From Exiguobacterium marinum DSM 16307 (GTDB taxonomy: Bacteria > Bacillota > Bacilli > Exiguobacteriales > Exiguobacteriaceae), in assembly GCF_000620845.1 (NCBI RefSeq), contig NZ_KK211189.1, forward strand, positions 1,069,662-1,133,661: a DNA stretch of 64,000 bases, read 5' to 3'. Both the position numbers and the translations under genes were made by a program. This document shows positions 1 through 64,000 of this stretch, one piece after another; the stretch's first letter is position 1, and each line of letters begins with the position of its first letter. The notes under the pieces are model-generated. The model saw only the letters and a list, made by a program, of their open reading frames with translations. It did not search any database and was not told the DNA's origin.

Positions 1-346
1 ATCCTGCATCGGAGACGTCTAGTCCCGACAACAGTAAGGCGAACAGCATGAGGACGACGACCGACGGGGTCGTGAATCCGATGAACGAGGTGATTCCACC
101 TAAAATACCCCCACGGACGATCCCAATTCCAATTCCGACTTGTGAACTCGCCGGTCCCGGTAAAAATTGACACAAAGCGACGAGATCGGCATATGCTTTC
201 TCGTCCATCCATTTCCGTCTTCTTACGTACTCCTCATGGAAATAACCGAGGTGGGCGACCGGGCCACCGAACGAGGTCAGGCCGAGCCGAGTCGAAACGA
301 ATAAAATTTCTAGTAACGTTTTGAACGTCACACGTTGTGTCGTCAT
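1..346 (-). CDS. chrA: Chromate transporter ChrA, N-terminal part (runs off the window)
   Basis: Only the first ~115 residues are present; the rest lies beyond the left edge. The family is a CHR-type membrane transporter that expels chromate. Seen here are the conserved N-terminal motifs TSFGGPVAHLG and LCQFLPGPASSQVGI, with a hydrophobic stretch after them. The start is an ATG at 346, with AAGGAG seven bases upstream inside the last codons of the PadR gene, so the two are translated from one message. A PadR regulator before chrA is a recurring arrangement in Bacillales and suggests repression relieved by chromate (inference). Confidence 0.85.
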   Translation of the reverse strand, partial: MTTQRVTFKTLLEILFVSTRLGLTSFGGPVAHLGYFHEEYVRRRKWMDEKAYADLVALCQFLPGPASSQVGIGIGIVRGGILGGITSFIGFTTPSVVVLMLFALLLSGLDVSDAG

Positions 347-350
347 ATCT

Positions 351-659
351 TCACTCCTTGATTTCTTTGAATAACTTGTATGCTTTATGACGGGCTTCTT
401 GTAATACGGAGAGCCCTTTTTCTGTCGTCATGTAATTTTTGCGGACGTGTCCATCGACCGTCTCATTTTCACGAATCAAGAGTCCCTCTTTCTCCATCCC
501 GTGTAAAATCGGATAGAGCGTACCGGCACTAATCTCATATCCATGTTCGCGTAGTTCATCGACCATCCATGCCCCGTATACGGGATGTTCCGCGGCGTGG
601 TGCAAAATATGGATATGGATGAATCCGAGAAACAACTTCCGTAGGACGCGGTCTTCCAT
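351..659 (-). CDS. PadR-family transcriptional regulator upstream of chrA
   Basis: A 102-residue winged-helix repressor. The PadR signature is visible: a conserved YGAWMVDELREHGYEISAGTLYPIL segment split over the DNA-binding helices, then a short C-terminal helix (ARHKAYKLFKEIKE). The reading frame could begin with a TTG at 668, but that codon sits directly on the AAGGAG site; the ATG at 659, nine bases after it, is preferred. Its stop is four bases before chrA, so it is probably the chrA repressor. A perfect palindrome lies just upstream of the start and may be its own operator. Confidence 0.85.
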   Translation of the reverse strand: MEDRVLRKLFLGFIHIHILHHAAEHPVYGAWMVDELREHGYEISAGTLYPILHGMEKEGLLIRENETVDGHVRKNYMTTEKGLSVLQEARHKAYKLFKEIKE

Positions 660-676
660 ACGTATCAACTCCTTGT

Positions 677-691
677 TATCGAAATTCGATA
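677..691. promoter_or_regulatory. Candidate PadR operator TATCG-N5-CGATA
   Basis: TATCGAAATTCGATA is a perfect 15-base palindrome lying 18 bases before the PadR start codon. On the minus strand a TTGATA hexamer lies upstream at a distance that would put the palindrome over the -10 region. The same TATCG-N5-CGATA pattern precedes the second PadR gene near 57.8 kb, which strengthens the operator reading. Binding is inferred. Confidence 0.55.
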
Positions 692-861
692 TCGGTTTTC
701 GAAATCAGTTTATCAAACGTGTTAGAGAGAGGCAAGGGAACGACGTGCAGTTTACAAAAAATTAAAAATGGATAGTTGGGAATGACTTCGTGAAAAATAG
801 GGAAAGTATCACAAATGAGATAAACTAAGGGAGAGATTTTAATTGCTGAGGAGGAAGTGAC

Positions 862-3546
862 GTGACAAAACCTATTCATTCTTCATACGATACATTGTTG
901 CGCCATATGCCCCAAGGCTATGTCGAGTTTAAAGTGATTTACGACAATGCTTCGGAGCCGACTGACTATGAGTTCTTTGAAGTGAATCCTGCCTTTGAAA
1001 AGATTATGAAAGCAAAACGGAAACACTTTATCGGGAAAAAAGTGTCTAGCGCCCTAAAAGACTTTGAATATAGCGAGCGTGAATGGATGATTCAAGTGGC
1101 ACGTGTCGTTAGCGAAGGTGGAACGGTGACGTTTGAGCATTTCTCCCGACGAAATAAATCATGGTTCGAAATGTCCGTATTTAGTGAACGTGAAGGCTTT
1201 GTGTCCGTCATGTTTCATGATATCACGCCTCACGTCCAGGAAAACAATGCGCTCAAGCAACTTGTGAACGTGTCCCATCGGTTCGTCTCGACTGGTAGTG
1301 ATTTATTGATGAATCAACAATTTCTCGATCAGATTCGCGATTTCACAGGTGCGAAAGCGGTCGCGCTCAATTTGATTGAGAAAGATGGAGTGTCGTACAC
1401 AACGGTCGCCTTATCGGGTATGGATGAAATGTTAGAGAGAAGTCTCGATGTACTCGGTTTCCACCCGGTCGGGAAGAAGTGGCCGATGACCGAGAAACGG
1501 CGAGAACTGTTCAATCGTCCAAATCCGCTTGTATTCGATGGAATCGATCCGTTGATTGACGGCGCGCTTCCAAAACGCCTCGTCAAAAACTTACTTCGGA
1601 TTTTCTCGCTCGGAGAGGTCGTTCTATTCAAAATTGAAAAAGATGGAGTTCTATACGGTGACTTGACGATTGTGATGCAAGAAGGAAAAGTGGCGAACCG
1701 CCTAGGACTTGTCGAATTGTATCTCGTCCATGTCCTAGAACAGTTAGTAAAAGCGGATCATCAAGTGGGTGAGACGAAAAAGTCGATGTTCGATGGGTTC
1801 GCCACTCTCGACTTGGAATGCATCATGGCATTCAATACGCGGCAAGCACTCCATTTAAATGACACATGGGAGCGAGTTTTAGGATATTCGCTTGATGAGT
1901 TGGAGAACATCGAATTTCTTAGTCTGATTCATCCGGACGATGACGTCATCACGGATGCTGCGTTTGCAGAACTGGAGGAACGGGGAGAGTTGTTCCGTTT
2001 TGTCAATCGCTTCCGGACGATTGATGACACGTATCGTTCCATTGAGTGGCACTGCAAACTTCAAGGGAATTATATTTATGCGGTCGCTAAAGATGTGACG
2101 GATCGGGTTCAGTTAGAAGAAAAATTAGCCGAACGAGATCGTCTGTTGACGAAGCTATCCAATCAAGTCCCGGGTGCCATCTATCAGTTCGAGTTGTTGC
2201 CTGATGGTAGTTTCAACTTCCCGTTTTTCAGCAAAGGATTTGAAGATATGATAGGGATTTCGGCAGAGGCGGTACGGGCAGATGCGAGTCTAGTGTTTCG
2301 ACGGATGCATCCGGATGATTATCCGAATGTCATGCAATCAATCGATGAATCTTACCGTAATTTGACAATTTGGGATGCGGAGTTTCGTGTGTTGACCGAG
2401 GACGGTCGGTCGATTTGGATTTTAGGGTCATCCCGGCCGGAGAAAATTGCAGACGGGCATGTGTTGTGGCACGGCTATATCGGGGATGTCACGGAGAAGA
2501 AAACATACGAGAAAGAGATTGAATACCTCAGTTATCACGATCAGTTGACGGGTATCAAAAACCGACGTTACTTTGAAGAGGCGTTGGAGCGTTATGATGA
2601 TGAGCAGTACTATCCACTCTCCCTCATCGTCATCGATATTAACGGGTTGAAGCTCACGAATGATGCGTTTGGGCACTTAGTCGGCGACCAGTTACTTGTC
2701 GAAGCAGCGAACATTTTACGTAATGAACTGCGATCAAAAGATGAAGTGGCACGTGTAGGTGGTGACGAGTTTGTCGTCATCTCTCCAAACACGACGCTCG
2801 ATGAGGCGAAACAACTGTCGGACCGCCTCGGTCGTCTCTTCCACGACAAGACGGTGGAAGGGTTACCAATCTCAGCCTCGTTCGGTGAAGCGGTCAAGCA
2901 CGACTCCAATATCGATTTGTCGGAAGTGTTTAATTTAGCGGAAGATCGGATGTACCACCATAAGGTTTCTGAAAAGCAGAGTCGACGCCACCATTCCATT
3001 CAGATTATCATGCGAACACTATACGAGAAGATTCCACGTGAGGAGGCACATTCTCAACGTGTCGCCAATTTAGCGGGACAACTCGCCGAGGCGATGGGGT
3101 TCACGAGTGCCGAGGTGAATGAGATTCGAACGGCCGCCATTTTGCATGACATCGGGAAAGTGGCGATCAGCAACGATATTTTGGACAAATCAGGTGCGTT
3201 GACCGAATCTGAGTGGCATGAAATCAAACGTCACCCCGAGATTAGTTACAACATTTTAAGTACAGTACCTGAATACATTGCCTTGTCTGAAATCGTTTTG
3301 GCGCACCATGAACGATGGGACGGGAAGGGGTACCCGAAAGGATTGAGTGAATATGAAATCCCGCTCGCTTCCCGCATCATCTCCATCGCTGATACATTCG
3401 ATGTGATGGTGACAGGCCGACCTTATCGGCAAGCGAAGACGATTGATGAGGCGCTCGCTGTCATCCTTGAAGAGGCGGGCAAGCAGTTTGACCCTTCACT
3501 CGTCGATGTCTTCTTTGAAAAAGTCGTTCCGACGCTCCAACAATAA
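862..3546 (+). CDS. PAS-PAS-PAS-GGDEF-HD-GYP cyclic-di-GMP signalling protein
   Basis: An 894-residue cytoplasmic protein able in principle to both make and break c-di-GMP. Order: PAS (~10-125), an unassigned possibly GAF-like sensor (~130-295), PAS (~310-420), PAS (~430-548), GGDEF (~555-700), HD-GYP (~710-890). The cyclase motif is intact (GGDEF at 633-637), and RSKD five residues before it fits the RxxD inhibitory site. The phosphodiesterase has HD at 762-763 in LHDIGK and GYP at 823-825 in HHERWDGKGYP. No membrane segment or signal peptide is visible. The start is GTG, with GAGGAGG seven bases upstream. Both halves look catalytically competent; which dominates cannot be told from sequence. 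Confidence 0.92.
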   Translation: MTKPIHSSYDTLLRHMPQGYVEFKVIYDNASEPTDYEFFEVNPAFEKIMKAKRKHFIGKKVSSALKDFEYSEREWMIQVARVVSEGGTVTFEHFSRRNKSWFEMSVFSEREGFVSVMFHDITPHVQENNALKQLVNVSHRFVSTGSDLLMNQQFLDQIRDFTGAKAVALNLIEKDGVSYTTVALSGMDEMLERSLDVLGFHPVGKKWPMTEKRRELFNRPNPLVFDGIDPLIDGALPKRLVKNLLRIFSLGEVVLFKIEKDGVLYGDLTIVMQEGKVANRLGLVELYLVHVLEQLVKADHQVGETKKSMFDGFATLDLECIMAFNTRQALHLNDTWERVLGYSLDELENIEFLSLIHPDDDVITDAAFAELEERGELFRFVNRFRTIDDTYRSIEWHCKLQGNYIYAVAKDVTDRVQLEEKLAERDRLLTKLSNQVPGAIYQFELLPDGSFNFPFFSKGFEDMIGISAEAVRADASLVFRRMHPDDYPNVMQSIDESYRNLTIWDAEFRVLTEDGRSIWILGSSRPEKIADGHVLWHGYIGDVTEKKTYEKEIEYLSYHDQLTGIKNRRYFEEALERYDDEQYYPLSLIVIDINGLKLTNDAFGHLVGDQLLVEAANILRNELRSKDEVARVGGDEFVVISPNTTLDEAKQLSDRLGRLFHDKTVEGLPISASFGEAVKHDSNIDLSEVFNLAEDRMYHHKVSEKQSRRHHSIQIIMRTLYEKIPREEAHSQRVANLAGQLAEAMGFTSAEVNEIRTAAILHDIGKVAISNDILDKSGALTESEWHEIKRHPEISYNILSTVPEYIALSEIVLAHHERWDGKGYPKGLSEYEIPLASRIISIADTFDVMVTGRPYRQAKTIDEALAVILEEAGKQFDPSLVDVFFEKVVPTLQQ

Positions 3547-3550
3547 AGCA

Positions 3551-3590
3551 AAGCGAGGTCTCCAAATGAATAGGAGACCTCGCTTTTTTA
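3551..3590. terminator. Bidirectional intrinsic terminator
   Basis: A 12-13 base-pair stem (GCGAGGTCTCC against GGAGACCTCGC) with a 9-base loop and a T run lies between the convergent c-di-GMP gene and the ABC permease gene. Confidence 0.85.
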
Positions 3591-4688
3591 GATGGTGAGT
3601 GGTCGTTTTTTCAACACAAGGATGGTGAACAGGAAAACAAGTCCGGTCATACCAATCATGACGAGGATGGAGAGGAAGGGGAACTGCCCCTCGTACATCG
3701 TGATGACGCCGTTGTTCAACCAATACGTCGGTAAGAAACGACCGACCAGCTTCAATGAATCCGGTAGCCACAAAAGGCTAATAAATGCCCCGCCGGTGAT
3801 GGCGGATGCCATCGTGACGGAGATTTGAAAGATATTCGCCTTCTCCCGATTCGTCGCAAATACAGCGATGAGACCACCGAACGCCAGACAGACGAGCAGA
3901 TAGGATGCGAACAATGCGAATATGGTCGGGAGATGCGTCCATACGTCCTGGCCATATAGGGCGAGACTCACACCAATCAACAGCATCACATAGACGAAGC
4001 CGACGAGATAAAAGGCGAGGAGAAGGGATGCGAAATAGCCCCGAGGTGTCACAGGTGTAGCGAACAAACGCGCATAAATCTTCTCGTCCCGGTCGTCTGC
4101 GACAAACATCGGGATGAATTGGAGAAATGTTGACATCATGATGAATGACAACAGACCGAAAAAGGCTTGGGTACGGGCGGTCGTGGCGACACTGTCTTGG
4201 AATGGTTCATTCGAGAGTGTGTAGCCGTTCATCGTTTCTTGTGACGCAAGTTGTTCGAACGTGGTTTCATCATACCTACTCGCTTCAAGCAGTTGACGTT
4301 CGCGCGACAAGTGACCGTTGAGCGCCTGGTCAATCAAAGATGCGTCACTCCCGGCAATCGCGGAGAAGGAAAGTCGGGGCATATCGCCAGCGAAGGCACG
4401 TTCTGTAAAGTTCTCAGGGATGAGGAGGACGATGTCTTCTCCTTCTAACAGAACGTCCTCTTCATTCGTTTCAAGCAAGGTGACCCGACCGAACCGTTCG
4501 GCTTCCTCGATCAGACGCTCGGCAAGGATTCCGCCGTCTTGGTCGACGACACCGATGGATGCGTTCAGGCTTGACGTTCCCCCGACAAAGGACAAGATGA
4601 GTGCGAAACCGAACATTGACACGAATGTGAATACCCATAGTCCTTTCTTCCTTAGCATTCGTTTGGCCACGTGTCTAATGAGCACCAT
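3588..4688 (-). CDS. ABC-2 type transporter permease (second permease of the unit)
   Basis: A 366-residue membrane protein with ABC-2 permease layout: one N-terminal transmembrane helix (~16-36), a large external domain (~40-175), and a block of five or six helices (~180-365). It overlaps the end of the upstream permease gene by 14 bases, so translation is coupled. With that permease and the ATPase upstream it forms a three-gene exporter resembling LnrLMN (YfiLMN) of Bacillus subtilis, which exports linearmycin-type polyenes. The likeness rests on gene order and size; the substrate is not known. Confidence 0.85.
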   Translation of the reverse strand: MVLIRHVAKRMLRKKGLWVFTFVSMFGFALILSFVGGTSSLNASIGVVDQDGGILAERLIEEAERFGRVTLLETNEEDVLLEGEDIVLLIPENFTERAFAGDMPRLSFSAIAGSDASLIDQALNGHLSRERQLLEASRYDETTFEQLASQETMNGYTLSNEPFQDSVATTARTQAFFGLLSFIMMSTFLQFIPMFVADDRDEKIYARLFATPVTPRGYFASLLLAFYLVGFVYVMLLIGVSLALYGQDVWTHLPTIFALFASYLLVCLAFGGLIAVFATNREKANIFQISVTMASAITGGAFISLLWLPDSLKLVGRFLPTYWLNNGVITMYEGQFPFLSILVMIGMTGLVFLFTILVLKKRPLTI

Positions 4689-5808
4689 GACGTTTCACCC
4701 CTTTCGAGAGAATATAGCTGACCGCAATCAAGACGAGTAAATGAATTCCGAGCAGTCCGAGGCTCTGCCAGTACATACTCATGTCACCTTCGCGAAGTAG
4801 TACGGACAGCATCCCGTCCCGCATAAAGATCGGCATGAACACATAAGCGGCCCACGGTGCATAGTTCAGCGTCACCTGATCAAAGCCGGGGACGTAGCCG
4901 CCTGATAAGATCATGATGATGGCGACGAAGCCGTTGACGATCGCATCTTTCGTCGTCGTGCTCAACTTCGGAAGGTTGACGATGACAAATCCAACGGTGA
5001 CCCCGTATGCGGTCAACGCAAACCAGGAGAGGATCAAATATCCGAATTGAACGTTTTCTAAATCAAAGGTCCGATAGACGAAATGGCTGAACCAAAACAG
5101 GAGGATGAGTTGTAGCAAAATGATGACATAGCGGCTGAACGTCCGCGCGAGCCGATATTGAACTGTGCGGACAGGTGCCGCCTGAATGCGTAAATAACTT
5201 CCGGTGTTTGGCTGTTCTTCTCGTGCCATCGCCGTGATATAGAACGATCCGAATAGAGCCGTCATGATGGAGATGGTGACGGTGAAATATTCAAGCGAGG
5301 TCGGGGTGCGTCCAGCTAAGTCGACACTCTCCGTATCAAGCCACGTTTCATTCTCGTACGGAGCCGATACACCTGCTTCTGCAAGCGTGATCTGTTGATT
5401 GGCAATCGCCGTATATTGCCCGAGGATGGCATCTAAGACGTCGAACTCAACAGTCGTCGGTTCTTCATAAAAGAGCGTGATGTCCCTCCCGTCGAGCTGT
5501 AAGATGACATCTGCATCCCCGTCGTTCACGCCACGTTCGGCAGACTTGATGTCTTCGTATGGGACGAGACGGATGAACGCCTGAATGTCCTCTTCGTTTA
5601 AAAAGTTCTCGAGCGGCTCGCGGTACTGATCGGTCGACGATTCGACGTAGGCGACATTCGTGACCGGCAATTTGAACGTGTCACTGAAGACGGCCGAGAG
5701 CATCGTCCCGAGGCCGAAGATGAGAATGAGTGGGAAGATGAGCATCCAAAAGATCGTGGTGCGGTCCCTTAGTCGCTGTTTCACATCGTATTTGATGAAA
5801 GTCCACAT
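4675..5808 (-). CDS. ABC-2 type transporter permease (first permease of the unit)
   Basis: A 377-residue membrane protein, with an N-terminal helix (~18-40), an external region (~45-175) and a C-terminal bundle of about six helices. ATG at 5808 follows GGAGGG by six bases, and the ATPase stop is 11 bases upstream, so the genes form one transcript. It and the following permease share the same fold but differ in sequence, which suggests a heterodimeric channel (inference). Confidence 0.87.
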   Translation of the reverse strand: MWTFIKYDVKQRLRDRTTIFWMLIFPLILIFGLGTMLSAVFSDTFKLPVTNVAYVESSTDQYREPLENFLNEEDIQAFIRLVPYEDIKSAERGVNDGDADVILQLDGRDITLFYEEPTTVEFDVLDAILGQYTAIANQQITLAEAGVSAPYENETWLDTESVDLAGRTPTSLEYFTVTISIMTALFGSFYITAMAREEQPNTGSYLRIQAAPVRTVQYRLARTFSRYVIILLQLILLFWFSHFVYRTFDLENVQFGYLILSWFALTAYGVTVGFVIVNLPKLSTTTKDAIVNGFVAIIMILSGGYVPGFDQVTLNYAPWAAYVFMPIFMRDGMLSVLLREGDMSMYWQSLGLLGIHLLVLIAVSYILSKGVKRHGAH

Positions 5809-5819
5809 GAGAAGCCCTC

Positions 5820-6752
5820 CTATTCTCGAAGCGTCTTCCCGGTCAATGCCAAAAAGACGGTATTGAGGGAAGGACGGTCGACCGTGATGGACGTGAAGTG
5901 TACATGTTCATGATGTAGCGTCTCAAGGAGCGGTGCGAGCGGGGTATCTTTATCTAATGAAACTTCGATGTACGGTTCTGTATACTCCACTTTTTGAACA
6001 TGTTCGAGTGCGTCAAGTCGCTCGAGCAAGTGTGGAGTGAGCGCATCGACTTTGATTCGGGCCGTTTCGAGTGTCATCACACGGTCTTTCAACTCGTCTT
6101 GCGTCCCTTCGGCAATGATTTTCCCTTCATCGACTATGGCGATTCGGTCGCAAAGGAGCTCGACCTCTTCCATATAGTGTGAGGTGTAGATGATGGTGGC
6201 CCCGCGACGATTCAGTTCACGGATATTCTCTAAAATCGTGTTACGCGACTGCGGGTCGATGGCGACGGTCGGTTCATCCATGAAGATGAGCTCAGGTTCA
6301 TGAACGATTCCACAGGCGATATTGAGGCGGCGGAGTAGACCACCGGATAATTCAGGCGGACGTTTCTTTTGGTGAGCATCGAGTTCGACGAAGGCAATGG
6401 CGGACTCGGTCTTTTGTTTTGCTTCTTTTGGACTGAATCCATACAGTTCGGCGAAGAATTGGATGTTTTCATAGACAGTCAGCTGATCATAGACAGAGAC
6501 GTGTTGTGGCACAATGCCGACACGGCGTTTAATGGCCAGTTCGTCTTTTGGCATCGATTGTCCGAATATATGAATCGACCCGGAATCTGCCTCGTACAGA
6601 TTTAACATGACAGAGATGGCGGTCGTCTTACCGGCACCGTTCGGACCGAGCAGGCCGAATAGTTCACCTTCTTCGACTTGAAGACTGAGGTCATTTAATG
6701 CTGTCGTGTCCCCGAATTGTTTTGTGACATGGTCGAGCGAGATGATTGGCAT
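5820..6752 (-). CDS. ABC transporter ATP-binding protein, LnrL/DrrA-like
   Basis: A 310-residue ATPase that would power the two downstream permeases. Walker A GPNGAGKTT (~35-43), signature LSGGLLRRLN, and Walker B LIFMDEPT followed by VAIDPQSR are present. The signature has L where most ABC proteins have Q, as is common in the DrrA/CcmA export branch. After the ATPase core there is a C-terminal domain of ~80 residues typical of drug-export ATPases. It is first in its operon, and its promoter holds a Fur-like box. Confidence 0.9.
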   Translation of the reverse strand: MPIISLDHVTKQFGDTTALNDLSLQVEEGELFGLLGPNGAGKTTAISVMLNLYEADSGSIHIFGQSMPKDELAIKRRVGIVPQHVSVYDQLTVYENIQFFAELYGFSPKEAKQKTESAIAFVELDAHQKKRPPELSGGLLRRLNIACGIVHEPELIFMDEPTVAIDPQSRNTILENIRELNRRGATIIYTSHYMEEVELLCDRIAIVDEGKIIAEGTQDELKDRVMTLETARIKVDALTPHLLERLDALEHVQKVEYTEPYIEVSLDKDTPLAPLLETLHHEHVHFTSITVDRPSLNTVFLALTGKTLRE

Positions 6753-6770
6753 GTGTGTACTCCTCTCTTA

Positions 6771-6799
6771 TATAAAATAATTCTCATTATGCTACTCAA
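6771..6799 (-). promoter_or_regulatory. Promoter of the ABC-2 exporter operon
   Basis: On the minus strand TTGAGT (6799-6794) and TTTATA (6776-6771) are 17 bases apart, followed closely by GAGAGGAG and the ATPase start. The leader would be short, about 20 bases. Confidence 0.55.
6774..6790 (-). promoter_or_regulatory. Fur-like box in the exporter promoter
   Basis: On the minus strand the 17-mer ATAATGAGAATTATTTT matches the classic Fur box core ATAATGATAATCATTAT at 14 of 17 positions. It fills the space between the -35 and -10 elements, the usual place for a repressor. Regulation by iron is inferred. Confidence 0.5.
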
Positions 6800-6899
6800 T
6801 GGTTTTCGTTGATTGTCATGAATTTACCTGTCCGGATTCATCGAAATATGTAATAATCTAAGTATTCAGATAATTATTGTGTTGAAATGAGGGATTGGG

Positions 6900-7295
6900 A
6901 TGAAAGGATGGCAATTCAATAAACAAGAGGGGGCATTGTTCCCAGACGAAGTTGTGCTTTCCGCGTTTTGTACAGTCGAACCGAAACGTATGGATTCGAC
7001 GTTACCGTTTTACTATGACGAGTCGATTTTTCGATTCACGAATAAAGAAGAGACGTTCTACTTTAAAATATCCCCGAGCTATCACGAGTTTGAGATCAGT
7101 GTCAAGAATCAGGATGGGGAATTAGTCTATTATCAACTGCTTCGAACGGTAAGCAAAGTCGAGATTTTAGAAGACCGGCGGGACCATGCGGAGTTGTTGA
7201 TCGTACTCGCGGAAGATCGGAAGCGGACCGTGACGTCAATCGAGTTGACCGTCCGACCGCGTTTTCGTGTGCTTGTGAAGGAGCATGAGGTGTGA
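6900..7295 (+). CDS. Hypothetical protein, 131 residues
   Basis: I do not recognise this family. It is a soluble protein with alternating charged and hydrophobic residues, probably beta-rich; it has no signal peptide, membrane helix or cysteine cluster (one Cys). The ATG follows a weak purine stretch (GAGGGA). The upstream region is shared with the divergent ABC exporter, and a hairpin terminator follows directly, so it is a single-gene unit. Codon use resembles its neighbours, and the orderly promoter-to-terminator layout argues that it is real. Confidence 0.6.
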   Translation: MKGWQFNKQEGALFPDEVVLSAFCTVEPKRMDSTLPFYYDESIFRFTNKEETFYFKISPSYHEFEISVKNQDGELVYYQLLRTVSKVEILEDRRDHAELLIVLAEDRKRTVTSIELTVRPRFRVLVKEHEV

Positions 7296-7310
7296 GAATC
7301 GTATCGTTCG

Positions 7311-7335
7311 GAGCGGATGAGAATCCGCTCTTTTT
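7311..7335 (+). terminator. Intrinsic terminator after the 131-residue hypothetical gene
   Basis: GAGCGGAT and ATCCGCTC form an 8-base-pair stem with a GAGA loop, followed by five T residues. Confidence 0.85.
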
Positions 7336-7343
7336 GTTTGGCT

Positions 7344-7371
7344 AAAAAAAGACAGCCACGAGGTGACTGTC
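7344..7371 (-). terminator. Intrinsic terminator of the CAP-domain gene
   Basis: Read on the minus strand, GACAGTCAC pairs with GTGGCTGTC (one G-U) around a three-base loop and is followed by a run of seven T. Confidence 0.85.
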
Positions 7372-7381
7372 CCTTCATCGG

Positions 7382-8281
7382 TTATTTCGTCAAAAAGATT
7401 TGGACATGGATGGTCGACCCTTGGGCATCGGTCGCTTTGCCGATTCCTAGATGGGTGTAATTCGCCTTCAAGATGTTCGCGCGATGTCCGCTACTGTTCA
7501 TCCAAGCATCGACCGCACGGGCCGGATCGCTTGACCCTTTATAGATGTTCTCGCCCCAGCCACGGTACGAGACGCCGTAAGCGTCTAACGTATCGCCTGG
7601 TGTGCCGTTCTCGTTGAGCGTGTGTGAGAATTGATCGGTACGTGCCATCTCCTCTGCCCGGACTTGGGCGACACGATTCGCCTTGCTCGAAGCAGCGAGA
7701 AGAGAGAGGCCGGCAGCCTTCCGCTCTTTATTCGTCTCGGTCAATATGTTGACGGGCGATGTGAAACGGACGTGTTTGGCGAGGATATACCCCGTGTACG
7801 TTCCGTAACGTACCTTATACCATCGTGTCGTACCGGTATAACGGTAAGAGACGGTCTCGAGTTCGGTGCCTTGACGAACGAATTTGACGTTCGAGGATGT
7901 CGTCAACGGACGTGACTTTAAGTAGACGCTCGATGGTTTGACATACGTCGGTTTCGTGAACTTCACCTCGGCAGTGGACAACCGGACATACTTTGCCGGC
8001 AAATAGGCGTAGCCGCTGCCCCATTGAATCTTATACCAACGTACGCCGTCCAATTGAAACGAAGTACGGACACGCATCGATCCGTCCCGTGGGATGAGTG
8101 CAAGACGCTTCGCGCTCAATGAAGGGGATTGTCGGACATTGAGTTGACTGATTTTTGTCACGTAACCCGTCGTGTTGATCGACGTCTCGTAATAAGCGTG
8201 CACCCGATTCGTACCGAGCGGTGATCCGATGATACCGAGGGTCAGAATCATCGTGAGTAGTAGAGGTATGTGTTTTTTCAA
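7382..8281 (-). CDS. Secreted SH3b-SH3b-CAP domain protein
   Basis: A 299-residue exported protein. A lysine-start signal peptide (MKKHIPLLLTMILTLG) ends near the AHA-like VHAYY site at ~30. Two bacterial SH3 domains follow (~40-103 and ~110-175; each with an LNVR/VYLKSRP start and a YLPAKYVR/YILAKHVR end), then a CAP/SCP domain (~178-299) with N..R..AGL, HTLNENGTPGD and SSGHRANIL motifs, like YkwD. The SH3 domains probably bind the wall; the activity of bacterial CAP domains is unsettled. The start is TTG at 8281, eight bases after AAGGAG. Confidence 0.88.
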   Translation of the reverse strand: MKKHIPLLLTMILTLGIIGSPLGTNRVHAYYETSINTTGYVTKISQLNVRQSPSLSAKRLALIPRDGSMRVRTSFQLDGVRWYKIQWGSGYAYLPAKYVRLSTAEVKFTKPTYVKPSSVYLKSRPLTTSSNVKFVRQGTELETVSYRYTGTTRWYKVRYGTYTGYILAKHVRFTSPVNILTETNKERKAAGLSLLAASSKANRVAQVRAEEMARTDQFSHTLNENGTPGDTLDAYGVSYRGWGENIYKGSSDPARAVDAWMNSSGHRANILKANYTHLGIGKATDAQGSTIHVQIFLTK

Positions 8282-8355
8282 CTGATCGACTCCTTTTGTG
8301 GGACTCCTTATATTCTATATTGTATGGCTGATTTTTAGTTTTACCATTTCATTAC

Positions 8356-8387
8356 AAAAAGGACGGACTCTTCGTGAGCCCATCCTT
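8356..8387 (-). terminator. Intrinsic terminator of the C39-like peptidase gene
   Basis: On the minus strand a 12-base-pair stem with two G-U pairs (AAGGATGGGCTC with GAGTCCGTCCTT) and a 5-base loop is followed by a T run. Confidence 0.75.
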
Positions 8388-8393
8388 TCGTGA

Positions 8394-10151
8394 CTACCTG
8401 ACTGCTAGCGCCTTCCAGCCCGTCGCGCCCATGACGGCGCTCACTTTTGATTTCGGGATGACTAAGCGACCGCGATACGGGTCGTTAATGTATAAGTTTG
8501 ACTTGTCATAGCCGGTCGCCAACATGACGTGATAGTTGACGTAGCCGGTGAACTTCTTGTTCGAGGCGGTGTACCAGTTGAAGTAGCCGTACGGCTTGTT
8601 GAAGTCAACGCTCGCCCAGACGATGACCGGGTTGCCCATCGACAATTCCCGTTCAATCGAACCGAGTCCTTGGTTGGACAAGTCTTTCACAGGACGATAT
8701 TTGCTGGCAAATCCGATCATACCTTTTGGATAAATCCCATAGTTTTTATATTTGCCGAGCGTCCGTTTCGGGTCACCGGTGAACATGACGTTCGGGTCGA
8801 CCCAACGGTATAGTCTGTTCTCGTAGCGAGCGTTCCACATACTCTTTGGCATCTCGTTGTATAAGGTGGATGCGCCGACGGCACGGCCTTTCTCTTCAAG
8901 TGCCATCTTGAGGGAGAAGAACTCACAGCCAGACGGGTACCCCATCGGGAACTGACGATAGAGTGGGACGCTCATTTTATAGATGGACAGCGCTTGAGAA
9001 TAGACGCCCCGCGCATCGAATGAGGCGTTACCGACGCGGCGGTTTTGATACATTTTTCCGAACGTGTCGAAGTAATGCCATTTCCCGTTAATGGCTTGCC
9101 AGTCCGTCTTTTTCGTTAAGGCAGGTGCGAAATATTCGTACTGGGTCGTGTATTTCCAGCCTTTTTCGGGGACGCCGGTCGAGTGGAAATGATATGTTTT
9201 TCCATCCAATCGGAATTTCCCTTGCAGCCGATAACCGTATGTCGGATGGAACCCGACCTTCTTCCCATCAACCGTCTGGAATCCATATTCGCGTCGACCA
9301 TAGTAGTCGAACGAATAATAACGTGAGTTTAATTTATGGATTCCTTCAAGACGATAGCCGTAGGTCGGGTGAAAACCGTACATGACACCGTCAATGCGTT
9401 GGAGACCGTACTTACGGTCACCGTATTTTCCGAACAGATAGTGCCGGTTGTTAATACGATGAAGTCCCTCGAGACGATATCCATAATACGGATGGAAGCC
9501 ATACATTTTCTCGCCGATGCGGGCGAGTCCTTGACGACGTTTGCCGTCATTCCCGAAGTAGTAGCGACGCGTGCCGATCGTTTTCCAACCAGTCGCCATT
9601 TCGCCATGTTCCATCAGATAGTACTTTTTTCCGTCTATTGTGTACATGCCCGTATGGATTGTGCCGTCCGGGAAGAAGTAATGTTTGGCGTCACCAAGCT
9701 GTTGCCATCCCGAGAGACGGACCCCTTCCTCGGTGAAGTAGTACCGCTTGCCTGAGATTGTCTGGAAACCGGTAACCGGTTGACCGGTTTTATCGTAATA
9801 ATAGACGAGACCATCCCGTTCCTGCCATCCGATGAGCAGCTTCCCGTTCTCGTCAAATGTATATGTCGTGCCGTCGACAGTGTAAGGACCAGTGATGAGT
9901 CGTCCGTCTGCCTCAAAATAATATGTAGCGTCTTCGATTTCTTGCCAACCTGTAAGGAGCGTTCCGTCATCGTTCAGATAGTACGTATGGCCCTCAATTT
10001 CTTGCCAACCCGTCAACACCGTCCCGTCACTCGAGGTGTAGACGATGCCGTCGTCCGTCTGTTGGAATGACCCTTCAGCATGAGTCGATAGAGGAGAGGT
10101 GAAGAGGGTTCCAGCAATTAAACTGAACATTGTAGTCGTCTTCCAGTTCAT
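8394..10151 (-). CDS. Secreted C39-like cysteine peptidase with ~16 cell-wall-binding repeats
   Basis: A 585-residue exported protein. After the signal peptide (cleaved near STHA) come about 16 copies of a 20-21-residue aromatic/glycine repeat of the choline-binding (CW) type, e.g. GWQEIEGHTYYLNDDG, covering ~35-385. Copies 9-14 alternate between two forms (YGFHPTYGYRLEG and YLFGKYGDRKYG), a longer duplication unit of ~41 residues. The C-terminal papain-like domain of the C39_2 family has a plausible triad: Cys409 (SGCEFF), His541 (NYHVMLATGYD), Asn556 (YINDPYRG). A TTG lies further upstream but overlaps GGGAGG; the ATG at 10151 is correctly spaced. It probably acts at the wall surface on an unknown substrate. 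Confidence 0.88.
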   Translation of the reverse strand: MNWKTTTMFSLIAGTLFTSPLSTHAEGSFQQTDDGIVYTSSDGTVLTGWQEIEGHTYYLNDDGTLLTGWQEIEDATYYFEADGRLITGPYTVDGTTYTFDENGKLLIGWQERDGLVYYYDKTGQPVTGFQTISGKRYYFTEEGVRLSGWQQLGDAKHYFFPDGTIHTGMYTIDGKKYYLMEHGEMATGWKTIGTRRYYFGNDGKRRQGLARIGEKMYGFHPYYGYRLEGLHRINNRHYLFGKYGDRKYGLQRIDGVMYGFHPTYGYRLEGIHKLNSRYYSFDYYGRREYGFQTVDGKKVGFHPTYGYRLQGKFRLDGKTYHFHSTGVPEKGWKYTTQYEYFAPALTKKTDWQAINGKWHYFDTFGKMYQNRRVGNASFDARGVYSQALSIYKMSVPLYRQFPMGYPSGCEFFSLKMALEEKGRAVGASTLYNEMPKSMWNARYENRLYRWVDPNVMFTGDPKRTLGKYKNYGIYPKGMIGFASKYRPVKDLSNQGLGSIERELSMGNPVIVWASVDFNKPYGYFNWYTASNKKFTGYVNYHVMLATGYDKSNLYINDPYRGRLVIPKSKVSAVMGATGWKALAVR

Positions 10152-10184
10152 ATTGTTAAGCCTCCCGATTTTCAAAAAATCCTA

Positions 10185-10213
10185 TATAAAATAATATAAC
10201 CATTTTTATCCAA
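10185..10213 (-). promoter_or_regulatory. Promoter of the C39-like peptidase gene
   Basis: On the minus strand TTGGAT and TTTATA are separated by 17 bases, about 35 bases before the start codon. Confidence 0.5.
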
Positions 10214-10254
10214 GGGAAGATAGTGGCAAATGAATCATTTACAAGGTCAGACGT

Positions 10255-11013
10255 TTACGTCGAATGACTCATGAAGCGAAGGCGTTTCGACGCCACATAA
10301 AGCGAGAGGACGACAACGAGGATTCCGGTCAGGAGCGGCCAAACGAGATCCACCTCTGTCAGTAACACCTCGCTCGATAGCGGTCCGAGCATCCATGGCA
10401 TCCAATCAAGGTCGACCCAACCAATTAAGAGGGACATGACGAAGTGGAGTCCGAGCGTCAAGACGACCGCAACCACGCCGCTCTCTAGAAGTGCTGCGAT
10501 GAAAAAGAAGATAGATAGTTGCACGATGAAATGACAGACGAGAAGTGCCGTCGACACGAGAAAATCGACCGAGTCAAATGCATCAAATAGAATCACTGTA
10601 TAGTATGCTGCTGCCGTTTGTGCGAGCAAAATACCGCCGAACGTCAATAAGGCATAATGGGCCCATTTGCTGATGACAATACGTGATGTCGGGATTTGTA
10701 ATGACTTGAGCCATGCGAGTGTCCCATTCGTCCGTTCATGGCTGAACGTATGCATCGCCGACAATAAGACGATGAGGAGTCCGATTTGACGAAGCTGTTC
10801 ACTCACTGAGATTAAGACTTCCTCCGGAGTTGGGATCGGGATCTCGATGATGGTTCCGTCAGGGAAATTTCCACCGGAAGCGAGGATATCCGGTAAGAAG
10901 TAGAGTGTGATCGGCTGCATCGAGGCGAGGAGCATAAGGGCGACGGGAATCCAAATGAGTCGTTTGTTTGACCATGCTTCGCGCCATTCTTGTTTGAAGA
11001 TTGCTGTACGCAT
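10255..11013 (-). CDS. ABC-2 permease, YxlG-like
   Basis: A 252-residue membrane protein with about six hydrophobic segments: one at ~20-40, then five from ~80 to 245. An external loop (~45-72) is rich in proline and acidic residues. The start ATG shares one base with the ATPase stop (TGATG), so the two are coupled. Its position after a YxlE-like and a YxlF-like gene matches the last three genes of the B. subtilis sigY operon. Substrate unknown. Confidence 0.8.
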   Translation of the reverse strand: MRTAIFKQEWREAWSNKRLIWIPVALMLLASMQPITLYFLPDILASGGNFPDGTIIEIPIPTPEEVLISVSEQLRQIGLLIVLLSAMHTFSHERTNGTLAWLKSLQIPTSRIVISKWAHYALLTFGGILLAQTAAAYYTVILFDAFDSVDFLVSTALLVCHFIVQLSIFFFIAALLESGVVAVVLTLGLHFVMSLLIGWVDLDWMPWMLGPLSSEVLLTEVDLVWPLLTGILVVVLSLYVASKRLRFMSHST

Positions 11014-11861
11014 CAGGCGTTCACCTCCAAAAATAAGGACTCAAGAGACGGATGCCCGACGTGCAGCGATTGGATGACGACGTTCAGTTCCAAGACGCGT
11101 CGCAAAATCGCTCGCTCGGCGAGCTTTCGGTCCGATGATTCGAATACCCACGTTGAACCGTGTTGGATTGTCTGAGTCACACCTTCTAGTTGGTTCCAGT
11201 CCGCTCCACTCGTTTCGTCGTCGAAGAGTCGTAATTCGATGGTCGATTTCGAACCGAGCAGGTCGGTCACGGTGCCTTCCATGAGCAATTTTCCTTGTCG
11301 AAGCAAGAGCACCCAGTCGCTCGCTTCTTCGGCATCCGGGAGAACGTGCGTAGAGTAGAGAATCATTCGCTCCCGTTTCAAATCGCTCAATAAATCGAGC
11401 ACTTCCCGACGACCGCGAGGGTCGAGTGCGGAGACTGGTTCATCGAGCAGCAATAATTCCGGGTCATGCACGAGCGCCTGTGCGATGCCGAGTCGTTGGC
11501 GCATCCCTCCGGATAGGTTTGCAGCCGGTCGGTCGACCGGTTCGAGACCGACACGTTTTAACAGTTTGACGGGGTCGACGTGCTTTGTACCTGTCAACTC
11601 GACGGCATATCGAATCGTCTCGACGGGAGTCAAAGACGGGTAGAGGGCCGGACGTTGCGGCAAATAACCGATGCGTGTTTGTACGTGACCGCTCACGTCA
11701 CCACTTGTAGGGTTCGTGACACGGGCGAGCAAGTTTAAAAGCGTCGTCTTACCCGCTCCGTTCTCACCGAGTAAGGACGTGCACCCAGGGCGCAACTCAA
11801 AACTGACATCATCGAGTGCTTTGAACGATCCGAAGTGTTTCGAAATGTGTGTGACCTTCAT
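11013..11861 (-). CDS. ABC transporter ATP-binding protein, YxlF-like
   Basis: A 282-residue ATPase with Walker A GENGAGKTT, signature LSGGMRQRLGIAQAL, Walker B LLLLDEPVSALDPRG and the H-loop in YSTHVLPD; a ~75-residue C-terminal extension follows. An in-frame ATG six codons earlier exists, but the ATG at 11861 overlaps the preceding stop as ATGA and gives the usual short N-terminus MKVTHISKHFG, so it is preferred. It pairs with the downstream permease. Confidence 0.88.
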   Translation of the reverse strand: MKVTHISKHFGSFKALDDVSFELRPGCTSLLGENGAGKTTLLNLLARVTNPTSGDVSGHVQTRIGYLPQRPALYPSLTPVETIRYAVELTGTKHVDPVKLLKRVGLEPVDRPAANLSGGMRQRLGIAQALVHDPELLLLDEPVSALDPRGRREVLDLLSDLKRERMILYSTHVLPDAEEASDWVLLLRQGKLLMEGTVTDLLGSKSTIELRLFDDETSGADWNQLEGVTQTIQHGSTWVFESSDRKLAERAILRRVLELNVVIQSLHVGHPSLESLFLEVNA

Positions 11862-12064
11862 CGTTTTGCCCGTCCCCATAAGAAGTAAACAATCGGTCCA
11901 AGAATGTTAATGAAGACGATGACGAGGAGCCATACCCATTTCGGTCCGTTCGTCACGTCGCGTTTGAATAGGTCGATCAAAGCGACAACGAGCAGGATGA
12001 GTTGCAAAATCAAGACAGGGAGTAGGATGAGTAAAAGTGTATTCGGGTCGTTTGTGATATCCAT
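11858..12064 (-). CDS. Small PLDc_N-domain membrane protein, YxlE-like
   Basis: A 68-residue protein with two transmembrane helices (~8-31 and ~43-62) joined by a basic loop. The motifs LIDLFKR, NGPKWVW and FINILGPIVYFLWGR are those of the PLDc_N family, including YxlE, which in B. subtilis helps hold the sigma factor SigY inactive. The start follows AAAGGAGG. It is first of a three-gene operon with an ABC transporter; no sigma factor or YxlC/YxlD partner is adjacent here. Confidence 0.85.
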   Translation of the reverse strand: MDITNDPNTLLLILLPVLILQLILLVVALIDLFKRDVTNGPKWVWLLVIVFINILGPIVYFLWGRAKR

Positions 12065-12136
12065 AGCGAGAACCTCCTTTTGAAGTAAACGATCTTTAAC
12101 TCATTCTACACGAACGAAAGGTCCCCTGTATGTGAC

Positions 12137-12168
12137 ACAAAAAATCCCCATCTCACATGGAGATGGGG
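12137..12168 (-). terminator. Intrinsic terminator of the universal stress protein gene
   Basis: On the minus strand CCCCATCTC and GAGATGGGG form a perfect 9-base-pair stem followed by a T run. Confidence 0.85.
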
Positions 12169-12176
12169 AAAACGGA

Positions 12177-12590
12177 TCATTTGACGATGATGACAGGAGC
12201 GAGCGCGCGTTTGGCGAGTTTATGACTCACGCTACCGAGCACGAACTCTTGGAACGTATTTAAGCCACGCGAGCCGACAACGACATATTCATAAGGCTCG
12301 TGATTCGCATATTTGACGAGCTCAACGTCCGGTTCGCCTCGGAGCTCAATATATTCGTAATGGATTCCTTCCGCTTCCGCCAAGTCAAACAATGGCTTGA
12401 GCATCTGTTTACGCTTCGTCTCCAAATCGATTTTACCTGTCGAATTGAGAGCCGCTTCCTTCGATTCTTTCGCACTGATGACGTGAACGATATCGATTGA
12501 CGCATTCGACGCCTTTGCAAGTTGAATCGCTTTTTCAAGCGCACGTTTCGAGTGGGCAGAACCATCTGCCGCTAAAAATACCTTTCCCAT
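12177..12590 (-). CDS. Universal stress protein (UspA family)
   Basis: A 137-residue cytoplasmic protein with the UspA fold. The ATP-binding signature GSRGLNTFQEFVLGSVSHKL fits the G-2x-G-9x-G(S/T) pattern, so it is likely of the ATP-binding class. The N-terminus VFLAADGSAHSKRALEKAI is also typical. The ATG follows GAGGAGGAG. It lies 69 bases after a SulP transporter gene on the same strand, a common pairing, and may be partly read through from it. Confidence 0.92.
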   Translation of the reverse strand: MGKVFLAADGSAHSKRALEKAIQLAKASNASIDIVHVISAKESKEAALNSTGKIDLETKRKQMLKPLFDLAEAEGIHYEYIELRGEPDVELVKYANHEPYEYVVVGSRGLNTFQEFVLGSVSHKLAKRALAPVIIVK

Positions 12591-12659
12591 GAAAACTCCT
12601 CCTCTTTCGCACGTTCTACTTTTAGTATAGGTGATTTGCCGAACAGGGGAAATGACGAA

Positions 12660-14141
12660 TCAGTGACCGGCGTTCGTATCTTGTTGCTTCAAGTGAAGCG
12701 CGAGAGTGTTGAGCAGTTTTTCCGAGTCTTTGTTCAAGTTAAGAAGTTCCGGTTCGATTCCGACTTCTCGGTATTTAAAGACGACCTTATCGATGGCACC
12801 GATGGCCGAATCATCCCAAAGATGCGTGTTCGCAAAGTCGATTGTGACTGTGTTGATTCCTGCGTCGATATCTTCTGTAATATCGAACTGGTTGACAAAT
12901 TCAGACGTCGAAGCGAAGAACAGCTGTCCGTTGACTGTATAATCTACGCGGTTTGAAGTAACTTGGCGACCGAGGTCGATCTTTGAAATTTTGGCGGCGA
13001 ATAAAATCGCAGCCGTCAAGATTCCACCGAGTACCCCGAGGGACAGGTCATGTGTGAAGACAGTGACGAGGACCGTGACGAGCATGACGACCGTATCCGA
13101 CTTTTGAGCGGTGCGCATCGCTTTGAGCGAGCCCCAGTCAAATGTTGCATACGATACGAAGAACATGACTCCGACGAGCGCACCGACCGGGATGAGCATG
13201 AGTACATCACTCATCGTCATGATCATGATGAAGAGTGCAAGTCCGGCTGTGAACGTTGACAGACGACCACGCGCACCTGACGAAACGTTGATGACAGATT
13301 GACCGATCATCGCACATCCTGGCATCCCACCGAAGAATCCGGCGATGATGTTCGAAATTCCTTGTCCGCGTGATTCGCGGTTTTTGTTGGAATCTGTACC
13401 TGTCATGTCATCGACGATTTGCGCCGTCAAGAGCGATTCAATCAATCCGACAAAGGCGAGCGAAATCGAGTACGGCAAGATAATCATAAGTGTCTCGAGC
13501 GTGAACGGCACATCCGGGAACAAGAAGTCCGGAAGCGTAGCTGAAATCGTCCCCATATCTCCAATGTTTTTCGTATCAAGCCCGAATGTAATCGCGAGAA
13601 TGGTCATGACGACAATCGCGACGAGCGGAGCCGGGATCGCTTTCGTGACACGTGGGAACAAGAAGATGATGGCGAGTGATGCGGCGACAATCGCCCAGAT
13701 GATCCAGCTTTCGCCTTCAAAGTTTGACAATTGTGCCTGGAAAATCAAAATGGCGAGCGCATTGACGAAACCGACCATGACGGCGCGCGGAATGAATTTC
13801 ATCAACCGGGCGATGCCGAAGTAGCCGAGAACGATTTGAATGATCCCGGTCAAAATACCGGCGGCGAGCAAGTACTGGAGACCATGGTCGGCGACGAGTG
13901 AAACGATGACGAGCGCCATCGCACCAGTTGCAGCCGAAATCATCGCAGGACGGCCTCCGGCGATTGAGATGACCATAGCGATAATGAATGAGGCATACAG
14001 TCCGACCATCGGGTTGACTCCCGCGATGAGGGAGAAGGCGATGGCTTCCGGGATGAGCGCTAGGGCGACGACAATCCCGGCTAAAATGTCGGCTCGGACA
14101 TTTCCGAGCCATTCGTGTTTCAACGTATTCAATCTTTCCAA
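12660..14141 (-). CDS. SulP-family anion transporter with STAS domain
   Basis: A 493-residue membrane protein that would carry sulfate, bicarbonate or a similar anion. The SulP start is clear ([24 protein letters not shown], broken over the first helices), with about 11-12 hydrophobic segments to ~380 and a C-terminal STAS domain (~395-490) bearing [19 protein letters not shown]. The start is TTG at 14141, seven bases after AAAGGTG. Substrate cannot be decided; sulfate-assimilation or carbonic anhydrase genes are not nearby. Confidence 0.88.
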
Positions 14142-14283
14142 AAGAACACACCTTTCTCTTTATAATATGATGATTTGATTTTCGAGTCTCACGAAAATCA
14201 AAATAATGGATTCTGACATTTTCAACGTGTTTCATCATACCGAATTCAACCCGAAATGACAATTGCTTCGTGTTAAAAACTAT

Positions 14284-14313
14284 GTTATTTTCATAACGTA
14301 CAGGTTATATAAC
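14284..14313 (+). promoter_or_regulatory. Candidate ArsR operator region
   Basis: Two inverted repeats, GTTAT-TTTC-ATAAC (14284-14297) and GTTATATAAC (14304-14313), lie 30-60 bases before arsR. A TTGCTT hexamer upstream with TATTTT 17 bases later would place the first repeat over the -10 element. ArsR proteins bind such AT-rich dyads; binding is inferred. Confidence 0.5.
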
Positions 14314-14344
14314 GGAAGGGTTATATGAGAGGTGGGGAACAAAT

Positions 14345-14662
14345 ATGTACGCTGTAGATGAACTGAGTAAAGTACTCAAGGTGCTCGGTGACCCGACCCG
14401 GTTGACGATGTTGAAACAGATGGAAGCAGGCGAACAGTGTGCCTGTAGCTTCGTCGATCGTTTCGACATCTCGCAACCGGCGATCAGCCGTCACTTGAAA
14501 ATGTTGCGTCAGGCGGGACTTTTATTAGAGCGCCGGGACAAACAGTGGATTCACTATCGATTGAACGAGACGAGCCCGTTTTATCCGCTCGTCGTCGACC
14601 TATTGAAACAAGTGGAACTGACTGAAGTGGCGTGTACGTGTGATGTCTCATGTGACACTTGA
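14345..14662 (+). CDS. arsR: ArsR/SmtB-family arsenic-responsive repressor
   Basis: A 105-residue winged-helix repressor. The DNA-recognition helix ISQPAISRHLKMLRQAGLL is typical, preceded by LGDPTRLTML. Cys32 and Cys34 (QCACSFVD) match the site used by ArsR for arsenite, although E. coli ArsR has ELCVCDL there. Three more cysteines at the C-terminus (97, 99, 103; ACTCDVSC) could add a ligand or a second site. It is the first gene of the arsR-arsB-reductase operon, 27 bases before arsB. Confidence 0.92.
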   Translation: MYAVDELSKVLKVLGDPTRLTMLKQMEAGEQCACSFVDRFDISQPAISRHLKMLRQAGLLLERRDKQWIHYRLNETSPFYPLVVDLLKQVELTEVACTCDVSCDT

Positions 14663-14689
14663 TGAATTGAAAAGTTGGAGGGAAATGTT

Positions 14690-15976
14690 TTGGAATGGAT
14701 TGCTAGTCTTATATTTGTGGTGACGCTTTTCCTCATCATCAAACAACCGAAAGGCCTCGGCATCGGTTACTCGGCGATGGGGATGGCCGTCATTGCCCTC
14801 ATTTTGGGCGTCGTCAATTTTGATGATGTCGGAACAGTATGGGGTATCATTTGGAACGCGACGTTCACATTCATCGCGATTATCATCATTTCGCTCATTT
14901 TAGACGAGATTGGATTTTTCGAATGGGCCGCATTACATATGGCCCGAATCGCAAAAGGTGGTGGAGTGAAGTTATTCGTCTACATCACGCTACTCGGTGC
15001 GCTCGTTGCGGCACTATTTGCAAACGACGGGGCGGCGCTCATCTTGACGCCGATCGTCTTAGCGATGGTCCGGGCTCTCAAACTGCCGGATGCGGTCGTC
15101 TTGGCGTACGTCATGGCCTCTGGATTTATCGCCGATACAGCGAGTTTGCCGTTCATCGTGTCGAACCTGGTCAATATCGTCTCGGCCGACTTCTTCGGAA
15201 TCGGGTTCGCCGAGTATGCGGCACGGATGGTGTTCGTCAACGTCTTTGCGGTTGCGGGTAGTCTACTCGTATTGTATTTGTACTTCAGAAAAGACATCCC
15301 GAAACAGTATGATGCATCTCAATTGGCTAAACCTGCGTCAGTCATCAAAGACCATACGATGTTCCGCTTATCGTGGGTCGTGCTCGCGTTACTCGTCATC
15401 GGTTACTTTACGAGTGATTTGATTGGCATCCCGGTCTCATTCGTCGCCGCTGTCATCGCCCTATTTTTCTTGGTGATGGCGAACCGTTCAGCTGCGGTAG
15501 AGACGGCACAAGTCGTCAAAGGAGCACCGTGGGCCATCGTCTTCTTCTCGCTCGGCATGTACGTCGTTGTTTATGGATTACAGAACGCCGGACTCACACA
15601 AGTGCTTGCGAACTTTATCGACTGGTTTGCGGTGAATGCCTTCAGTGCGACGTTCGGAATGGGATTTTTGGCTGCCGTCTTGTCCTCAGTCATGAATAAC
15701 ATGCCGACCGTCATGATTGATGCGCTCGCCATCGACTTGACGAATACGACCGGCCAGATTCGGGAAGCACTCATTTATGCGAATGTCATCGGCTCAGACT
15801 TAGGTCCGAAGATTACGCCGATCGGGTCGCTCGCGACATTATTATGGCTCCACGTACTTCGGACAAAAGGGTTGAGAATTGGATGGGGTGAATACTTTAA
15901 AGTCGGGATCATCCTGACGATTCCAACACTCGCCATCACACTATTTGGTTTGTATATCAGCTTACTACTTTATTAA
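14690..15976 (+). CDS. arsB: Arsenite efflux pump ArsB
   Basis: A membrane protein of 428 residues with about 11-12 hydrophobic segments, which expels arsenite or antimonite. ArsB hallmarks include [43 protein letters not shown] and [23 protein letters not shown] at 14675 is part of the Shine-Dalgarno TTGGAGGG; the TTG at 14690, seven bases later, is taken as the start. No arsA ATPase is adjacent, so it would work as a secondary transporter. Confidence 0.93.
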
Positions 15977-15988
15977 GGAGTTGTTTTT

Positions 15989-17647
15989 ATGAAATTAGTG
16001 ATTATCGGTTCGGTCGCAGCGGGGACATCCGTTGCAGCAAAGGCACGTCGTAACAACGAAGATGCACAGATTACGATTTACGACCGGGATTACGATATCT
16101 CGTATTCGGGATGTGGGATTCCTTACTATGTCGGTGGAGAAGTCGAATCACGTGATGACTTGACGCCGCGTGACGCCGCCTTCTTTAAGAAGCGGTATAA
16201 CATCGACGTCATGACACGACATAACGTGACAGCGGTCGACAAGGATGCGAAAACGGTGACGGTTGAAAACTTAGATACCGGTGAGACGTTCACGGACTCG
16301 TATGATGTCCTCGTCCTCGCGACAGGGGCGACAAGCATCGTCCCACCGATTCCTGGAGTGAAATCGGACAACGTCTTCCCGATTCGAAACATCCAACACG
16401 CGGAAGCTACACGTTCGTTCGTGGATTCGACAGACCCAAAACATGCGACGATTATCGGGGCCGGCTTCATCGGTCTTGAGATGGCCGAACAGTTGAAACT
16501 TCGCGGTGTGGAGGTCACTATCATCGAGCGCGTGCCGCAAGTCATGCCCCCACTCGACAAGGACATGGCATGCCGCGTCGAGGAGCATCTCGAACAGAAC
16601 GGGATTGAGCTCATGCTCGGTGAGACGGTGACGGAACTCATTGGTGACGGTCATGTGGAGCGTGTCGTCACCGAGAGTGGGAAGACGATTGAGACAGATT
16701 TCGTCATCCTATCGGTCGGGGTCCGTCCGAACGTCGAACTCGCTATGCAAATGGGTGTCAAATTGGGTGAAACGGGTGCGATTGCCGTCAATGAGCGGAT
16801 GGAGACGAACGTCTCAGACGTGTATGCCGCCGGTGACGTCGCGGAGAGCTTCTCCATCGTGACAGGTAAACCAATCTGGCGCCCGCTCGGTTCGACAGCG
16901 AATAAGATGGGGCGGACCGCTGGGGACATCATCACGGGAGGACATCTCGAACATCGCGGCATCCTCGGTACGGGCATCTTCAAAGTGTTCGGACTTGCCG
17001 TGGCGCAGACGGGTCTCGCCGAAAAAGAAGCGCGTGAACTCGGGTACGATATTGAGGTGCTTCATAACACGAAACCGGATAAACCAGCCTATATGGGTGG
17101 AAAAGATATGACGATTAAAGCAGTCGCGGACCGTGCGACACGTCAACTGCTCGGCGTCCAAATCGTCGGATTCGAAGGGGTCGACAAGCGAATCGACGTC
17201 TTCGTCACGGCGATCACGCTCAAGGCAAAAGTAGATGATTTGTTCCACCTCGACCTTGCCTACGCACCACCGTTCTCGACGACGAAAGATCCAGTCATGT
17301 ATACGGGGATGGTCCTTTCGAACAGCATCGACAAGGCGGCACGACTCATCACACCGGCCGAGCTTCAGACACGAATCGATGCCGGAGAAGACATGCAAAT
17401 CATCGATACGCGTAAAGCAGCACAGTTCGAGAAGGCATGTGTCGATTGTGCGGTCAACGTCCCGCTCGGTAATCTCCGGGAAGCGGCGAATGACATGGAC
17501 AAAAACAAACCGACCGTCGTCTACTGTAACGGCGGAGTGACGGGGAACGCGGCACAGAACGTGCTCCGTAACCTCGGATTCACCGACGTGTACAACTTGT
17601 CGGGCGGTAACAAAAACTATCAGTTATTCAAAAAGTACGGGAACTAA
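15989..17647 (+). CDS. cdr: CoA-disulfide reductase with C-terminal rhodanese domain
   Basis: A 552-residue flavoprotein. The N-terminal FAD/NAD(P)H disulfide reductase (~1-445) has a dinucleotide motif VIIGSVAAGTSVAAKARR and a single active-site cysteine, Cys42 in SYSGCGIPYYVGG, as in CoA-disulfide and CoA-persulfide reductases. The C-terminal ~90 residues form a rhodanese domain with catalytic cysteine in VVYCNGGVTG. It starts 12 bases after arsB and ends the operon. A link to arsenic through thiol redox or persulfide handling is inferred. Confidence 0.9.
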   Translation: MKLVIIGSVAAGTSVAAKARRNNEDAQITIYDRDYDISYSGCGIPYYVGGEVESRDDLTPRDAAFFKKRYNIDVMTRHNVTAVDKDAKTVTVENLDTGETFTDSYDVLVLATGATSIVPPIPGVKSDNVFPIRNIQHAEATRSFVDSTDPKHATIIGAGFIGLEMAEQLKLRGVEVTIIERVPQVMPPLDKDMACRVEEHLEQNGIELMLGETVTELIGDGHVERVVTESGKTIETDFVILSVGVRPNVELAMQMGVKLGETGAIAVNERMETNVSDVYAAGDVAESFSIVTGKPIWRPLGSTANKMGRTAGDIITGGHLEHRGILGTGIFKVFGLAVAQTGLAEKEARELGYDIEVLHNTKPDKPAYMGGKDMTIKAVADRATRQLLGVQIVGFEGVDKRIDVFVTAITLKAKVDDLFHLDLAYAPPFSTTKDPVMYTGMVLSNSIDKAARLITPAELQTRIDAGEDMQIIDTRKAAQFEKACVDCAVNVPLGNLREAANDMDKNKPTVVYCNGGVTGNAAQNVLRNLGFTDVYNLSGGNKNYQLFKKYGN

Positions 17648-17652
17648 ACAAG

Positions 17653-17684
17653 ACGACGTCCGAGTCATACGGACGTCGTTTTTT
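17653..17684 (+). terminator. Intrinsic terminator of the ars operon
   Basis: ACGACGTCCG and CGGACGTCGT form a 10-base-pair stem with a 7-base loop and a T run. Confidence 0.88.
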
Positions 17685-17766
17685 GTGAACAGAACTCTCT
17701 TTAGTCCATATTCCTTAGGTGACATGCCCGTCAACTGATGACAATTGACCCTTTTCTAAAATAACA

Positions 17767-17795
17767 TTGATTCGTTAAAGGAAACCGTTTACAAT
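17767..17795 (+). promoter_or_regulatory. Promoter of the pullulanase gene
   Basis: TTGATT (17767-17772) and TACAAT (17790-17795) are 17 bases apart, a good SigA-type promoter, 48 bases before the start codon. Confidence 0.7.
17780..17793 (-). promoter_or_regulatory. cre box 1 of pullulanase
   Basis: On the minus strand TGTAAACGGTTTCC matches the CcpA consensus TGWAANCGNTNWCA except for the last base. It overlaps the spacer and -10 element. Confidence 0.7.
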
Positions 17796-17800
17796 TTTTG

Positions 17801-17814
17801 TGTAAGCGTTTTCT
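17801..17814 (+). promoter_or_regulatory. cre box 2 of pullulanase
   Basis: TGTAAGCGTTTTCT matches the CcpA consensus except for the last base and lies at the expected transcription start. Its centre is 21 bases, two helical turns, from that of box 1. Confidence 0.7.
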
Positions 17815-17842
17815 TAAAATAGTGCTACAAGGAGGGACCCTC

Positions 17843-20764
17843 ATGGTCAAAAAACAATGGAAACCCGTATGGGCAGTTGTGCTAACGTTTGCACTAATTC
17901 TGTCAATGTTTCCGATGCCGACGTCCGCTTTAGATAAAGGGGAGTCGACTTTAGTCGTCGTCCATTATCAAGAGGCGCCGGATAATGAAAAGGATTGGAA
18001 CTTATGGCTTTGGGCAAATGGCCCAGATTACTTCCCAAATAAAGGCTTCACGTTTAATGGGGAAGATTCATTTGGAAAGGTGGCGGCTTATGAATTCCCG
18101 GTCGACTCACCTGAAAAGATCGGTCTCATCGTCCGAACGGACAATTGGGACAAAGATAAAGGGTCGGAGAATGACCGCTTCATCACGAACGATATGATCC
18201 AAGACGGTGTCGCGGAAGTTTGGATCAAGTCAGGCGACCCGACGATTTATACGTCAAACCCGGACGGGGAGACGGTCTCAACGGAAATCGACATGAAAGT
18301 TCACTATTTCCGTTACGACAATACATACACGGACTGGGGTCTGTGGGCTTGGCCGGACGGAGGGGACGGACAGAACATCACGTTCGATGAGACCGATGCA
18401 TTCGGCGCCATCGCGAACGTGAAACTCGCCAACCCGGAATCGAAAAAATTGATGGGTTTAATCACGAAAAAAGGAGAATGGACGGAAAAGGACGGCGCAG
18501 ACCGTTTTGTTCTCGGTACAGCGAAAGAGATTTGGCTCGTTGAAGGAGATTCGACAATCTATTATTCAGAGCCACAAATCGACCGTTCCCCTAAACTCGT
18601 CGCGTTCTCGGCGGATACGTTCCGACAAGCGACACTCACGACGAACCGTGCCATTACGGACGCGTTCATCGATGAATTGAGCGTAGACGGTGCAACGGTT
18701 GAGTCGATTGAAAAGACCGGAGACAAGTCGGTCACGATTCAATTTACAGAAGACATCGATTTAGCGAAGATTATTCAAGCGTCGCATCCGGAATACGGCG
18801 AACAGACACTTCAAGCCGGCAAGGTGCTTCGCTCGAAAGAATTCGACGCGAAATATGCGTACGATGGTAAACTCGGCATCACGTACCAAAAATCAAAAAC
18901 GAAGTTTGTTCTTTGGGCACCGACGGCTCAACAAGTCGAGCTCGAGCTTTGGAATATGCCGACAGACCGACCAACGAACGATAAAGATATGAAAAAAGCC
19001 ATCCAAATGAAACGCAGTGAGCGTGGCACGTGGGTGACGGAAGTACGCGGTGACCTTGACGGCATCGGCTATACGTACCAAGTGACACATGCGACAGGTA
19101 AGGTTCGTGCGGTCGATCCGTATGCGACGGCTGTCGGTGTGAACGGTGATCAGGGCGTCGTCGTCGATTTGAAAGAAACGGACCCGAAACGATGGAACTC
19201 GATGAAGCCGAAGTTGAAGCAGTCAACGGATGCGATTATCTATGAGACACACGTCCGTGACCTTTCAATCTTTGATGTGAAGACGGATAAGTATGACTCA
19301 GGCATCAAAAACAAAGGGAAATACCTCGGTGTCATCGAACCAGGAACACGTCTCCTCATCGACGGTAAAAAGACGGCGACGAAAACAGGACTCGACCACG
19401 TCAAAGACCTTGGCGTGACTCATGTCCAGTTCATTCCTGTCTATGACTTCAACACGGCATCGGTCGATGAGACGAATCCGATGGCGACATATAACTGGGG
19501 ATACGACCCGAAAAACTATAATGCGCCAGAAGGGTCGTATTCAACGGACCCTTACGATGCAAAAGTACGCATCACGGAAATGAAACAGATGATTCAAGGT
19601 TTACATGACAACAACCTACGTGGTGTCATGGACGTGGTATATAACCATATGTTTGATGCGCAGGCGTCAAACTTGCATAAAATTGTACCTGGCTACTATT
19701 ACCGTTACACGGCTGGTGGTGATTTCGCCAATGGCACAGGTGTCGGGAACGATACCGCGTCCGAACGAGCGATGATGCAAAAACTCATCGTCGACTCGGT
19801 CGTCTATTGGGCGAAAGAATACCATTGGGACGGATTCCGTTTCGACTTGATGGGCATCCATGACGTCGAGACGATGAACAAAGTCCGAGCAGAGTTGAAT
19901 CGAGTCGACAAGTCGATTCTCGTCTTCGGAGAAGGGTGGGACCTCGGCACACCACTCGATGCCGAATTAAAAGCAAATCAAAAGAACGCCTACGACATGC
20001 CGGGAGTCGCGCACTTCAATGACAATATCCGTGATGGATTGAAGGGGAGCGTCTTCTACGATGAGGACAAAGGCTTCATCAATGGAAAAGAAGGCATGGA
20101 AAATCGCGTGAAGACGGGAATCGTCGGAGAAATCGCTTATAGCGACACGATTAAAGGATTCACAAAAGAACCGACGCAAGCCATCACATACGTCGAAGCC
20201 CACGATAATCACACCCTTTGGGATAAGCTGGAGTTGACGAACCCGATCGCATCTGAATTCAATAAAACGAAGATGCATCGGCTCGCATCAAGTATCCTAC
20301 TAACGAGTCAAGGGACGACATTCCTTCACGCTGGGCAAGAATTCATGCGCACGAAGGAAGGCGACCATAACTCGTACAAATCACCGGACTCGATCAACCA
20401 GCTCGATTGGAAACGGGCAGCAGACCGCAAGGCGGACGTCCAGTACATGAAAGGGTTGATTGAGATGCGTAAGGCAAACCCTGGTCTCCGGATGACGAAA
20501 GCGAGCGACGTGAAACAATTCTTGACGTTCCATAAAGCGGAAGCGAACGTCATCACGTACACGATTGATGAAGATGCACCTGGTCAAAAGAATGACTTGT
20601 TCATCACGCATAACGCCAACCCGACAAATGTCCGAATCACTCTTCCGAAAGGGAAGTGGAACGTGATTGTCGATGGTAACCGTGCCGGAACGAAGACAAT
20701 CAAGCACGTATCAGGTAAGATTCGTGTCCCAGCCTATAAAACGTTTGTTTTAGAACGCAAGTAA
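17843..20764 (+). CDS. pulA: Secreted type I pullulanase (GH13)
   Basis: A 973-residue exported enzyme that cleaves alpha-1,6 bonds in pullulan and branched starch. Signal peptide to ~29 (MPTSA), two CBM41 starch-binding domains (~33-135 and ~145-245), an N2-type domain (~250-330), CBM48 (~340-440) and the GH13 barrel with a C-terminal beta domain. The type I motif YNWGYDP begins at 550. The catalytic residues are Asp668 (FRFDLMG), Glu697 (VFGEGWD) and Asp788 (EAHDNHT). No sortase motif or SLH domain is seen, so it is probably released. The ATG at 17843 follows AAGGAGG. Two cre boxes imply catabolite repression. Confidence 0.94.
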   Translation: MVKKQWKPVWAVVLTFALILSMFPMPTSALDKGESTLVVVHYQEAPDNEKDWNLWLWANGPDYFPNKGFTFNGEDSFGKVAAYEFPVDSPEKIGLIVRTDNWDKDKGSENDRFITNDMIQDGVAEVWIKSGDPTIYTSNPDGETVSTEIDMKVHYFRYDNTYTDWGLWAWPDGGDGQNITFDETDAFGAIANVKLANPESKKLMGLITKKGEWTEKDGADRFVLGTAKEIWLVEGDSTIYYSEPQIDRSPKLVAFSADTFRQATLTTNRAITDAFIDELSVDGATVESIEKTGDKSVTIQFTEDIDLAKIIQASHPEYGEQTLQAGKVLRSKEFDAKYAYDGKLGITYQKSKTKFVLWAPTAQQVELELWNMPTDRPTNDKDMKKAIQMKRSERGTWVTEVRGDLDGIGYTYQVTHATGKVRAVDPYATAVGVNGDQGVVVDLKETDPKRWNSMKPKLKQSTDAIIYETHVRDLSIFDVKTDKYDSGIKNKGKYLGVIEPGTRLLIDGKKTATKTGLDHVKDLGVTHVQFIPVYDFNTASVDETNPMATYNWGYDPKNYNAPEGSYSTDPYDAKVRITEMKQMIQGLHDNNLRGVMDVVYNHMFDAQASNLHKIVPGYYYRYTAGGDFANGTGVGNDTASERAMMQKLIVDSVVYWAKEYHWDGFRFDLMGIHDVETMNKVRAELNRVDKSILVFGEGWDLGTPLDAELKANQKNAYDMPGVAHFNDNIRDGLKGSVFYDEDKGFINGKEGMENRVKTGIVGEIAYSDTIKGFTKEPTQAITYVEAHDNHTLWDKLELTNPIASEFNKTKMHRLASSILLTSQGTTFLHAGQEFMRTKEGDHNSYKSPDSINQLDWKRAADRKADVQYMKGLIEMRKANPGLRMTKASDVKQFLTFHKAEANVITYTIDEDAPGQKNDLFITHNANPTNVRITLPKGKWNVIVDGNRAGTKTIKHVSGKIRVPAYKTFVLERK

Positions 20765-20771
20765 ACGTTGG

Positions 20772-20800
20772 CCCCACTTCGTGACGAAGTGGGGTTTTTT
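20772..20800 (+). terminator. Intrinsic terminator of pulA
   Basis: CCCCACTTCG and CGAAGTGGGG form a 10-base-pair stem with a 3-base loop and six T. Confidence 0.9.
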
Positions 20801-20973
20801 AGATATGCAAGTTCACTAGGGGACCGACACAAGAGGAAGGATGTTTTTACATTGCGCTCGAAAAAAGACGGTCATACAGATCGAGACTGTCACGCGAAAG
20901 AATAGATAGTTGAAACAAGGGTCTTCTTTTCTCTAAGATGGAGAAAGAGAGAATGAGTGAGGAGACTTATGAG

Positions 20974-22050
20974 ATGAACCTATACGACCAAGCGAGCGAC
21001 TGGATGCGACAATGGCATGACGACCCTTCTGAACGCCTAAGACAAATACAAAATGAAATCGAGCGAACAGGTACTTACACGTTGACGACCGAAGAGTTGT
21101 CTGAAGGGGCCAAGATGGCGTGGCGAAACTCGAATCGTTGCATCGGACGTTTGTTTTGGCAGACGCTCCATGTGATTGACGCCCGGGATGCCGATACGTT
21201 TGACGATGTCTACGCTCGACTGGTCGATCACCTTCATTTCGCCACGAACGAGGGAAAAATCCGTTCGACGATGACGGTCCTTCCGAACGAGTTCCAATTG
21301 TTAAATGCACAACTGATTCGGTACGCGGGATATGAGACGCCAGACGGGATCATCGGCGACCCGATGTCTGTCACGATGACGAAACGGGCCGAACAACTTG
21401 GATGGGTCGGTTCCGGGACTCCGTTTGATGTTCTTCCGCTCATGATCACAGATGGTCAGGATGTTCGTCTCTACGAATTGCCAAGTGAGGCAGTGCTCGA
21501 GGTGGACATCGTGCATGAAGACGTTGACTTGTTTGACGGTCGCGCGATCAAATGGCATGCTCTTCCGGCGATCACCGATATGGAGCTTGAAATCGGTGGG
21601 CTTCGGTTTACGTCGATCCCATTCAACGGTTGGTATATGGAGACGGAAATCGGGGCGCGCAATTTAGCAGACACGGACCGCTATGACTTGTTGCCACTTG
21701 TCGGACGGTCGCTCGGGCTTGAGACGACAAAAGAACGCTCACTTTGGCGTGACCGCGCTCTCGTTGAATTGAATATCGCCGTCCTGCAATCGTTTGAACG
21801 AGCGGGTGTTACGATTGTCGATCATCATACCGCCGCAAAACAGTTCAAACGGTTCGAAAAAAATGAGCTAGAAGCGGGGCGTGACGTCACCGGACAATGG
21901 AGTTGGCTCATCCCGCCTTTATCGCCTGCGACGACACACGTCTTCCACGAGCATTATGATGACGTTATCAAAACACCGAACTTGTTTGCGAGAAGCGGAT
22001 GTCCCTTCTCAGGGTTTCGTCAGCCGATAAAAGAGGAATTGAAAGGCTAG
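20974..22050 (+). CDS. nos: Bacterial nitric oxide synthase, oxygenase domain
   Basis: A 358-residue haem enzyme that makes NO from arginine using electrons from a separate flavodoxin or reductase. The NOS oxygenase signature AWRNSNRCIGRLFW is intact; Cys56 is the haem ligand. Further landmarks are GWYMETEIGARNL and DHHTAAKQF with the closing GCPFSGFR. As in other Gram-positive NOS proteins, no reductase domain is attached. An ATG 12 codons upstream lacks a ribosome site; the ATG at 20974 is nine bases after GAGGAG. Followed at 23 bases by an RDD gene, probably in one message. Confidence 0.93.
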   Translation: MNLYDQASDWMRQWHDDPSERLRQIQNEIERTGTYTLTTEELSEGAKMAWRNSNRCIGRLFWQTLHVIDARDADTFDDVYARLVDHLHFATNEGKIRSTMTVLPNEFQLLNAQLIRYAGYETPDGIIGDPMSVTMTKRAEQLGWVGSGTPFDVLPLMITDGQDVRLYELPSEAVLEVDIVHEDVDLFDGRAIKWHALPAITDMELEIGGLRFTSIPFNGWYMETEIGARNLADTDRYDLLPLVGRSLGLETTKERSLWRDRALVELNIAVLQSFERAGVTIVDHHTAAKQFKRFEKNELEAGRDVTGQWSWLIPPLSPATTHVFHEHYDDVIKTPNLFARSGCPFSGFRQPIKEELKG

Positions 22051-22073
22051 AACCGAGAGAAAGGATGATTACT

Positions 22074-22484
22074 GTGGCAGTCCCGCTTTGGAAACGAGCC
22101 GTTGCCGGTCAAATCGACCAAGTCGTCTTTCAGACACCGGCCAAGCTGATTGAAAAGGCCATCCGTAAAAAAGTATGGCCGGACAAAGAAGTAAAACGGT
22201 ACTACTTCCCGACCGTTGTGACGATGGCCGGAGAAGTCTACTGTATGCTGTATCGAAATGGTCAGACACTAGGTGACCGTATCGTTGGAATCAAGGTCGT
22301 GAGTGCAGATGGACGTCCGCTTTCCTTTGAGCAAGTCATCAAACGGACGCTGTATAAAGATGTCGTCTATCCGGCGACGCTCGGGATTCCCTTAATTCGG
22401 GCACTCCAACAGATGAAGTCAAACAAGGACCTCGAGTTGCCGCATGACGAATTCGCCCATACGAAATTGATTTCGACGAAGTGA
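22074..22484 (+). CDS. RDD-family membrane protein
   Basis: A 136-residue protein opening with PLWKRAVAGQIDQVVF, the RDD start motif (R..A..ID), and containing QTLGDRIVGIKVVSADG, the second RDD signature. Hydrophobicity is weak for this family: the usual helices are short and interrupted by charged residues, so membrane insertion is uncertain. GTG at 22074, eight bases after AAAGGA, is preferred to the ATG at 22065, which touches that site. It lies 23 bases after nos, so a joint role is possible but unproven. Confidence 0.75.
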   Translation: MAVPLWKRAVAGQIDQVVFQTPAKLIEKAIRKKVWPDKEVKRYYFPTVVTMAGEVYCMLYRNGQTLGDRIVGIKVVSADGRPLSFEQVIKRTLYKDVVYPATLGIPLIRALQQMKSNKDLELPHDEFAHTKLISTK

Positions 22485-22491
22485 AGAGAGG

Positions 22492-22520
22492 CAGGGCGAC
22501 CGCGTGTCGCTCTGTTTTTT
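22492..22520 (+). terminator. Intrinsic terminator of the nos-RDD unit
   Basis: CAGGGCGAC and GTCGCTCTG pair over 9 bases with one G-U, followed by six T. Confidence 0.82.
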
Positions 22521-22572
22521 CGTCTCATTCAGACGGCTAGCAGTCGGCTAGGAATAGGGGCAAAAAATAAGG

Positions 22573-22578
22573 TATAAT
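22573..22578 (+). promoter_or_regulatory. -10 element of the degV-thioredoxin unit
   Basis: A consensus TATAAT 42 bases before the start codon. No clear -35 hexamer stands 17 bases upstream. Confidence 0.45.
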
Positions 22579-22620
22579 GAGATTGGACAAAAATGAACGA
22601 CCATTGGAGGATCTTTAGTT

Positions 22621-23472
22621 ATGACAAAAATCGCATGGATTACCGACAGCATGGCCAACTTCTCCCAAGAAGAAGCAGCACGACTCGGTGTAGATATCGT
22701 TCCGATTCAGTTGATTGTGGACGGTAACGGCTATAGTGAAACAAATCTCTCGCTTGAAGACTTACATCGGTATATGATTGACCAAAAGAAAGAAGCGAAG
22801 ACGTCACAACCGATTTTCGGAGATTTCATTGGGCGCTATGAGCGCTTAAAAGAGGAAGGGTACGATTGTGCCATCGCCGTCCATTGTTCGAACGGATTGA
22901 GCAGCACAGCGAAAAACTCAAAAGCAGCGGCAGAAGCGGCTGACTTCAAAGTATATACGATCGACTCGCATGCTGCGCTCGAAGCGCAACAAGAACTCGT
23001 CCGAATCGGTAAGGCCGCCGAACAAGAAGGCAAGTCGGTCGAAGAGATCGTCGCACTGCTCGAGGCATGGCGCGACAAGAAGAACTTCTTCATGATTATC
23101 GGCAACATGGAAACGATGCGCCGGGGCGGTCGAGTTTCTTCCGGAGAGATGTTCCTTGCGAACATCTTGAACATCAAACCGATTATCACGCTCGATGAGA
23201 CAGGAAAAGTCATTCCGTTTAAAAAGGCACGTTCGTTGAAGAAGGCGTATGCGGAGATGGTCGGCGAACTCGAACGTCGTCATGCGGAGAACGGTGTGAA
23301 GGATAACCGTGTATTCGTCCAGACGGCACTCTCACCAAAGATGCAAGACGACTTTGTCGCGCTCATCGAGTCGAAATTACCGGGTCTCGAAGTGGTGCGG
23401 ACACGATTCTGTCCATCCATCGCGGTACATGCCGGCTTTGAAACTGTCGGTGTCTTGTGGCTCGACGCTTAA
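22621..23472 (+). CDS. DegV-family fatty-acid-binding protein (first copy)
   Basis: A 283-residue cytoplasmic protein of the DegV/FakB family, which binds a fatty acid and presents it to a FakA kinase. The family start AWITDSMANFS, the TSQP motif followed by F, and the MRRGGRVSSGE loop are clear. No fakA is next to it. It is followed after 19 bases by a thioredoxin-like gene. The second copy near 27.9 kb is divergent in sequence (different lipid preference is possible, inferred). Confidence 0.92.
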   Translation: MTKIAWITDSMANFSQEEAARLGVDIVPIQLIVDGNGYSETNLSLEDLHRYMIDQKKEAKTSQPIFGDFIGRYERLKEEGYDCAIAVHCSNGLSSTAKNSKAAAEAADFKVYTIDSHAALEAQQELVRIGKAAEQEGKSVEEIVALLEAWRDKKNFFMIIGNMETMRRGGRVSSGEMFLANILNIKPIITLDETGKVIPFKKARSLKKAYAEMVGELERRHAENGVKDNRVFVQTALSPKMQDDFVALIESKLPGLEVVRTRFCPSIAVHAGFETVGVLWLDA

Positions 23473-23491
23473 CAAATAGGAGGAATGCAAG

Positions 23492-23818
23492 ATGGAAGCA
23501 ATGACAACCTTGACTGGATTGAATGAACGGATTGCGGGCGTGGAACAACTGCTCGTCTATGTCTCTCATCCAGGGTGCAGTGTCTGTCATGCGCTGAAAC
23601 CTCAAATCGAAGAGATGCTCCAACAGTTCCCTGAAATCGAATCAGTCGCGGTGGATTCGGACGAAGTCCCTGAAATAGCAGGAACTTTCTCCATTTTCAC
23701 CGTACCGGTCGTCCTCTTTTTCATCAATGGGAAAGAGATGCTGCGCCGGGCACGATTCGTCCCAATCGGTGAACTGACGCATCAACTCGAACGTATGCAA
23801 GAAATGAGACAAGCATGA
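23492..23818 (+). CDS. Thioredoxin-like protein with CxxC motif
   Basis: A 108-residue thioredoxin-fold protein with the active site HPGCSVCHAL, differing from the classical WCGPC, and the cis-proline in FTVPVVLFF. It is cytoplasmic (no signal peptide). It probably acts as a thiol-disulfide exchange protein of the YtpP type. ATG follows GGAGG by nine bases. It is the second and last gene of the degV unit. Confidence 0.87.
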   Translation: MEAMTTLTGLNERIAGVEQLLVYVSHPGCSVCHALKPQIEEMLQQFPEIESVAVDSDEVPEIAGTFSIFTVPVVLFFINGKEMLRRARFVPIGELTHQLERMQEMRQA

Positions 23819-23823
23819 ACATG

Positions 23824-23856
23824 AACCTTCATCCATTCATCGGATGAAGGTTTTTT
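23824..23856 (+). terminator. Intrinsic terminator after the thioredoxin-like gene
   Basis: AACCTTCATCC and GGATGAAGGTT form an 11-base-pair stem followed by T residues. Confidence 0.88.
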
Positions 23857-23879
23857 AGTGAGGTGAAAATATTGAAAAT

Positions 23880-23909
23880 AAAAAACGGAGCACCGTTAAC
23901 GGCACTCCG
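23880..23909 (-). terminator. Intrinsic terminator of the DUF4261-like gene
   Basis: On the minus strand CGGAGTGCCG pairs with CGGTGCTCCG (two G-U) around TTAA, followed by six T. Confidence 0.8.
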
Positions 23910-23914
23910 ACAGG

Positions 23915-24640
23915 TTATTCTGCTGCTTGCGGCACGAGGTAAATCAAGCCGAACGGGTTATGCAACAAGTTGTCAATCGTCGTCCGCTCGTCTTCGCCCA
24001 TTTCGACCGTGAAGGCACGACCGTCTTCGAAAGCGAATCGGTCACCATCACCGAACATCGTTCCTCCTGAGATGAGATGGAAGTTGAACGAGTGAATCAC
24101 GTGGATGGCATCTTCAATATCGAGTGTCATCGGCACGGCCACATCTGCATGACCGAACGCTTTCATTCCCCATGACATATAGGCGTTCTCTTCTTCCGTG
24201 ATTGCGGTGAGGAGTGAATAGTCGAGCGCGAGATCTTCTTCTTTTGACTCCTGCCATTCTTCTTTTGAGTAGGCGACGCCGGCCGATTCGACCATGACAC
24301 CGAGCCCGCCTGCGTTTAACACGGCGTTCGCGGCTCGACGTGCCGCAGCGACGTCTGTCAAATCGTTGACGTCGACAATCAAGTAGACGACGTGCGTGTG
24401 ACGTGCGAGTCCTTTCGCGATTTTCGGTGTGAACCCGCCGGAGCTGGCGTGAATCATTGCCTCGGCTAGAGCAGGGTCACGTTCTACGGCTTCTACGGTG
24501 AACGCTTTTCCTGTTTCGTCTTCAAGCAACAGCAGACCGGCCATTGTGTAGCCTTCACTATGTAAACTGATTTGTTCGCTTACGCCTTCTACGGAAGACC
24601 AGTTTCCGGGAATGGCGAGCATAACTTGTGTACGATTCAT
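23915..24640 (-). CDS. DUF4261-like protein of unknown function
   Basis: A 241-residue soluble acidic protein. The C-terminal half (SWGMKAFGHADVAV, then a region ending NPFGLIYLVPQ) resembles DUF4261 proteins, known only as uncharacterised. There is no signal peptide, membrane helix or catalytic motif I can name. An earlier in-frame TTG overlaps the AAAAGG site; ATG at 24640 is nine bases after it. It stands alone between two terminators. Confidence 0.7.
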   Translation of the reverse strand: MNRTQVMLAIPGNWSSVEGVSEQISLHSEGYTMAGLLLLEDETGKAFTVEAVERDPALAEAMIHASSGGFTPKIAKGLARHTHVVYLIVDVNDLTDVAAARRAANAVLNAGGLGVMVESAGVAYSKEEWQESKEEDLALDYSLLTAITEEENAYMSWGMKAFGHADVAVPMTLDIEDAIHVIHSFNFHLISGGTMFGDGDRFAFEDGRAFTVEMGEDERTTIDNLLHNPFGLIYLVPQAAE

Positions 24641-24659
24641 GTCAATCATCCTTTTCTGC

Positions 24660-24691
24660 AAAAAGTCAGACCCCTCCTCAAGAGAGGTCTG
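24660..24691 (-). terminator. Intrinsic terminator of the FtsX-type ABC unit
   Basis: On the minus strand CAGACCTCTC pairs with GAGGGGTCTG (one mismatch), then AC and five T. Confidence 0.65.
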
Positions 24692-24725
24692 GTCTATCCT
24701 CTATTATGCCCTATTTTGGCATAAA

Positions 24726-27047
24726 TTATTCTTGATATGACTTTAATACTTCCTGAAGTGGGATTTGATCGATCTTCCGTCGGCTGACGAACGTGCTCAT
24801 GAAGAAGAGGAGAGCGACCGCGCCAAGCGTGTAGACGATATAAATCCATTCGAATTCAAGCGGAAGAACGAGCCCGTAATCTTCTGCGAAAACGACGATG
24901 ATGACTCGGAGTGTCAACAGGGCAATCGGAATACTCAAGAGAGCAGAGACGAGTGCGTAGATGAAGTAGCTGTTCAAAATCATCGAGCGGACTTCTCGTT
25001 TCTGATACCCCATCACTTTTAAAAGCGAGATCACGTAGTAGTTCTTCTCGACCGTGAGCGCCGTCAGAACGAACAGGATACTGAAGGCGATGAGGGATGC
25101 TCCGCCGATTAAGACGTTCATCATGAAGTTCATATATTGATTGATCGACTCGGACTGCTCAATCAATCCTTGGCGGGACAAAATGGTCGGATAATCCGAC
25201 TCATTCGGACGCTCCGTCGCATAAATCCCGTTGAACAGGCTATCTGTCACTCCGTCACTTAACAGTTCACTCAATTCTGTTCGGGGCAGGTAGGCGAAGT
25301 CTCCGGAAAATTCATCGGCGATGCCAATGATCGGGTACGTCAGCGTGTCTCCGTCGAGGTCAACGTCAATTTCTTGTCCGGTCTCAAGACCAAGTTTCAG
25401 GGCAAGCGAGGAAGAGACGATCAACCCACCGGATTCTGGTACCAACTTGTCCCCGTCCTCATTCTGAAGCGGAAACAATGTGTTGTCGTCACTCAACCCT
25501 TTCAAAGTGATGAGTTTGTCTTCGACAAAGGCGAACGGGTAGGTGAGGAACGGCTCTTGCCCCTCTTCTACAGTCGGTGTCGAATCCGTATAGGCTTCAT
25601 ATTCATAGACGGCATCGTTCAATCCTCCCACGGTCATTCGGTCGACGGCACCGTTCATCATGAGGGCGAAGATGATGAGGATTGTTGAGAACAAGATGCC
25701 GAGGAAGAAAATCAAGAAGCTCCCCGTGCTCTTAACCGCATACAAATATTTAAATTTCGTCTTGCCGCTCGCCTGTTTCAACAGTCGACTGACGAGACGG
25801 CTGAGTCGATTGAGCGAGACATTGTCTCGCGGTGACAGGAGGGCGAGGGCGCTCTCTCCCATGATTTTATAGATGACCCCGCCCGCGACAAGCGCGAAGA
25901 AGAACAGTGGGGCAAATACAGCCGTCAAAAAGACAAGCGGACTTTGGGCAATCGTGATGGACGGCAAGAGATAAAAGTCGAGATACAGTTCTTTTAATGG
26001 ATTTGCGAAATAGAGTCCGAGGAAATAACCGATGATGAGCATGAAGAAAGCGAAAATTAAGATAAGCACTAGATAAGGCGCGGCGATTTGACGGCGACTA
26101 TATCCGATTGCTTTTAACAGTCCAATTTGACCACGTTCGGCCTCGAGCATATTCGAGATTAGAATGGCGACGATGATGACAGCGATTGAAACGATAAACA
26201 AACTGAGTCCGAGGGCCATCGCCTTCCCGGATGAAATTTCACTATAGATGGCGCCGCTTCGAATAATGTTCTCGGTTTCCATGACCGAGACGACAAAAGG
26301 TAGTTCGAGGTCGGTCTCAACCGTTTGATTGGTCACACCTGATAATCGGAATGACTCTTGTCCGACAATTGACTCGAACGATTCATCCGTCATGAGAAGA
26401 AGCGTTTGCGAACCCGGGTCAAGATTGAATAAATTATCATCGAAGAGTGGAAGCGTGTAGTCGGGGAAGAGGACAAACCCGCTCACTGTGAACGGTCGAC
26501 CGAGATCGATCATGTCCCCGACTTCAATCCCATTCTCTTCTGCGTATTTTTTATTGAGGGCGACCTCGTCGTTCGTGTTCGGTCTGTCACCTGCTTCAAG
26601 GTAGGAGCGATTGATCGTGTCCGATTCTTTAATTAACAGTCCGCGATGTTCGGCACCATCGAGTGTGTACGTGATGGCTTTCAAATCGCGCAGTTCAATC
26701 GTCGCATCCGGCATTTCTTTTTCGACCGCATCAATTCGTGAGGTGATGAGACGGTTGAAGACGCCCTCATCGGCTCGTTTGATGTCGGATAAGGTGAAAG
26801 TACCTGTACTTGCTAGGGCGGCGACATCGGGGTCACGCAGCTCTTCTTCCGTTACCCGGTTGAGCATCTCAATGGCGAAATCTTCTTGGTTCGATTGCTC
26901 TAGATATTCTTCGGTCGGGACCTCGATTCCGCTGATGCCGTAAAACATCATCGTGTATGTGAGCGAACTCATGACGATGATGATAGCAATGGCAAGGAGT
27001 TGCATCCATTTTTTACTTAATGTCTTCCACACATTTTTATAAAGCAT
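24726..27047 (-). CDS. FtsX-like ABC transporter permease
   Basis: A 773-residue membrane protein with the double FtsX layout: a first helix (~14-37), a large external domain (~40-275), three helices (~280-395), a helix at ~435-458, a second external domain (~460-640) and three helices (~645-760). The two halves look like an internal duplication. With the ATPase encoded 12 bases upstream it makes a MacB/LolCD-type system, which usually drives export of lipids or peptides, or senses antimicrobial peptides. No two-component system is adjacent. Confidence 0.87.
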   Translation of the reverse strand: MLYKNVWKTLSKKWMQLLAIAIIIVMSSLTYTMMFYGISGIEVPTEEYLEQSNQEDFAIEMLNRVTEEELRDPDVAALASTGTFTLSDIKRADEGVFNRLITSRIDAVEKEMPDATIELRDLKAITYTLDGAEHRGLLIKESDTINRSYLEAGDRPNTNDEVALNKKYAEENGIEVGDMIDLGRPFTVSGFVLFPDYTLPLFDDNLFNLDPGSQTLLLMTDESFESIVGQESFRLSGVTNQTVETDLELPFVVSVMETENIIRSGAIYSEISSGKAMALGLSLFIVSIAVIIVAILISNMLEAERGQIGLLKAIGYSRRQIAAPYLVLILIFAFFMLIIGYFLGLYFANPLKELYLDFYLLPSITIAQSPLVFLTAVFAPLFFFALVAGGVIYKIMGESALALLSPRDNVSLNRLSRLVSRLLKQASGKTKFKYLYAVKSTGSFLIFFLGILFSTILIIFALMMNGAVDRMTVGGLNDAVYEYEAYTDSTPTVEEGQEPFLTYPFAFVEDKLITLKGLSDDNTLFPLQNEDGDKLVPESGGLIVSSSLALKLGLETGQEIDVDLDGDTLTYPIIGIADEFSGDFAYLPRTELSELLSDGVTDSLFNGIYATERPNESDYPTILSRQGLIEQSESINQYMNFMMNVLIGGASLIAFSILFVLTALTVEKNYYVISLLKVMGYQKREVRSMILNSYFIYALVSALLSIPIALLTLRVIIVVFAEDYGLVLPLEFEWIYIVYTLGAVALLFFMSTFVSRRKIDQIPLQEVLKSYQE

Positions 27048-27059
27048 ATCACCACCTCC

Positions 27060-27758
27060 TTATCCCCAATGGATGTCCCGTGCCGCGACCCGGATGTCAT
27101 GGTGGGTCACTTCAGTGATTCGACCGGAGTTCATCTTGATGACATCGTCTGCCATCTCACTGATGCCATTGTTGTGCGTGATGACGACAATTGTTTTTTT
27201 GTATGTCTCGTTCAAACGCTCTAACAGCTCAAGCACCTTTTTCGAATTTTCTTCGTCGAGCGACCCCGTCGGTTCATCACAAAAGACGAGGGCCGGATTT
27301 TTAGCAAGGCTACGGGCGACCGAGACGCGTTGCTGTTCGCCACCGGACAATTGATACGGGTATTTATCACGTGCTGCCGCGAGTCCGACCTGTTCGAGCA
27401 GGTCATCGATCGAGAGTGGGTCTTTCGATAGATCGGATCCGAGTTGCACGTTCTCATAGACGGTCAAGTTTTGAAGGAGGTTGTATTGTTGAAAGATAAA
27501 GCCGAGGTGATCGCGTCGAAATGACGTCATCTGCTCAGTAGACAAATCAGTCAGGATGGTGTCCCCGAACGTGATTTTGCCGGATGTGACGGTGTCGAGC
27601 CCACTGATGACATTGAGTAGTGTACTTTTCCCACTTCCGCTCGGACCAAGAATCACGACGAACGCGCCATCACGGATGGTGAGGTCGATGTCTTTCAAGG
27701 CGGCTGTTTCCACATCGCCTGTCTTATAGATTTTATTGACGTTCTGTAGTTGAATCAT
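27060..27758 (-). CDS. ABC transporter ATP-binding protein, MacB/LolD type
   Basis: A 232-residue ATPase with Walker A GPSGSGKST, signature LSGGEQQRVSVARSLA and Walker B LVFCDEPTGSLDEEN, all typical of the MacB/LolD branch. A longer frame upstream exists, but the ATG at 27758, ten bases after AAGGAGG, gives the standard start MIQLQNVNKIYKTG. It is the first gene of the unit, followed by its permease. Confidence 0.92.
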   Translation of the reverse strand: MIQLQNVNKIYKTGDVETAALKDIDLTIRDGAFVVILGPSGSGKSTLLNVISGLDTVTSGKITFGDTILTDLSTEQMTSFRRDHLGFIFQQYNLLQNLTVYENVQLGSDLSKDPLSIDDLLEQVGLAAARDKYPYQLSGGEQQRVSVARSLAKNPALVFCDEPTGSLDEENSKKVLELLERLNETYKKTIVVITHNNGISEMADDVIKMNSGRITEVTHHDIRVAARDIHWG

Positions 27759-27919
27759 ATTAAACACACCTCCTTCATTCGTTATACATACTGTACCCTT
27801 TTCGAGAAAAGATTGGTCATCAAGCACATAGGATGTTTTGAAAAAATAGTGAAACCGCTTCACCTGTGATAAAATAATATAACCAGGTACTATTAAACTT
27901 TTTAAAGGGAGAACTTTTC

Positions 27920-28750
27920 ATGAAGATTGCCTATATTACAGACAGCACAATTGTCCTTCCGGATGCTTTAACGAAACATCCTGACATCCATATCGTTCCA
28001 CTTTACGTCGTCAAAGGGGATCAACCGTATAAAGACGGAATCGAAGTCGATGCGACAACCGTATACGAGTGGATCGATGCGGGGGAGCGCGTGTCGACGA
28101 GTCAGCCTGCAATCGGAGACTTTGTCACGCTCTATGAAAAATTGAAAGAAGAGTATGACATGGGAATCGCGATTCACTTGTCATCGGACTTAAGCGGGAC
28201 GTATTCGGCATCTGTACAAGGGGCCGAGATTGCGAACTTTAAATTACTCGCCATCGATTCACGGGCAGGCATCTACACGATGGGACTCATGCTTGAGGAG
28301 TTGATTGAACGGGTCGAACGAGGCGATGCGCTCGAAGACGTAGAAGCCTACATGAAGGTGCGCGTCGAGGACGTCCGCATCGAATTGACGATTCAAAATT
28401 TGACGCAAATGCAAAAAGGCGGACGAATCTCCAAATCGAAGGCGCTCATCGGGAACATGCTTCAATTGAAACCGGTACTTCGATTTGAGGATGGGTTGAT
28501 CGTTCCGTATCAAACGGTTCGCACATACAAGAAAGCACAGGCTCACTTGTTCGAAGTGTTGCGTGCGGCGATCGAGTCCGGCGAGTGTCAAGACGTTTCG
28601 ATTTTTCACGGGAACGTCCCTGAACTTGCTGAGGAGTGGAAACAACGACTCGGTGACACGATTCCGATCCGAGTCGATACGCTCGCACCACTTCTCGGGG
28701 CGCATACGGGCTCCGGGTCAATCGGAATTTCTTATGTTAAAGCGAAGTAA
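27920..28750 (+). CDS. DegV-family fatty-acid-binding protein (second copy)
   Basis: A 276-residue protein of the DegV/FakB family with the start IAYITDSTIVLPD, the STSQPAIGDF motif and the QKGGRISKSKALIGNML loop. Compared with the copy at 22.6 kb the overall layout is equal but the sequence is clearly different, as for FakB1 and FakB2. It is a single-gene unit with its own terminator, divergent from the FtsX-type ABC unit. Confidence 0.92.
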   Translation: MKIAYITDSTIVLPDALTKHPDIHIVPLYVVKGDQPYKDGIEVDATTVYEWIDAGERVSTSQPAIGDFVTLYEKLKEEYDMGIAIHLSSDLSGTYSASVQGAEIANFKLLAIDSRAGIYTMGLMLEELIERVERGDALEDVEAYMKVRVEDVRIELTIQNLTQMQKGGRISKSKALIGNMLQLKPVLRFEDGLIVPYQTVRTYKKAQAHLFEVLRAAIESGECQDVSIFHGNVPELAEEWKQRLGDTIPIRVDTLAPLLGAHTGSGSIGISYVKAK

Positions 28751-28755
28751 TGGTT

Positions 28756-28787
28756 AAGGGCGGTCCTTCTGTGAGGGCCGCCCTTTC
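28756..28787 (+). terminator. Intrinsic terminator of the second degV gene
   Basis: AAGGGCGGTCCT pairs with AGGGCCGCCCTT over 12 bases (one G-U) and ends in a short T stretch. Confidence 0.75.
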
Positions 28788-28876
28788 TACGTATTCTTCT
28801 GTTTCCGTAAATAGAGAAATGTGATGGTAAGCGAATAGATGAACAAAAACGTAATCAGGAATAGAGAAAAGTCCAT
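28787..28876 (-). CDS. 29-residue single-helix membrane peptide
   Basis: A very short but well-formed gene: ATG at 28876, seven bases after GGGGG, ending TAG at 28787. The product starts MDFSLFLITFLFIYSLTI, continues TFLYL and ends in the basic tail RKQKNT, so it is one transmembrane helix with a positive cytoplasmic end. Such peptides can be regulators, parts of a larger complex, or type I toxins. No homologue is known to me. Support is the ribosome site, the helix and the stop; no promoter was picked out with confidence. Confidence 0.5.
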   Translation of the reverse strand: MDFSLFLITFLFIYSLTITFLYLRKQKNT

Positions 28877-29039
28877 GGTTAGCCCCCTTTTATAAAGGCT
28901 GTTGCCGACATCAATATTAGCGAAACATTGAATTGGGAATCTTTTCAATATTTCATTGTCTCAACTTTCAAACAATTGCTGGAATGTTTTTGCATTACGG
29001 GTCATACTAGAAAAAATGAACGAGGAGAGGGGGGAGACG

Positions 29040-30719
29040 ATGCAATTTCGGAAGTATCTGGTTCGGAGCTGGCTCGCGTGGATGCTCGTCTTCACGGGTG
29101 TGACTTATTTGACCATCCAACACCTTGATTCGTTCGATTGGCCGTTGTTTTGGTTTATTTATACGCTTGGTGCGTTGTTTGTCATGAACCCGCTCAAACG
29201 TAGACATTTGCATTTCACGTTTCATGAGATGTTCGTCTTCATCACTTTTTTCCTGTATGGACTTGCTCCAGCTCTCCTGATGGGGCAGTTACTCCTCCTT
29301 ACATTTCAGGCACGGGCCTTCAATCACAAGGTCGGACGCAGACGATTCTTGCATTTTTATCCGCTCAACACGGTGATTGAAAGTCTCCTCGTCTTGTTAC
29401 CGGGACTCACCTATATTGGACTTGGAGGACGAATCGGAGAATCTGTTCACTTGATTCAACAAGGCGTAGCGATGCTCGCATTTTTAGGAATGCTCTTCCT
29501 CATGCTCACGATGAGTTTTGCCCTGTCTTACTTTATGGTCGGGGAACGAATCCCGCTACCGATCATGTTCCGTCTGATTCGTTTCGACTGGCTTGTCGTA
29601 TCGCTCGAATTGTTATTTACGATGATTGCGATTGAGGCATATTTATTGTTCGATTATGTCGGCTTTATCGTCACGTTCTTCGTCTTGTCCATTTTAAAAA
29701 TGACAATGTCAAAAGCGACGGAGACGGAAGAGACGAAATCCAAAGTCGACCAGGTCGAACGTTTGAAGGAACAGTTATATCGAGTAAATAGCGAGCAGCT
29801 GTTGATTGAGAAATTTTGGAACGGACTACGTGACATTGTTGAAGTAGAGCGTGGTTGGCTTCAAGTCAACAGAAAAGGGGAGCGGACGTTTTATGACATG
29901 ATGGGTCGCATCATCCCGAGTGTGCCGGACGCATTTATAATCGAGCGCTATCAAGATGTAGATGAGTCGTGTTTCGTCTACGACTCGTTACATGAATGGC
30001 ATCCTGAGCTGCAACGACAACAACAGGAATTGCATCACTCGGCGCTTGTCATTCCACCGGTTTGGGGAGCAGAAACGGCTGTCAGCTGCATGGTATCGAC
30101 GACAGCCAACGGGGCATACGAGACACCGATTGCCGTCGAAGTGAACAGGCTCCTTAAAACGTTATCGTGGTCAATCGAGCGAATCGACGAACGCAATCGT
30201 TTGCAACAGGAGAGTTTGACGGACCCACTGACTGGATTACATAATCAGCGGGCATTACGGAGTTGGACAAAAGAACGATTAAACGATGTCGCCTCTTATC
30301 CACTCTCGCTCTTCCTCATCGATTTAGATCACTTCAAGTCAATCAACGATACGTATGGACATGCGTTCGGAGATGAGGTGTTGATTGAAGCAAGTCAACT
30401 CTTCACACGAAATGTCCGGGCGACGGATTTGGTGACACGATACGGAGGAGAAGAATTCGTGTTCGTCTTCCCGAGAATGGATGAGGCGGCAGCCCATCTA
30501 GTCGGTGAGAAGATACGGGAAACCTTGAAACAGCATGATTTTGGGACAGAAGGAATGCGAATCACCGTGACGGCGAGTATTGGGATCGAAACGATTCATG
30601 AGTATGAAGACCTCGATACGGTATTGAGGCATGCGGACAGGGCTATGTATGTCGGGGCAAAATTCAATGGACGTGACCGGGTCGCCCACTATCACGACCT
30701 ATCGACAGAAGTCAGATAA
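29040..30719 (+). CDS. Membrane-bound diguanylate cyclase (GGDEF)
   Basis: A 559-residue protein with about six to seven N-terminal transmembrane helices (~8-235), a coiled segment (~240-275), a GAF-like linker (~275-395) and a GGDEF domain (~400-555). The motif is GGEEF at 469-473, an active variant, and RATD five residues earlier fits the RxxD inhibitory site. No phosphodiesterase domain is attached. The ATG at 29040 follows the G-rich AGGGGGG; an ATG at 29016 lacks a ribosome site. Confidence 0.9.
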   Translation: MQFRKYLVRSWLAWMLVFTGVTYLTIQHLDSFDWPLFWFIYTLGALFVMNPLKRRHLHFTFHEMFVFITFFLYGLAPALLMGQLLLLTFQARAFNHKVGRRRFLHFYPLNTVIESLLVLLPGLTYIGLGGRIGESVHLIQQGVAMLAFLGMLFLMLTMSFALSYFMVGERIPLPIMFRLIRFDWLVVSLELLFTMIAIEAYLLFDYVGFIVTFFVLSILKMTMSKATETEETKSKVDQVERLKEQLYRVNSEQLLIEKFWNGLRDIVEVERGWLQVNRKGERTFYDMMGRIIPSVPDAFIIERYQDVDESCFVYDSLHEWHPELQRQQQELHHSALVIPPVWGAETAVSCMVSTTANGAYETPIAVEVNRLLKTLSWSIERIDERNRLQQESLTDPLTGLHNQRALRSWTKERLNDVASYPLSLFLIDLDHFKSINDTYGHAFGDEVLIEASQLFTRNVRATDLVTRYGGEEFVFVFPRMDEAAAHLVGEKIRETLKQHDFGTEGMRITVTASIGIETIHEYEDLDTVLRHADRAMYVGAKFNGRDRVAHYHDLSTEVR

Positions 30720-30751
30720 AAGGAGGACCTCCGCACGGGGATCCTCCTTTT
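30718..30751. terminator. Bidirectional intrinsic terminator
   Basis: AAAAGGAGGA and TCCTCCTTTT make a perfect 10-base-pair outer stem between the convergent cyclase and HNH-repeat genes. Confidence 0.85.
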
Positions 30752-30762
30752 GTATGAAATGA

Positions 30763-31404
30763 TTATGAGTTCGTATTATAAAGTTCAGATTCAACCGCAT
30801 GAACAGCGGCTGACCAGGAGCCATAGCGATGTAAAATGGCTTTTGTTGAAGGTTTGTTATTCCGCTTCGCCCATTCACGATACGCTTCGAATGAAAGCGA
30901 AAATCCCATTTCTTGAATGGCTTCACGAAGAGCATCGGATAGTTCTGTTTTCGAATAGGTCACACTCGCCTCAAGGCCCGCTTCGGCACAGGCATCATGC
31001 CACGAACCGAACGTTTTGACGATATGATAATGGCTCGGTGCCTTCGGATGGAGCTTTCGCCATTGCTGATACTTCTTCAAGGTGATAATCGAGCCCATGT
31101 CTCGCGAATAAAGTGCGAGCGTCTCGACGATGTCCTCACGTGTATACTTCGGCATTTTGTCTGGCAATTCGACAGTAGATTCTCCATGCCATTCATAGCC
31201 TGCGATGGCAAGTGCCTCAGCCCATGACCCGAACTGACGAATGATGGATTCAGGGGATGGCCATTTCTGTTCCATCGCGAAGCGACGGTAGACAGACCGG
31301 CGTGGACGTTCCTTCAGCAAGTCCCCGAGAAGGCGGATGCAATGGATCATCCTTTGCTGTTCGGTGGACAAGTGATGGGATTTAGTGGATAGCGTTTGAC
31401 TCAA
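30763..31404 (-). CDS. Protein of three HNH-associated (homing endonuclease) repeats, no nuclease domain
   Basis: A 213-residue basic protein made almost only of three ~40-residue copies, each ending in the signature FGSWxxAxxxAG: IIRQFGSWAEALAIAGYE, IVKTFGSWHDACAEAGLE and ILHRYGSWSAAVHAVESE. This repeat is the DNA-binding module found beside HNH nucleases, but no HNH, GIY-YIG or LAGLIDADG motif is present. The start is TTG at 31404, eight bases after AAGGAGG. It may bind DNA as a regulator, or be the remains of a nuclease gene (both inferred). Confidence 0.72.
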   Translation of the reverse strand: MSQTLSTKSHHLSTEQQRMIHCIRLLGDLLKERPRRSVYRRFAMEQKWPSPESIIRQFGSWAEALAIAGYEWHGESTVELPDKMPKYTREDIVETLALYSRDMGSIITLKKYQQWRKLHPKAPSHYHIVKTFGSWHDACAEAGLEASVTYSKTELSDALREAIQEMGFSLSFEAYREWAKRNNKPSTKAILHRYGSWSAAVHAVESELYNTNS

Positions 31405-31661
31405 TGATGGTTCCTCCTTCCGTGGACTCAAATCTGAACCGACAAAGATGAAAAAAATGCTCCTACAATCATACTATCGGATTGTTTTTCGGATTTATTA
31501 ACGTGAATTTGAAATTTTTTAAACAATTCCTAAGAATTAGGTAGGACTAAAGACTCAGTTGATAATTTCAAAAAATGGTAACAGCTCTATTACAAATTAA
31601 ATCGAATATCGTGAGAAATGTAAACATAAAGTTTTAATCATCCAAAATTGTCATATTTTAT

Positions 31662-31717
31662 AAAAAAGTACCCATCTGGAGAAATGGGGTCATCGCCTTC
31701 GCTCCAGATGAGTACCC
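31662..31717 (-). ncRNA. Candidate small RNA of ~55 nt
   Basis: The gene-free stretch 31405-31856 holds, on the minus strand, a promoter (31750-31722) followed within a few bases by a 14-base-pair hairpin (31715-31702 with 31681-31668, one G-U) and six T. The predicted transcript is therefore almost only a terminator hairpin, with a 20-base loop containing ACCCC and, at its base, CTCC, both complementary to ribosome-binding sites. C-rich loops are a feature of several Gram-positive regulatory RNAs. The rest of the stretch is AT-rich, with no other structure seen. Confidence 0.5.
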
Positions 31718-31721
31718 TTCT

Positions 31722-31750
31722 ATAATAAATTTAATTTTCAGACTAATCAA
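31722..31750 (-). promoter_or_regulatory. Promoter of the candidate small RNA
   Basis: On the minus strand TTGATT (31750-31745) and TATTAT (31727-31722) are 17 bases apart; transcription would begin near 31717-31715. Confidence 0.55.
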
Positions 31751-31856
31751 TCGAATAATGAAATTAGTTCAAAAAAAATTAAACGACTGGTCAATGAAAG
31801 TCCGATTCTGCTAAAATAGCCGCATTGAGTGAAAAACAGAAAAGAGGATCATCACT

Positions 31857-32669
31857 ATGACAGTTTGGTTATTTTATACGTTGCTTGGATTGATTCAAGG
31901 TTTCACTGAGCCGATTCCGATTTCATCGAGTGGACATCTCGTTATCTTCCAAGAACTATTTAACATCGACTTGCCGGGATTGTCATTTGAAGTTTTCGTA
32001 AACTTCGCTTCGCTTCTCGCTGTCTTAACGATTTATCGAAAGGATGTTGTTCGCCTCATCGTGAGTTTGTGGACCTTCTTATTCAAAAAAGACCGAACGG
32101 ACGAGACGATGGTCGATGTGAAGTTCATCGGATTACTACTCGTTGCAACGGTGCCAGCCGGTGTCCTTGGTGTCCTTTTCGGGGACTGGATCGGAGAAGT
32201 GCTCGGTGGCGTGGCGACAGTCGGGTATACGCTCATCATCACGGGACTCGCCCTTTGGTTCATCCGAGACATGCGAGGGAACAAAGGAGACGGTGGCATC
32301 ACGCTTCGTGACGCCGTATTGATCGGGCTCGCGCAAGCCGTGGCACTCATTCCCGGAATCAGTCGGTCCGGGGCGACGATCGTCATGGCGATGTTACTCG
32401 GCATCAAGCAAGAATCGGCACTTCGTTTCTCGTTCTTCCTGTTCATCCCAATCAGTCTCGGGACGATGATTTTGGATGGTCCGACGCTCTTTACGAATCC
32501 GGAGACGCGTGACTTGTTCGGTCCGCTCATCCTGGCATTCATCGCATCTTACGTGTTGACGGCCATTTCGTTGAAGTGGTTCCAGCACATCATGGCGAAA
32601 GGCGAATTGAAATATTTCTCATATTATTGCTGGATTGTTGGACTTCTCGTCGTCCTCTTTCTCGCATAA
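31857..32669 (+). CDS. uppP: Undecaprenyl-diphosphatase UppP (BacA)
   Basis: A 270-residue membrane enzyme that recycles the lipid carrier of wall synthesis and gives bacitracin tolerance. The two family motifs are present: GFTEPIPISSSGHLVI (usual form GLTEFLPISSTGHL) and PGISRSGATI. About eight hydrophobic segments are visible. The F-to-I and T-to-S differences in the first motif mark a Bacillales side branch rather than a loss of function. ATG follows GAGGAT; a terminator follows the gene. Confidence 0.92.
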   Translation: MTVWLFYTLLGLIQGFTEPIPISSSGHLVIFQELFNIDLPGLSFEVFVNFASLLAVLTIYRKDVVRLIVSLWTFLFKKDRTDETMVDVKFIGLLLVATVPAGVLGVLFGDWIGEVLGGVATVGYTLIITGLALWFIRDMRGNKGDGGITLRDAVLIGLAQAVALIPGISRSGATIVMAMLLGIKQESALRFSFFLFIPISLGTMILDGPTLFTNPETRDLFGPLILAFIASYVLTAISLKWFQHIMAKGELKYFSYYCWIVGLLVVLFLA

Positions 32670-32674
32670 TCGGG

Positions 32675-32700
32675 ACGCTACTCTCACGAGTGGCGTTTTT
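32675..32700 (+). terminator. Intrinsic terminator of uppP
   Basis: ACGCTACTC pairs with GAGTGGCGT (one G-U) around TCAC, followed by a T run. Confidence 0.82.
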
Positions 32701-32704
32701 TGTT

Positions 32705-32733
32705 TTGCGTAATAAAAATAATTGCGATACAGT
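32705..32733 (+). promoter_or_regulatory. Promoter of the riboflavin operon
   Basis: TTGCGT (32705-32710) and TACAGT (32728-32733) are 17 bases apart, just before the FMN riboswitch. Confidence 0.5.
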
Positions 32734-32752
32734 AAATCTGTACAAACAAATA

Positions 32753-32889
32753 TTCCTTCGGGGTCGGGTGAAATTCCCAACCGGCGGTGATGGGCCCATG
32801 CCCTAAGTCCGTGACCCGGGCGCACGTGTGCGAACGGTGGATCTAGTGAGACTCTAGAGCCGACAGTATAGTCTGGATGGGAGAAGGAA
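32753..32889 (+). promoter_or_regulatory. FMN riboswitch (RFN element)
   Basis: The conserved RFN sequence blocks are all present: the closing helix TTCCTTC (32753-32759) with GAAGGAA (32883-32889), GGGGTCGGGTG, AACCGGCGGTGAT, AGTCCGTGACCC, CGGTGGATCTAGTGA and AGCCGACAGTATAGTC. It senses FMN and stops expression of the rib genes when the cofactor is plentiful. The 155 bases after it hold a small hairpin (ACAGGTC/GACCTGT) and the terminator. Confidence 0.95.
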
Positions 32890-32985
32890 CAAAAAACAGG
32901 TCCGCGTGACCTGTGCTTCGTCGTACGCTTTTCTGTATAGAAAACGTTTATTTGGCTTGCCCAAAAGCGACGGAACCCTCCCACC

Positions 32986-33017
32986 AAGACCCTAAGGACC
33001 TTTCCTTAGGGTCTTTT
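32986..33017 (+). terminator. Riboswitch-controlled terminator before ribD
   Basis: AAGACCCTAAGG and CCTTAGGGTCTT make a perfect 12-base-pair stem with a 6-base loop and a T-rich tail. CTCCCA at 32978-32983 can pair with TGGGAG at 32878-32883 in the riboswitch, a possible antiterminator contact. Confidence 0.82.
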
Positions 33018-33044
33018 GTTTGTACGGAAAAAGGAGGGAGAAAG

Positions 33045-34109
33045 ATGAAACAGTACATGGAACAGGCCATTCAATTGGCCAAATCAGCCGATGGTCAAAC
33101 CGGTGTCAATCCGCTCGTCGGTGCCGTGCTCGTCAAAGACGGACGCATCGTCGGAATGGGTGCCCATCTCAAGGCGGGCGAACCACATGCAGAGGTCCAT
33201 GCCATCCGGATGGCTGGTCCCGCTGCATACGGGGCGACATTATATGTCACGCTCGAACCGTGCTCGCATCAAGGCAAGACGCCGCCGTGCGCAAATCTGA
33301 TCGTGGAATCGGGCATCAAACGTGTCATCGTCGCCATGAAGGATCCGAACCCGCTCGTTGCGGGCAATGGGATTATTCGTCTTCAAACGGCCGGTATCGA
33401 GGTCGAAGTCGGTCTGCTTGAGGAGGAGGCGCGGGCATTGAATCCCGCGTTCTTGCGGTCGCTTGAGACGAAACGACCGTATGTCATCTTGAAGACGGCG
33501 ACGAGCCTCGATGGGAAAGTCGCCTTGGAGACGGGAGAGAGTCAATGGGTGACAAGCCCGGAAGCCCGTCGTGATGTGCATGAACTACGTGCCACGGTCG
33601 ATGCGATTTTGACTGGGATTGGCACGGTGCTTGCGGATGATCCGTCGCTCACGGTTCGATTGGGTCATGAGACGCGTCAACCGAAACGGGTCGTGCTCGA
33701 CCGTGACCTACGATTACCGTTCGCCAGTACGCTGGCCCGGACCGCAGAAGACGTCCCGGTGCTCCTCTTCACTTCGTCTGATGAAGCAGAGCGACGTGAA
33801 CGAGCTCAAGCTGTCGGCGTCGAATTATTCGATTATACGTCGCTCGGTATGGTCCTCGAGACACTATACGCGAATGGAATCGGGCGTGTATTGATCGAGG
33901 CCGGTCCGACGCTCGTCACATCACTCCTTGACGGAGGCTACGTGGATGAATGGGTCGCCTATCAATCACCACGGGTGTTCGGCGGTAAACATGGCGTCTA
34001 TCGCTCACAACAGGTTGGTTCGATTGAGGACATCTCCCGTTTTATGATTCATCAGGTCGAAACGGTCGGACCCGACTTGAAAGTCGTCCTTCGAAAGGGG
34101 GCGTTCTGA
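33045..34109 (+). CDS. ribD: Riboflavin biosynthesis deaminase/reductase RibD
   Basis: A 354-residue bifunctional enzyme for the second and third steps from GTP. The N-terminal deaminase (~1-145) has the zinc site HAEVHAI and TLEPCSHQGKTPPC; the C-terminal reductase (~147-354) starts with RPYVILKTATSLDGK. The frame is open further upstream, but ATG at 33045 follows AAAGGAGGGAG and gives the usual start MEQAIQLA. First gene of the four-gene rib operon. Confidence 0.96.
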   Translation: MKQYMEQAIQLAKSADGQTGVNPLVGAVLVKDGRIVGMGAHLKAGEPHAEVHAIRMAGPAAYGATLYVTLEPCSHQGKTPPCANLIVESGIKRVIVAMKDPNPLVAGNGIIRLQTAGIEVEVGLLEEEARALNPAFLRSLETKRPYVILKTATSLDGKVALETGESQWVTSPEARRDVHELRATVDAILTGIGTVLADDPSLTVRLGHETRQPKRVVLDRDLRLPFASTLARTAEDVPVLLFTSSDEAERRERAQAVGVELFDYTSLGMVLETLYANGIGRVLIEAGPTLVTSLLDGGYVDEWVAYQSPRVFGGKHGVYRSQQVGSIEDISRFMIHQVETVGPDLKVVLRKGAF

Positions 34110-34750
34110 TGTTCACGGGAATCGTAGAAGAAATCGGGTCGGTCAAAGCGGTCAAGCGCAACGGGCCATCTTTACGACTCGTCTTGTCAGCTGCGAAGGT
34201 GCTCGATGATGTGAAGCTCGGGGACAGTATTGCCGTGAATGGGATCTGTCTCACGGTGACGACGTTCGATGACGCGACGTTCTCTGTCGATGTCATGCCG
34301 GAAACGTTGAAGGCGTCGAGTTTAGAAGGGGTCAAACCGGGAACACGTGTCAATCTCGAGCGGGCGATGCCGGCGAACGGACGATTCGGCGGACATTTCG
34401 TATCCGGCCATGTCGACGGGGTCGGACGAATCACGAAGAAACGACAGCTCGCGAATGCGGTGTATGTCGATATCCGATGTGAACGTGCGCTTCTCTCCTA
34501 CATCGTACCGAAAGGCTCGATTTCTGTAGACGGAACGAGCTTGACCGTGTTTGACGTGTCGGAGCGAGGATTCACACTATCGTTAATTCCACATACGTAT
34601 AGTGAGACCGTTCTAGGAACGAAACAGACGGGTGATTTGGTCAATTTAGAATGTGATCTGTTAGCAAAATATATGGAAAAAGTAATCGGGCAGTCGAAGA
34701 TGACACTCGAGTCGTTGGCGGAACAAGGATATGGAAAGGCGGGATGGTAA
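34109..34750 (+). CDS. ribE: Riboflavin synthase alpha chain
   Basis: A 213-residue enzyme that converts two lumazine molecules into riboflavin. The typical start MFTGIVEEIGSV and two copies of the lumazine-binding domain are seen (~1-97 and ~98-200), with GICLTVT and GTSLTVFDV in equivalent places and GHVDGVG at the join. Its ATG shares a base with the ribD stop (TGATG), so translation is coupled. Confidence 0.96.
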   Translation: MFTGIVEEIGSVKAVKRNGPSLRLVLSAAKVLDDVKLGDSIAVNGICLTVTTFDDATFSVDVMPETLKASSLEGVKPGTRVNLERAMPANGRFGGHFVSGHVDGVGRITKKRQLANAVYVDIRCERALLSYIVPKGSISVDGTSLTVFDVSERGFTLSLIPHTYSETVLGTKQTGDLVNLECDLLAKYMEKVIGQSKMTLESLAEQGYGKAGW

Positions 34751-35925
34751 TGTTTGATTCGATTGAACGGGCGCTTGAGGAATTGAGACGAGGACGTCCC
34801 ATCATCGTCGTGGATGACGAGGACCGCGAGAATGAAGGAGATTTTGTCGTACTAGGAGACAAGATGACACCTGAGACGATGAACTTTTTGATCACGGAAG
34901 GGAAAGGGCTCGTTTGTAGCGCTGTCGCGGAAGAAGTGGCGGCACGTCTTGACCTTTCGCCGATGGTGACGAACAGTACGGACCCGCACGGTACAGCGTT
35001 TACGGTCAGTGTCGACCATATCGATTCGACGACCGGGATCTCGGCGAGGGAACGGTCTCACACTGTTCGTGAACTGGCGAACCCGTCTTCCCGTCCTTCC
35101 GACTTCCAGCGACCGGGGCATCTATTCCCACTGATTGCGAAAAAAGGCGGCGTCTCGGTTCGCCGAGGTCACACCGAAGCTTCAGTTGATTTGGCGCGTC
35201 TCGCGGGAAGTGAGCCGGTAGCAGTCATTTGTGAAATCATTCGAGAGGACGGGGAGATGGCGCGCGTACCCGATTTGGTCCAAGTCGCTGAACGTCATGG
35301 GTTGGCGTTCATCACAATCGAAGCGCTAGTCCGGTATATGGAGACAAACCTCGTCACGCGAGAAGCAGACGTAGCGCTACCCTCATCGAAAGGGACGTTT
35401 CGAGTGATTGGCTACGAGAATCGGTTTGACGGGCAGGAGCACGTAGCCCTCGTCACCGAGACGCTCACGGACATCCCGCTCGTACGCATTCATTCGGAAT
35501 GTTTGACGGGTGACGTCTTCGGGTCGTTCCGGTGTGATTGTGGTCCGCAACTCGATGCCGCGATGGCACGAATCGAGCAGGAGTCAGGCATCGTGCTTTA
35601 TATGCGTCAGGAAGGGCGGGGCATCGGGCTGTTGAACAAACTGAAGGCGTATGCACTTCAAGAGAAAGGATTGGATACGGTCGAGGCGAACGTGGTACTC
35701 GGGTTTCATCCGGACATTCGGGACTACCGGGTGAGCGCGGCGATGCTCCGTGACCTCGGAGTGAAGCGTGTCCGGCTCATGACAAACAACCCTGAGAAAG
35801 TCGATGCCTTGGAATCGTGTGGCATCATGGTCGTCGAACGCGTTCCGATTCATGTCGGAGCGCACGAGGCGAACGAATCGTATCGAATGACGAAACAACT
35901 CAAAATGAATCATATTGGAGGATGA
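34750..35925 (+). CDS. ribBA: DHBP synthase / GTP cyclohydrolase II (RibBA)
   Basis: A 391-residue bifunctional enzyme supplying both branches of the pathway. The N-terminal half (RibB, ~1-200) has [12 protein letters not shown] and [14 protein letters not shown]; the C-terminal half (RibA) has the zinc site [15 protein letters not shown] and [19 protein letters not shown] at 34750 overlaps the ribE stop (TAATG) and matches the usual start MFDSIERAL; an ATG two codons earlier is less likely. Confidence 0.95.
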
Positions 35926-35930
35926 AGGAC

Positions 35931-36395
35931 ATGACCTATACATTTGAAGGAAACTTAGTTGGAGAAGGGTTAAAGATTGGAATCGTCGTAGGCCGGTTCA
36001 ACGACTTGATTACGATGCGTCTGCTTGACGGGGCGAAGGATGCTTTGAAGCGTCATGGGGTGAAAGAAGAGGATGTATCGCTCGCGTTCGTCCCGGGTGC
36101 GTTCGAACTTCCCCTCGTCGCGAAAAAGATGGCGATGAGTCAAAACTATGATGCGGTCATCACGCTCGGTGCCGTCATCCGTGGTGCGACCCCACATTTT
36201 GATTACGTCTGTAACGAAGCGGCAAAAGGGATCGCACAGGCGAGCTATCAATCCGAAGTCCCGGTCATCTTCGGCGTGTTGACGACGGAGACGATTGAAC
36301 AGGCGATTGAGCGTGCGGGAACAAAAGCAGGCAACAAAGGATGGGAAGCGGCGACTTCCGCCATCGAGATGGCCAATTTATTGAAACAAGTATAA
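35931..36395 (+). CDS. ribH: 6,7-dimethyl-8-ribityllumazine synthase
   Basis: A 154-residue enzyme that forms the lumazine precursor and normally assembles into 60-subunit shells. Motifs: [42 protein letters not shown] and [14 protein letters not shown] at 35931, nine bases after GGAGG, is chosen over one at 35922. It is the last gene of the operon, five bases after ribBA. Confidence 0.96.
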
Positions 36396-36397
36396 TC

Positions 36398-36426
36398 AAA
36401 AGCCGGGTGGTCACCACCTGGCTTTT
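36398..36426 (+). terminator. Intrinsic terminator of the rib operon
   Basis: AAAAGCCGGGTGG and CCACCTGGCTTTT form a 13-base-pair stem with one G-U and a tight TCA loop. Confidence 0.8.
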
Positions 36427-36521
36427 CAAATGGATAAACTAGGATAAAAAGACTGAAAATTGGGTAAAAGAAGTGCATGGAACGATTGATTTCATTTCAG
36501 TTGATAGGGGAGGTTTGGCAC

Positions 36522-37757
36522 GTGGCAACTTCGCATGAATCATTGACGTTACAGTTACAACAACAAGAGCGACTTCATCACCTGCTTTCGTCACTCCTCA
36601 ATCGCTTTTTGACGACAGAGATTGCGGATTTCAAAAAGCGGGTTGACCAGTCGCTAGCCGAACTCGGACATTACTTTGCGGTCGACCGCGTCTATGTGTT
36701 TGATTACGATTTCACGAATCAAGTCTGTCATAACACGTTCGAATGGTGCGCCGAAGGGATCACAGCCGAGATCGCCAATCTTCAAGACGTGCCAATCGAC
36801 GTATTGCCGGAGTGGGTCAACACGCACGTGGCGGGCGAGACAATGTATATTCCTCTTGTAGTTGACTTGCCAGAAGACAATGCAGTCCGCGCAATCCTCG
36901 AACCACAGTCGATTCAAAGTCTGCTCGCGGTCCCGATGATGCAAGGGGAGATGTGTCAGGGATTTGTCGGATTCGATTCCGTTGTAACAGAGCGAACGTA
37001 CACGGAATATGAACAACAAGCGTTACAAGACTTTAGTAACGCCCTTCTTGGAGCGGTCGAACGCCATCGGATCGAGGCGAGCCGGGAAGAAGCACAGCGT
37101 GTTCTCGCGCAGCGTGAGAAAGAATTGATCGATTATCAAGAAGGGCTCGTTCGGACGCTTTTACGCCTATCGGCTCTCCGTAACAATGAGACGGGGAACC
37201 ATATCGAACGGGTGCAGGATTTATCGACGTTATTTGCGTCGATTTTATATGAACACCATCATCCAGATGTCTCACTGCTATTCATCGAAGGGATTCGACT
37301 AGCGGCACCGCTCCATGACATCGGCAAAATTTCGGTCCCGGACTCAATCCTACTGAAGGCGAATACATTATCCGATGAGGAATGGGTCCTTATGCGTGAC
37401 CACGTGTATGTCGGAGGCGAAGTATTAAAAGATTTGCAGGCTCAGTTCCCTCAAAATTACTTCATCCAAATGGCCTATCATATCGCGCTCTATCATCATG
37501 AACGCTGGGATGGGACTGGGTATATTAAAGGGTTGAAAGGTGAAGAGATTCCACTTGAAGCGCGGATTGTCACGATTATCGACGTGTATGATGCACTCAG
37601 GACCGTCCGGCCTTATAAATCTGCCTTTTCACACGAAGACGCGATTGCGACAATGCGAGACATGCACGGGACGTTCGATCCGAACTTGTTCGAACTGTTC
37701 CTCCTTCATCAAGAAGAGATTGCGATTATGTTTGATCAGACATTTAAAGCACACTGA
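36522..37757 (+). CDS. GAF-HD-GYP domain protein with altered GYP motif
   Basis: A 411-residue cytoplasmic protein, a likely c-di-GMP phosphodiesterase. A GAF sensor domain (~30-190) joins by a coiled linker (~185-215) to an HD-GYP domain (~220-405). HD is at 265-266 in LHDIGK; the HHERWDGTGY block is kept, but GYP reads GYI (333-335). The loss of the proline may affect activity or substrate. The start is GTG at 36522, eight bases after GGGGAGG. Confidence 0.88.
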   Translation: MATSHESLTLQLQQQERLHHLLSSLLNRFLTTEIADFKKRVDQSLAELGHYFAVDRVYVFDYDFTNQVCHNTFEWCAEGITAEIANLQDVPIDVLPEWVNTHVAGETMYIPLVVDLPEDNAVRAILEPQSIQSLLAVPMMQGEMCQGFVGFDSVVTERTYTEYEQQALQDFSNALLGAVERHRIEASREEAQRVLAQREKELIDYQEGLVRTLLRLSALRNNETGNHIERVQDLSTLFASILYEHHHPDVSLLFIEGIRLAAPLHDIGKISVPDSILLKANTLSDEEWVLMRDHVYVGGEVLKDLQAQFPQNYFIQMAYHIALYHHERWDGTGYIKGLKGEEIPLEARIVTIIDVYDALRTVRPYKSAFSHEDAIATMRDMHGTFDPNLFELFLLHQEEIAIMFDQTFKAH

Positions 37758-37760
37758 ATC

Positions 37761-37791
37761 AAAAGAGACGACCCTAAGGGACCGTCTCTTT
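37761..37791. terminator. Bidirectional intrinsic terminator
   Basis: AAAGAGACG and CGTCTCTTT flank an inner CCC/GGG pairing; the site separates the convergent HD-GYP and rocA genes. Confidence 0.75.
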
Positions 37792-37796
37792 ATCAA

Positions 37797-39341
37797 TTAG
37801 AACGTTTCAGATGTTGTCTTCGCTTGCATGTGGAGATGGATATAATCCGGGCCACCTGCTTTTGAATCCGTTCCGGACATGTTGAATCCACCGAACGGTT
37901 GATAGCCGACGATTGCGCCTGTACAACCACGGTTGAAGTACAAGTTACCGACATGGAAGTTTTGGCGAGCAAATTCTTGATTTACACGGTCGCGCGTGAG
38001 CACCGCACCCGTCAAACCGTACTCGGTGTTGTTCGCAATCTCGATTGCTTCTTTGAAGTCTGTTGCTTTTGTGAACGCAACGACTGGTCCGAAGATCTCT
38101 TCTTGCATGAGGCGCGCTTTCGGGTCAACGTCTGCGACAACGGTCGGCTCGACAAAGTATCCTGTCGAGTCATCAGCGTTTCCACCTGCGACGATGCGTC
38201 CTTCTTCTTTTGCGACATCGAAGTACGATGTGATTTTCTTGAAGGCTGCTGCGTCGATGACTGGTCCCATAAAGTGTTCGTTCTTCTCTGTGTTCCCGAC
38301 AGAGAGTTCGTTCGTAAGTTCGACGACACGATCGAGCACTGTGTCATATACACTGTCGACGATGACGGCACGTGAGCAAGCAGAGCATTTCTGACCTGAG
38401 AAACCGAAAGCCGACTTGACGATTGATTGTGCAGCGAGTTCGAGGTCGGCTGATTCGTCGACGACGATCGTGTCTTTTCCGCCCATCTCTGCGATGACGC
38501 GTTTGAGCCAGATTTGCCCTTCGCTCAATTTAGAAGCACGTTCGTTGATGCGAAGGCCCACATCACGTGATCCTGTGAAACTGATGAAGCGCGTCTTCGG
38601 ATGGTCGACGAGGTAGTCACCGACTTCTGCGCCCGGTCCAGGGATGAAGTTGAGCACGCCTTTTGGAAGACCTGCCTCTTCCATCACTTCGACGAATTTC
38701 GCAGCGATGATCGGTGTCGTTGAAGCTGGCTTCAAGAGAATCGTGTTACCGGCCACGATCGCCGCGACTGCTGTACCGGCCATAATCGCGAACGGGAAGT
38801 TCCATGGGCTGATGACGATCCCGACCCCGAGTGGGATGTAGTCATAACGGTTGTATTCGCCTGGACGACTCTCGACTTTCTTACCTGGTTTGAGTTCGAG
38901 CATTTGACGTGCATAGTATTCCATAAAGTCAATCGCTTCCGCCGTATCCGCATCTGCTTCGTTCCATGGTTTACCTGCTTCTTTGACGAGGTAAGCCGAG
39001 AACTCATGTTTACGTTTGCGGACGATGTTCGCTGCTTTGAACAAGACGTCTGCACGGACGGACGGGTCGACATGGCGCCATGAGTCAAACGCTGTGAGTG
39101 CTTCTTGCATCGCGCGTTCTGCGAGCTCTTGGTTCGCCTTTGAGACGCGACCGATCACTTCTTCTTTGTTAGCCGGGTTGTAAGACGTGATTTTACCTTC
39201 CGTCGTAACCTTTTCCCCACCGATTACGAGCGGATAGTCTTTCCCGAGCTCACCGTTCACTTTCTCGATTGCCGCTTGGATAGCATCGGCATTCTCTTTT
39301 TGTGTAAAGTCTGTGAATGGTTCATGTTTGTATGGAATCAT
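37797..39341 (-). CDS. rocA: 1-pyrroline-5-carboxylate dehydrogenase
   Basis: A 514-residue aldehyde dehydrogenase that oxidises P5C (glutamate semialdehyde) to glutamate in proline and arginine use. The RocA/PutA-type features are clear: [24 protein letters not shown], the catalytic Cys319 in [13 protein letters not shown] and [10 protein letters not shown]. The start ATG follows AAGGGGG. No proline dehydrogenase or arginase gene is in the window, so it stands alone. A cre-like site lies near its promoter. Confidence 0.95.
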
Positions 39342-39371
39342 TCTCGTTCCCCCTTAAAGTGATGTTGAGCG

Positions 39372-39385
39372 ATAAAGCGCTTACG
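39372..39385 (+). promoter_or_regulatory. Weak cre-like site at rocA
   Basis: ATAAAGCGCTTACG carries the palindromic core AAAGCGCTT of CcpA sites but misses three consensus positions. It lies just downstream of a TACAAT -10 element on the minus strand (39396-39391). Confidence 0.35.
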
Positions 39386-39512
39386 TCTGTATTGTATCGA
39401 AATTATGACCGAAATCCTAGTGAAACAATTTTCCAGAAACACATGACATTGGAGCGTTAAATCGAGACATGATAGGATGGGGGAGAAGGCAGCTTTAGAA
39501 AGGACGAACAAC

Positions 39513-40316
39513 ATGAAAAAATGGTTCATTCCGCTACTCCTTGTCTTTGCACTCGGGGCATGTGGCAACGATGAAGAATCGACGGTAGAAGAAACGGAAC
39601 GGCCATTGCCGGATGCCGTGACGGAAGTGTATGCGAACTATCAAGCGGCGCTCGAGTCGGGCGATGCTGAAACGCTCGCGAGCATCGATTATGCCGGACG
39701 GTTAACCGATCTTCCGGCAACCGGTGCCGTCACCCTCCAAATTGCCCCAGGTGACATCTATGAGAGTTGGGTCAACGAGGACGAAGATGTGGCATTTCTT
39801 GTCCACGAAATGGTCGACCAAGACGGCAATCCGCTTCCGAACCGACTCAGCAAGGTCGCTGTGAAGGAAGGGGAGGACTGGTCACTCGTCATCACACCGG
39901 CTGCATTGCCAAAGGATGTGATCGCCGATGTCAGCGAGCTCCTCATCGGGGTGGAGGCGAATGAATACGGGGTCAATGCCGAGGCGAACGCCCGTCTTGC
40001 TGAGATTCCGGAGGATGAGGCTGGTCCCATTTATGATCAAGTCAATGCCCAGACCGACTATATGGCGCTCGAGGCAGACAATAACGTCTTCCTGCTCATG
40101 GCAGAGACGTTGACAGTCGAGGAGAACCAAACGATCATGACCGATTATTTTAAAGCGTATGAGAAATGGTATACGGACAACGAGGAGACACTTCGAGAAG
40201 CGGCTGCGACGGAAAATCCGATTCAGTATATCGAAGTGCTGGATCCGCTAAAAACTAAACTAGAAGAAGCAGTCGATGGTTACGACGAACAACTCGTCGA
40301 CCCGTCGTTTGGCTAA
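39513..40316 (+). CDS. Lipoprotein of unknown function
   Basis: A 267-residue lipoprotein: signal peptide MKKWFIPLLLVFA with lipobox LGACG (Cys at 17), followed by a very acidic region. The rest is soluble, acidic and alpha-helical in the last third; residues ~30-110 resemble the general fold of small DUF-type extracellular domains, but I cannot name it. ATG at 39513 follows AAAGGA. It lies 12 bases before bcp, and both could share a message. Confidence 0.78.
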   Translation: MKKWFIPLLLVFALGACGNDEESTVEETERPLPDAVTEVYANYQAALESGDAETLASIDYAGRLTDLPATGAVTLQIAPGDIYESWVNEDEDVAFLVHEMVDQDGNPLPNRLSKVAVKEGEDWSLVITPAALPKDVIADVSELLIGVEANEYGVNAEANARLAEIPEDEAGPIYDQVNAQTDYMALEADNNVFLLMAETLTVEENQTIMTDYFKAYEKWYTDNEETLREAAATENPIQYIEVLDPLKTKLEEAVDGYDEQLVDPSFG

Positions 40317-40328
40317 GGAGGAAAACAG

Positions 40329-40766
40329 ATGCTCGCACCAACATTTTCATTACCGAACCAAAACGGAGAGATGGTTTCATTGAAGGACTATCTAGGCAAG
40401 AAAGTCGTCTTGTACTTTTATCCCCGCGACTCGACGCCGGGTTGCACGACAGAGGCGTGCGACTTCCGTGATGCGATGCCGAAAATGGAAGGGGCGGTCG
40501 TCCTCGGGGTTTCGGCGGACAGTCAAAAGAAACATCAGAACTTCATTACAAAGAATGACCTGCCGTTTGATTTGCTCGTTGACGCGGACCATGAGGTGTC
40601 GGAACTTTATGGCGTGTGGCAGCTGAAGAAAAATTACGGCAAAGAGTACTATGGCATCGTCCGTTCAACCTTTCTCATCAATGAGGACGGCTATATTGAA
40701 GAAGAGTGGCGCAACGTTAAAGTGAAAGGGCACGTGGAAGATGTCGTGGCTGCCATTCGCTCATGA
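40329..40766 (+). CDS. bcp: Thioredoxin-dependent peroxiredoxin Bcp
   Basis: A 145-residue 2-Cys peroxiredoxin of the BCP/PrxQ class that reduces peroxides. The peroxidatic Cys39 and resolving Cys44 are five residues apart in STPGCTTEACDFRD, the PrxQ arrangement. The start is slightly short compared with homologues (MLAPTFSLPN) but has AAGGAGG upstream. It may be co-transcribed with the lipoprotein gene before it. Confidence 0.94.
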   Translation: MLAPTFSLPNQNGEMVSLKDYLGKKVVLYFYPRDSTPGCTTEACDFRDAMPKMEGAVVLGVSADSQKKHQNFITKNDLPFDLLVDADHEVSELYGVWQLKKNYGKEYYGIVRSTFLINEDGYIEEEWRNVKVKGHVEDVVAAIRS

Positions 40767-40770
40767 AGAG

Positions 40771-40810
40771 AAACAAGCATCGATTTCATTTTTGAAATCG
40801 ATGCTTGTTT
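40771..40810 (+). terminator. Long hairpin terminator after bcp
   Basis: A perfect 18-base-pair inverted repeat (AAACAAGCATCGATTTCA and its complement) with a TTTT loop. The T stretch after it is short. Confidence 0.7.
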
Positions 40811-40904
40811 AATTAGAGTTATATTACAATCATATTTCGAAAATATTTTCAGAAAGCTTATAACAACAGGGTCGAAAGGGAAATGTAACAATTATATAAC
40901 GTGT

Positions 40905-40918
40905 TGAAACCGCTTACT
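40905..40918 (+). promoter_or_regulatory. cre box before the AGCS symporter gene
   Basis: TGAAACCGCTTACT matches the CcpA consensus TGWAANCGNTNWCA at all but the last position. It lies 90 bases before the start codon, upstream of a TTGACT hexamer. Confidence 0.6.
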
Positions 40919-41006
40919 TACAATACCTTGCCTTGACTCGATTGCGAATGTTCTGAAAAATATAGGGAGAGCGCTCAAATCAAGAACGTAGGAGGAGAGC
41001 AACACG

Positions 41007-42368
41007 GTGAATCAAATTGAAAGTTGGCTGGCGAGTTTGTCAAATCTCGTATGGGGGCCACATTTATTAATCTTACTCGTCGGGACGGGAGTCTTCCTGA
41101 CAATTCGTCTTGGCTTTATTCAGGTGACGAGGCTAGGTGTCGGCTTGAAAGAGGCATTTATTCCGAAGAATGAGAAACCGAAGAAGAAACAACGAGGGGA
41201 CATCTCGCATTTCCAGGCACTCATGACGGCATTGGCGGCAACGGTCGGTACCGGAAACATGGTCGGTGTCGCGACGGCGATCGTCCTCGGGGGACCGGGT
41301 GCCGTCGTGTGGATGTGGTTATCTGGTTTCGTCGGAATGGCGACGAAATATGCGGAGGCGATCCTTGCTGTCAAATATCGTGTCGTCGATGAACGCGGTG
41401 AGATTGCCGGTGGACCGATGTATTACTTAGAACACGGATTGAAGAAAAAATGGCTAGGCATGTTATTTGCCTTATTCGCATCGGTCGCAGCCTTTGGAAT
41501 TGGAAATGGCGTCCAGACGAACTCGATCAGTCTCGCCTTGAACAATTCGTTTGACGTCCCAATGGTCGTGACAGGAGTCGTCATGATGGCCGTCACAGCG
41601 TTTGTCATCTTAGGTGGCGTCAAATCGATTGGGAAAGTTGTCGGCATCTTCGTTCCGTTCATGATCTTAGCGTATGTCGGGAGTGGGCTCGTGATCCTCA
41701 TCATGAACCTTGAATTGGTACCGGGTGCCTTATCCACGATGTTCTCGAGCACATTCAGTGCCGAAGCCATCGGTGGGGGTGCGTTAGGTGCCGCGATTCG
41801 CTACGGGGTCGCGCGCGGTGTGTTCTCTAACGAGGCAGGACTTGGATCTGCACCGATCGCGGCCGCGGCAGCGAAGACCGACTTCCCGGGACGACAAGCA
41901 CTCGTTTCGATGACACAAGTGTTGATCGACACCCTCATCGTCTGTTCAATCACGGGGCTCACGATTGTCATGGGTGGTCAATATACTGAAGGGCTTGAAG
42001 GGATTGCTCTGACACAAGCGTCATTCGCGTATTTCTTAGGACCGATTGGTGAAATCATCGTGACGGTCTCACTCGTCTTCTTCGCCTATTCGACCGTCCT
42101 TGGCTGGTGCTATTATGGGGAGCGTTCGGCGTATTATCTACTTGGGGAGAAAGTGATTGTCCCGTATCGTGTCCTCTATATTTTAGTCGCAGGACTCGGT
42201 GCGATGACGACGAACTTGAATTTGATTTGGTCCATCTCGGATGTGTTCAACGGTCTCATGGCGATTCCGAACTTGATTGGACTACTGTTCCTCTCAGGCG
42301 TGGTTGTCGCCGAGACAAAACGATTCGAACTCGAACGTAAAAAAGAAACGGCGCAATCTGTCGCCTGA
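41007..42368 (+). CDS. Sodium:alanine (AGCS) symporter
   Basis: A 453-residue membrane protein with about 11 helices that takes up alanine, glycine or glutamine with sodium. Family signatures: FQALMTALAATVGTGNMVGV with GGPGAVVWMW, and GVARGVFSNEAGLGSAPIA. The start is GTG, with GGAGGAG about ten bases upstream. It resembles AlsT/GlnT-type proteins; which amino acid is carried cannot be told. Single-gene unit with a cre box upstream. Confidence 0.93.
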   Translation: MNQIESWLASLSNLVWGPHLLILLVGTGVFLTIRLGFIQVTRLGVGLKEAFIPKNEKPKKKQRGDISHFQALMTALAATVGTGNMVGVATAIVLGGPGAVVWMWLSGFVGMATKYAEAILAVKYRVVDERGEIAGGPMYYLEHGLKKKWLGMLFALFASVAAFGIGNGVQTNSISLALNNSFDVPMVVTGVVMMAVTAFVILGGVKSIGKVVGIFVPFMILAYVGSGLVILIMNLELVPGALSTMFSSTFSAEAIGGGALGAAIRYGVARGVFSNEAGLGSAPIAAAAAKTDFPGRQALVSMTQVLIDTLIVCSITGLTIVMGGQYTEGLEGIALTQASFAYFLGPIGEIIVTVSLVFFAYSTVLGWCYYGERSAYYLLGEKVIVPYRVLYILVAGLGAMTTNLNLIWSISDVFNGLMAIPNLIGLLFLSGVVVAETKRFELERKKETAQSVA

Positions 42369-42372
42369 TAAG

Positions 42373-42406
42373 AAAACCCGCCTGACATATGTCGGCGGGT
42401 TCTTTT
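42373..42406. terminator. Bidirectional intrinsic terminator
   Basis: AACCCGCC and GGCGGGTT enclose an inner GACATATGTC dyad, between the convergent symporter and chemoreceptor genes. Confidence 0.82.
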
Positions 42407-44106
42407 CATACCTTGAATTGGCGAATCAGTGAGTCGAGTTCTTCCATCTTTTGTTGCGATTGTTCAGTCGCGTGGTTCAGTTCGGTGAAACGTTCGACGG
42501 ACATCGTCACTTTTTCAGCAATTTCCTGCGTGCCGAGTGCCCCGTTGTTGACGGTCGTCGCTACATCTTGAATGACGCCGATCATGTTCGAAGTCAACTG
42601 CTCGAGTTCTCCAGCAGCAGTGGCGAACTCGGTCGCGGTCGTCTCGAAACGACCTGCGTCCGAGCTATATTGTCCGGCCGCCACTTCCAGTTGATCATAG
42701 TCTTTCAAGACGTTCGTGTCGAGGAAGTTGAGCATCTGTCCGGAGCTCTCGTTCAAATGATCGACCGAATGAAGGACGGTTGTTGAGATGGCTTGAATGC
42801 GTTCGACGGTCGCCCGGCTCGTCTCGGCGAGTTTTCGGATCTCGTCGGCGACGACAGCGAATCCGCGTCCGGCTTCTCCGGCTCGTGCCGCTTCAATCGA
42901 TGCATTGAGCGACAATAGGTTCGTCTGAGCGGCGATGTCGAGGATGTCATTTGTGAGCGTTGCGATTTCACGGACGGCTTTCGCATCTTGCATCGCTTTC
43001 TCCAAGTTTGCACGTGTCGACTGAAGGACGCTGATCGCGTTCTCTTTCGCCTCCACTGCGTGCGACTTGAGGGAGAGGGCGCGTTCATCGATTTGTCTCG
43101 CTTCGGTTTTTCGTTCATCGGCCATCGTCACGATGTGGTGAATCGTCCGCTCCATATCTGAGGCGGAAGCGTTCATCTCTTGTGCGCTCGCCGCCGTTTG
43201 TTGCATTCCGGCGGTCAAGTCTTCTGTCGTCGCGGCGGTCGTCGTCATATACGTGTCGAGTTCTTTCAACTCTTCGTACATATGTGTCGATTGTTTCGTC
43301 ACCCCTGTCGTCACGTCGTTCACTTGAAGAATTAACTGACGCAGGTTGGCGATGAACTGATTAAAGTCACGTGCGAGTCCGGCGAACTCGTCGCGGCGCT
43401 TCACAGGAATCGACGTCGTCAAATCCCCATCACTCGTGGCGAGCTCATGCATCTTCGTTTTGAACTCTTTTAGTGGTTCAAAGATTGATCGGAAGATGAA
43501 GAGCATCATGAGGATGGTCATGACAGCGGCGATTCCAAGGACGATGAATAGTGTGAGTTGAACTTGGTCGAATAGCTCAGCGGCGGCTGTGTCTGTCTGG
43601 ATTTCCTCGCGATTCAAGTTGACGAGGAGGCCAAGGGAGTTCGAGAGTGTATCTGCGCTTGCATCGGCTGTATCACGGATATATGTTTCAGCGGCAGCTG
43701 TACCTTCTTCGTTTGAGATACGAAGAAGTTCACTCATCACGTTCTGATAGTCGGTCCAATTCGCACTTGTTTGATCGAAAAGTTGTTGATCCTCGTCCGC
43801 GATAATCGTATCGTCGTAGCTATCCATCCGCTGTTCCAAAATCGCGACGGACGCTTGAATGTCCCGCTCAATGTTTTGTTTCGTCACCGCGTCATCGACG
43901 AGGGCGTGACGAACCAAGTGACGACGTATTTCGAGCAGCTGTTTATCAACTTGATGAATTTGGTCCATCCCAGGTACCCAGGAGACGGTCATGTCTTCTT
44001 GTGCTGCTTTTGATACGTTCAGGGCATACCACGAGTAACCGCTTACACCGATAAGCAACACAAACATGATGCTAAAAGCAGTGATCAGTTTATTCCGAAT
44101 CGACAT
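42406..44106 (-). CDS. Methyl-accepting chemotaxis protein
   Basis: A 566-residue chemoreceptor. Helix 1 (~8-30), an external four-helix-bundle sensor (~31-187), helix 2 (~188-210), HAMP (~211-265) and the cytoplasmic signalling coiled coil (~280-560) with its hairpin tip in [20 protein letters not shown] and [16 protein letters not shown]. The ligand is unknown; four-helix sensors detect many small molecules. The start follows AAGGAGG. It implies a motile cell, although no flagellar genes are in the window. Confidence 0.94.
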
Positions 44107-44320
44107 ACGATTCCTCCTTACGAATCTGTTCTACCTTTAGCATAATCAGAATCTGTCATCGACCGTATAGCTAATTTCGAAAGCGGGTCAATATTCAGAC
44201 GAGATTCCCCTACTTTATTAAAAATGACACAATTTGAAACGAGATAGATTTTCTTTTTTGTCTTATGAAAAAGTGGTATGATAATGAACGATGTATTGAA
44301 AACTGTTGGAGGTGGGAATT

Positions 44321-44611
44321 TTGGCTCGCATTACAGAAGCTGAAGTTCGGCACGTCGCCGGACTTGCCCGACTTGCGATCACGGATGAAGAAGTGACGCA
44401 CTTCACGGAGCAATTGACAAAAATTCTCGAGTTCGCCGAGCAACTCGATGAGCTGGATACAACGGGCGTCGAACCGACGACCCATGCCCTAGATTTGAAA
44501 AACGTACTACGCAAAGACGAGGTTCGTCCATCGCTTCCACGTGAGGAAGTCGAACGGATGGCACCCGACTGGGAGAACGGTCAAGTCCGTGTCCCTGCGG
44601 TCTTTGAGTAA
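44321..44611 (+). CDS. gatC: Glutamyl-tRNA(Gln) amidotransferase subunit C
   Basis: A 96-residue stabilising subunit of the GatCAB enzyme, which makes Gln-tRNA(Gln) (and Asn-tRNA) by transamidation. Seen: [41 protein letters not shown]. The start is TTG at 44321, seven bases after GGAGGT; a TTG five codons earlier lies inside that site. A TG-extended -10 (TGGTATGAT) lies at about 44272-44279. First gene of the cluster. Confidence 0.95.
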
Positions 44612-44622
44612 GGAGGCCTTTC

Positions 44623-46065
44623 ATGAGTTTATTTGACCACGGTGTAGCGAAACTACACACGCTATTAAAAGAAGGCGAAGTCACGGTCACGGACCTCGTC
44701 AAAGAGTCGTTCGACCGAATCGAAGCGACAGATGATCAAATCGGTTCATTTTTGACACTGAACGAAGAGGCGTTCGAACAGGCGAAACGTATGGATGAGC
44801 TGGCGAAAACGTCAGACAATCCACTCTTCGGCATGCCGATCGGTGTGAAAGACAACATCGTCACGAAAGGGATGCGCACGACATGTGCCTCGACGTTCCT
44901 TGAGAACTTCGTCCCGGCACACGATGCGACAGTCGTCGAGCGTCTTCATGACGCCGGTACCGTCACAATCGGGAAGTTGAACATGGACGAGTTCGCGATG
45001 GGTTCTTCAAACGAGAATTCCGCGTTCAAACCAGTAAAAAACCCTTGGGACCCGACACGTGTACCAGGAGGTTCTTCAGGCGGTTCAGCGGCATCGGTCG
45101 CAGCTGGGCAAGTCCTCTTTAGCCTCGGTTCGGATACGGGTGGTTCGATTCGTCAACCGGCCGCGTATTGTGGTGTCGTCGGGATGAAGCCGACATACGG
45201 CCTCGTCTCACGTTTCGGCCTCGTGGCCTTCGCGTCGTCACTCGACCAAATCGGTCCACTCACGCGTACCGTCGAAGACAATGCTTACTTATTGAATACG
45301 ATCGCGGGACATTGCGATATGGACTCCACGTCAGCAGAGGTCGAGGTGCCGGACTATACGGCAGCGCTCAACCAAGATTTGACGGGCATGAAGTTCGCAC
45401 TTCCGGAAGAATTCATGGCAGAGGGTGTCGCACCTGGCGTCCGTGAACAGATTGAAAAAGCGATCGAGACGCTCAAGTCTCTCGGTGCGACGATCGAGAC
45501 GGTCTCGATTCCGTCTGTGAAGTATGCCCTCTCGGCTTACTACTTGCTCGCCTCGTCAGAAGCCTCTTCAAACTTGGCTCGTTTCGACGGCATCCGTTAC
45601 GGACGCCGCGCCGAAGCGGACACGCTCGACGAAGTGTTCACGTATTCGCGTGAACAAGGTTTCGGTGACGAGGTCAAACGCCGAATCATGCTCGGGACAT
45701 ATGCGCTCAGCTCTGGTTATTACGATGCGTTTTATAAGAAAGCACAACAAGTTCGTACCCTCATGAAGCAGGACTTCGCGAAAGTGTTCGAAGAGTATGA
45801 TGCAATCGTTGGACCAACGGCACCGACGACAGCGTTCAAACTCGGCGAACAACTCGACGATCCGCTCACGATGTATGCGAACGATATCATGACGATTCCG
45901 GTCAACTTGGTCGGTATCCCGGCCATCTCGGTCCCGGCAGGTCTTTCAGAAGGACTTCCGGTCGGTCTTCAAATTATCGGGAACTACTTTGATGAATCAA
46001 CACTTTACCGCGTGGCCCATGCTTTTGAACAAGCAAACGGCGGTTTCAAGATGCCACAGCTCTAA
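44623..46065 (+). CDS. gatA: Glutamyl-tRNA(Gln) amidotransferase subunit A
   Basis: A 480-residue amidase that frees ammonia from glutamine for GatB. The amidase triad Ser-cisSer-Lys is visible: Lys in [10 protein letters not shown], serines in [14 protein letters not shown] and [11 protein letters not shown]. Full length for the family. It follows gatC by 11 bases with AAGGAGG, and precedes gatB by 12 bases. Confidence 0.97.
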
Positions 46066-46077
46066 GGAGGACTTACG

Positions 46078-47508
46078 ATGAACTTTGAAACGATCATCGG
46101 GATCGAGGTGCACGCCGAGCTGAGCACGAAGTCGAAGATTTGGTGTGGCTGCTCACGCACTTACGGTGCCGAAACGAATACACAGACGTGCCCGATTTGT
46201 CTCGGACACCCGGGCGTCTTGCCTAAATTGAACGAAGAAGCGGTCAACCTCGCCATCAAGGCGGCAATGGCACTCAACTGTGAGATTGCGACAGATACGA
46301 AGTTCGACCGGAAGAACTACTTCTATCCGGACACGCCGAAAGCGTATCAAATCTCGCAGTTTGATAAGCCGATCGGCTCGAACGGTCACGTCGACGTCGA
46401 AGTCGACGGAGAGATGAAACGATTCCGCATCGAGCGCGTGCACTTAGAAGAAGATGCCGGGAAGATGAACCATACGGGTGAGAAGCATTCGGTCGTCGAC
46501 TTCAACCGGACCGGTTCACCACTCATCGAGATTGTCAGTGAAGCGGATATGCGCTCACCGAAAGACGCGGTCGCGTACCTCGAACGTTTGAAAGAAGTCC
46601 TCTCGTTCGCTGGCGTCTCGGACGTCAAGATGGAAGAGGGGTCGCTTCGCTGTGACTGTAACATCTCGGTCCGTCCATACGGGCAGGAGAAGTTCGGGAC
46701 GAAGACGGAGCTCAAAAACTTGAACTCGTTCTCAAACGTCTTGAAGGCGCTCGACTATGAAGAGACGCGTCATCGCAAATTGCTTCTCTCAGGTGGCGTC
46801 ATGCGTCAAGAGACACTCCGTTACGACGAAGCTGCGAAAAAGACGATTCTCATGCGTGTCAAAGAAGGGGCAGCGGACTACCGCTACTTCCCGGAGCCGG
46901 ACCTCGTCCGTCTTGAAATCGATGAGGCATGGAAAGAGCGCATCCGCGCGACGATTCCAGAGTTGCCGGCAGCACGTCGTGAACGCTACATGAGCCAATA
47001 CGGTCTCTCGGCATACGACGCGAAAGCCCTCACGTCGACGCGTGAGTTCTCGGACTTCTTCGAAGCGACGACAGCGGCTGGAGCGGAACCGAAAGCAGCA
47101 GCGAACTGGCTCATGGGTGAAGTGCTCGGTCACTTGAACAAGTCAAATGAAACGGTTGAGACGATGAAGTTGACGCCGGAATCACTCGCAGAGCTCATCC
47201 GCTTGATCGCGGAAGGGACGATTTCATCGAAAATCGCGAAGCGTGTCTTCACGGCGATGATGGAAGAAGCGGCTGAGCCGAAAGCGTATGTGGAAGCGAA
47301 CGGACTCGCCCAAATCTCGGACGAGAACTTGCTCCGCGGTTACATCCTCGAATTGTTCGAGGCGCATCCGCAAATGATCGAAGACTTCAAGAACGGGAAA
47401 GACCGTGCGAAAGGCTTCATCATCGGCCAAATCATGAAACAGACGAAAGGGATGGCGAACCCGGCACTCCTCGATGGCTTGTTCCACGAAGAGATCGCGA
47501 AACGCTAA
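46078..47508 (+). CDS. gatB: Aspartyl/glutamyl-tRNA amidotransferase subunit B
   Basis: A 476-residue kinase-like subunit that activates and amidates the misacylated tRNA. The zinc site is seen in CGCS and CPICLGHPG; other landmarks are [21 protein letters not shown]-like [15 protein letters not shown], and the C-terminal YqeY-like tail domain (~335-476). AAGGAGG lies before the ATG. A short hairpin after the stop separates it from dagK. Confidence 0.97.
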
Positions 47509-47515
47509 GCAGGCG

Positions 47516-47539
47516 GCGAGACACTTGTGTCTCGCTTTT
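47516..47539 (+). terminator. Short hairpin terminator or attenuator after gatB
   Basis: GCGAGACAC and GTGTCTCGC form an 8-9-base-pair stem with a minimal loop, followed by TTTTC. It lies within a gene run on one strand, so partial read-through is possible. Confidence 0.65.
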
Positions 47540-47571
47540 CGCTCGAGTTGAGCATAGGGGAGAGAATCAAT

Positions 47572-48570
47572 ATGCAACGGAAACGTGCGCGGGTCATTTA
47601 TAACCCGACATCTGGTAAAGAAGTGATCAAACGGGAACTCCCGTACATTTTGAACCGCCTCGAGGATGCGGGTTATGAGACGTCGACGTATGCGACGAAA
47701 GCGATTGGTGATGCCACGCTCGAAGCAAAACGGGCCTCGGCGGCCGAGTTCGACCTCATCATCGCCGCAGGTGGAGACGGGACATTGAACGAAGTCATCT
47801 CAGGGCTCGCGCCGCTTGAGAATCGTCCGACGATCGGTCTCATTCCGGTCGGGACGACGAACGACTTCGCTCGGGCAATGCGGATTCCACTGAGCGTCGT
47901 CGGCGCACTCGACGTCATCTGTGACGGCTTCGAGATGCCGGTCGACCTCGGGGAAATCGAAGGAGAGACAGGTGACATCCACTATTTCATCAATATCGCT
48001 GGCGGTGGGATCATGACCGAGCTCTCGTATGAGGTGCCATCGAAGTTGAAGACGGCGCTCGGTCAGCTCGCGTATTATGTGAAAGGGATGGAGAAGCTAC
48101 CACTCATCAAACCGACGTACATCGAGCTCGAACACGACGAAGGAACGTTCCAAGGGGAAGTCATGATCTTTCTCACATCGAACTCGAACTCGGTCGGTGG
48201 ATTTGAAAAAATCTCACCGCACGCATCGTTGAATGACGGGTTATTCGACTTGTTCATTTTGCGGAAATGTAACTTGTTCGAATTCATCCATGTCGTCCGC
48301 TTACTCCTCCGTGGAGAGCATTTATCGAGCTCACTCGTCGAACATGTGAAGACGAGTCGCGTCAAGATGAAGACGACAGAGCCGATGAGTTTGAACATCG
48401 ACGGCGAGTACGGCGGGGAGTGTACAGGGGAGATGCGGAACTTATTCCGTCATTTGACGGTGCTCGCGCCGAACGCCCGGATCCGCGAGATGGAAGAGTT
48501 GAATGCACAATATGAACGCGAACAGATGATCAAGCAATTGTTCAATGTTTCGCTCGATAAAGCAGAGTGA
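47572..48570 (+). CDS. dagK: Diacylglycerol kinase DagK (DgkB)
   Basis: A 332-residue soluble lipid kinase that returns diacylglycerol to phosphatidic acid during lipoteichoic acid synthesis. Motifs: RVIYNPTSGKE, IIAAGGDGTLNEVISGL, PVGTTNDFARA and FINIAGGG. ATG at 47572 follows GGGGAGAG; a longer frame upstream runs through the hairpin and is rejected. The order gatCAB-dagK-rlmCD is that of B. subtilis. Confidence 0.95.
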   Translation: MQRKRARVIYNPTSGKEVIKRELPYILNRLEDAGYETSTYATKAIGDATLEAKRASAAEFDLIIAAGGDGTLNEVISGLAPLENRPTIGLIPVGTTNDFARAMRIPLSVVGALDVICDGFEMPVDLGEIEGETGDIHYFINIAGGGIMTELSYEVPSKLKTALGQLAYYVKGMEKLPLIKPTYIELEHDEGTFQGEVMIFLTSNSNSVGGFEKISPHASLNDGLFDLFILRKCNLFEFIHVVRLLLRGEHLSSSLVEHVKTSRVKMKTTEPMSLNIDGEYGGECTGEMRNLFRHLTVLAPNARIREMEELNAQYEREQMIKQLFNVSLDKAE

Positions 48571-48574
48571 AAAG

Positions 48575-48606
48575 ATAGGAATGACGACATCAGTCATTCC
48601 TATTTG
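48575..48606 (+). terminator. Hairpin between dagK and rlmCD
   Basis: ATAGGAATGAC and GTCATTCCTAT form a perfect 11-base-pair stem with a 7-base loop; the T stretch is short, so it may act as a partial terminator. Confidence 0.55.
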
Positions 48607-48625
48607 CAATGGAAGGAGCATTCGT

Positions 48626-49987
48626 ATGCTACCAGTGAAAAAGAATGACCGTCTCGATGTGCACGTCCACGACCTGACCCATGAAGGGGCGGGTGTGGCG
48701 CGTGTCGACGGCTATACGCTGTTCGTCCCGAACACGTTGCCGGGAGAGACGGTCGAAATCGTCGTGACGAAGACGAACAAGCAGTACGGGTTCGCCCGAT
48801 TGTTGAACGTGAAAGAAGCGAGTGCCGACCGGGTCGAGCCGCCGTGCCCGATCTTTTATCAGTGTGGCGGCTGCCAGCTGCAACACTTCAGTTATGAAGG
48901 TCAACTTCGCCAAAAACGGGAACGCGTCGTCGATGCGCTCAAGCGTCTCGGTCAGTTCGACGTACCGGTCCATGACACGATTGGGATGCCGGAACCTTGG
49001 CGCTACCGCAACAAGGCACAAGTCCCGTTCAAACAAGAAGGGGACCGTCTCGTCTCGGGCTTCTATCGTCCTCGTTCGCATGACATCGTCGAGATGAGCG
49101 AATGTTTGATTCAAGATGAGCGCAATGACAAGGCGATCCAAGTCGTCCGTGACGTATTGGATGCTCGCGGTGTGCCGGCGTATGACGAGAAGACAGGACG
49201 CGGTGTCATCCGTCACGTCATGGCCCGTTACGGGTACCATTCGGGTGAACTGATGATCGTCCTCATCACGAAGACGATGAAGTTAAAAGGCGTGAATGAG
49301 ATTGTCGCCGACATCGTCGAGCGTCTCCCGAACGTGACGTCGATCATGCAAAACGTCAACCCGGACAAGACGAACGTCATCCTCGGGCCGACGAACAAAT
49401 TGCTTTACGGCCATGAGACGATTGAGGATAAAATCGCAGGACTCACGTTCACGATTTCTCCGCACTCGTTCTTTCAGGTCAATCCGGTCCAAACGGAGAA
49501 GTTATACGGGAAAGCACTCGAGTACGCACGACTGTCAGGTACGGAGCAAGTCGTCGACGCCTATTGCGGTATCGGGACGATCAGTCTCTTCCTCGCGCGT
49601 AAAGCGGCACACGTCTACGGCGTCGAAGTCGTCCCGGAAGCGATTGAGGACGCGAAACAAAATGCACTCGTCAATGAGATTGACAACGTGACGTACGCAT
49701 GTGGTGCGGCGGAAGATGTGCTCCCACAGTGGAAGAAAGATGGCGTGAATCCGGACGTGATTGTCGTCGATCCACCACGAAAAGGATGTGCCGAGTCGTT
49801 TCTTGAGACGATGGTCGAGATGGCACCGAAACGGATTGTGTACGTCTCATGTAACGTCGCGACACAAGCGCGTGATATGCGTTACCTCGCCGACCGTGGC
49901 TATCGCTTGATGGAAGTGACACCGGTCGACATGTTCCCGCATACGGCGCATGTGGAGACGGTGGCGTGGTTGGAGAAAGTAGAATAA
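48626..49987 (+). CDS. rlmCD: 23S rRNA (uracil-5-)-methyltransferase RlmCD
   Basis: A 453-residue enzyme with an N-terminal TRAM domain (~5-60), cysteines for an iron-sulfur cluster (PCPIFYQCGGCQLQ plus MSECLI) and a SAM-dependent Rossmann domain with DAYCGIGTISLFLA and DPPRKGC; the catalytic cysteine is in YVSCNVATQARD. In B. subtilis the orthologous RlmCD methylates two positions of 23S rRNA. ATG at 48626, seven bases after AAGGAG, is preferred over longer frames. Confidence 0.94.
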   Translation: MLPVKKNDRLDVHVHDLTHEGAGVARVDGYTLFVPNTLPGETVEIVVTKTNKQYGFARLLNVKEASADRVEPPCPIFYQCGGCQLQHFSYEGQLRQKRERVVDALKRLGQFDVPVHDTIGMPEPWRYRNKAQVPFKQEGDRLVSGFYRPRSHDIVEMSECLIQDERNDKAIQVVRDVLDARGVPAYDEKTGRGVIRHVMARYGYHSGELMIVLITKTMKLKGVNEIVADIVERLPNVTSIMQNVNPDKTNVILGPTNKLLYGHETIEDKIAGLTFTISPHSFFQVNPVQTEKLYGKALEYARLSGTEQVVDAYCGIGTISLFLARKAAHVYGVEVVPEAIEDAKQNALVNEIDNVTYACGAAEDVLPQWKKDGVNPDVIVVDPPRKGCAESFLETMVEMAPKRIVYVSCNVATQARDMRYLADRGYRLMEVTPVDMFPHTAHVETVAWLEKVE

Positions 49988-49994
49988 GAGATTC

Positions 49995-50043
49995 GAGGGG
50001 GCCTTGTCACGTTGCTTATTGCGAAATGACAGGCCCTCTTTTT
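49995..50043 (+). terminator. Intrinsic terminator of rlmCD
   Basis: GAGGG-GCCTTGTCA pairs with TGACAGGCCCTC, leaving a 15-17-base loop, and is followed by five T. Confidence 0.8.
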
Positions 50044-50061
50044 CAGAAGATACATTTTGAT

Positions 50062-50113
50062 TTGATATGCACCTATATAGTTAGTATACTTATAATAAGT
50101 AAGCTAACTATAT
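50062..50113 (+). promoter_or_regulatory. Promoter and nested operator of the MarR unit
   Basis: TTGATA (50062-50067) and TATACT (50085-50090) are 17 bases apart. Around them is a nested dyad centred at 50094: outer arms ATATAGTTAG (50075-50084) and CTAACTATAT (50104-50113), inner palindrome ACTTATAATAAGT (50088-50100). This fits autorepression by the MarR protein encoded next. Confidence 0.65.
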
Positions 50114-50184
50114 GATATGAGAAGTGTCGCTTTTTTGGGAACGGGTCCAAAGAATGTCGAGAACGAAATGAAGAAGGTGATTAT

Positions 50185-50604
50185 TTGGAAAATTTGTCTT
50201 ATCTGTTGATTAAGTCCTCACGATTTTTAAAAGGAGTGTTAGACAAACGATTGCAAGAGTATGATTTAACAGCTACGCAGTTCTCGGTACTGAATCAAAT
50301 CACGGCTCACAATGGGAACATCACGTCAGCAGAAGTCGCGCAGCGATTAGAGTCCGACCGACCGACCATCTCTGCAATCATCAATAGGCTCGAAAGGGAC
50401 GGCTTCGTTGAAAAAGTGCAGAATCCACATGACAAGCGATCTGCGTACCTCAAGCTGAACGAAGAGACCTTGAAACTTGTAGACGAGCTGAGACGTGTTT
50501 CAGACGAAGTGAATGAAACGATATTTGAAGCGTTCACTGAAGAGGAAGTGTCTAACATGAAAGCGTATTTAGTCAAACTGATGAAACACTTTGACGACAT
50601 GTGA
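50185..50604 (+). CDS. MarR-family transcriptional regulator
   Basis: A 139-residue winged-helix regulator with the typical recognition region ITSAEVAQRLESDRPTISAIINRLERDGFV followed by the wing PHDKRSAYLKL (shown in parts: ESDRPTISAIINRLERDGF). No cysteine-based redox switch of the OhrR type is seen. The start is TTG at 50185, six bases after AAGGTGA. It heads a unit with a broken reductase gene and an NmrA-like oxidoreductase. Confidence 0.88.
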   Translation: MENLSYLLIKSSRFLKGVLDKRLQEYDLTATQFSVLNQITAHNGNITSAEVAQRLESDRPTISAIINRLERDGFVEKVQNPHDKRSAYLKLNEETLKLVDELRRVSDEVNETIFEAFTEEEVSNMKAYLVKLMKHFDDM

Positions 50605-50759
50605 TTCGATGCAAAGAGAAATACGTTCAGACATATCACAATGATGGCAAATATTTTGTGGTCGGCTCATCAGCGATGACAAAAACAATCGCAACACGTC
50701 TGAAAGATAAAGGCATACGAAAGAAAAATATCATCAAGGACACGTTCATCGGATACTAA
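50604..50759 (+). pseudogene. C-terminal remnant of a ferredoxin-reductase-like flavoprotein
   Basis: Between the MarR gene and the next gene an open stretch without its own start encodes ~51 residues ending KYFVVGSSAMTKTIATRL and then KNIIKDTFIGY, stop at 50757-50759. A conserved YFVxGSxxM segment followed by a final F-x-GY is the end of FNR-type NAD(P)H-flavin oxidoreductases (ferredoxin or flavohaemoprotein reductase family). The FAD-binding part and most of the NAD domain are absent. A deletion fusing the MarR end to the reductase tail explains it best. Confidence 0.6.
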
Positions 50760-50794
50760 GCCTAAAAATATGGATGACAAGGAGTGAAGGATTG

Positions 50795-51706
50795 ATGGGT
50801 TCAATTCTCGTAACTGGAGCGACGGGTAATGTAGGGAAATATGTCGTCAACTATTTGAACGGTCGAGATTCGGACGTTGTGGTGGCAGGGCATCGCATAC
50901 AAGAACTAGAAAAGAGCTATCCGGGGATGAAAGCGGTCAGACTGGATTTCGAGGATCCGAGCACGTTTGAAGAGGCATTACATGGCGTCGACCGCGTGTT
51001 TTTGATGCGACCGCCTCAGATTGGGGATGCCGAAGTGTTTCGACCGTTCGTTGAAGCGATGAAGGCACAATCCGTGCGTCTCGTCTCATTTTTATCGTTG
51101 ATGGGGGTTGAACGAAACCCATTCCCGCCTCACCATAAAATCGAAAAAATGATTGAGGAGGCGTCGATTCCTTACGCGCACATTCGTCCAGGTTTCTTTA
51201 TGCAGAACTTAACCGGTGTCCATGCCGAAGAGATTAGGAAGGATCGTGAGATATTCATTCCTGCCGGTAACAGTAAGGTGAGTTTTATCGATGCTGAAGA
51301 TATCGGCAAAGCGATCGCTCATGTTCTCCTAAATCCTGACGCTCATCAACATGTAGCTTATACGTTGACGGGTCCTGAAGCACTCGATTACGTGGACATC
51401 GCCAATCAATTGACCTTATTGACTGGGGAAAAAATCACCTATGCCAAGCCGAGTATGCTTCACTACCGCTCACGCTATATCAACGAACGGGGACTTAGCC
51501 CGGAATACGTAAACGTGACGATGGCGCTTTATTTGATGACGCGCCTTGGCACGGCAAAGGCGATCACACATACGTTCAAAGAGTTGACAGGGGACGAACC
51601 ACGGACGTTTTTCGAGTTCGCCAAAGCTCACCTTCATGAGTTCGAGCGAAAAGACGATGGAGATTCAACAAATGATCCATTTGACCTGAAGGAGGCGAAC
51701 GTATGA
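50795..51706 (+). CDS. NmrA-like NAD(P)-binding oxidoreductase
   Basis: A 303-residue Rossmann protein of the atypical SDR/NmrA group, with the nucleotide motif ILVTGATGNVGKYVV at the start, then LMRPPQ, and SFLSLMGV followed by HIRPGFFMQN; the last part is the typical NmrA C-terminal lobe. The substrate is unknown; relatives reduce quinones or sense the NADPH/NADP ratio. ATG at 50795 is used (ten bases after GGAG). It overlaps the next gene by four bases (ATGA). Confidence 0.85.
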   Translation: MGSILVTGATGNVGKYVVNYLNGRDSDVVVAGHRIQELEKSYPGMKAVRLDFEDPSTFEEALHGVDRVFLMRPPQIGDAEVFRPFVEAMKAQSVRLVSFLSLMGVERNPFPPHHKIEKMIEEASIPYAHIRPGFFMQNLTGVHAEEIRKDREIFIPAGNSKVSFIDAEDIGKAIAHVLLNPDAHQHVAYTLTGPEALDYVDIANQLTLLTGEKITYAKPSMLHYRSRYINERGLSPEYVNVTMALYLMTRLGTAKAITHTFKELTGDEPRTFFEFAKAHLHEFERKDDGDSTNDPFDLKEANV

Positions 51707-52110
51707 ATCGAGAGGAACAGATTCGTTTTGCGGCGTATCAAGTGATGGAGCTCGGAAAGATGGAAGTCGTCCCCGAAGTGTTCGCTACAGAATATGTCGC
51801 GCATGCAGGGGAACGGACGTATAAAGGCCATGCATTCATTCGACGTTTCTCAAAACAGATGAAGACGGCGATTCCTGACGTCAAGGTGAAGAAGGTCGAG
51901 GTACTCGTTCAGACAGAAGACACTGTCACGTGGCAGCGCACACTTAGTGGGACACATCAACGAAACATGATGGGCATCCCTGCGAGCGGGAAACAGGTCG
52001 AATGGGTGGACATGGTCGTCTCCCGTTTTCAGAATGGATTGATTGTTGAGGAGTGGGTCGTCTCTGAACTGATGGGTGAGTTATTGGTGAAACGACCTAA
52101 AACAAAGTGA
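51703..52110 (+). CDS. SnoaL-like ester cyclase-family protein
   Basis: A 135-residue protein of the NTF2-like superfamily, SnoaL/ester cyclase type, recognisable from EYVAHAGERTYKGHAFIRRF, the central W-R-TLSGTHQ strand and the GKQVEWVDMVVSRF-x-NGLIVEEW end. Such proteins are often of unknown substrate. Translation is coupled to the NmrA-like gene through an ATGA overlap, so the two probably act together. Confidence 0.8.
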   Translation: MNREEQIRFAAYQVMELGKMEVVPEVFATEYVAHAGERTYKGHAFIRRFSKQMKTAIPDVKVKKVEVLVQTEDTVTWQRTLSGTHQRNMMGIPASGKQVEWVDMVVSRFQNGLIVEEWVVSELMGELLVKRPKTK

Positions 52111-52233
52111 TGGTTTAATGGGAAAGTACTTATGATCAAATATAAGTGCTTTTTTTGTTCGTCACCAAAGAAACAAAAAGTATGTCTGATATGATGAATG
52201 TATGATCGAAAAACATATAGTCGGGGGAATGAC

Positions 52234-52770
52234 ATGAATATTCAACAGATGATGGAGTTCGAAATCGGGGAGGCACTCGACAAACAGTTGACCGAGTTGC
52301 TCATGAAGTCTTTTGAGCCACTTTATCATGAACGAAGCTACTTCAAGCAGTTGCCGCATCTTCGATTGATTGCATGTGATGAGCAACAACACGTCATCGG
52401 GCAAGTCGGTTTAGACTTTCGCGTGATGAATTTGAACGGGGACCCGATTCGAGTGCTCGGGATTATCGACTTATGCGTTCAAGAAGAATGGCAAGGACGC
52501 GGGATCGGAGGAGCGCTGATGGAACGGGTGATTGCTCTCGGTGACGAGCATCGGATCGACTTTCTCCTGTTATTCGCTGACCGACCTGACCTTTATGAGC
52601 AGATCGGGTTTCACAAGGTATCGAACACATGCACGTGGCTTCAAATCGATGACCAAAACCAGACGACTCGAGGGATTGGGGAGGCACCATTTGACGAATT
52701 GATGGTGAAGACGGTAGGAGACAAGCAATGGACGGAAGGGACACTCGACTTGCTCGGATACTTATACTAG
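52234..52770 (+). CDS. GNAT-family N-acetyltransferase
   Basis: A 178-residue acyltransferase. The acetyl-CoA site is VQEEWQGRGIGGALMERVI (motif Q/RxxGxG/A), followed by LLLFADRPDLYEQIGFHKV, the usual strand 5 and helix. Acceptor unknown. ATG at 52234, six bases after GGGGG, is chosen. A methyltransferase-like gene follows after ten bases. Confidence 0.85.
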   Translation: MNIQQMMEFEIGEALDKQLTELLMKSFEPLYHERSYFKQLPHLRLIACDEQQHVIGQVGLDFRVMNLNGDPIRVLGIIDLCVQEEWQGRGIGGALMERVIALGDEHRIDFLLLFADRPDLYEQIGFHKVSNTCTWLQIDDQNQTTRGIGEAPFDELMVKTVGDKQWTEGTLDLLGYLY

Positions 52771-52780
52771 GAGGATACCG

Positions 52781-53404
52781 ATGAACTATGAACAAGTGAC
52801 AGAAACATATGAGGCGTATGCACAAAAGATCGGGGACCGGAAGCGCATGTATGAAACGATTGCGAACATATTTGACGTGAAGCGGGCGCTCTATCCCGGA
52901 AGTCACGTCGATATCGCCCCGTCCTTCGTCATCCCGCACGTCATCTATGTCGACAGTTTCAAAGGGGCGATTCGCTTTTTCAAGAAACTCGAAACGGTAC
53001 AGGAACTGATTGATCAAAGAAAGGAATATGATGAGCCGTGTACCATTGAATTCTTTGGTCAGGACTATACGCAGCCGCTCGACATCGAACCGGTCGATTT
53101 GGTTATCTCGCAATATGCGGGATTTGTCGGGCAGGCGACGAAACAGTATTTGAAGCCGGGTGGCATCTTGCTTTGTAACGATAGTCATGGAGACGCGACG
53201 TTGGCGCGGTTCGATAAGACGTTCGAATTGATTGGGGTCATGGGAAGTACGAATGAACTCGTTCAGACGGGGCTCGACGAGTATTTCCATTTACCGAAAG
53301 GGAAAGACGTCGATATCGCAGAAGTGAAGAAGACGATGAAAGGTCCTAAGTATACGAAACAAGAGGAGAATTATGTGTTTCGTAAACGATTAGAAAGGGA
53401 GTGA
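52781..53404 (+). CDS. Methyltransferase-like Rossmann protein
   Basis: A 207-residue soluble protein with the outline of a class I SAM-dependent methyltransferase: helix, HVDIAPSFVIP in place of the first glycine-rich loop, an acidic strand end PVDLVISQYAGFVG, then YLKPGGILLCNDSHGD. The glycine-rich SAM loop is not well conserved, so binding of SAM is uncertain. AGGAGG precedes the ATG, and it probably shares a message with the GNAT gene. Confidence 0.65.
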   Translation: MNYEQVTETYEAYAQKIGDRKRMYETIANIFDVKRALYPGSHVDIAPSFVIPHVIYVDSFKGAIRFFKKLETVQELIDQRKEYDEPCTIEFFGQDYTQPLDIEPVDLVISQYAGFVGQATKQYLKPGGILLCNDSHGDATLARFDKTFELIGVMGSTNELVQTGLDEYFHLPKGKDVDIAEVKKTMKGPKYTKQEENYVFRKRLERE

Positions 53405-53430
53405 ACTTAAGACGATTCACCCCCTTCTTT
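53394..53430. terminator. Weak bidirectional hairpin
   Basis: AAGGGAGTGAA pairs with TTCACCCCCTT with one mismatch, between convergent genes; it overlaps the end of the methyltransferase-like gene. Confidence 0.5.
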
Positions 53431-53437
53431 GAATTTT

Positions 53438-54106
53438 CTATTCACAGGCCCAACCGTCATTGTCGCGATCCATTTTTGGTTGATAAGCTGGATGATCGGA
53501 AGAAACACCACCAGGATAGGTTCCCTTTAAGTCAGTGCAGTTTTGGAAATTCTCAGAAGGTTGTGAGGTTGGCGGGTTCGATTCGGTCGCTTCAGATGTG
53601 TTTGACTGTTGTTCGAATTGTCGCTCAGCTTCAGCGATAGCGACCGCAACTTTTTCTTGCTCTTCTTTTCGAACCGAAGTGATTTCCTCTTCGAGTTGCT
53701 TTTGTGCCTCGTCTTTCACCCGTTGTAACTCACCTTCAAACTCCTTACGCAATGTTGATTCTGCCTCCGCCAACCTTTCGTCTACCGATGCTTTGGCATC
53801 CGTAAGTTTTCGCCGTAAATCTTCGTTTTCAGATAGATAGGCATCTAGTTGATCTTGCAACTTTTCTTTCTCAGAGTTGGCGGAACTCAATTTCTCCTCT
53901 ACAAGCAATAAGTCTTGTTCGTACTCTTCAACTGGAATCGACTCTTCGAAACTACAAGAAGCTAATAGAAGGACTGAGCAAAGGACTGCGAAAATGATGA
54001 GGAATCGAGAAGAGAATCGCGGCTGTTGAAGAAACTCTTTCAAAAGGAAAGGTGTCACAATAAGTAAAACGAGTAGAGGCAAGCCTATCAATAAAACATG
54101 ATTCAT
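53438..54106 (-). CDS. Membrane-anchored coiled-coil protein with excalibur domain
   Basis: A 222-residue protein: two N-terminal hydrophobic segments (~3-18 and ~30-50, the second ending LLLASCSFE), a long charged coiled coil (~60-165), a Ser/Thr/Pro linker and a C-terminal excalibur calcium-binding domain (~185-222) with FQNCTDL, YPGGV and the loop DRDNDGWACE. The excalibur domain would be outside the cell. A lipoprotein-like LASC motif is present but is preceded by another helix, so lipidation is doubtful. ATG at 54106 follows AAGGAGG. Confidence 0.85.
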   Translation of the reverse strand: MNHVLLIGLPLLVLLIVTPFLLKEFLQQPRFSSRFLIIFAVLCSVLLLASCSFEESIPVEEYEQDLLLVEEKLSSANSEKEKLQDQLDAYLSENEDLRRKLTDAKASVDERLAEAESTLRKEFEGELQRVKDEAQKQLEEEITSVRKEEQEKVAVAIAEAERQFEQQSNTSEATESNPPTSQPSENFQNCTDLKGTYPGGVSSDHPAYQPKMDRDNDGWACE

Positions 54107-54315
54107 ACTATATCCTCCTTTCTCATAGCGATATCCAATGCGACCCACTTATTTATATTTATTTTCCCAATTTTTTATTTCATAAACGGAATGAAATAAA
54201 TAGATTTTCAATAGATTATTGTTTTTTCAATTCAATACTGACCATGGGGTATCCATGTAGAAGGTAAAAAGTGAATTGTCGCGAAAAAAAAGTAGATAGC
54301 TGAAGGAGGGATTAA

Positions 54316-54756
54316 ATGAAGCAATACACGATTCGAAACAGAAGCGTCCCGCTTTCCTTACATGATGCGGTCATCACAGAAGCGGCAGTGACCGGTTCGA
54401 TGATACGTCTCGTATTTGCGGATGGAATCCGTGATTTGTTCAAGAAAGAACCTGTGTGGACAGGCCGCGCTACCGTGACGATTTCGAACGTGAACCGGGA
54501 TTCTTCGTCACTTACACGCTTTTGTGAAACGACCTATTTGATGTGTCCAATCGAGCAACTCAGTCAGTTCGTCAAAACGGGACGCTTCGAAATCGTAGAT
54601 GAGTTGTATGGTTATCGCCAGCTGTTATTCCGTTGCATGTGGTTGACCGATACGACGTGTGAGACGGTGGAGCTGAGTCTCTCCCATTCAAGTGAGCTCG
54701 TCATCCGATGGGAAGACGAGCCGATCGAAGAAATGTATGGATCTGAATCATTTTGA
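54316..54756 (+). CDS. Hypothetical protein, 146 residues
   Basis: I do not recognise the family. It is a soluble, probably beta-rich protein of even composition with four cysteines (one in RFCETTYLMC, two in CMW and TTCETV), no signal peptide and no helix long enough to span a membrane. ATG with AAGGAGGGA five to six bases upstream and codon use like its neighbours support a real gene. Single-gene unit. Confidence 0.65.
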   Translation: MKQYTIRNRSVPLSLHDAVITEAAVTGSMIRLVFADGIRDLFKKEPVWTGRATVTISNVNRDSSSLTRFCETTYLMCPIEQLSQFVKTGRFEIVDELYGYRQLLFRCMWLTDTTCETVELSLSHSSELVIRWEDEPIEEMYGSESF

Positions 54757-54841
54757 AGAAATCGTAAGTCCTACATGTTGGGCGACTGCTCTCGCGACGT
54801 CTTGTTTTGATCGATAATCCGTTATCATTTCTTCTGCTTAA

Positions 54842-54888
54842 AACACCCCATAGCAAGTGGAATTTAGTTTCCACTGCTATGGGGTGTT
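54842..54888 (-). terminator. Strong hairpin terminator of the DUF5692 gene
   Basis: Arms AACACCCCATAGCA and TGCTATGGGGTGTT (14 pairs) with further pairing of GTGGAA and TTCCAC inside; it adjoins the stop at 54890 and is followed on the minus strand by TTTTAAG. Confidence 0.82.
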
Positions 54889-54889
54889 G

Positions 54890-55834
54890 TCATGCTGTCT
54901 TTGGATTAGGTGATTCTGTTTCTCGTAACGCATCGACTTGTTTATATTCTTCGGTATCGGTCCACATCTCATCTTTCAACGGATTGAGACGTCGTTTGAC
55001 GATGCGTGACACCTGCATGACGGCGAGGACGACGTTTAGAGCGAGACTGATGATTGCGAGCGTCCAGTTCGCTGCCGGGTTATAGGAGACGCTGACGTTA
55101 AACGTACTACCGACCGCAAAGAAGTAAGGGAACGTCATGACCCACATCATCCAAATTGTGAGTGTCTGGGCTCTGTTTTGCATCCACGTCCCTTTCGCCC
55201 AAAGAAGGGCCGGAATCGTTGCGGCGATATTCAACGCGAATCCGGAATAGAACGCGTTGCCGGGTGCGCAAGAGTAAACATAGGAGATGTTCCAAATCCC
55301 GTATGCGATGATCCACAACTTCGTCTGGTCCGGCCAAATCATGTCCACTTTCTTACCGGACGTCGCAAAGATGCCGAACCATCCACAGATCAGGAGGACG
55401 TTCAAAATACCGGCGACGGCGTTCACGTAGTTCCAACCACCGGAGATATAGTACATGCCATCGACGACCCCTTCAAATCCCATGAATCCGACTTGAAATT
55501 CCCGGATGACCGCCTCGATGATATTGATAGCGAGAATGGCTGGAACGAGTACTAAATACCAAGGGTGCTTCTTATGGTAGTTCGTGAAGCGGATGACCAT
55601 ATAAATTAGTGCGCCGGTCAATGCGGAATACACTTTCACCCAATGGAACCAAGACGTTATTTCTGATTCGACGACGAACAGCCAAATCGGAGTCAAGGCG
55701 ATTGGAAGCGCGATGAATAGGAGTTGACTCGCTCGTTTACCGGAACGGACGAACTCATTCAACCCAATCAAAAGCCCAAGTACGACGAACCACATGACGA
55801 CGTTATGCCAAGGAATCGACTCAAAGAAAAACAT
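54890..55834 (-). CDS. DUF5692-family multipass membrane protein
   Basis: A 314-residue membrane protein with about eight to nine transmembrane helices from ~10 to ~290 and a charged C-terminal tail. The start FFFESIPWHNVVMWFVV and the block YSCAPGNAFYSGFALN resemble DUF5692 proteins, whose role is unknown. ATG at 55834, nine bases after AAAGGAG, is used instead of a longer frame. Its promoter carries a perfect cre box and a TetR-type operator; the TetR gene is divergent, so it is the likely regulator. Confidence 0.75.
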   Translation of the reverse strand: MFFFESIPWHNVVMWFVVLGLLIGLNEFVRSGKRASQLLFIALPIALTPIWLFVVESEITSWFHWVKVYSALTGALIYMVIRFTNYHKKHPWYLVLVPAILAINIIEAVIREFQVGFMGFEGVVDGMYYISGGWNYVNAVAGILNVLLICGWFGIFATSGKKVDMIWPDQTKLWIIAYGIWNISYVYSCAPGNAFYSGFALNIAATIPALLWAKGTWMQNRAQTLTIWMMWVMTFPYFFAVGSTFNVSVSYNPAANWTLAIISLALNVVLAVMQVSRIVKRRLNPLKDEMWTDTEEYKQVDALRETESPNPKTA

Positions 55835-55885
55835 AAAACGACACTCCTTTCGAAAATGAGATGATATGAAATAAATGCAATGGAT

Positions 55886-55911
55886 AAACATACCGAACGT
55901 TCGTTATGTTT
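55886..55911. promoter_or_regulatory. TetR-type operator
   Basis: A 26-base dyad with core CGAACGTTCG flanked by AAACATA and TATGTTT, imperfect at one pair only. It lies just after the predicted start of the DUF5692 transcript and before the TetR gene. Confidence 0.72.
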
Positions 55912-55920
55912 ATGTGAAAA

Positions 55921-55949
55921 GTGTAACAATATATTGTAAGCGCTGTCAA
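55921..55949 (-). promoter_or_regulatory. Promoter of the DUF5692 gene
   Basis: On the minus strand a consensus TTGACA (55949-55944) and TTACAC (55926-55921) are 17 bases apart. Confidence 0.7.
55935..55948 (+). promoter_or_regulatory. Perfect cre box in the DUF5692 promoter
   Basis: TGTAAGCGCTGTCA fits the CcpA consensus TGWAANCGNTNWCA at every position and overlaps the -35 element and spacer, a position expected for repression. Confidence 0.75.
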
Positions 55950-56035
55950 TAGAAGTCGCGGGCTCACACGGAAGTGTCGAAAGTTCGCCACATCATTATG
56001 ATATAATGAGCGATGAGAATAGAGGAAGGTGTTGG

Positions 56036-56650
56036 ATGATGATGAACGAAGGGAAGTTGAAAATCTTACAAGCTGCGCGTGAAATCATTGTCGAACAGGG
56101 CATCAAAGGCACGACGCTTCGAGGAATTGCGGAGCGGGCCGGATTCAGTACGGGTGCGATCTATCATTACTACACGTCAAAAGAGGCAATCCTTTATGAC
56201 GTGATGGACGAGGGCCTCGGTGAGGTCAAACGAATCGAGACCGTTTCTCAGGATGATCAGAAGGAAGCGGCGGTAATCATCCAAGAAATTTATGAAGGCA
56301 TGCAGGAACGGTTTCAAAAGGATGCGGAGAGCCGACTCCAGTTTTATCTCGCTCATGAAGCGATGATTGGAAATGAAGATATTCAACAGAAGTTCAAAGT
56401 GAAGTATGAAGATTGGATCACGCGGATTGAGGCCATTTTTGTACGGGCTTACGGTGTCAAACAAGGACCGATGACCCGGGCGGTCGCCACGTGGACGATG
56501 GCCGGGATCGATGGGATGGTCCTCCAGACCCTACTTCGGACGGGAACAATTGAACCGGAATATACGAATCGTGTGCTTCATTATTTATTGACCGAAGGGT
56601 TCCCGCACTTTTTTCAACTCATTCGTTCGAAAGAAACGGATTATGAGTAA
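56036..56650 (+). CDS. TetR-family transcriptional regulator
   Basis: A 204-residue regulator. The N-terminal HTH is typical: KILQAAREIIVEQGIKG, then LRGIAERAGFSTGAIYHYY with TSKEAIL. The C-terminal ligand domain is family-poor in sequence, so the inducer is unknown. One of three consecutive ATG codons (56036, 56039, 56042) is the start; the first is six bases after GAGGAAGG. A TATAAT lies at 56002-56007. It is divergent from the DUF5692 gene across a 201-base control region. Confidence 0.88.
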   Translation: MMMNEGKLKILQAAREIIVEQGIKGTTLRGIAERAGFSTGAIYHYYTSKEAILYDVMDEGLGEVKRIETVSQDDQKEAAVIIQEIYEGMQERFQKDAESRLQFYLAHEAMIGNEDIQQKFKVKYEDWITRIEAIFVRAYGVKQGPMTRAVATWTMAGIDGMVLQTLLRTGTIEPEYTNRVLHYLLTEGFPHFFQLIRSKETDYE

Positions 56651-56734
56651 TGTCAGTTGATACAATCCGACGGACATAATAGAATAGATGAGTGATTTTG
56701 TTGGACTGTATGGATGAAAGGAACTGATTTTACG

Positions 56735-57727
56735 ATGAAAGAAAACTTTTGGCGCGACCTTCCGCGTCCGTTCTTTATACTTGCCCCGATGGAAGATGTG
56801 ACCGATGTCGTCTTCCGTCATGTCGTCGCCCATGCGGGACGCCCGGACGTCTTCTTTACGGAATTCGCGAACTCGGACAGCTATTGCCATCCGGAAGGGA
56901 AAGGCAGCCTCCGTGGCCGTTTGACGTTCACCGAGGACGAGCAGCCGATGGTCGCCCACATCTGGGGAGACAATCCGGAATACTTCCGTCAAATGAGTAT
57001 CGGGATGGCTGAGATGGGCTATAAAGGACTCGATATCAACATGGGTTGCCCGGTACCGAACGTCGCGAAACGCGGAAAAGGGAGCGGCCTCATTCTCCGT
57101 CCGGAAGTGGCAGCCGAACTCATTCAAGCAGCGAAAGCCGGTGGACTCCCGGTCAGCGTCAAGACGCGACTCGGCTACTCGAAGCTCGATGAGTGGCGTG
57201 ACTGGTTGACGCATATCTTGAAACAAGACATCGCCAACTTGTCCATTCACTTACGGACACGCTCGGAGATGAGTAAAGTCGACGCGCACTGGGAAATGAT
57301 CCCGGACATCGTGAAGCTACGAGACGAGATCGCACCGGATACGCTCATCACAATCAATGGAGACATCCTCGACCGTCAAATGGGACTCGAGCTCGTTAAG
57401 AAATACGGGGTCGATGGCGTCATGATCGGTCGCGGGATTTTCAAGAACCCGTTCGCATTCGAGAAAGAGCCACGCGAGCACTCGATGGAAGAACATCTCG
57501 ATCTGTTGCGTCTGCAACTGGACCTTCAAGATAAATTCCAAGAAGACGTGCCGCGTTCGATTTCGAACTTGCACCGTTTCTTCAAAATTTATGTCAAAGG
57601 GTTCCCCGGGGCGAGCGAACTTCGCCATCACTTGATGGAAACGAAATCGACGGATGAGGTACGGTCGCTACTTGATGCCTTTGTCGAGAAATATCATGAA
57701 GAAGAGGCAGCGCTCGCTGCCGAATAA
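56735..57727 (+). CDS. tRNA-dihydrouridine synthase
   Basis: A 330-residue flavoenzyme that reduces uridine in tRNA D-loops. Seen: LAPMEDVTD at the start, [21 protein letters not shown] with the catalytic cysteine (MGCPVP), SVKTRLGY, and [19 protein letters not shown] at 56735 is preferred to one seven codons upstream because homologues start at [10 protein letters not shown]; the ribosome site (AAAGGA) is then somewhat distant. The branch appears to be the Gram-positive DusB/DusC-like group, not assigned further. Confidence 0.9.
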
Positions 57728-57737
57728 TAAGACAAAG

Positions 57738-57768
57738 AATGCCTAGTGTGAATCACTTGGCATTTTTT
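57738..57768 (+). terminator. Intrinsic terminator of the dihydrouridine synthase gene
   Basis: AATGCCTAGTG pairs with CACTTGGCATT (one G-U) around a 5-base loop, followed by six T. Confidence 0.88.
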
Positions 57769-57801
57769 CTTGCCTTATAACCAAAAATAGGATATTTTTG
57801 A

Positions 57802-57820
57802 TATATCGGATGACGATATA
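57802..57820. promoter_or_regulatory. Candidate PadR operator (second copy of TATCG-N5-CGATA)
   Basis: TATATCG-GATGA-CGATATA is a perfect 7+7 inverted repeat 29 bases before the PadR start. Its core TATCG-N5-CGATA is the same as the palindrome before the other PadR gene at 677-691. Confidence 0.6.
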
Positions 57821-57849
57821 ACGAATAACGATACAAAGGAGCAGGATAC

Positions 57850-58173
57850 GTGACGCAACAGTCAAGTACAGGCGCATTAACCGAGGCAGTCTATTATATA
57901 TTACTCTCCCTGCAAGTCCCGAGGCACGGGTACGGCATAATGCAATTTGTCCAGGAACTGAGTCATGGGCGAGTTCAGCTTGCACCCGGTACATTATATG
58001 GGGCTCTTAGTAGTTTAGTCGAAAGAGGCTGGATTGAGGCACTCGAAGGAACAGGGCGGAAGAAAGAGTATGAGATCACGGAAACTGGTCGAGAGGCACT
58101 TCGGTCAGAATTAAGACGGCTAGAAGAACTAGTGCAACACGGACATGAATGGACGAAGGAGTTGGATACATGA
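57850..58173 (+). CDS. PadR-family transcriptional regulator paired with DUF2812
   Basis: A 107-residue winged-helix regulator with the PadR motif HGYGIMQFVQE, then APGTLYGALSSLVERGWIEAL. The start is GTG at 57850, with AAAGGAG about ten bases upstream. It overlaps the DUF2812 gene by four bases (ATGA), a well-known pairing in Firmicutes in which the PadR protein probably controls the membrane partner. Likely autoregulated through the upstream palindrome. Confidence 0.88.
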   Translation: MTQQSSTGALTEAVYYILLSLQVPRHGYGIMQFVQELSHGRVQLAPGTLYGALSSLVERGWIEALEGTGRKKEYEITETGREALRSELRRLEELVQHGHEWTKELDT

Positions 58174-58706
58174 AGACGAAAACGGTCTATCGCATATTTG
58201 TTGATTATGAGAAGGAAGAGAAGTGGCTCAATGAGATGGCTCAAACCGGATGGGCGCTCGAATCCTTTCGTTTGATGCGATATGTGTTCAAACAAGTTGA
58301 ACCTGGGACGTTCACCTACCGAATCGAATTGTTGTCCAACTTACCTTCGCACCCCGAGTCGAAGGCGTATATGGCATTCTTAGATGAAGTTGGAGTCGAA
58401 GTGGTCGATACGTCGTATCGGTGGATCTTTTTACGAAAACGAACGAGTGACGGACCGTTCCAATTGTATTCGGATTTTGATTCGATGATTCAGCGAGAAA
58501 AACGAATCATCCAACTGTATGGCGCAGTGGGACTCGCCAACTTTGTTGCCGTGGTAGCAAACCTCTCAAATCCATTTGCACAGTGGCTTATTCTATTGAA
58601 CGTAGTCGTCGTCGCGATGTTGGCCTATGCGGTCCAACATCATACTCGGAAAGTCAGGACACTAAAAGGTCTCAAAGCGATTGGAGAGATGAAGTCGTCA
58701 GATTGA
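58170..58706 (+). CDS. DUF2812-family membrane protein
   Basis: A 178-residue protein. The N-terminal ~110 residues carry the DUF2812 signature (EEKWLNEMAQTGWALESF and YRIELLSN); two adjacent transmembrane helices follow (~118-137 and ~138-158). Its role is unknown. ATG at 58170 overlaps the PadR stop, which means tight translational coupling. A 56-residue membrane protein gene follows 23 bases later. Confidence 0.85.
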   Translation: MKTKTVYRIFVDYEKEEKWLNEMAQTGWALESFRLMRYVFKQVEPGTFTYRIELLSNLPSHPESKAYMAFLDEVGVEVVDTSYRWIFLRKRTSDGPFQLYSDFDSMIQREKRIIQLYGAVGLANFVAVVANLSNPFAQWLILLNVVVVAMLAYAVQHHTRKVRTLKGLKAIGEMKSSD

Positions 58707-58729
58707 GCGCATGGGTTAGGAGGAGCAAG

Positions 58730-58900
58730 ATGGATTCACCAGAATGGAAAGACTGTATCATTTGTTTTGGATTGATTGCGGGGACGACACTCGGTGTAAT
58801 CCTCTCGTTCTTCTTCGGTGTTCAGTTGACGTACGGGATCGCGAGCGGAGCGATGCTAGGATATGTCGGAGGGCTTGTTGCATCGATTTGGAAAAAATGA
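58730..58900 (+). CDS. Small 56-residue membrane protein
   Basis: A gene with ATG at 58730 and AGGAGGAG six to seven bases upstream. The product has two transmembrane helices (~10-30 and ~33-53) joined by a very short turn, with a charged start MDSPEWKD and the basic end IWKK. No family is known to me. Position and spacing suggest it is a third member of the PadR-DUF2812 operon. Confidence 0.68.
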   Translation: MDSPEWKDCIICFGLIAGTTLGVILSFFFGVQLTYGIASGAMLGYVGGLVASIWKK

Positions 58901-58973
58901 CTATTTTGTAAAAAGGGAAATCTGAAGTGTGTACCGAATTTCTGTATAACAAACGACAGAGGAGCGGATCAAT

Positions 58974-59624
58974 ATGGAACGGAAGATTACCGTTAAAGGG
59001 ACAGGGAACGTCTCATCTCGACCGGATTTGATTGTGATTCACATGGACCTCGTCTCGAAAGCGCCACGATACGAAGATACGATGACCGAGGCAGCAAGTG
59101 CGGTGTCCCATCTTCAAAAAACCATCACGCGCGCGGGTTTTGACAAGACGGAACTCAAAACGAGTGACTTTTCTATCGATACGGAATATGAGAGCTATCG
59201 CGATCGAGATGAGAATTATCGGTCGCGGTTTGTCGGATACGTCTGTAAGCAGAAAACAAAGCTCGAATTTTCACTCGACACGTCCAAATTATCGAACGTC
59301 ATCGAACAAATCAGTCAATCTCGCGCAAATCCGACACTCTCTATTCGTTTCACGATGAAAGATCCGAATGCGATCGAAGATCAGCTATTGGTGAGTGCTG
59401 CAGAGAATGTATTGAAACGAGCAGAACTTCTTGCGAAAGGAGCAGGCGCCGAACTCGGGGACTTGCTTCAAATTGACTATACGTGGGGGGAGATTCATCT
59501 GTTCTCGCCTACGAACGTCCTTTATAGCCAGGACATCGTCTATTCGGAATCACGGATGCCTGAACTTGAGCCAGATGACATTGATGTCAGTGATTCGGCG
59601 ACATTCGTCTGGAGTTTGAAATGA
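58974..59624 (+). CDS. SIMPL-domain (DUF541) protein
   Basis: A 216-residue protein of the SIMPL/BP26 family: ITVKGTGNVSSRPD at the start, the NPTLSIRFTMKDP and AAENVLKRAELLAKGAGAELG segments later. Family members form channel-like oligomers in Gram-negatives and are often exported, but no signal peptide is present here, so this copy is probably cytoplasmic. GAGGAG precedes the ATG. It overlaps the next gene by four bases. Confidence 0.83.
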   Translation: MERKITVKGTGNVSSRPDLIVIHMDLVSKAPRYEDTMTEAASAVSHLQKTITRAGFDKTELKTSDFSIDTEYESYRDRDENYRSRFVGYVCKQKTKLEFSLDTSKLSNVIEQISQSRANPTLSIRFTMKDPNAIEDQLLVSAAENVLKRAELLAKGAGAELGDLLQIDYTWGEIHLFSPTNVLYSQDIVYSESRMPELEPDDIDVSDSATFVWSLK

Positions 59625-60061
59625 GGCGACTGATTTTCTTGATTCTCCTTTCACTCTCGATTGCGGTGCCCGTATCTGCCCTTTCCTGGGCCTACACGTT
59701 TGTCGTGTTCGACCGAAACGCATATGAAGTGCTCGACACAACAATCGATGAGGGTTCGCTCGGTGACGTGATCGGTGAAGTGGGAACAACGGTCAACGAC
59801 GAGACGGGACGATACTACGGGAATGCCTCGAACGGATATCCGATCGGGACAGCGTATCGTGAAGTCGACGGGGAGTCCGTGGAGAACGTCATCGCGGTCG
59901 AAGACGGCTCAGAATGGAAACGAGCGGAGTATCGATTCGAAGCACCGTACCATTCACGTGACTTTATCAAATTCTTCGGTTACAGCCTACTTGGAATGGG
60001 CATCATCATGATAAGTGCGACGCTCTTCAAGCGAAGTTCACTGTACAAAAAAGAAGAATGA
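59621..60061 (+). CDS. Membrane protein of unknown function (coupled to SIMPL gene)
   Basis: A 146-residue protein with an N-terminal helix or signal anchor (~4-27), an acidic external domain (~30-118) and a C-terminal helix (~119-136) with the basic tail FKRSSLYKK. I cannot name the family; the layout resembles DUF3592-type proteins, but without a matching motif. ATG overlaps the SIMPL stop (ATGA). A role together with the SIMPL protein is inferred from coupling. Confidence 0.65.
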   Translation: MRRLIFLILLSLSIAVPVSALSWAYTFVVFDRNAYEVLDTTIDEGSLGDVIGEVGTTVNDETGRYYGNASNGYPIGTAYREVDGESVENVIAVEDGSEWKRAEYRFEAPYHSRDFIKFFGYSLLGMGIIMISATLFKRSSLYKKEE

Positions 60062-60117
60062 ACGAACGTGGAAATGGGAAGGGTGATAAAGAGAAGTTCG
60101 GTAAAGGGGGATTCACC

Positions 60118-60585
60118 ATGAACATTTTGATTATTTTTGACTCACTATATGGTCATACAGAGAAGATTGCCCATGCGATGCAGGAAGAACTGTCAAAGGG
60201 ACATGAAGCACGTATGGAACACGTATTGAATATCGGATTGGGAGATCTCGCGCACATTGATCTCGTTGTGATCGGTTCACCGACGCATGGAGGGTATGAA
60301 ACCGAGGACATTAAAGTGTTTTTAGACGGAATCTCAGACAATGCCCTACGAGGGAAGCAGACGGCTGCGTTTGATACGAGTGTCGTCAAAGAAAAACAAA
60401 ATCCGATTCTCGGTAAAATCATCGACTGGTTCGGTCATGCGGTAAACCGCGTCGAAGGGGAAATGATTGAAAAAGGCGCAACGAACGTTCAAAAAGAATC
60501 GTTCTTGGTTGATGGGGAGACGGAGATGTTGAAAGAAGGCGAACTCGAACGCGCGAAAGCGTGGGCGCGAGAGTTGGTGAATTAA
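60118..60585 (+). CDS. Flavodoxin-family protein
   Basis: A 155-residue FMN-binding protein with the phosphate loop FDSLYGHTEKIAHAM at the start and IGSPTHGGYETEDIK as the second FMN contact. It could pass electrons to partners such as the NOS oxygenase, which lacks its own reductase domain, though the gene is 38 kb away. ATG at 60118 follows AAAGGGGG. Last gene of the run; terminator follows. Confidence 0.85.
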   Translation: MNILIIFDSLYGHTEKIAHAMQEELSKGHEARMEHVLNIGLGDLAHIDLVVIGSPTHGGYETEDIKVFLDGISDNALRGKQTAAFDTSVVKEKQNPILGKIIDWFGHAVNRVEGEMIEKGATNVQKESFLVDGETEMLKEGELERAKAWARELVN

Positions 60586-60593
60586 TTAGTGAT

Positions 60594-60623
60594 ACGCATT
60601 CCATTATCGGGATGCGTTTTTTT
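60594..60623 (+). terminator. Intrinsic terminator of the flavodoxin gene
   Basis: ACGCATTCC pairs with GGGATGCGT (one G-U) around a 6-base loop, followed by seven T. Confidence 0.85.
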
Positions 60624-60699
60624 GATGGAATCGGACAAAAGATTTTGGAAAGCGGGTAAATATTAAGTATCTAAACCTACCGAAAAGGAGTTGGTTGTG

Positions 60700-61098
60700 A
60701 TGAGAAAAATGGAACGTGATGTATTCGTCGGTTGGATTGTCGTCTTGTTAGTCATTTTGGTGCATTTCCTCATCACCATCTCTCTCGGAAATTCGTACTT
60801 TGCCGAGAGTTCGTTGAATCGAATGATGTGGCTCTCCAGTTTTCCGGCATTTTTGATTACCTTCGTTGCAGCTTTTTTTCAAAAAACGAACACGATGATG
60901 TTGGCGGTTCGTCGGGGATTGCTATGGACCATTGAGTTGATTGTCGCTATTACCGTTCTCGCTTGGGTGTTCCGTTCATTTGAAGGATTGTATGCGTATG
61001 CCGGTCTGTATTGGTTGTTCGGTGCCGTCCTGATTGCGCCTATTTTCTATCTGATGGCATTCCGCCGCCAACATTCGAAACGGATCCGGACACCTTGA
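60700..61098 (+). CDS. Four-helix membrane protein, unknown
   Basis: A 132-residue protein with four hydrophobic helices (~9-30, ~44-63, ~75-94, ~101-121) and a basic C-terminus (RRQHSKRIR). No family recognised. An in-frame TTG precedes it but touches AAAAGGAG; ATG at 60700 is nine bases after that site. Single-gene unit closed by a terminator. Confidence 0.68.
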   Translation: MRKMERDVFVGWIVVLLVILVHFLITISLGNSYFAESSLNRMMWLSSFPAFLITFVAAFFQKTNTMMLAVRRGLLWTIELIVAITVLAWVFRSFEGLYAYAGLYWLFGAVLIAPIFYLMAFRRQHSKRIRTP

Positions 61099-61104
61099 CA
61101 GTAG

Positions 61105-61130
61105 CGCTTCCTTCTGAAGGAAGCGTTTTT
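61105..61130 (+). terminator. Intrinsic terminator after the four-helix protein gene
   Basis: CGCTTCCTTC and GAAGGAAGCG separated by one base, giving ~9 pairs, followed by five T. Confidence 0.8.
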
Positions 61131-61184
61131 AGATTGCCGTAGGATGGGAATGGGTGTAGAGAGTATAGATTGGAGGAGAGTGTG

Positions 61185-62297
61185 ATGAGCCAATATTTTT
61201 CATCATCCTATGAAGAATCACGAGAGAAATTTATGAATTTACTGTCTGAGGTGAAACGATTTTATCCGAAGGCAGAGCTGTTGACGCATTCGATTGGGGA
61301 CGAAAGTATCGACGTCATTTTAGGGGAGCCGAAACGGGATCGTAAAACAATGCTCCTCATGACGATTGGAGAACATGGGATTGAAGGATATGCGGGTGCT
61401 GCGGTGACTCACCAATTCGTTCGGACGCAACTCTCACATGTACGACATGAGACGACCGGCATTTGTCTCATCCATGCCGTCAATCCGTGGGGAATGAAAC
61501 ACTTCCGGCGGGTCAATGAGCACAATGTTGACTTGAATCGAAATTACGTCATCGACCGTGAATCGATTCCGTACAACGTCAATCGTGAATATGAACTGAT
61601 GCGCCATTTATTCGTTCCGGATGGGGTGATTGACGACTACCATGAAGCAAGGGAACAGATTTATTCATTCCTCGGTTCTGGAATCAAACTCGACGGATTC
61701 AAAGCGATGAGTGGGGCGAAAGGAATGGGGCAGTACCAATTCCCGAAAGGTGTCTATTATGGAGGAGATAAAGACGAGTCGTCAGCCACCTTCTTGAAAG
61801 GAATTCAACATGATTTGCTTGAACGCTACGGGAAAGTGGTGCATATGGACTGGCATACGGCACTCGGACCAACGAATGAGGTCACGATGGTCATCAGTAG
61901 GCGAGACGGACGAACTGAAGAAGAACTGAAACAGGCGTACGGTATCGACAACGTCAACGTGTATGATCCGGATAAGGTACTCGGAGACTCGACCAATCAT
62001 TTTTACTATGTACGCGACACGGAATATCCGGACAAACAGCTCGTCTCGGCACTGTTTGAATTCGGTACGTTCGGGACTTCAACGAAAGCCTCCATTCGTG
62101 AATTTCTCACGATTATCTTAGAAAACCGGCTGTACTTTGAAGGGACGAAAGACCCTGAAGCACGTAACGGGATTCAAAATGAGTTCATGGCAATGTTTTA
62201 TCCGGATGATCCGATCTGGCGGGAAGCCGTGTTGCGGGAAGGTGCGACAGCTATCGAAGGCTGTTTAAAAGGAGAGTCACTTTGGCGTGACGCATAG
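61185..62297 (+). CDS. DUF2817 (M14-like zinc carboxypeptidase fold) protein
   Basis: A 370-residue cytoplasmic protein of the DUF2817 family, related to M14 zinc carboxypeptidases. Likely zinc ligands are His and Glu in GEHGIEGYAG and His in HMDWHTALG; NPWGMKHFRRVNEHNVDLNRN is the M14-like substrate region. The general base glutamate may be in ALFEFGTFG. Substrate unknown. ATG at 61185 follows GGAGGAG; the earlier TTG lies in that site. Confidence 0.85.
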   Translation: MSQYFSSSYEESREKFMNLLSEVKRFYPKAELLTHSIGDESIDVILGEPKRDRKTMLLMTIGEHGIEGYAGAAVTHQFVRTQLSHVRHETTGICLIHAVNPWGMKHFRRVNEHNVDLNRNYVIDRESIPYNVNREYELMRHLFVPDGVIDDYHEAREQIYSFLGSGIKLDGFKAMSGAKGMGQYQFPKGVYYGGDKDESSATFLKGIQHDLLERYGKVVHMDWHTALGPTNEVTMVISRRDGRTEEELKQAYGIDNVNVYDPDKVLGDSTNHFYYVRDTEYPDKQLVSALFEFGTFGTSTKASIREFLTIILENRLYFEGTKDPEARNGIQNEFMAMFYPDDPIWREAVLREGATAIEGCLKGESLWRDA

Positions 62298-62377
62298 TAG
62301 GGTTTTTTGGAGTCGGAAACGGGAACAAGAAAGTTGTGAGTGTTTACGCTTAACATTGAAATAGTGGAGGGTTGATG

Positions 62378-63178
62378 ATGGGATACATTACAGCACACGA
62401 TGGCACGAATTTATATGTCGAAGACGTCGGTTCTGGGGAACCGATTGTTTTCTTACACGGTTGGCCAGCGAACAACAACATGTTCGAGTATCAGAAAAAT
62501 GCACTCGTGGAGGCAGGATATCGCTATATCGGGATTGACTTCAGAGGATACGGGAAGTCCGATGCCCCGGCAACGGGATATGATTATGAAACGATGGCGT
62601 CGGACGTGCACATGGTTGTTTACGGACTTGGCCTGAAAGATTTCACGCTCGTCGGGTTCTCGATGGGCGGGGCGATTGCGGTCCGATATGCGGCAGATTA
62701 TAAAGAGGACGGTCTCAAAAAGTTAGTATTAGCTGGAGCCGCGGCGCCAATTTTCACACAACGTTCAGACTATCCATATGGAATGACGACCGATGAAGTC
62801 GATGCCTTGATTGAGGATACTCGAGCGGACCGACCGAAGATGCTTGGAGGATTCGGGGAAATCTTCTTCGAGAAAGAACATTCGAAACCGATGCAAAACT
62901 GGTTCCACCACCTTGCGCTCGTCGCATCGAGCCATGGTACGATCGCCTCAGCACAGGCGTTACGTGACGAAGATCTACGCGATGCCCTGCCGAAGATTGA
63001 TGTCGAAACGTTGATTATCCATGGGGTACATGACAAAATCTGTCCGTTCGCGTTCGCTGAACAGATGGAACAAGGCATTCCGAACGCACGAATCGAACGT
63101 TTCGAAGAGAGCGGACATGGTACCGTGCTCGACGAACGAGAGAAATTTAACGATACGCTACTACAGTTTGTTCAATAA
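62378..63178 (+). CDS. Alpha/beta hydrolase
   Basis: A 266-residue hydrolase with the nucleophile elbow GFSMGG (Ser), the oxyanion region VFLHGWPANN, the acid in IIHGVHDKICP and the histidine in ESGHGTVLDE. The sequence resembles non-haem chloroperoxidase or esterase groups. No signal peptide. Of adjacent ATG codons, 62378 is best spaced from GGAGGG. Single-gene unit. Confidence 0.9.
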   Translation: MGYITAHDGTNLYVEDVGSGEPIVFLHGWPANNNMFEYQKNALVEAGYRYIGIDFRGYGKSDAPATGYDYETMASDVHMVVYGLGLKDFTLVGFSMGGAIAVRYAADYKEDGLKKLVLAGAAAPIFTQRSDYPYGMTTDEVDALIEDTRADRPKMLGGFGEIFFEKEHSKPMQNWFHHLALVASSHGTIASAQALRDEDLRDALPKIDVETLIIHGVHDKICPFAFAEQMEQGIPNARIERFEESGHGTVLDEREKFNDTLLQFVQ

Positions 63179-63183
63179 TTTTT

Positions 63184-63205
63184 GGCCTCCTAATGGGGGC
63201 CTTTT
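63184..63205 (+). terminator. Intrinsic terminator of the hydrolase gene
   Basis: GGCCTCC pairs with GGGGGCC (one G-U) around TAAT, followed by TTTT. Confidence 0.72.
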
Positions 63206-63434
63206 GTATGTTTCGTTGGATAAGAAGCAACTAAAAAGGGTATAAATCAATTGGAGTTCCTTTCCAATTCTTTTGAATCACCGAGATATCGCTGTGACAA
63301 GAATCACGATGTTTTTTTGCGTCGTTATGGAGAAAGGGGGATAAAAATACGACGGGATTGTTCGATTAGTTCAACCTGTCCTACCATTCATGGTACAATA
63401 ACGGGGTGGATTAACAGATTGAGGAGAGATTTAA

Positions 63435-63863
63435 ATGAACATCGCTTTCTTTTTATATCCGAAAGAAGACGTCAAATATTTGGACCCCGAATCAACGGTA
63501 CGACAAGCGCTTGAAAAGATGAAACATCATCGATTCACGTCTGTCCCACTCGTTTCGGAGAACGGTTTTTATGCCGGGACGATGACAGAGGGGGATTTAC
63601 TTTGGGCACTTGCAGAACAACTTCGCGGGGAAGAAGACTATGAAAAAGTGCTCCGGACACGTCTAAAAGATATCAAACAACGCGTTCGTTATAAGCCGGT
63701 CTCGATTACGGCGCAAATTGAAGAACTCGTCGATGCGATCACGGACCAAAACTTCGTGCCTGTCGTCGATGACGGAAAATATTTCATCGGCATCATCCGA
63801 CGCCGTGACATCATCGAGTATTACTCGACAAAGTTGAAACAACTCGAGAATGAAGTCCGATAA
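63435..63863 (+). CDS. CBS-domain pair protein
   Basis: A 142-residue protein consisting of a CBS pair (~15-65 and ~85-135): TVRQALEKMKHHRFTSVPLV ending GTMTEGDLLW, then VDAITDQNFVPVVDD ending IIRRRDIIEYY. Stand-alone CBS proteins bind adenine nucleotides and act as energy or c-di-AMP sensors, but it is not evidently the DarB orthologue. ATG follows GAGGAGAG; TACAAT lies about 40 bases upstream. The 256 bases before it hold no other gene I can support. Confidence 0.87.
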   Translation: MNIAFFLYPKEDVKYLDPESTVRQALEKMKHHRFTSVPLVSENGFYAGTMTEGDLLWALAEQLRGEEDYEKVLRTRLKDIKQRVRYKPVSITAQIEELVDAITDQNFVPVVDDGKYFIGIIRRRDIIEYYSTKLKQLENEVR

Positions 63864-63864
63864 T

Positions 63865-63903
63865 AAACAAGCCAGAACCGACTCGCGGTTCTGGCTTGTT
63901 TTA
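63865..63903. terminator. Bidirectional intrinsic terminator
   Basis: A perfect 16-base-pair stem (AAACAAGCCAGAACCG and complement) with a 5-base loop; it overlaps the stop of the convergent partial gene. Confidence 0.88.
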
Positions 63904-64000
63904 CGTTTCTTCCCGCTTTGTTTTTAAGAACGGGAGTGGGACGATGATTGAAATGTAGTAAATAAACGTGATGACGAGCAACAAGATGATTGCCGGTAAA
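63901..64000 (-). CDS. C-terminal end of a membrane protein (runs off the window)
   Basis: On the minus strand the last ~32 codons of a gene are visible: LPAIILLLVITFIYYISIIV, a transmembrane helix, then PLPFLKTKREET and a TAA at 63903-63901. Too short for identification. The convergent terminator supports a gene ending here. Confidence 0.6.
   Translation of the reverse strand, partial: LPAIILLLVITFIYYISIIVPLPFLKTKREET

Follow-up and report, generated by a model that had tools for sequence, protein, structure and literature searches.

A predicted hairpin small RNA of Exiguobacterium that may silence oppA1, and its likeness to a sister-genus oppA leader

In the window, the 64,000-nucleotide stretch of Exiguobacterium marinum DSM 16307 DNA that was analyzed, a promoter on the minus strand leads directly into a hairpin with a U tail. 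We think it quite probable that this locus (31750-31662, minus strand) is a small RNA gene, and that its product, a trans-acting RNA of ~54 nt with ancestry shared with an oppA leader, blocks translation of oppA1, perhaps under the control of CodY. The promoter, the hairpin, and the loop are conserved; the loop has an exact and conserved complement at oppA1; and the promoter, the pairing motif and the place of the locus are like those of an oppA leader. The initial annotation of this DNA had proposed a small RNA whose C-rich loop would pair with Shine-Dalgarno sites, and comparative evidence favors such an RNA, in the predicted minus-strand form of ~54 nt. The oppA1 target, and the relation between the small RNA and an oppA leader in the sister genus, are new. 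The features of the locus are as follows.

31745-31750, minus strand: -35 element TTGATT, in a 29-base promoter identical in 19 of 19 same-genus genomes
31722-31727, minus strand: -10 element TATTAT, identical, spacer included, in 19 of 19
31733-31747, minus strand: CodY-like box ATTAGTCTGAAAATT, 12 of 15 consensus bases, within the promoter, invariant in 19 of 19
31662-31716, minus strand: predicted small RNA, ~54 nt, a hairpin that begins near +1 and runs into the U tail (folding, conservation, compensatory changes, covariance model)
31702-31715, minus strand: 5' arm of the stem (folding, alignment, script check)
31686-31697, minus strand: loop motif GGCGATGACCCC, predicted partner of the oppA1 Shine-Dalgarno region (conservation, duplex energy)
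31668-31681, minus strand: 3' arm of the stem, then T6 at 31667-31662 (folding, alignment, script check)
30763-31404, minus strand: HNH_repeat (PF18780) gene, downstream of the RNA, TTG start inferred from the Shine-Dalgarno sequence GGAGG
31857-32669, plus strand: BacA/UppP gene, divergent, on the other side of the RNA, not thought to be part of the system

Positions checked by script bear out the arrangement first read from the sequence (TTGATT, 17 bases, TATTAT, six bases, a 14-base-pair hairpin with a 20-base loop, a U tail). The -35 element occupies 31750-31745 and the -10 element 31727-31722, and six bases further on begins the hairpin (31715-31668), in which 14 pairs (31715-31702 with 31681-31668), one of them U.G, enclose a loop of 20 nt at 31701-31682, with the T6 run directly after the 3' arm. 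The start of the RNA, at about 31715, is inferred from the -10 element. The CTCC motif, which the initial annotation put at the base of the stem, is actually in the 3' arm, at the end next to the loop. As had been claimed, about 450 bases (31405-31856) are free of genes, provided that the HNH_repeat gene starts at TTG 31404. Folded as RNA, the locus reaches -35.8 kcal/mol against a shuffle mean of -17.2 (z -6.4; none of 200 shuffles as good), and it has a single DNA-level copy in its own genome. A terminator scan restricted to loops of 3-8 bases did not return this hairpin and gave just a smaller alternative at 31688-31671. Seven promoter-like matches are found in 4 kb, where 4.3 +/- 2.0 are expected; a match of this kind by itself is not above chance, and it is therefore conservation that must decide the case.

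We compared 19 genomes of the genus, including the window's own. The intergenic region and its neighborhood are kept in all of them, and the 29 promoter bases always stand six bases ahead of the hairpin. The loop core GGYGATGACCCCA has a single variable position (C/T) across the 19 genomes; elsewhere in the intergenic region, the conservation of ten-base blocks goes down to 0.46-0.6. Joint conservation of promoter and hairpin in close relatives, the lack of which would have refuted the small RNA according to the initial annotation, is thus seen in 19 of 19 genomes, and an own promoter conserved together with an intrinsic terminator is a feature of the class of trans-acting small RNAs of Firmicutes with C-rich loops. 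In the stem, two-sided changes occur at 4 pairs; shuffles average 1.5, and 1 of 500 has as many. Of the cells in the stem alignment, 96.1% are paired, as opposed to 36.0-56.7% when the partners are slid. The covariation is modest: the RNAalifold covariation term is only -0.58, with two-sided changes in 3 of 18 pairs, one of the four two-sided pairs falls in the U-tail extension, 6 of 15 distinct rows break the pair at columns 12-45, and ten pairs in the outer helix show no variation.

A covariance model built from these sequences, the kind of search that had been suggested for this region, recovers the locus in all 19 genomes with 76.8-90.9 bits. In the window's genome, the minus strand scores 85.6 bits and the plus strand 32.3 bits, and the U.G pair of the stem, present in 19 of 19, becomes a C.A mismatch on the plus strand. 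The higher score and the pair that can form only on the minus strand indicate that minus is the right strand; a plus-strand element of uppP was rejected on the same two grounds. A scan of GTDB contigs with the exact hairpin pattern returned 15 stretches, all of them titled Exiguobacterium (aurantiacum, alkaliphilum, profundum, aestuarii, chiriqhucha, algae, qingdaonense, and unnamed Exiguobacterium). We also rejected a peptide encoded in the loop (ATG ACC CC), because the two clades of the genus do not share its frame, and membership in a known Rfam family, as the locus has no match at the gathering score and at E<=10 just weak ones, such as SNORA19 and rli60.

The next match of the model in the window's genome, at 33 bits, is a terminator (G000:C2:2658547; L052, 2658547-2658604, minus strand) that stands after a gene weakly matching sugar-binding protein families. 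The loop of this terminator reads GACCCC in five of the six genomes read (L052-L057) and GATCCC in the sixth, and the hairpin is perhaps a second C-rich loop RNA, derived from a 3' end.

The sequence GGGGTCAT followed by ATG within 14 bases occurs 25 times in the window's genome, and two of these occurrences were judged from the surrounding ORFs to be real start sites, namely those of oppA1 and of a YhzD-like gene. The product of oppA1, a gene outside the RNA locus elsewhere on the genome, is an OppA-type binding protein, with a Pfam SBP_bac_5 match above the cut-off and scores below the cut-offs of all NCBIfam OppA models. Its start region reads CAGGGGGTCATCGCA-ATG, in which GGGGTCATCGC is a perfect complement of eleven loop bases, so that the target prediction with the loop, also proposed in the initial annotation, has yielded an 11-nt match. 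The pairing site spans the Shine-Dalgarno sequence and the spacer (GGGGUCAUCGC against loop GCGAUGACCCC). The predicted duplex has -24.6 kcal/mol; the best of 125 other start regions, a background set that is part of the genome, has -17.9 (mean -8.4, sd 2.8), which places oppA1 at 5.7 sd from the background mean, and none of 5,000 shuffled loops does as well. Opening would cost about 3.7 kcal/mol for the loop and about 3.6 for the target. Eighteen of the 19 same-genus genomes share an identical site, and the nineteenth (G006) keeps its ten-base core; a conserved complement of the loop at a Shine-Dalgarno site, here present in 19 of 19, is a feature of the class named above. Start regions, including that of HNH_repeat, are generally conserved, and the invariance is partly expected. 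When each loop is paired with its own oppA1, the energies are -24.6 kcal/mol in nine genomes, -22.7 in nine and -18.9 in one. At oppA1, the complement to the motif is kept in 38 of 38 genomes of both genera (see below).

These numbers bear on the reading in which the loop is a general Shine-Dalgarno binder with many or other targets, or the oppA1 match is due to chance. ACCCC can indeed pair with many G-rich starts, as the background mean indicates, the YhzD-like start binds the loop with -16.1 kcal/mol, and the 125 start regions are a sample rather than the whole genome. However, the conserved motif extends past CCCC (GGYGATGA) in a way that fits the oppA1 spacer, the oppA1 duplex stands far off the background, and its complement is preserved in both genera, which makes this reading quite improbable.

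Targets of the RNA beyond oppA1 are possible. An operon near oppA1 in the window's genome encodes ATPases, two permeases, one of which is of the Opp3B type (488.8 bits, cut-off 480), and a second binding protein. The start of the first gene of this operon, that of the binding protein, has GGGGACATCGC or GGGGAAATCGC in 13 of the 18 same-genus genomes read, one of the 19 being left out. Its duplex with the loop has -15.3 to -17.4 kcal/mol in 16 of the 18, and -8.9 and -11.0 in the other two, so the site is weak and is lost in two genomes. As one of the 125 background start regions pairs equally well, the operon start is only a candidate. The YhzD-like gene (L173; G000:C2:2535667-2535681), the start of which contains GGGGTCAT, has GGGGGTCAT at the Shine-Dalgarno site and is, by its sequence, a possible second target. 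The exact 13-base complement of the loop, TGGGGTCATCRCC, has 30 matches in the 19 genomes; 19 are the RNA locus itself, and among the other 11, read as 100-base stretches, two pairs each seem to represent a single place found in two genomes.

The sister genus, i.e., the other genus of the family, was represented by 19 genomes, and no stand-alone gene for the hairpin RNA was found in them. Covariance-model matches with E<=1 (best E 0.003) are present in 11 of the 19, but were rejected as homologs of the RNA: the eight loci read, of eleven, look by eye like other terminators or chance. The motif and its complements are nonetheless there. Sister-genus OppA1 is 67-70% identical at the protein level, and the Shine-Dalgarno site of its gene contains GGGGGGTCATCG in all 19 genomes; a third oppA has GGGGTCAT at the start in all 8 genomes examined (of 19). 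In 19 of 19 genomes, the HNH_repeat ortholog (62-68% identical) comes directly downstream of an oppA paralog on the same strand, oppA2, and the oppA2 leader carries GGCGATGACCCC in every one of them, within a longer hairpin that has both arms exact in 18 of the 19. Between the oppA2 promoter and that of the small RNA, 24 of 29 bases agree in 18 genomes and 23 of 29 in one; an agreement of 24 is reached by none of 2,000 Markov sequences, and in a BLAST alignment the similarity continues over 58 columns at 78%. The oppA2 leader is predicted to pair with the oppA1 of the same genome at -24.7 to -28.8 kcal/mol (19 genomes) and with the third oppA at -20.8 to -26.6 kcal/mol (8 genomes). Four opp proteins from the window's genus were compared, and no one-to-one partner of oppA2 was seen among them; others may exist.

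Accompanied in both genera by a similar promoter and the same HNH_repeat neighbor, the motif belongs to a predicted small RNA in Exiguobacterium and to an mRNA leader in the sister genus. As promoter, pairing motif and place are common to both, one probably arose from the other, and the small RNA would share ancestry with the oppA2 leader, with the direction of the change going either way. A more specific reading is that the front end of an oppA mRNA silences sibling oppA genes in trans, as a leader in the sister genus and as a stand-alone RNA of ~54 nt in Exiguobacterium, after loss of the oppA2 coding region, or, in reverse, that a small RNA became fused to a transporter gene. We regard this reading as evenly poised, because the covariation is modest and a comparison of just these two genera gives no direction. 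If it is true, a small RNA would be seen in two states, as mRNA leader and as independent gene, with the same targets.

The position of the HNH_repeat gene beside the pairing motif in both genera may not be accidental, and it could also be taken to mean that the promoter and hairpin are the leader of this gene, ~260 bases upstream of it, with a conditional terminator (attenuator) that is read through in response to a signal. The gene is indeed on the same strand, in a neighborhood conserved in 19 of 19 genomes, and in the sister genus it likewise comes after the motif-bearing unit. Yet the hairpin starts at about +1, which leaves no upstream RNA for an antiterminator, and conserved blocks just ahead of the HNH_repeat gene resemble a promoter of its own; for these two reasons attenuation is not favored. 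In addition, six upstream regions of the sister genus show the gene behind an ordinary oppA2 terminator, and the oppA1 complement would be left unexplained. Altogether, we hold attenuation to be decidedly unlikely.

Another possibility is that the hairpin is a protein-binding site or an RNA decoy, or that the oppA mRNAs act on the RNA as a sponge. The sequence of both arms does not vary at the base of the stem, which is more than base pairing requires, but none of these roles predicts a complement at the oppA1 start in all 38 genomes, and they appear very improbable. A promoter stub with a terminator and no regulatory role is scarcely credible: the chance-level promoter match would suit it, but the promoter is identical and the loop near-invariant in 19 of 19 genomes while other parts of the intergenic region drop to about half identity.

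Several other features of the window were noted. Between the hairpin and the HNH_repeat gene, at 31578-31594 on the minus strand, there is TGTAATAGAGCTGTTAC, which is also an inverted repeat, GTAA/TTAC. It fits the WalR box, TGTWAH-N5-TGTWAH; this pattern occurs once in the window against 0.13 expected, and the ten-base blocks at the site are 0.94-0.99 conserved in the 19 genomes. The HNH_repeat protein (30763-31404, minus strand) matches PF18780 only, with no NCBIfam match, and has six matching stretches in its own genome. An ordinary FMN riboswitch (32750-32892, plus strand) ahead of riboflavin genes is the only Rfam match in the window at the gathering score.

Returning to the small RNA acting on oppA1, the proposed mechanism is as follows. 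Transcription would begin at about 31715 and stop at the T run, giving an RNA of ~54 nt that is presumably a hairpin from its first bases through the terminator. The loop would pair with the Shine-Dalgarno sequence and spacer of oppA1, a step for which pairing potential and conservation were computed, and a ribosome kept off this site would make less OppA1, a peptide-binding lipoprotein. The first gene of the neighboring opp operon may be a weaker second site. We infer that the RNA is made and pairs in the cell, and that pairing represses; repression, rather than activation or sponging, is assumed.

Control by CodY is suggested by boxes at the promoters. The box at the small RNA (12 of 15) is equaled by 6.7% of Markov sequences and is weak alone; those at oppA1 and at sister-genus oppA2, each 13 of 15, are equaled by 0.6% and 1.4%, respectively. 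With up to 3 mismatches allowed, the window has nine CodY-like boxes, against 3.0 expected, and the genome encodes CodY. CodY-bound sites in B. subtilis include motifs with 3 mismatches (PMC4608796). The opp genes are likely, and the small RNA plausibly, under CodY control. If so, the RNA and oppA1 would both be released when amino acids are short, and the RNA would then limit or rebalance peptide import. At another oppA paralog (G000:C2:2711986 region; L235), a CodY-like stretch, AATTATCAGAATTTT, touches the Shine-Dalgarno sequence.

No published description of this RNA was found among the top-ranking literature matches; a genome paper on Exiguobacterium predicts small RNAs by program and discusses their numbers (PMC10837837). 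If the proposed mechanism is correct, the genus joins the lineages whose peptide uptake is controlled by C-rich RNAs at oppA starts (RsaE, LhrC), and does so with a minimal design, with a terminator hairpin as the whole regulator. The two sister genera, with an RNA gene in one and an mRNA leader in the other, would offer a testable case of small RNAs arising from leaders, or becoming leaders.

Control of oppA by small RNAs is described for Escherichia coli, where GcvB and MicF act with Hfq (PMC9988348). A small RNA acting on oppA is also what we predict here. Otherwise, to our knowledge, GcvB and MicF are unrelated to the hairpin RNA of Exiguobacterium. The riboswitch RNA SreA of Listeria monocytogenes, a transporter-gene leader with an additional trans action on a different mRNA (PMC8079631), is comparable to the sister-genus oppA2 leader. 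Unlike with SreA, the motif studied here covers a Shine-Dalgarno sequence directly, and no riboswitch match was found by Rfam at the RNA locus.

Among the closest parallels are RsaE/RoxS of Staphylococcus aureus and Bacillus subtilis, where a C-rich motif is likewise directed at ribosome-binding sites. RsaE pairs at the opp3B and opp3A ribosome-binding sites and reduces the amount of the transporter (PMC3861533). In Exiguobacterium, such C-rich pairing with opp sites is found as a prediction (11 nt at oppA1, and a weaker site where the operon's first gene starts), and the operon beside oppA1, with its Opp3B-type permease, recalls the opp3B setting. In contrast to RsaE, the RNA is a single hairpin of ~54 nt with a longer pairing motif, GGYGATGACCCC, and the RsaE model is neither among the 7 Rfam matches with E<=10 in 31440-31856 nor at the gathering score in the window. 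LhrC of Listeria monocytogenes represses oppA by pairing at the ribosome-binding site via UCCC motifs (PMC8079631) and is driven by LisR (PMC5880928). Whereas LhrC has several UCCC motifs and LisR, the predicted RNA (31716-31662) has one CCCC loop, no UCCC, and a CodY-like box, and the LhrC model is not among the Rfam matches with E<=10. A member of neither family by Rfam, the Exiguobacterium RNA would, by analogy, resemble in function both RsaE acting on opp3A and opp3B and LhrC acting on oppA.
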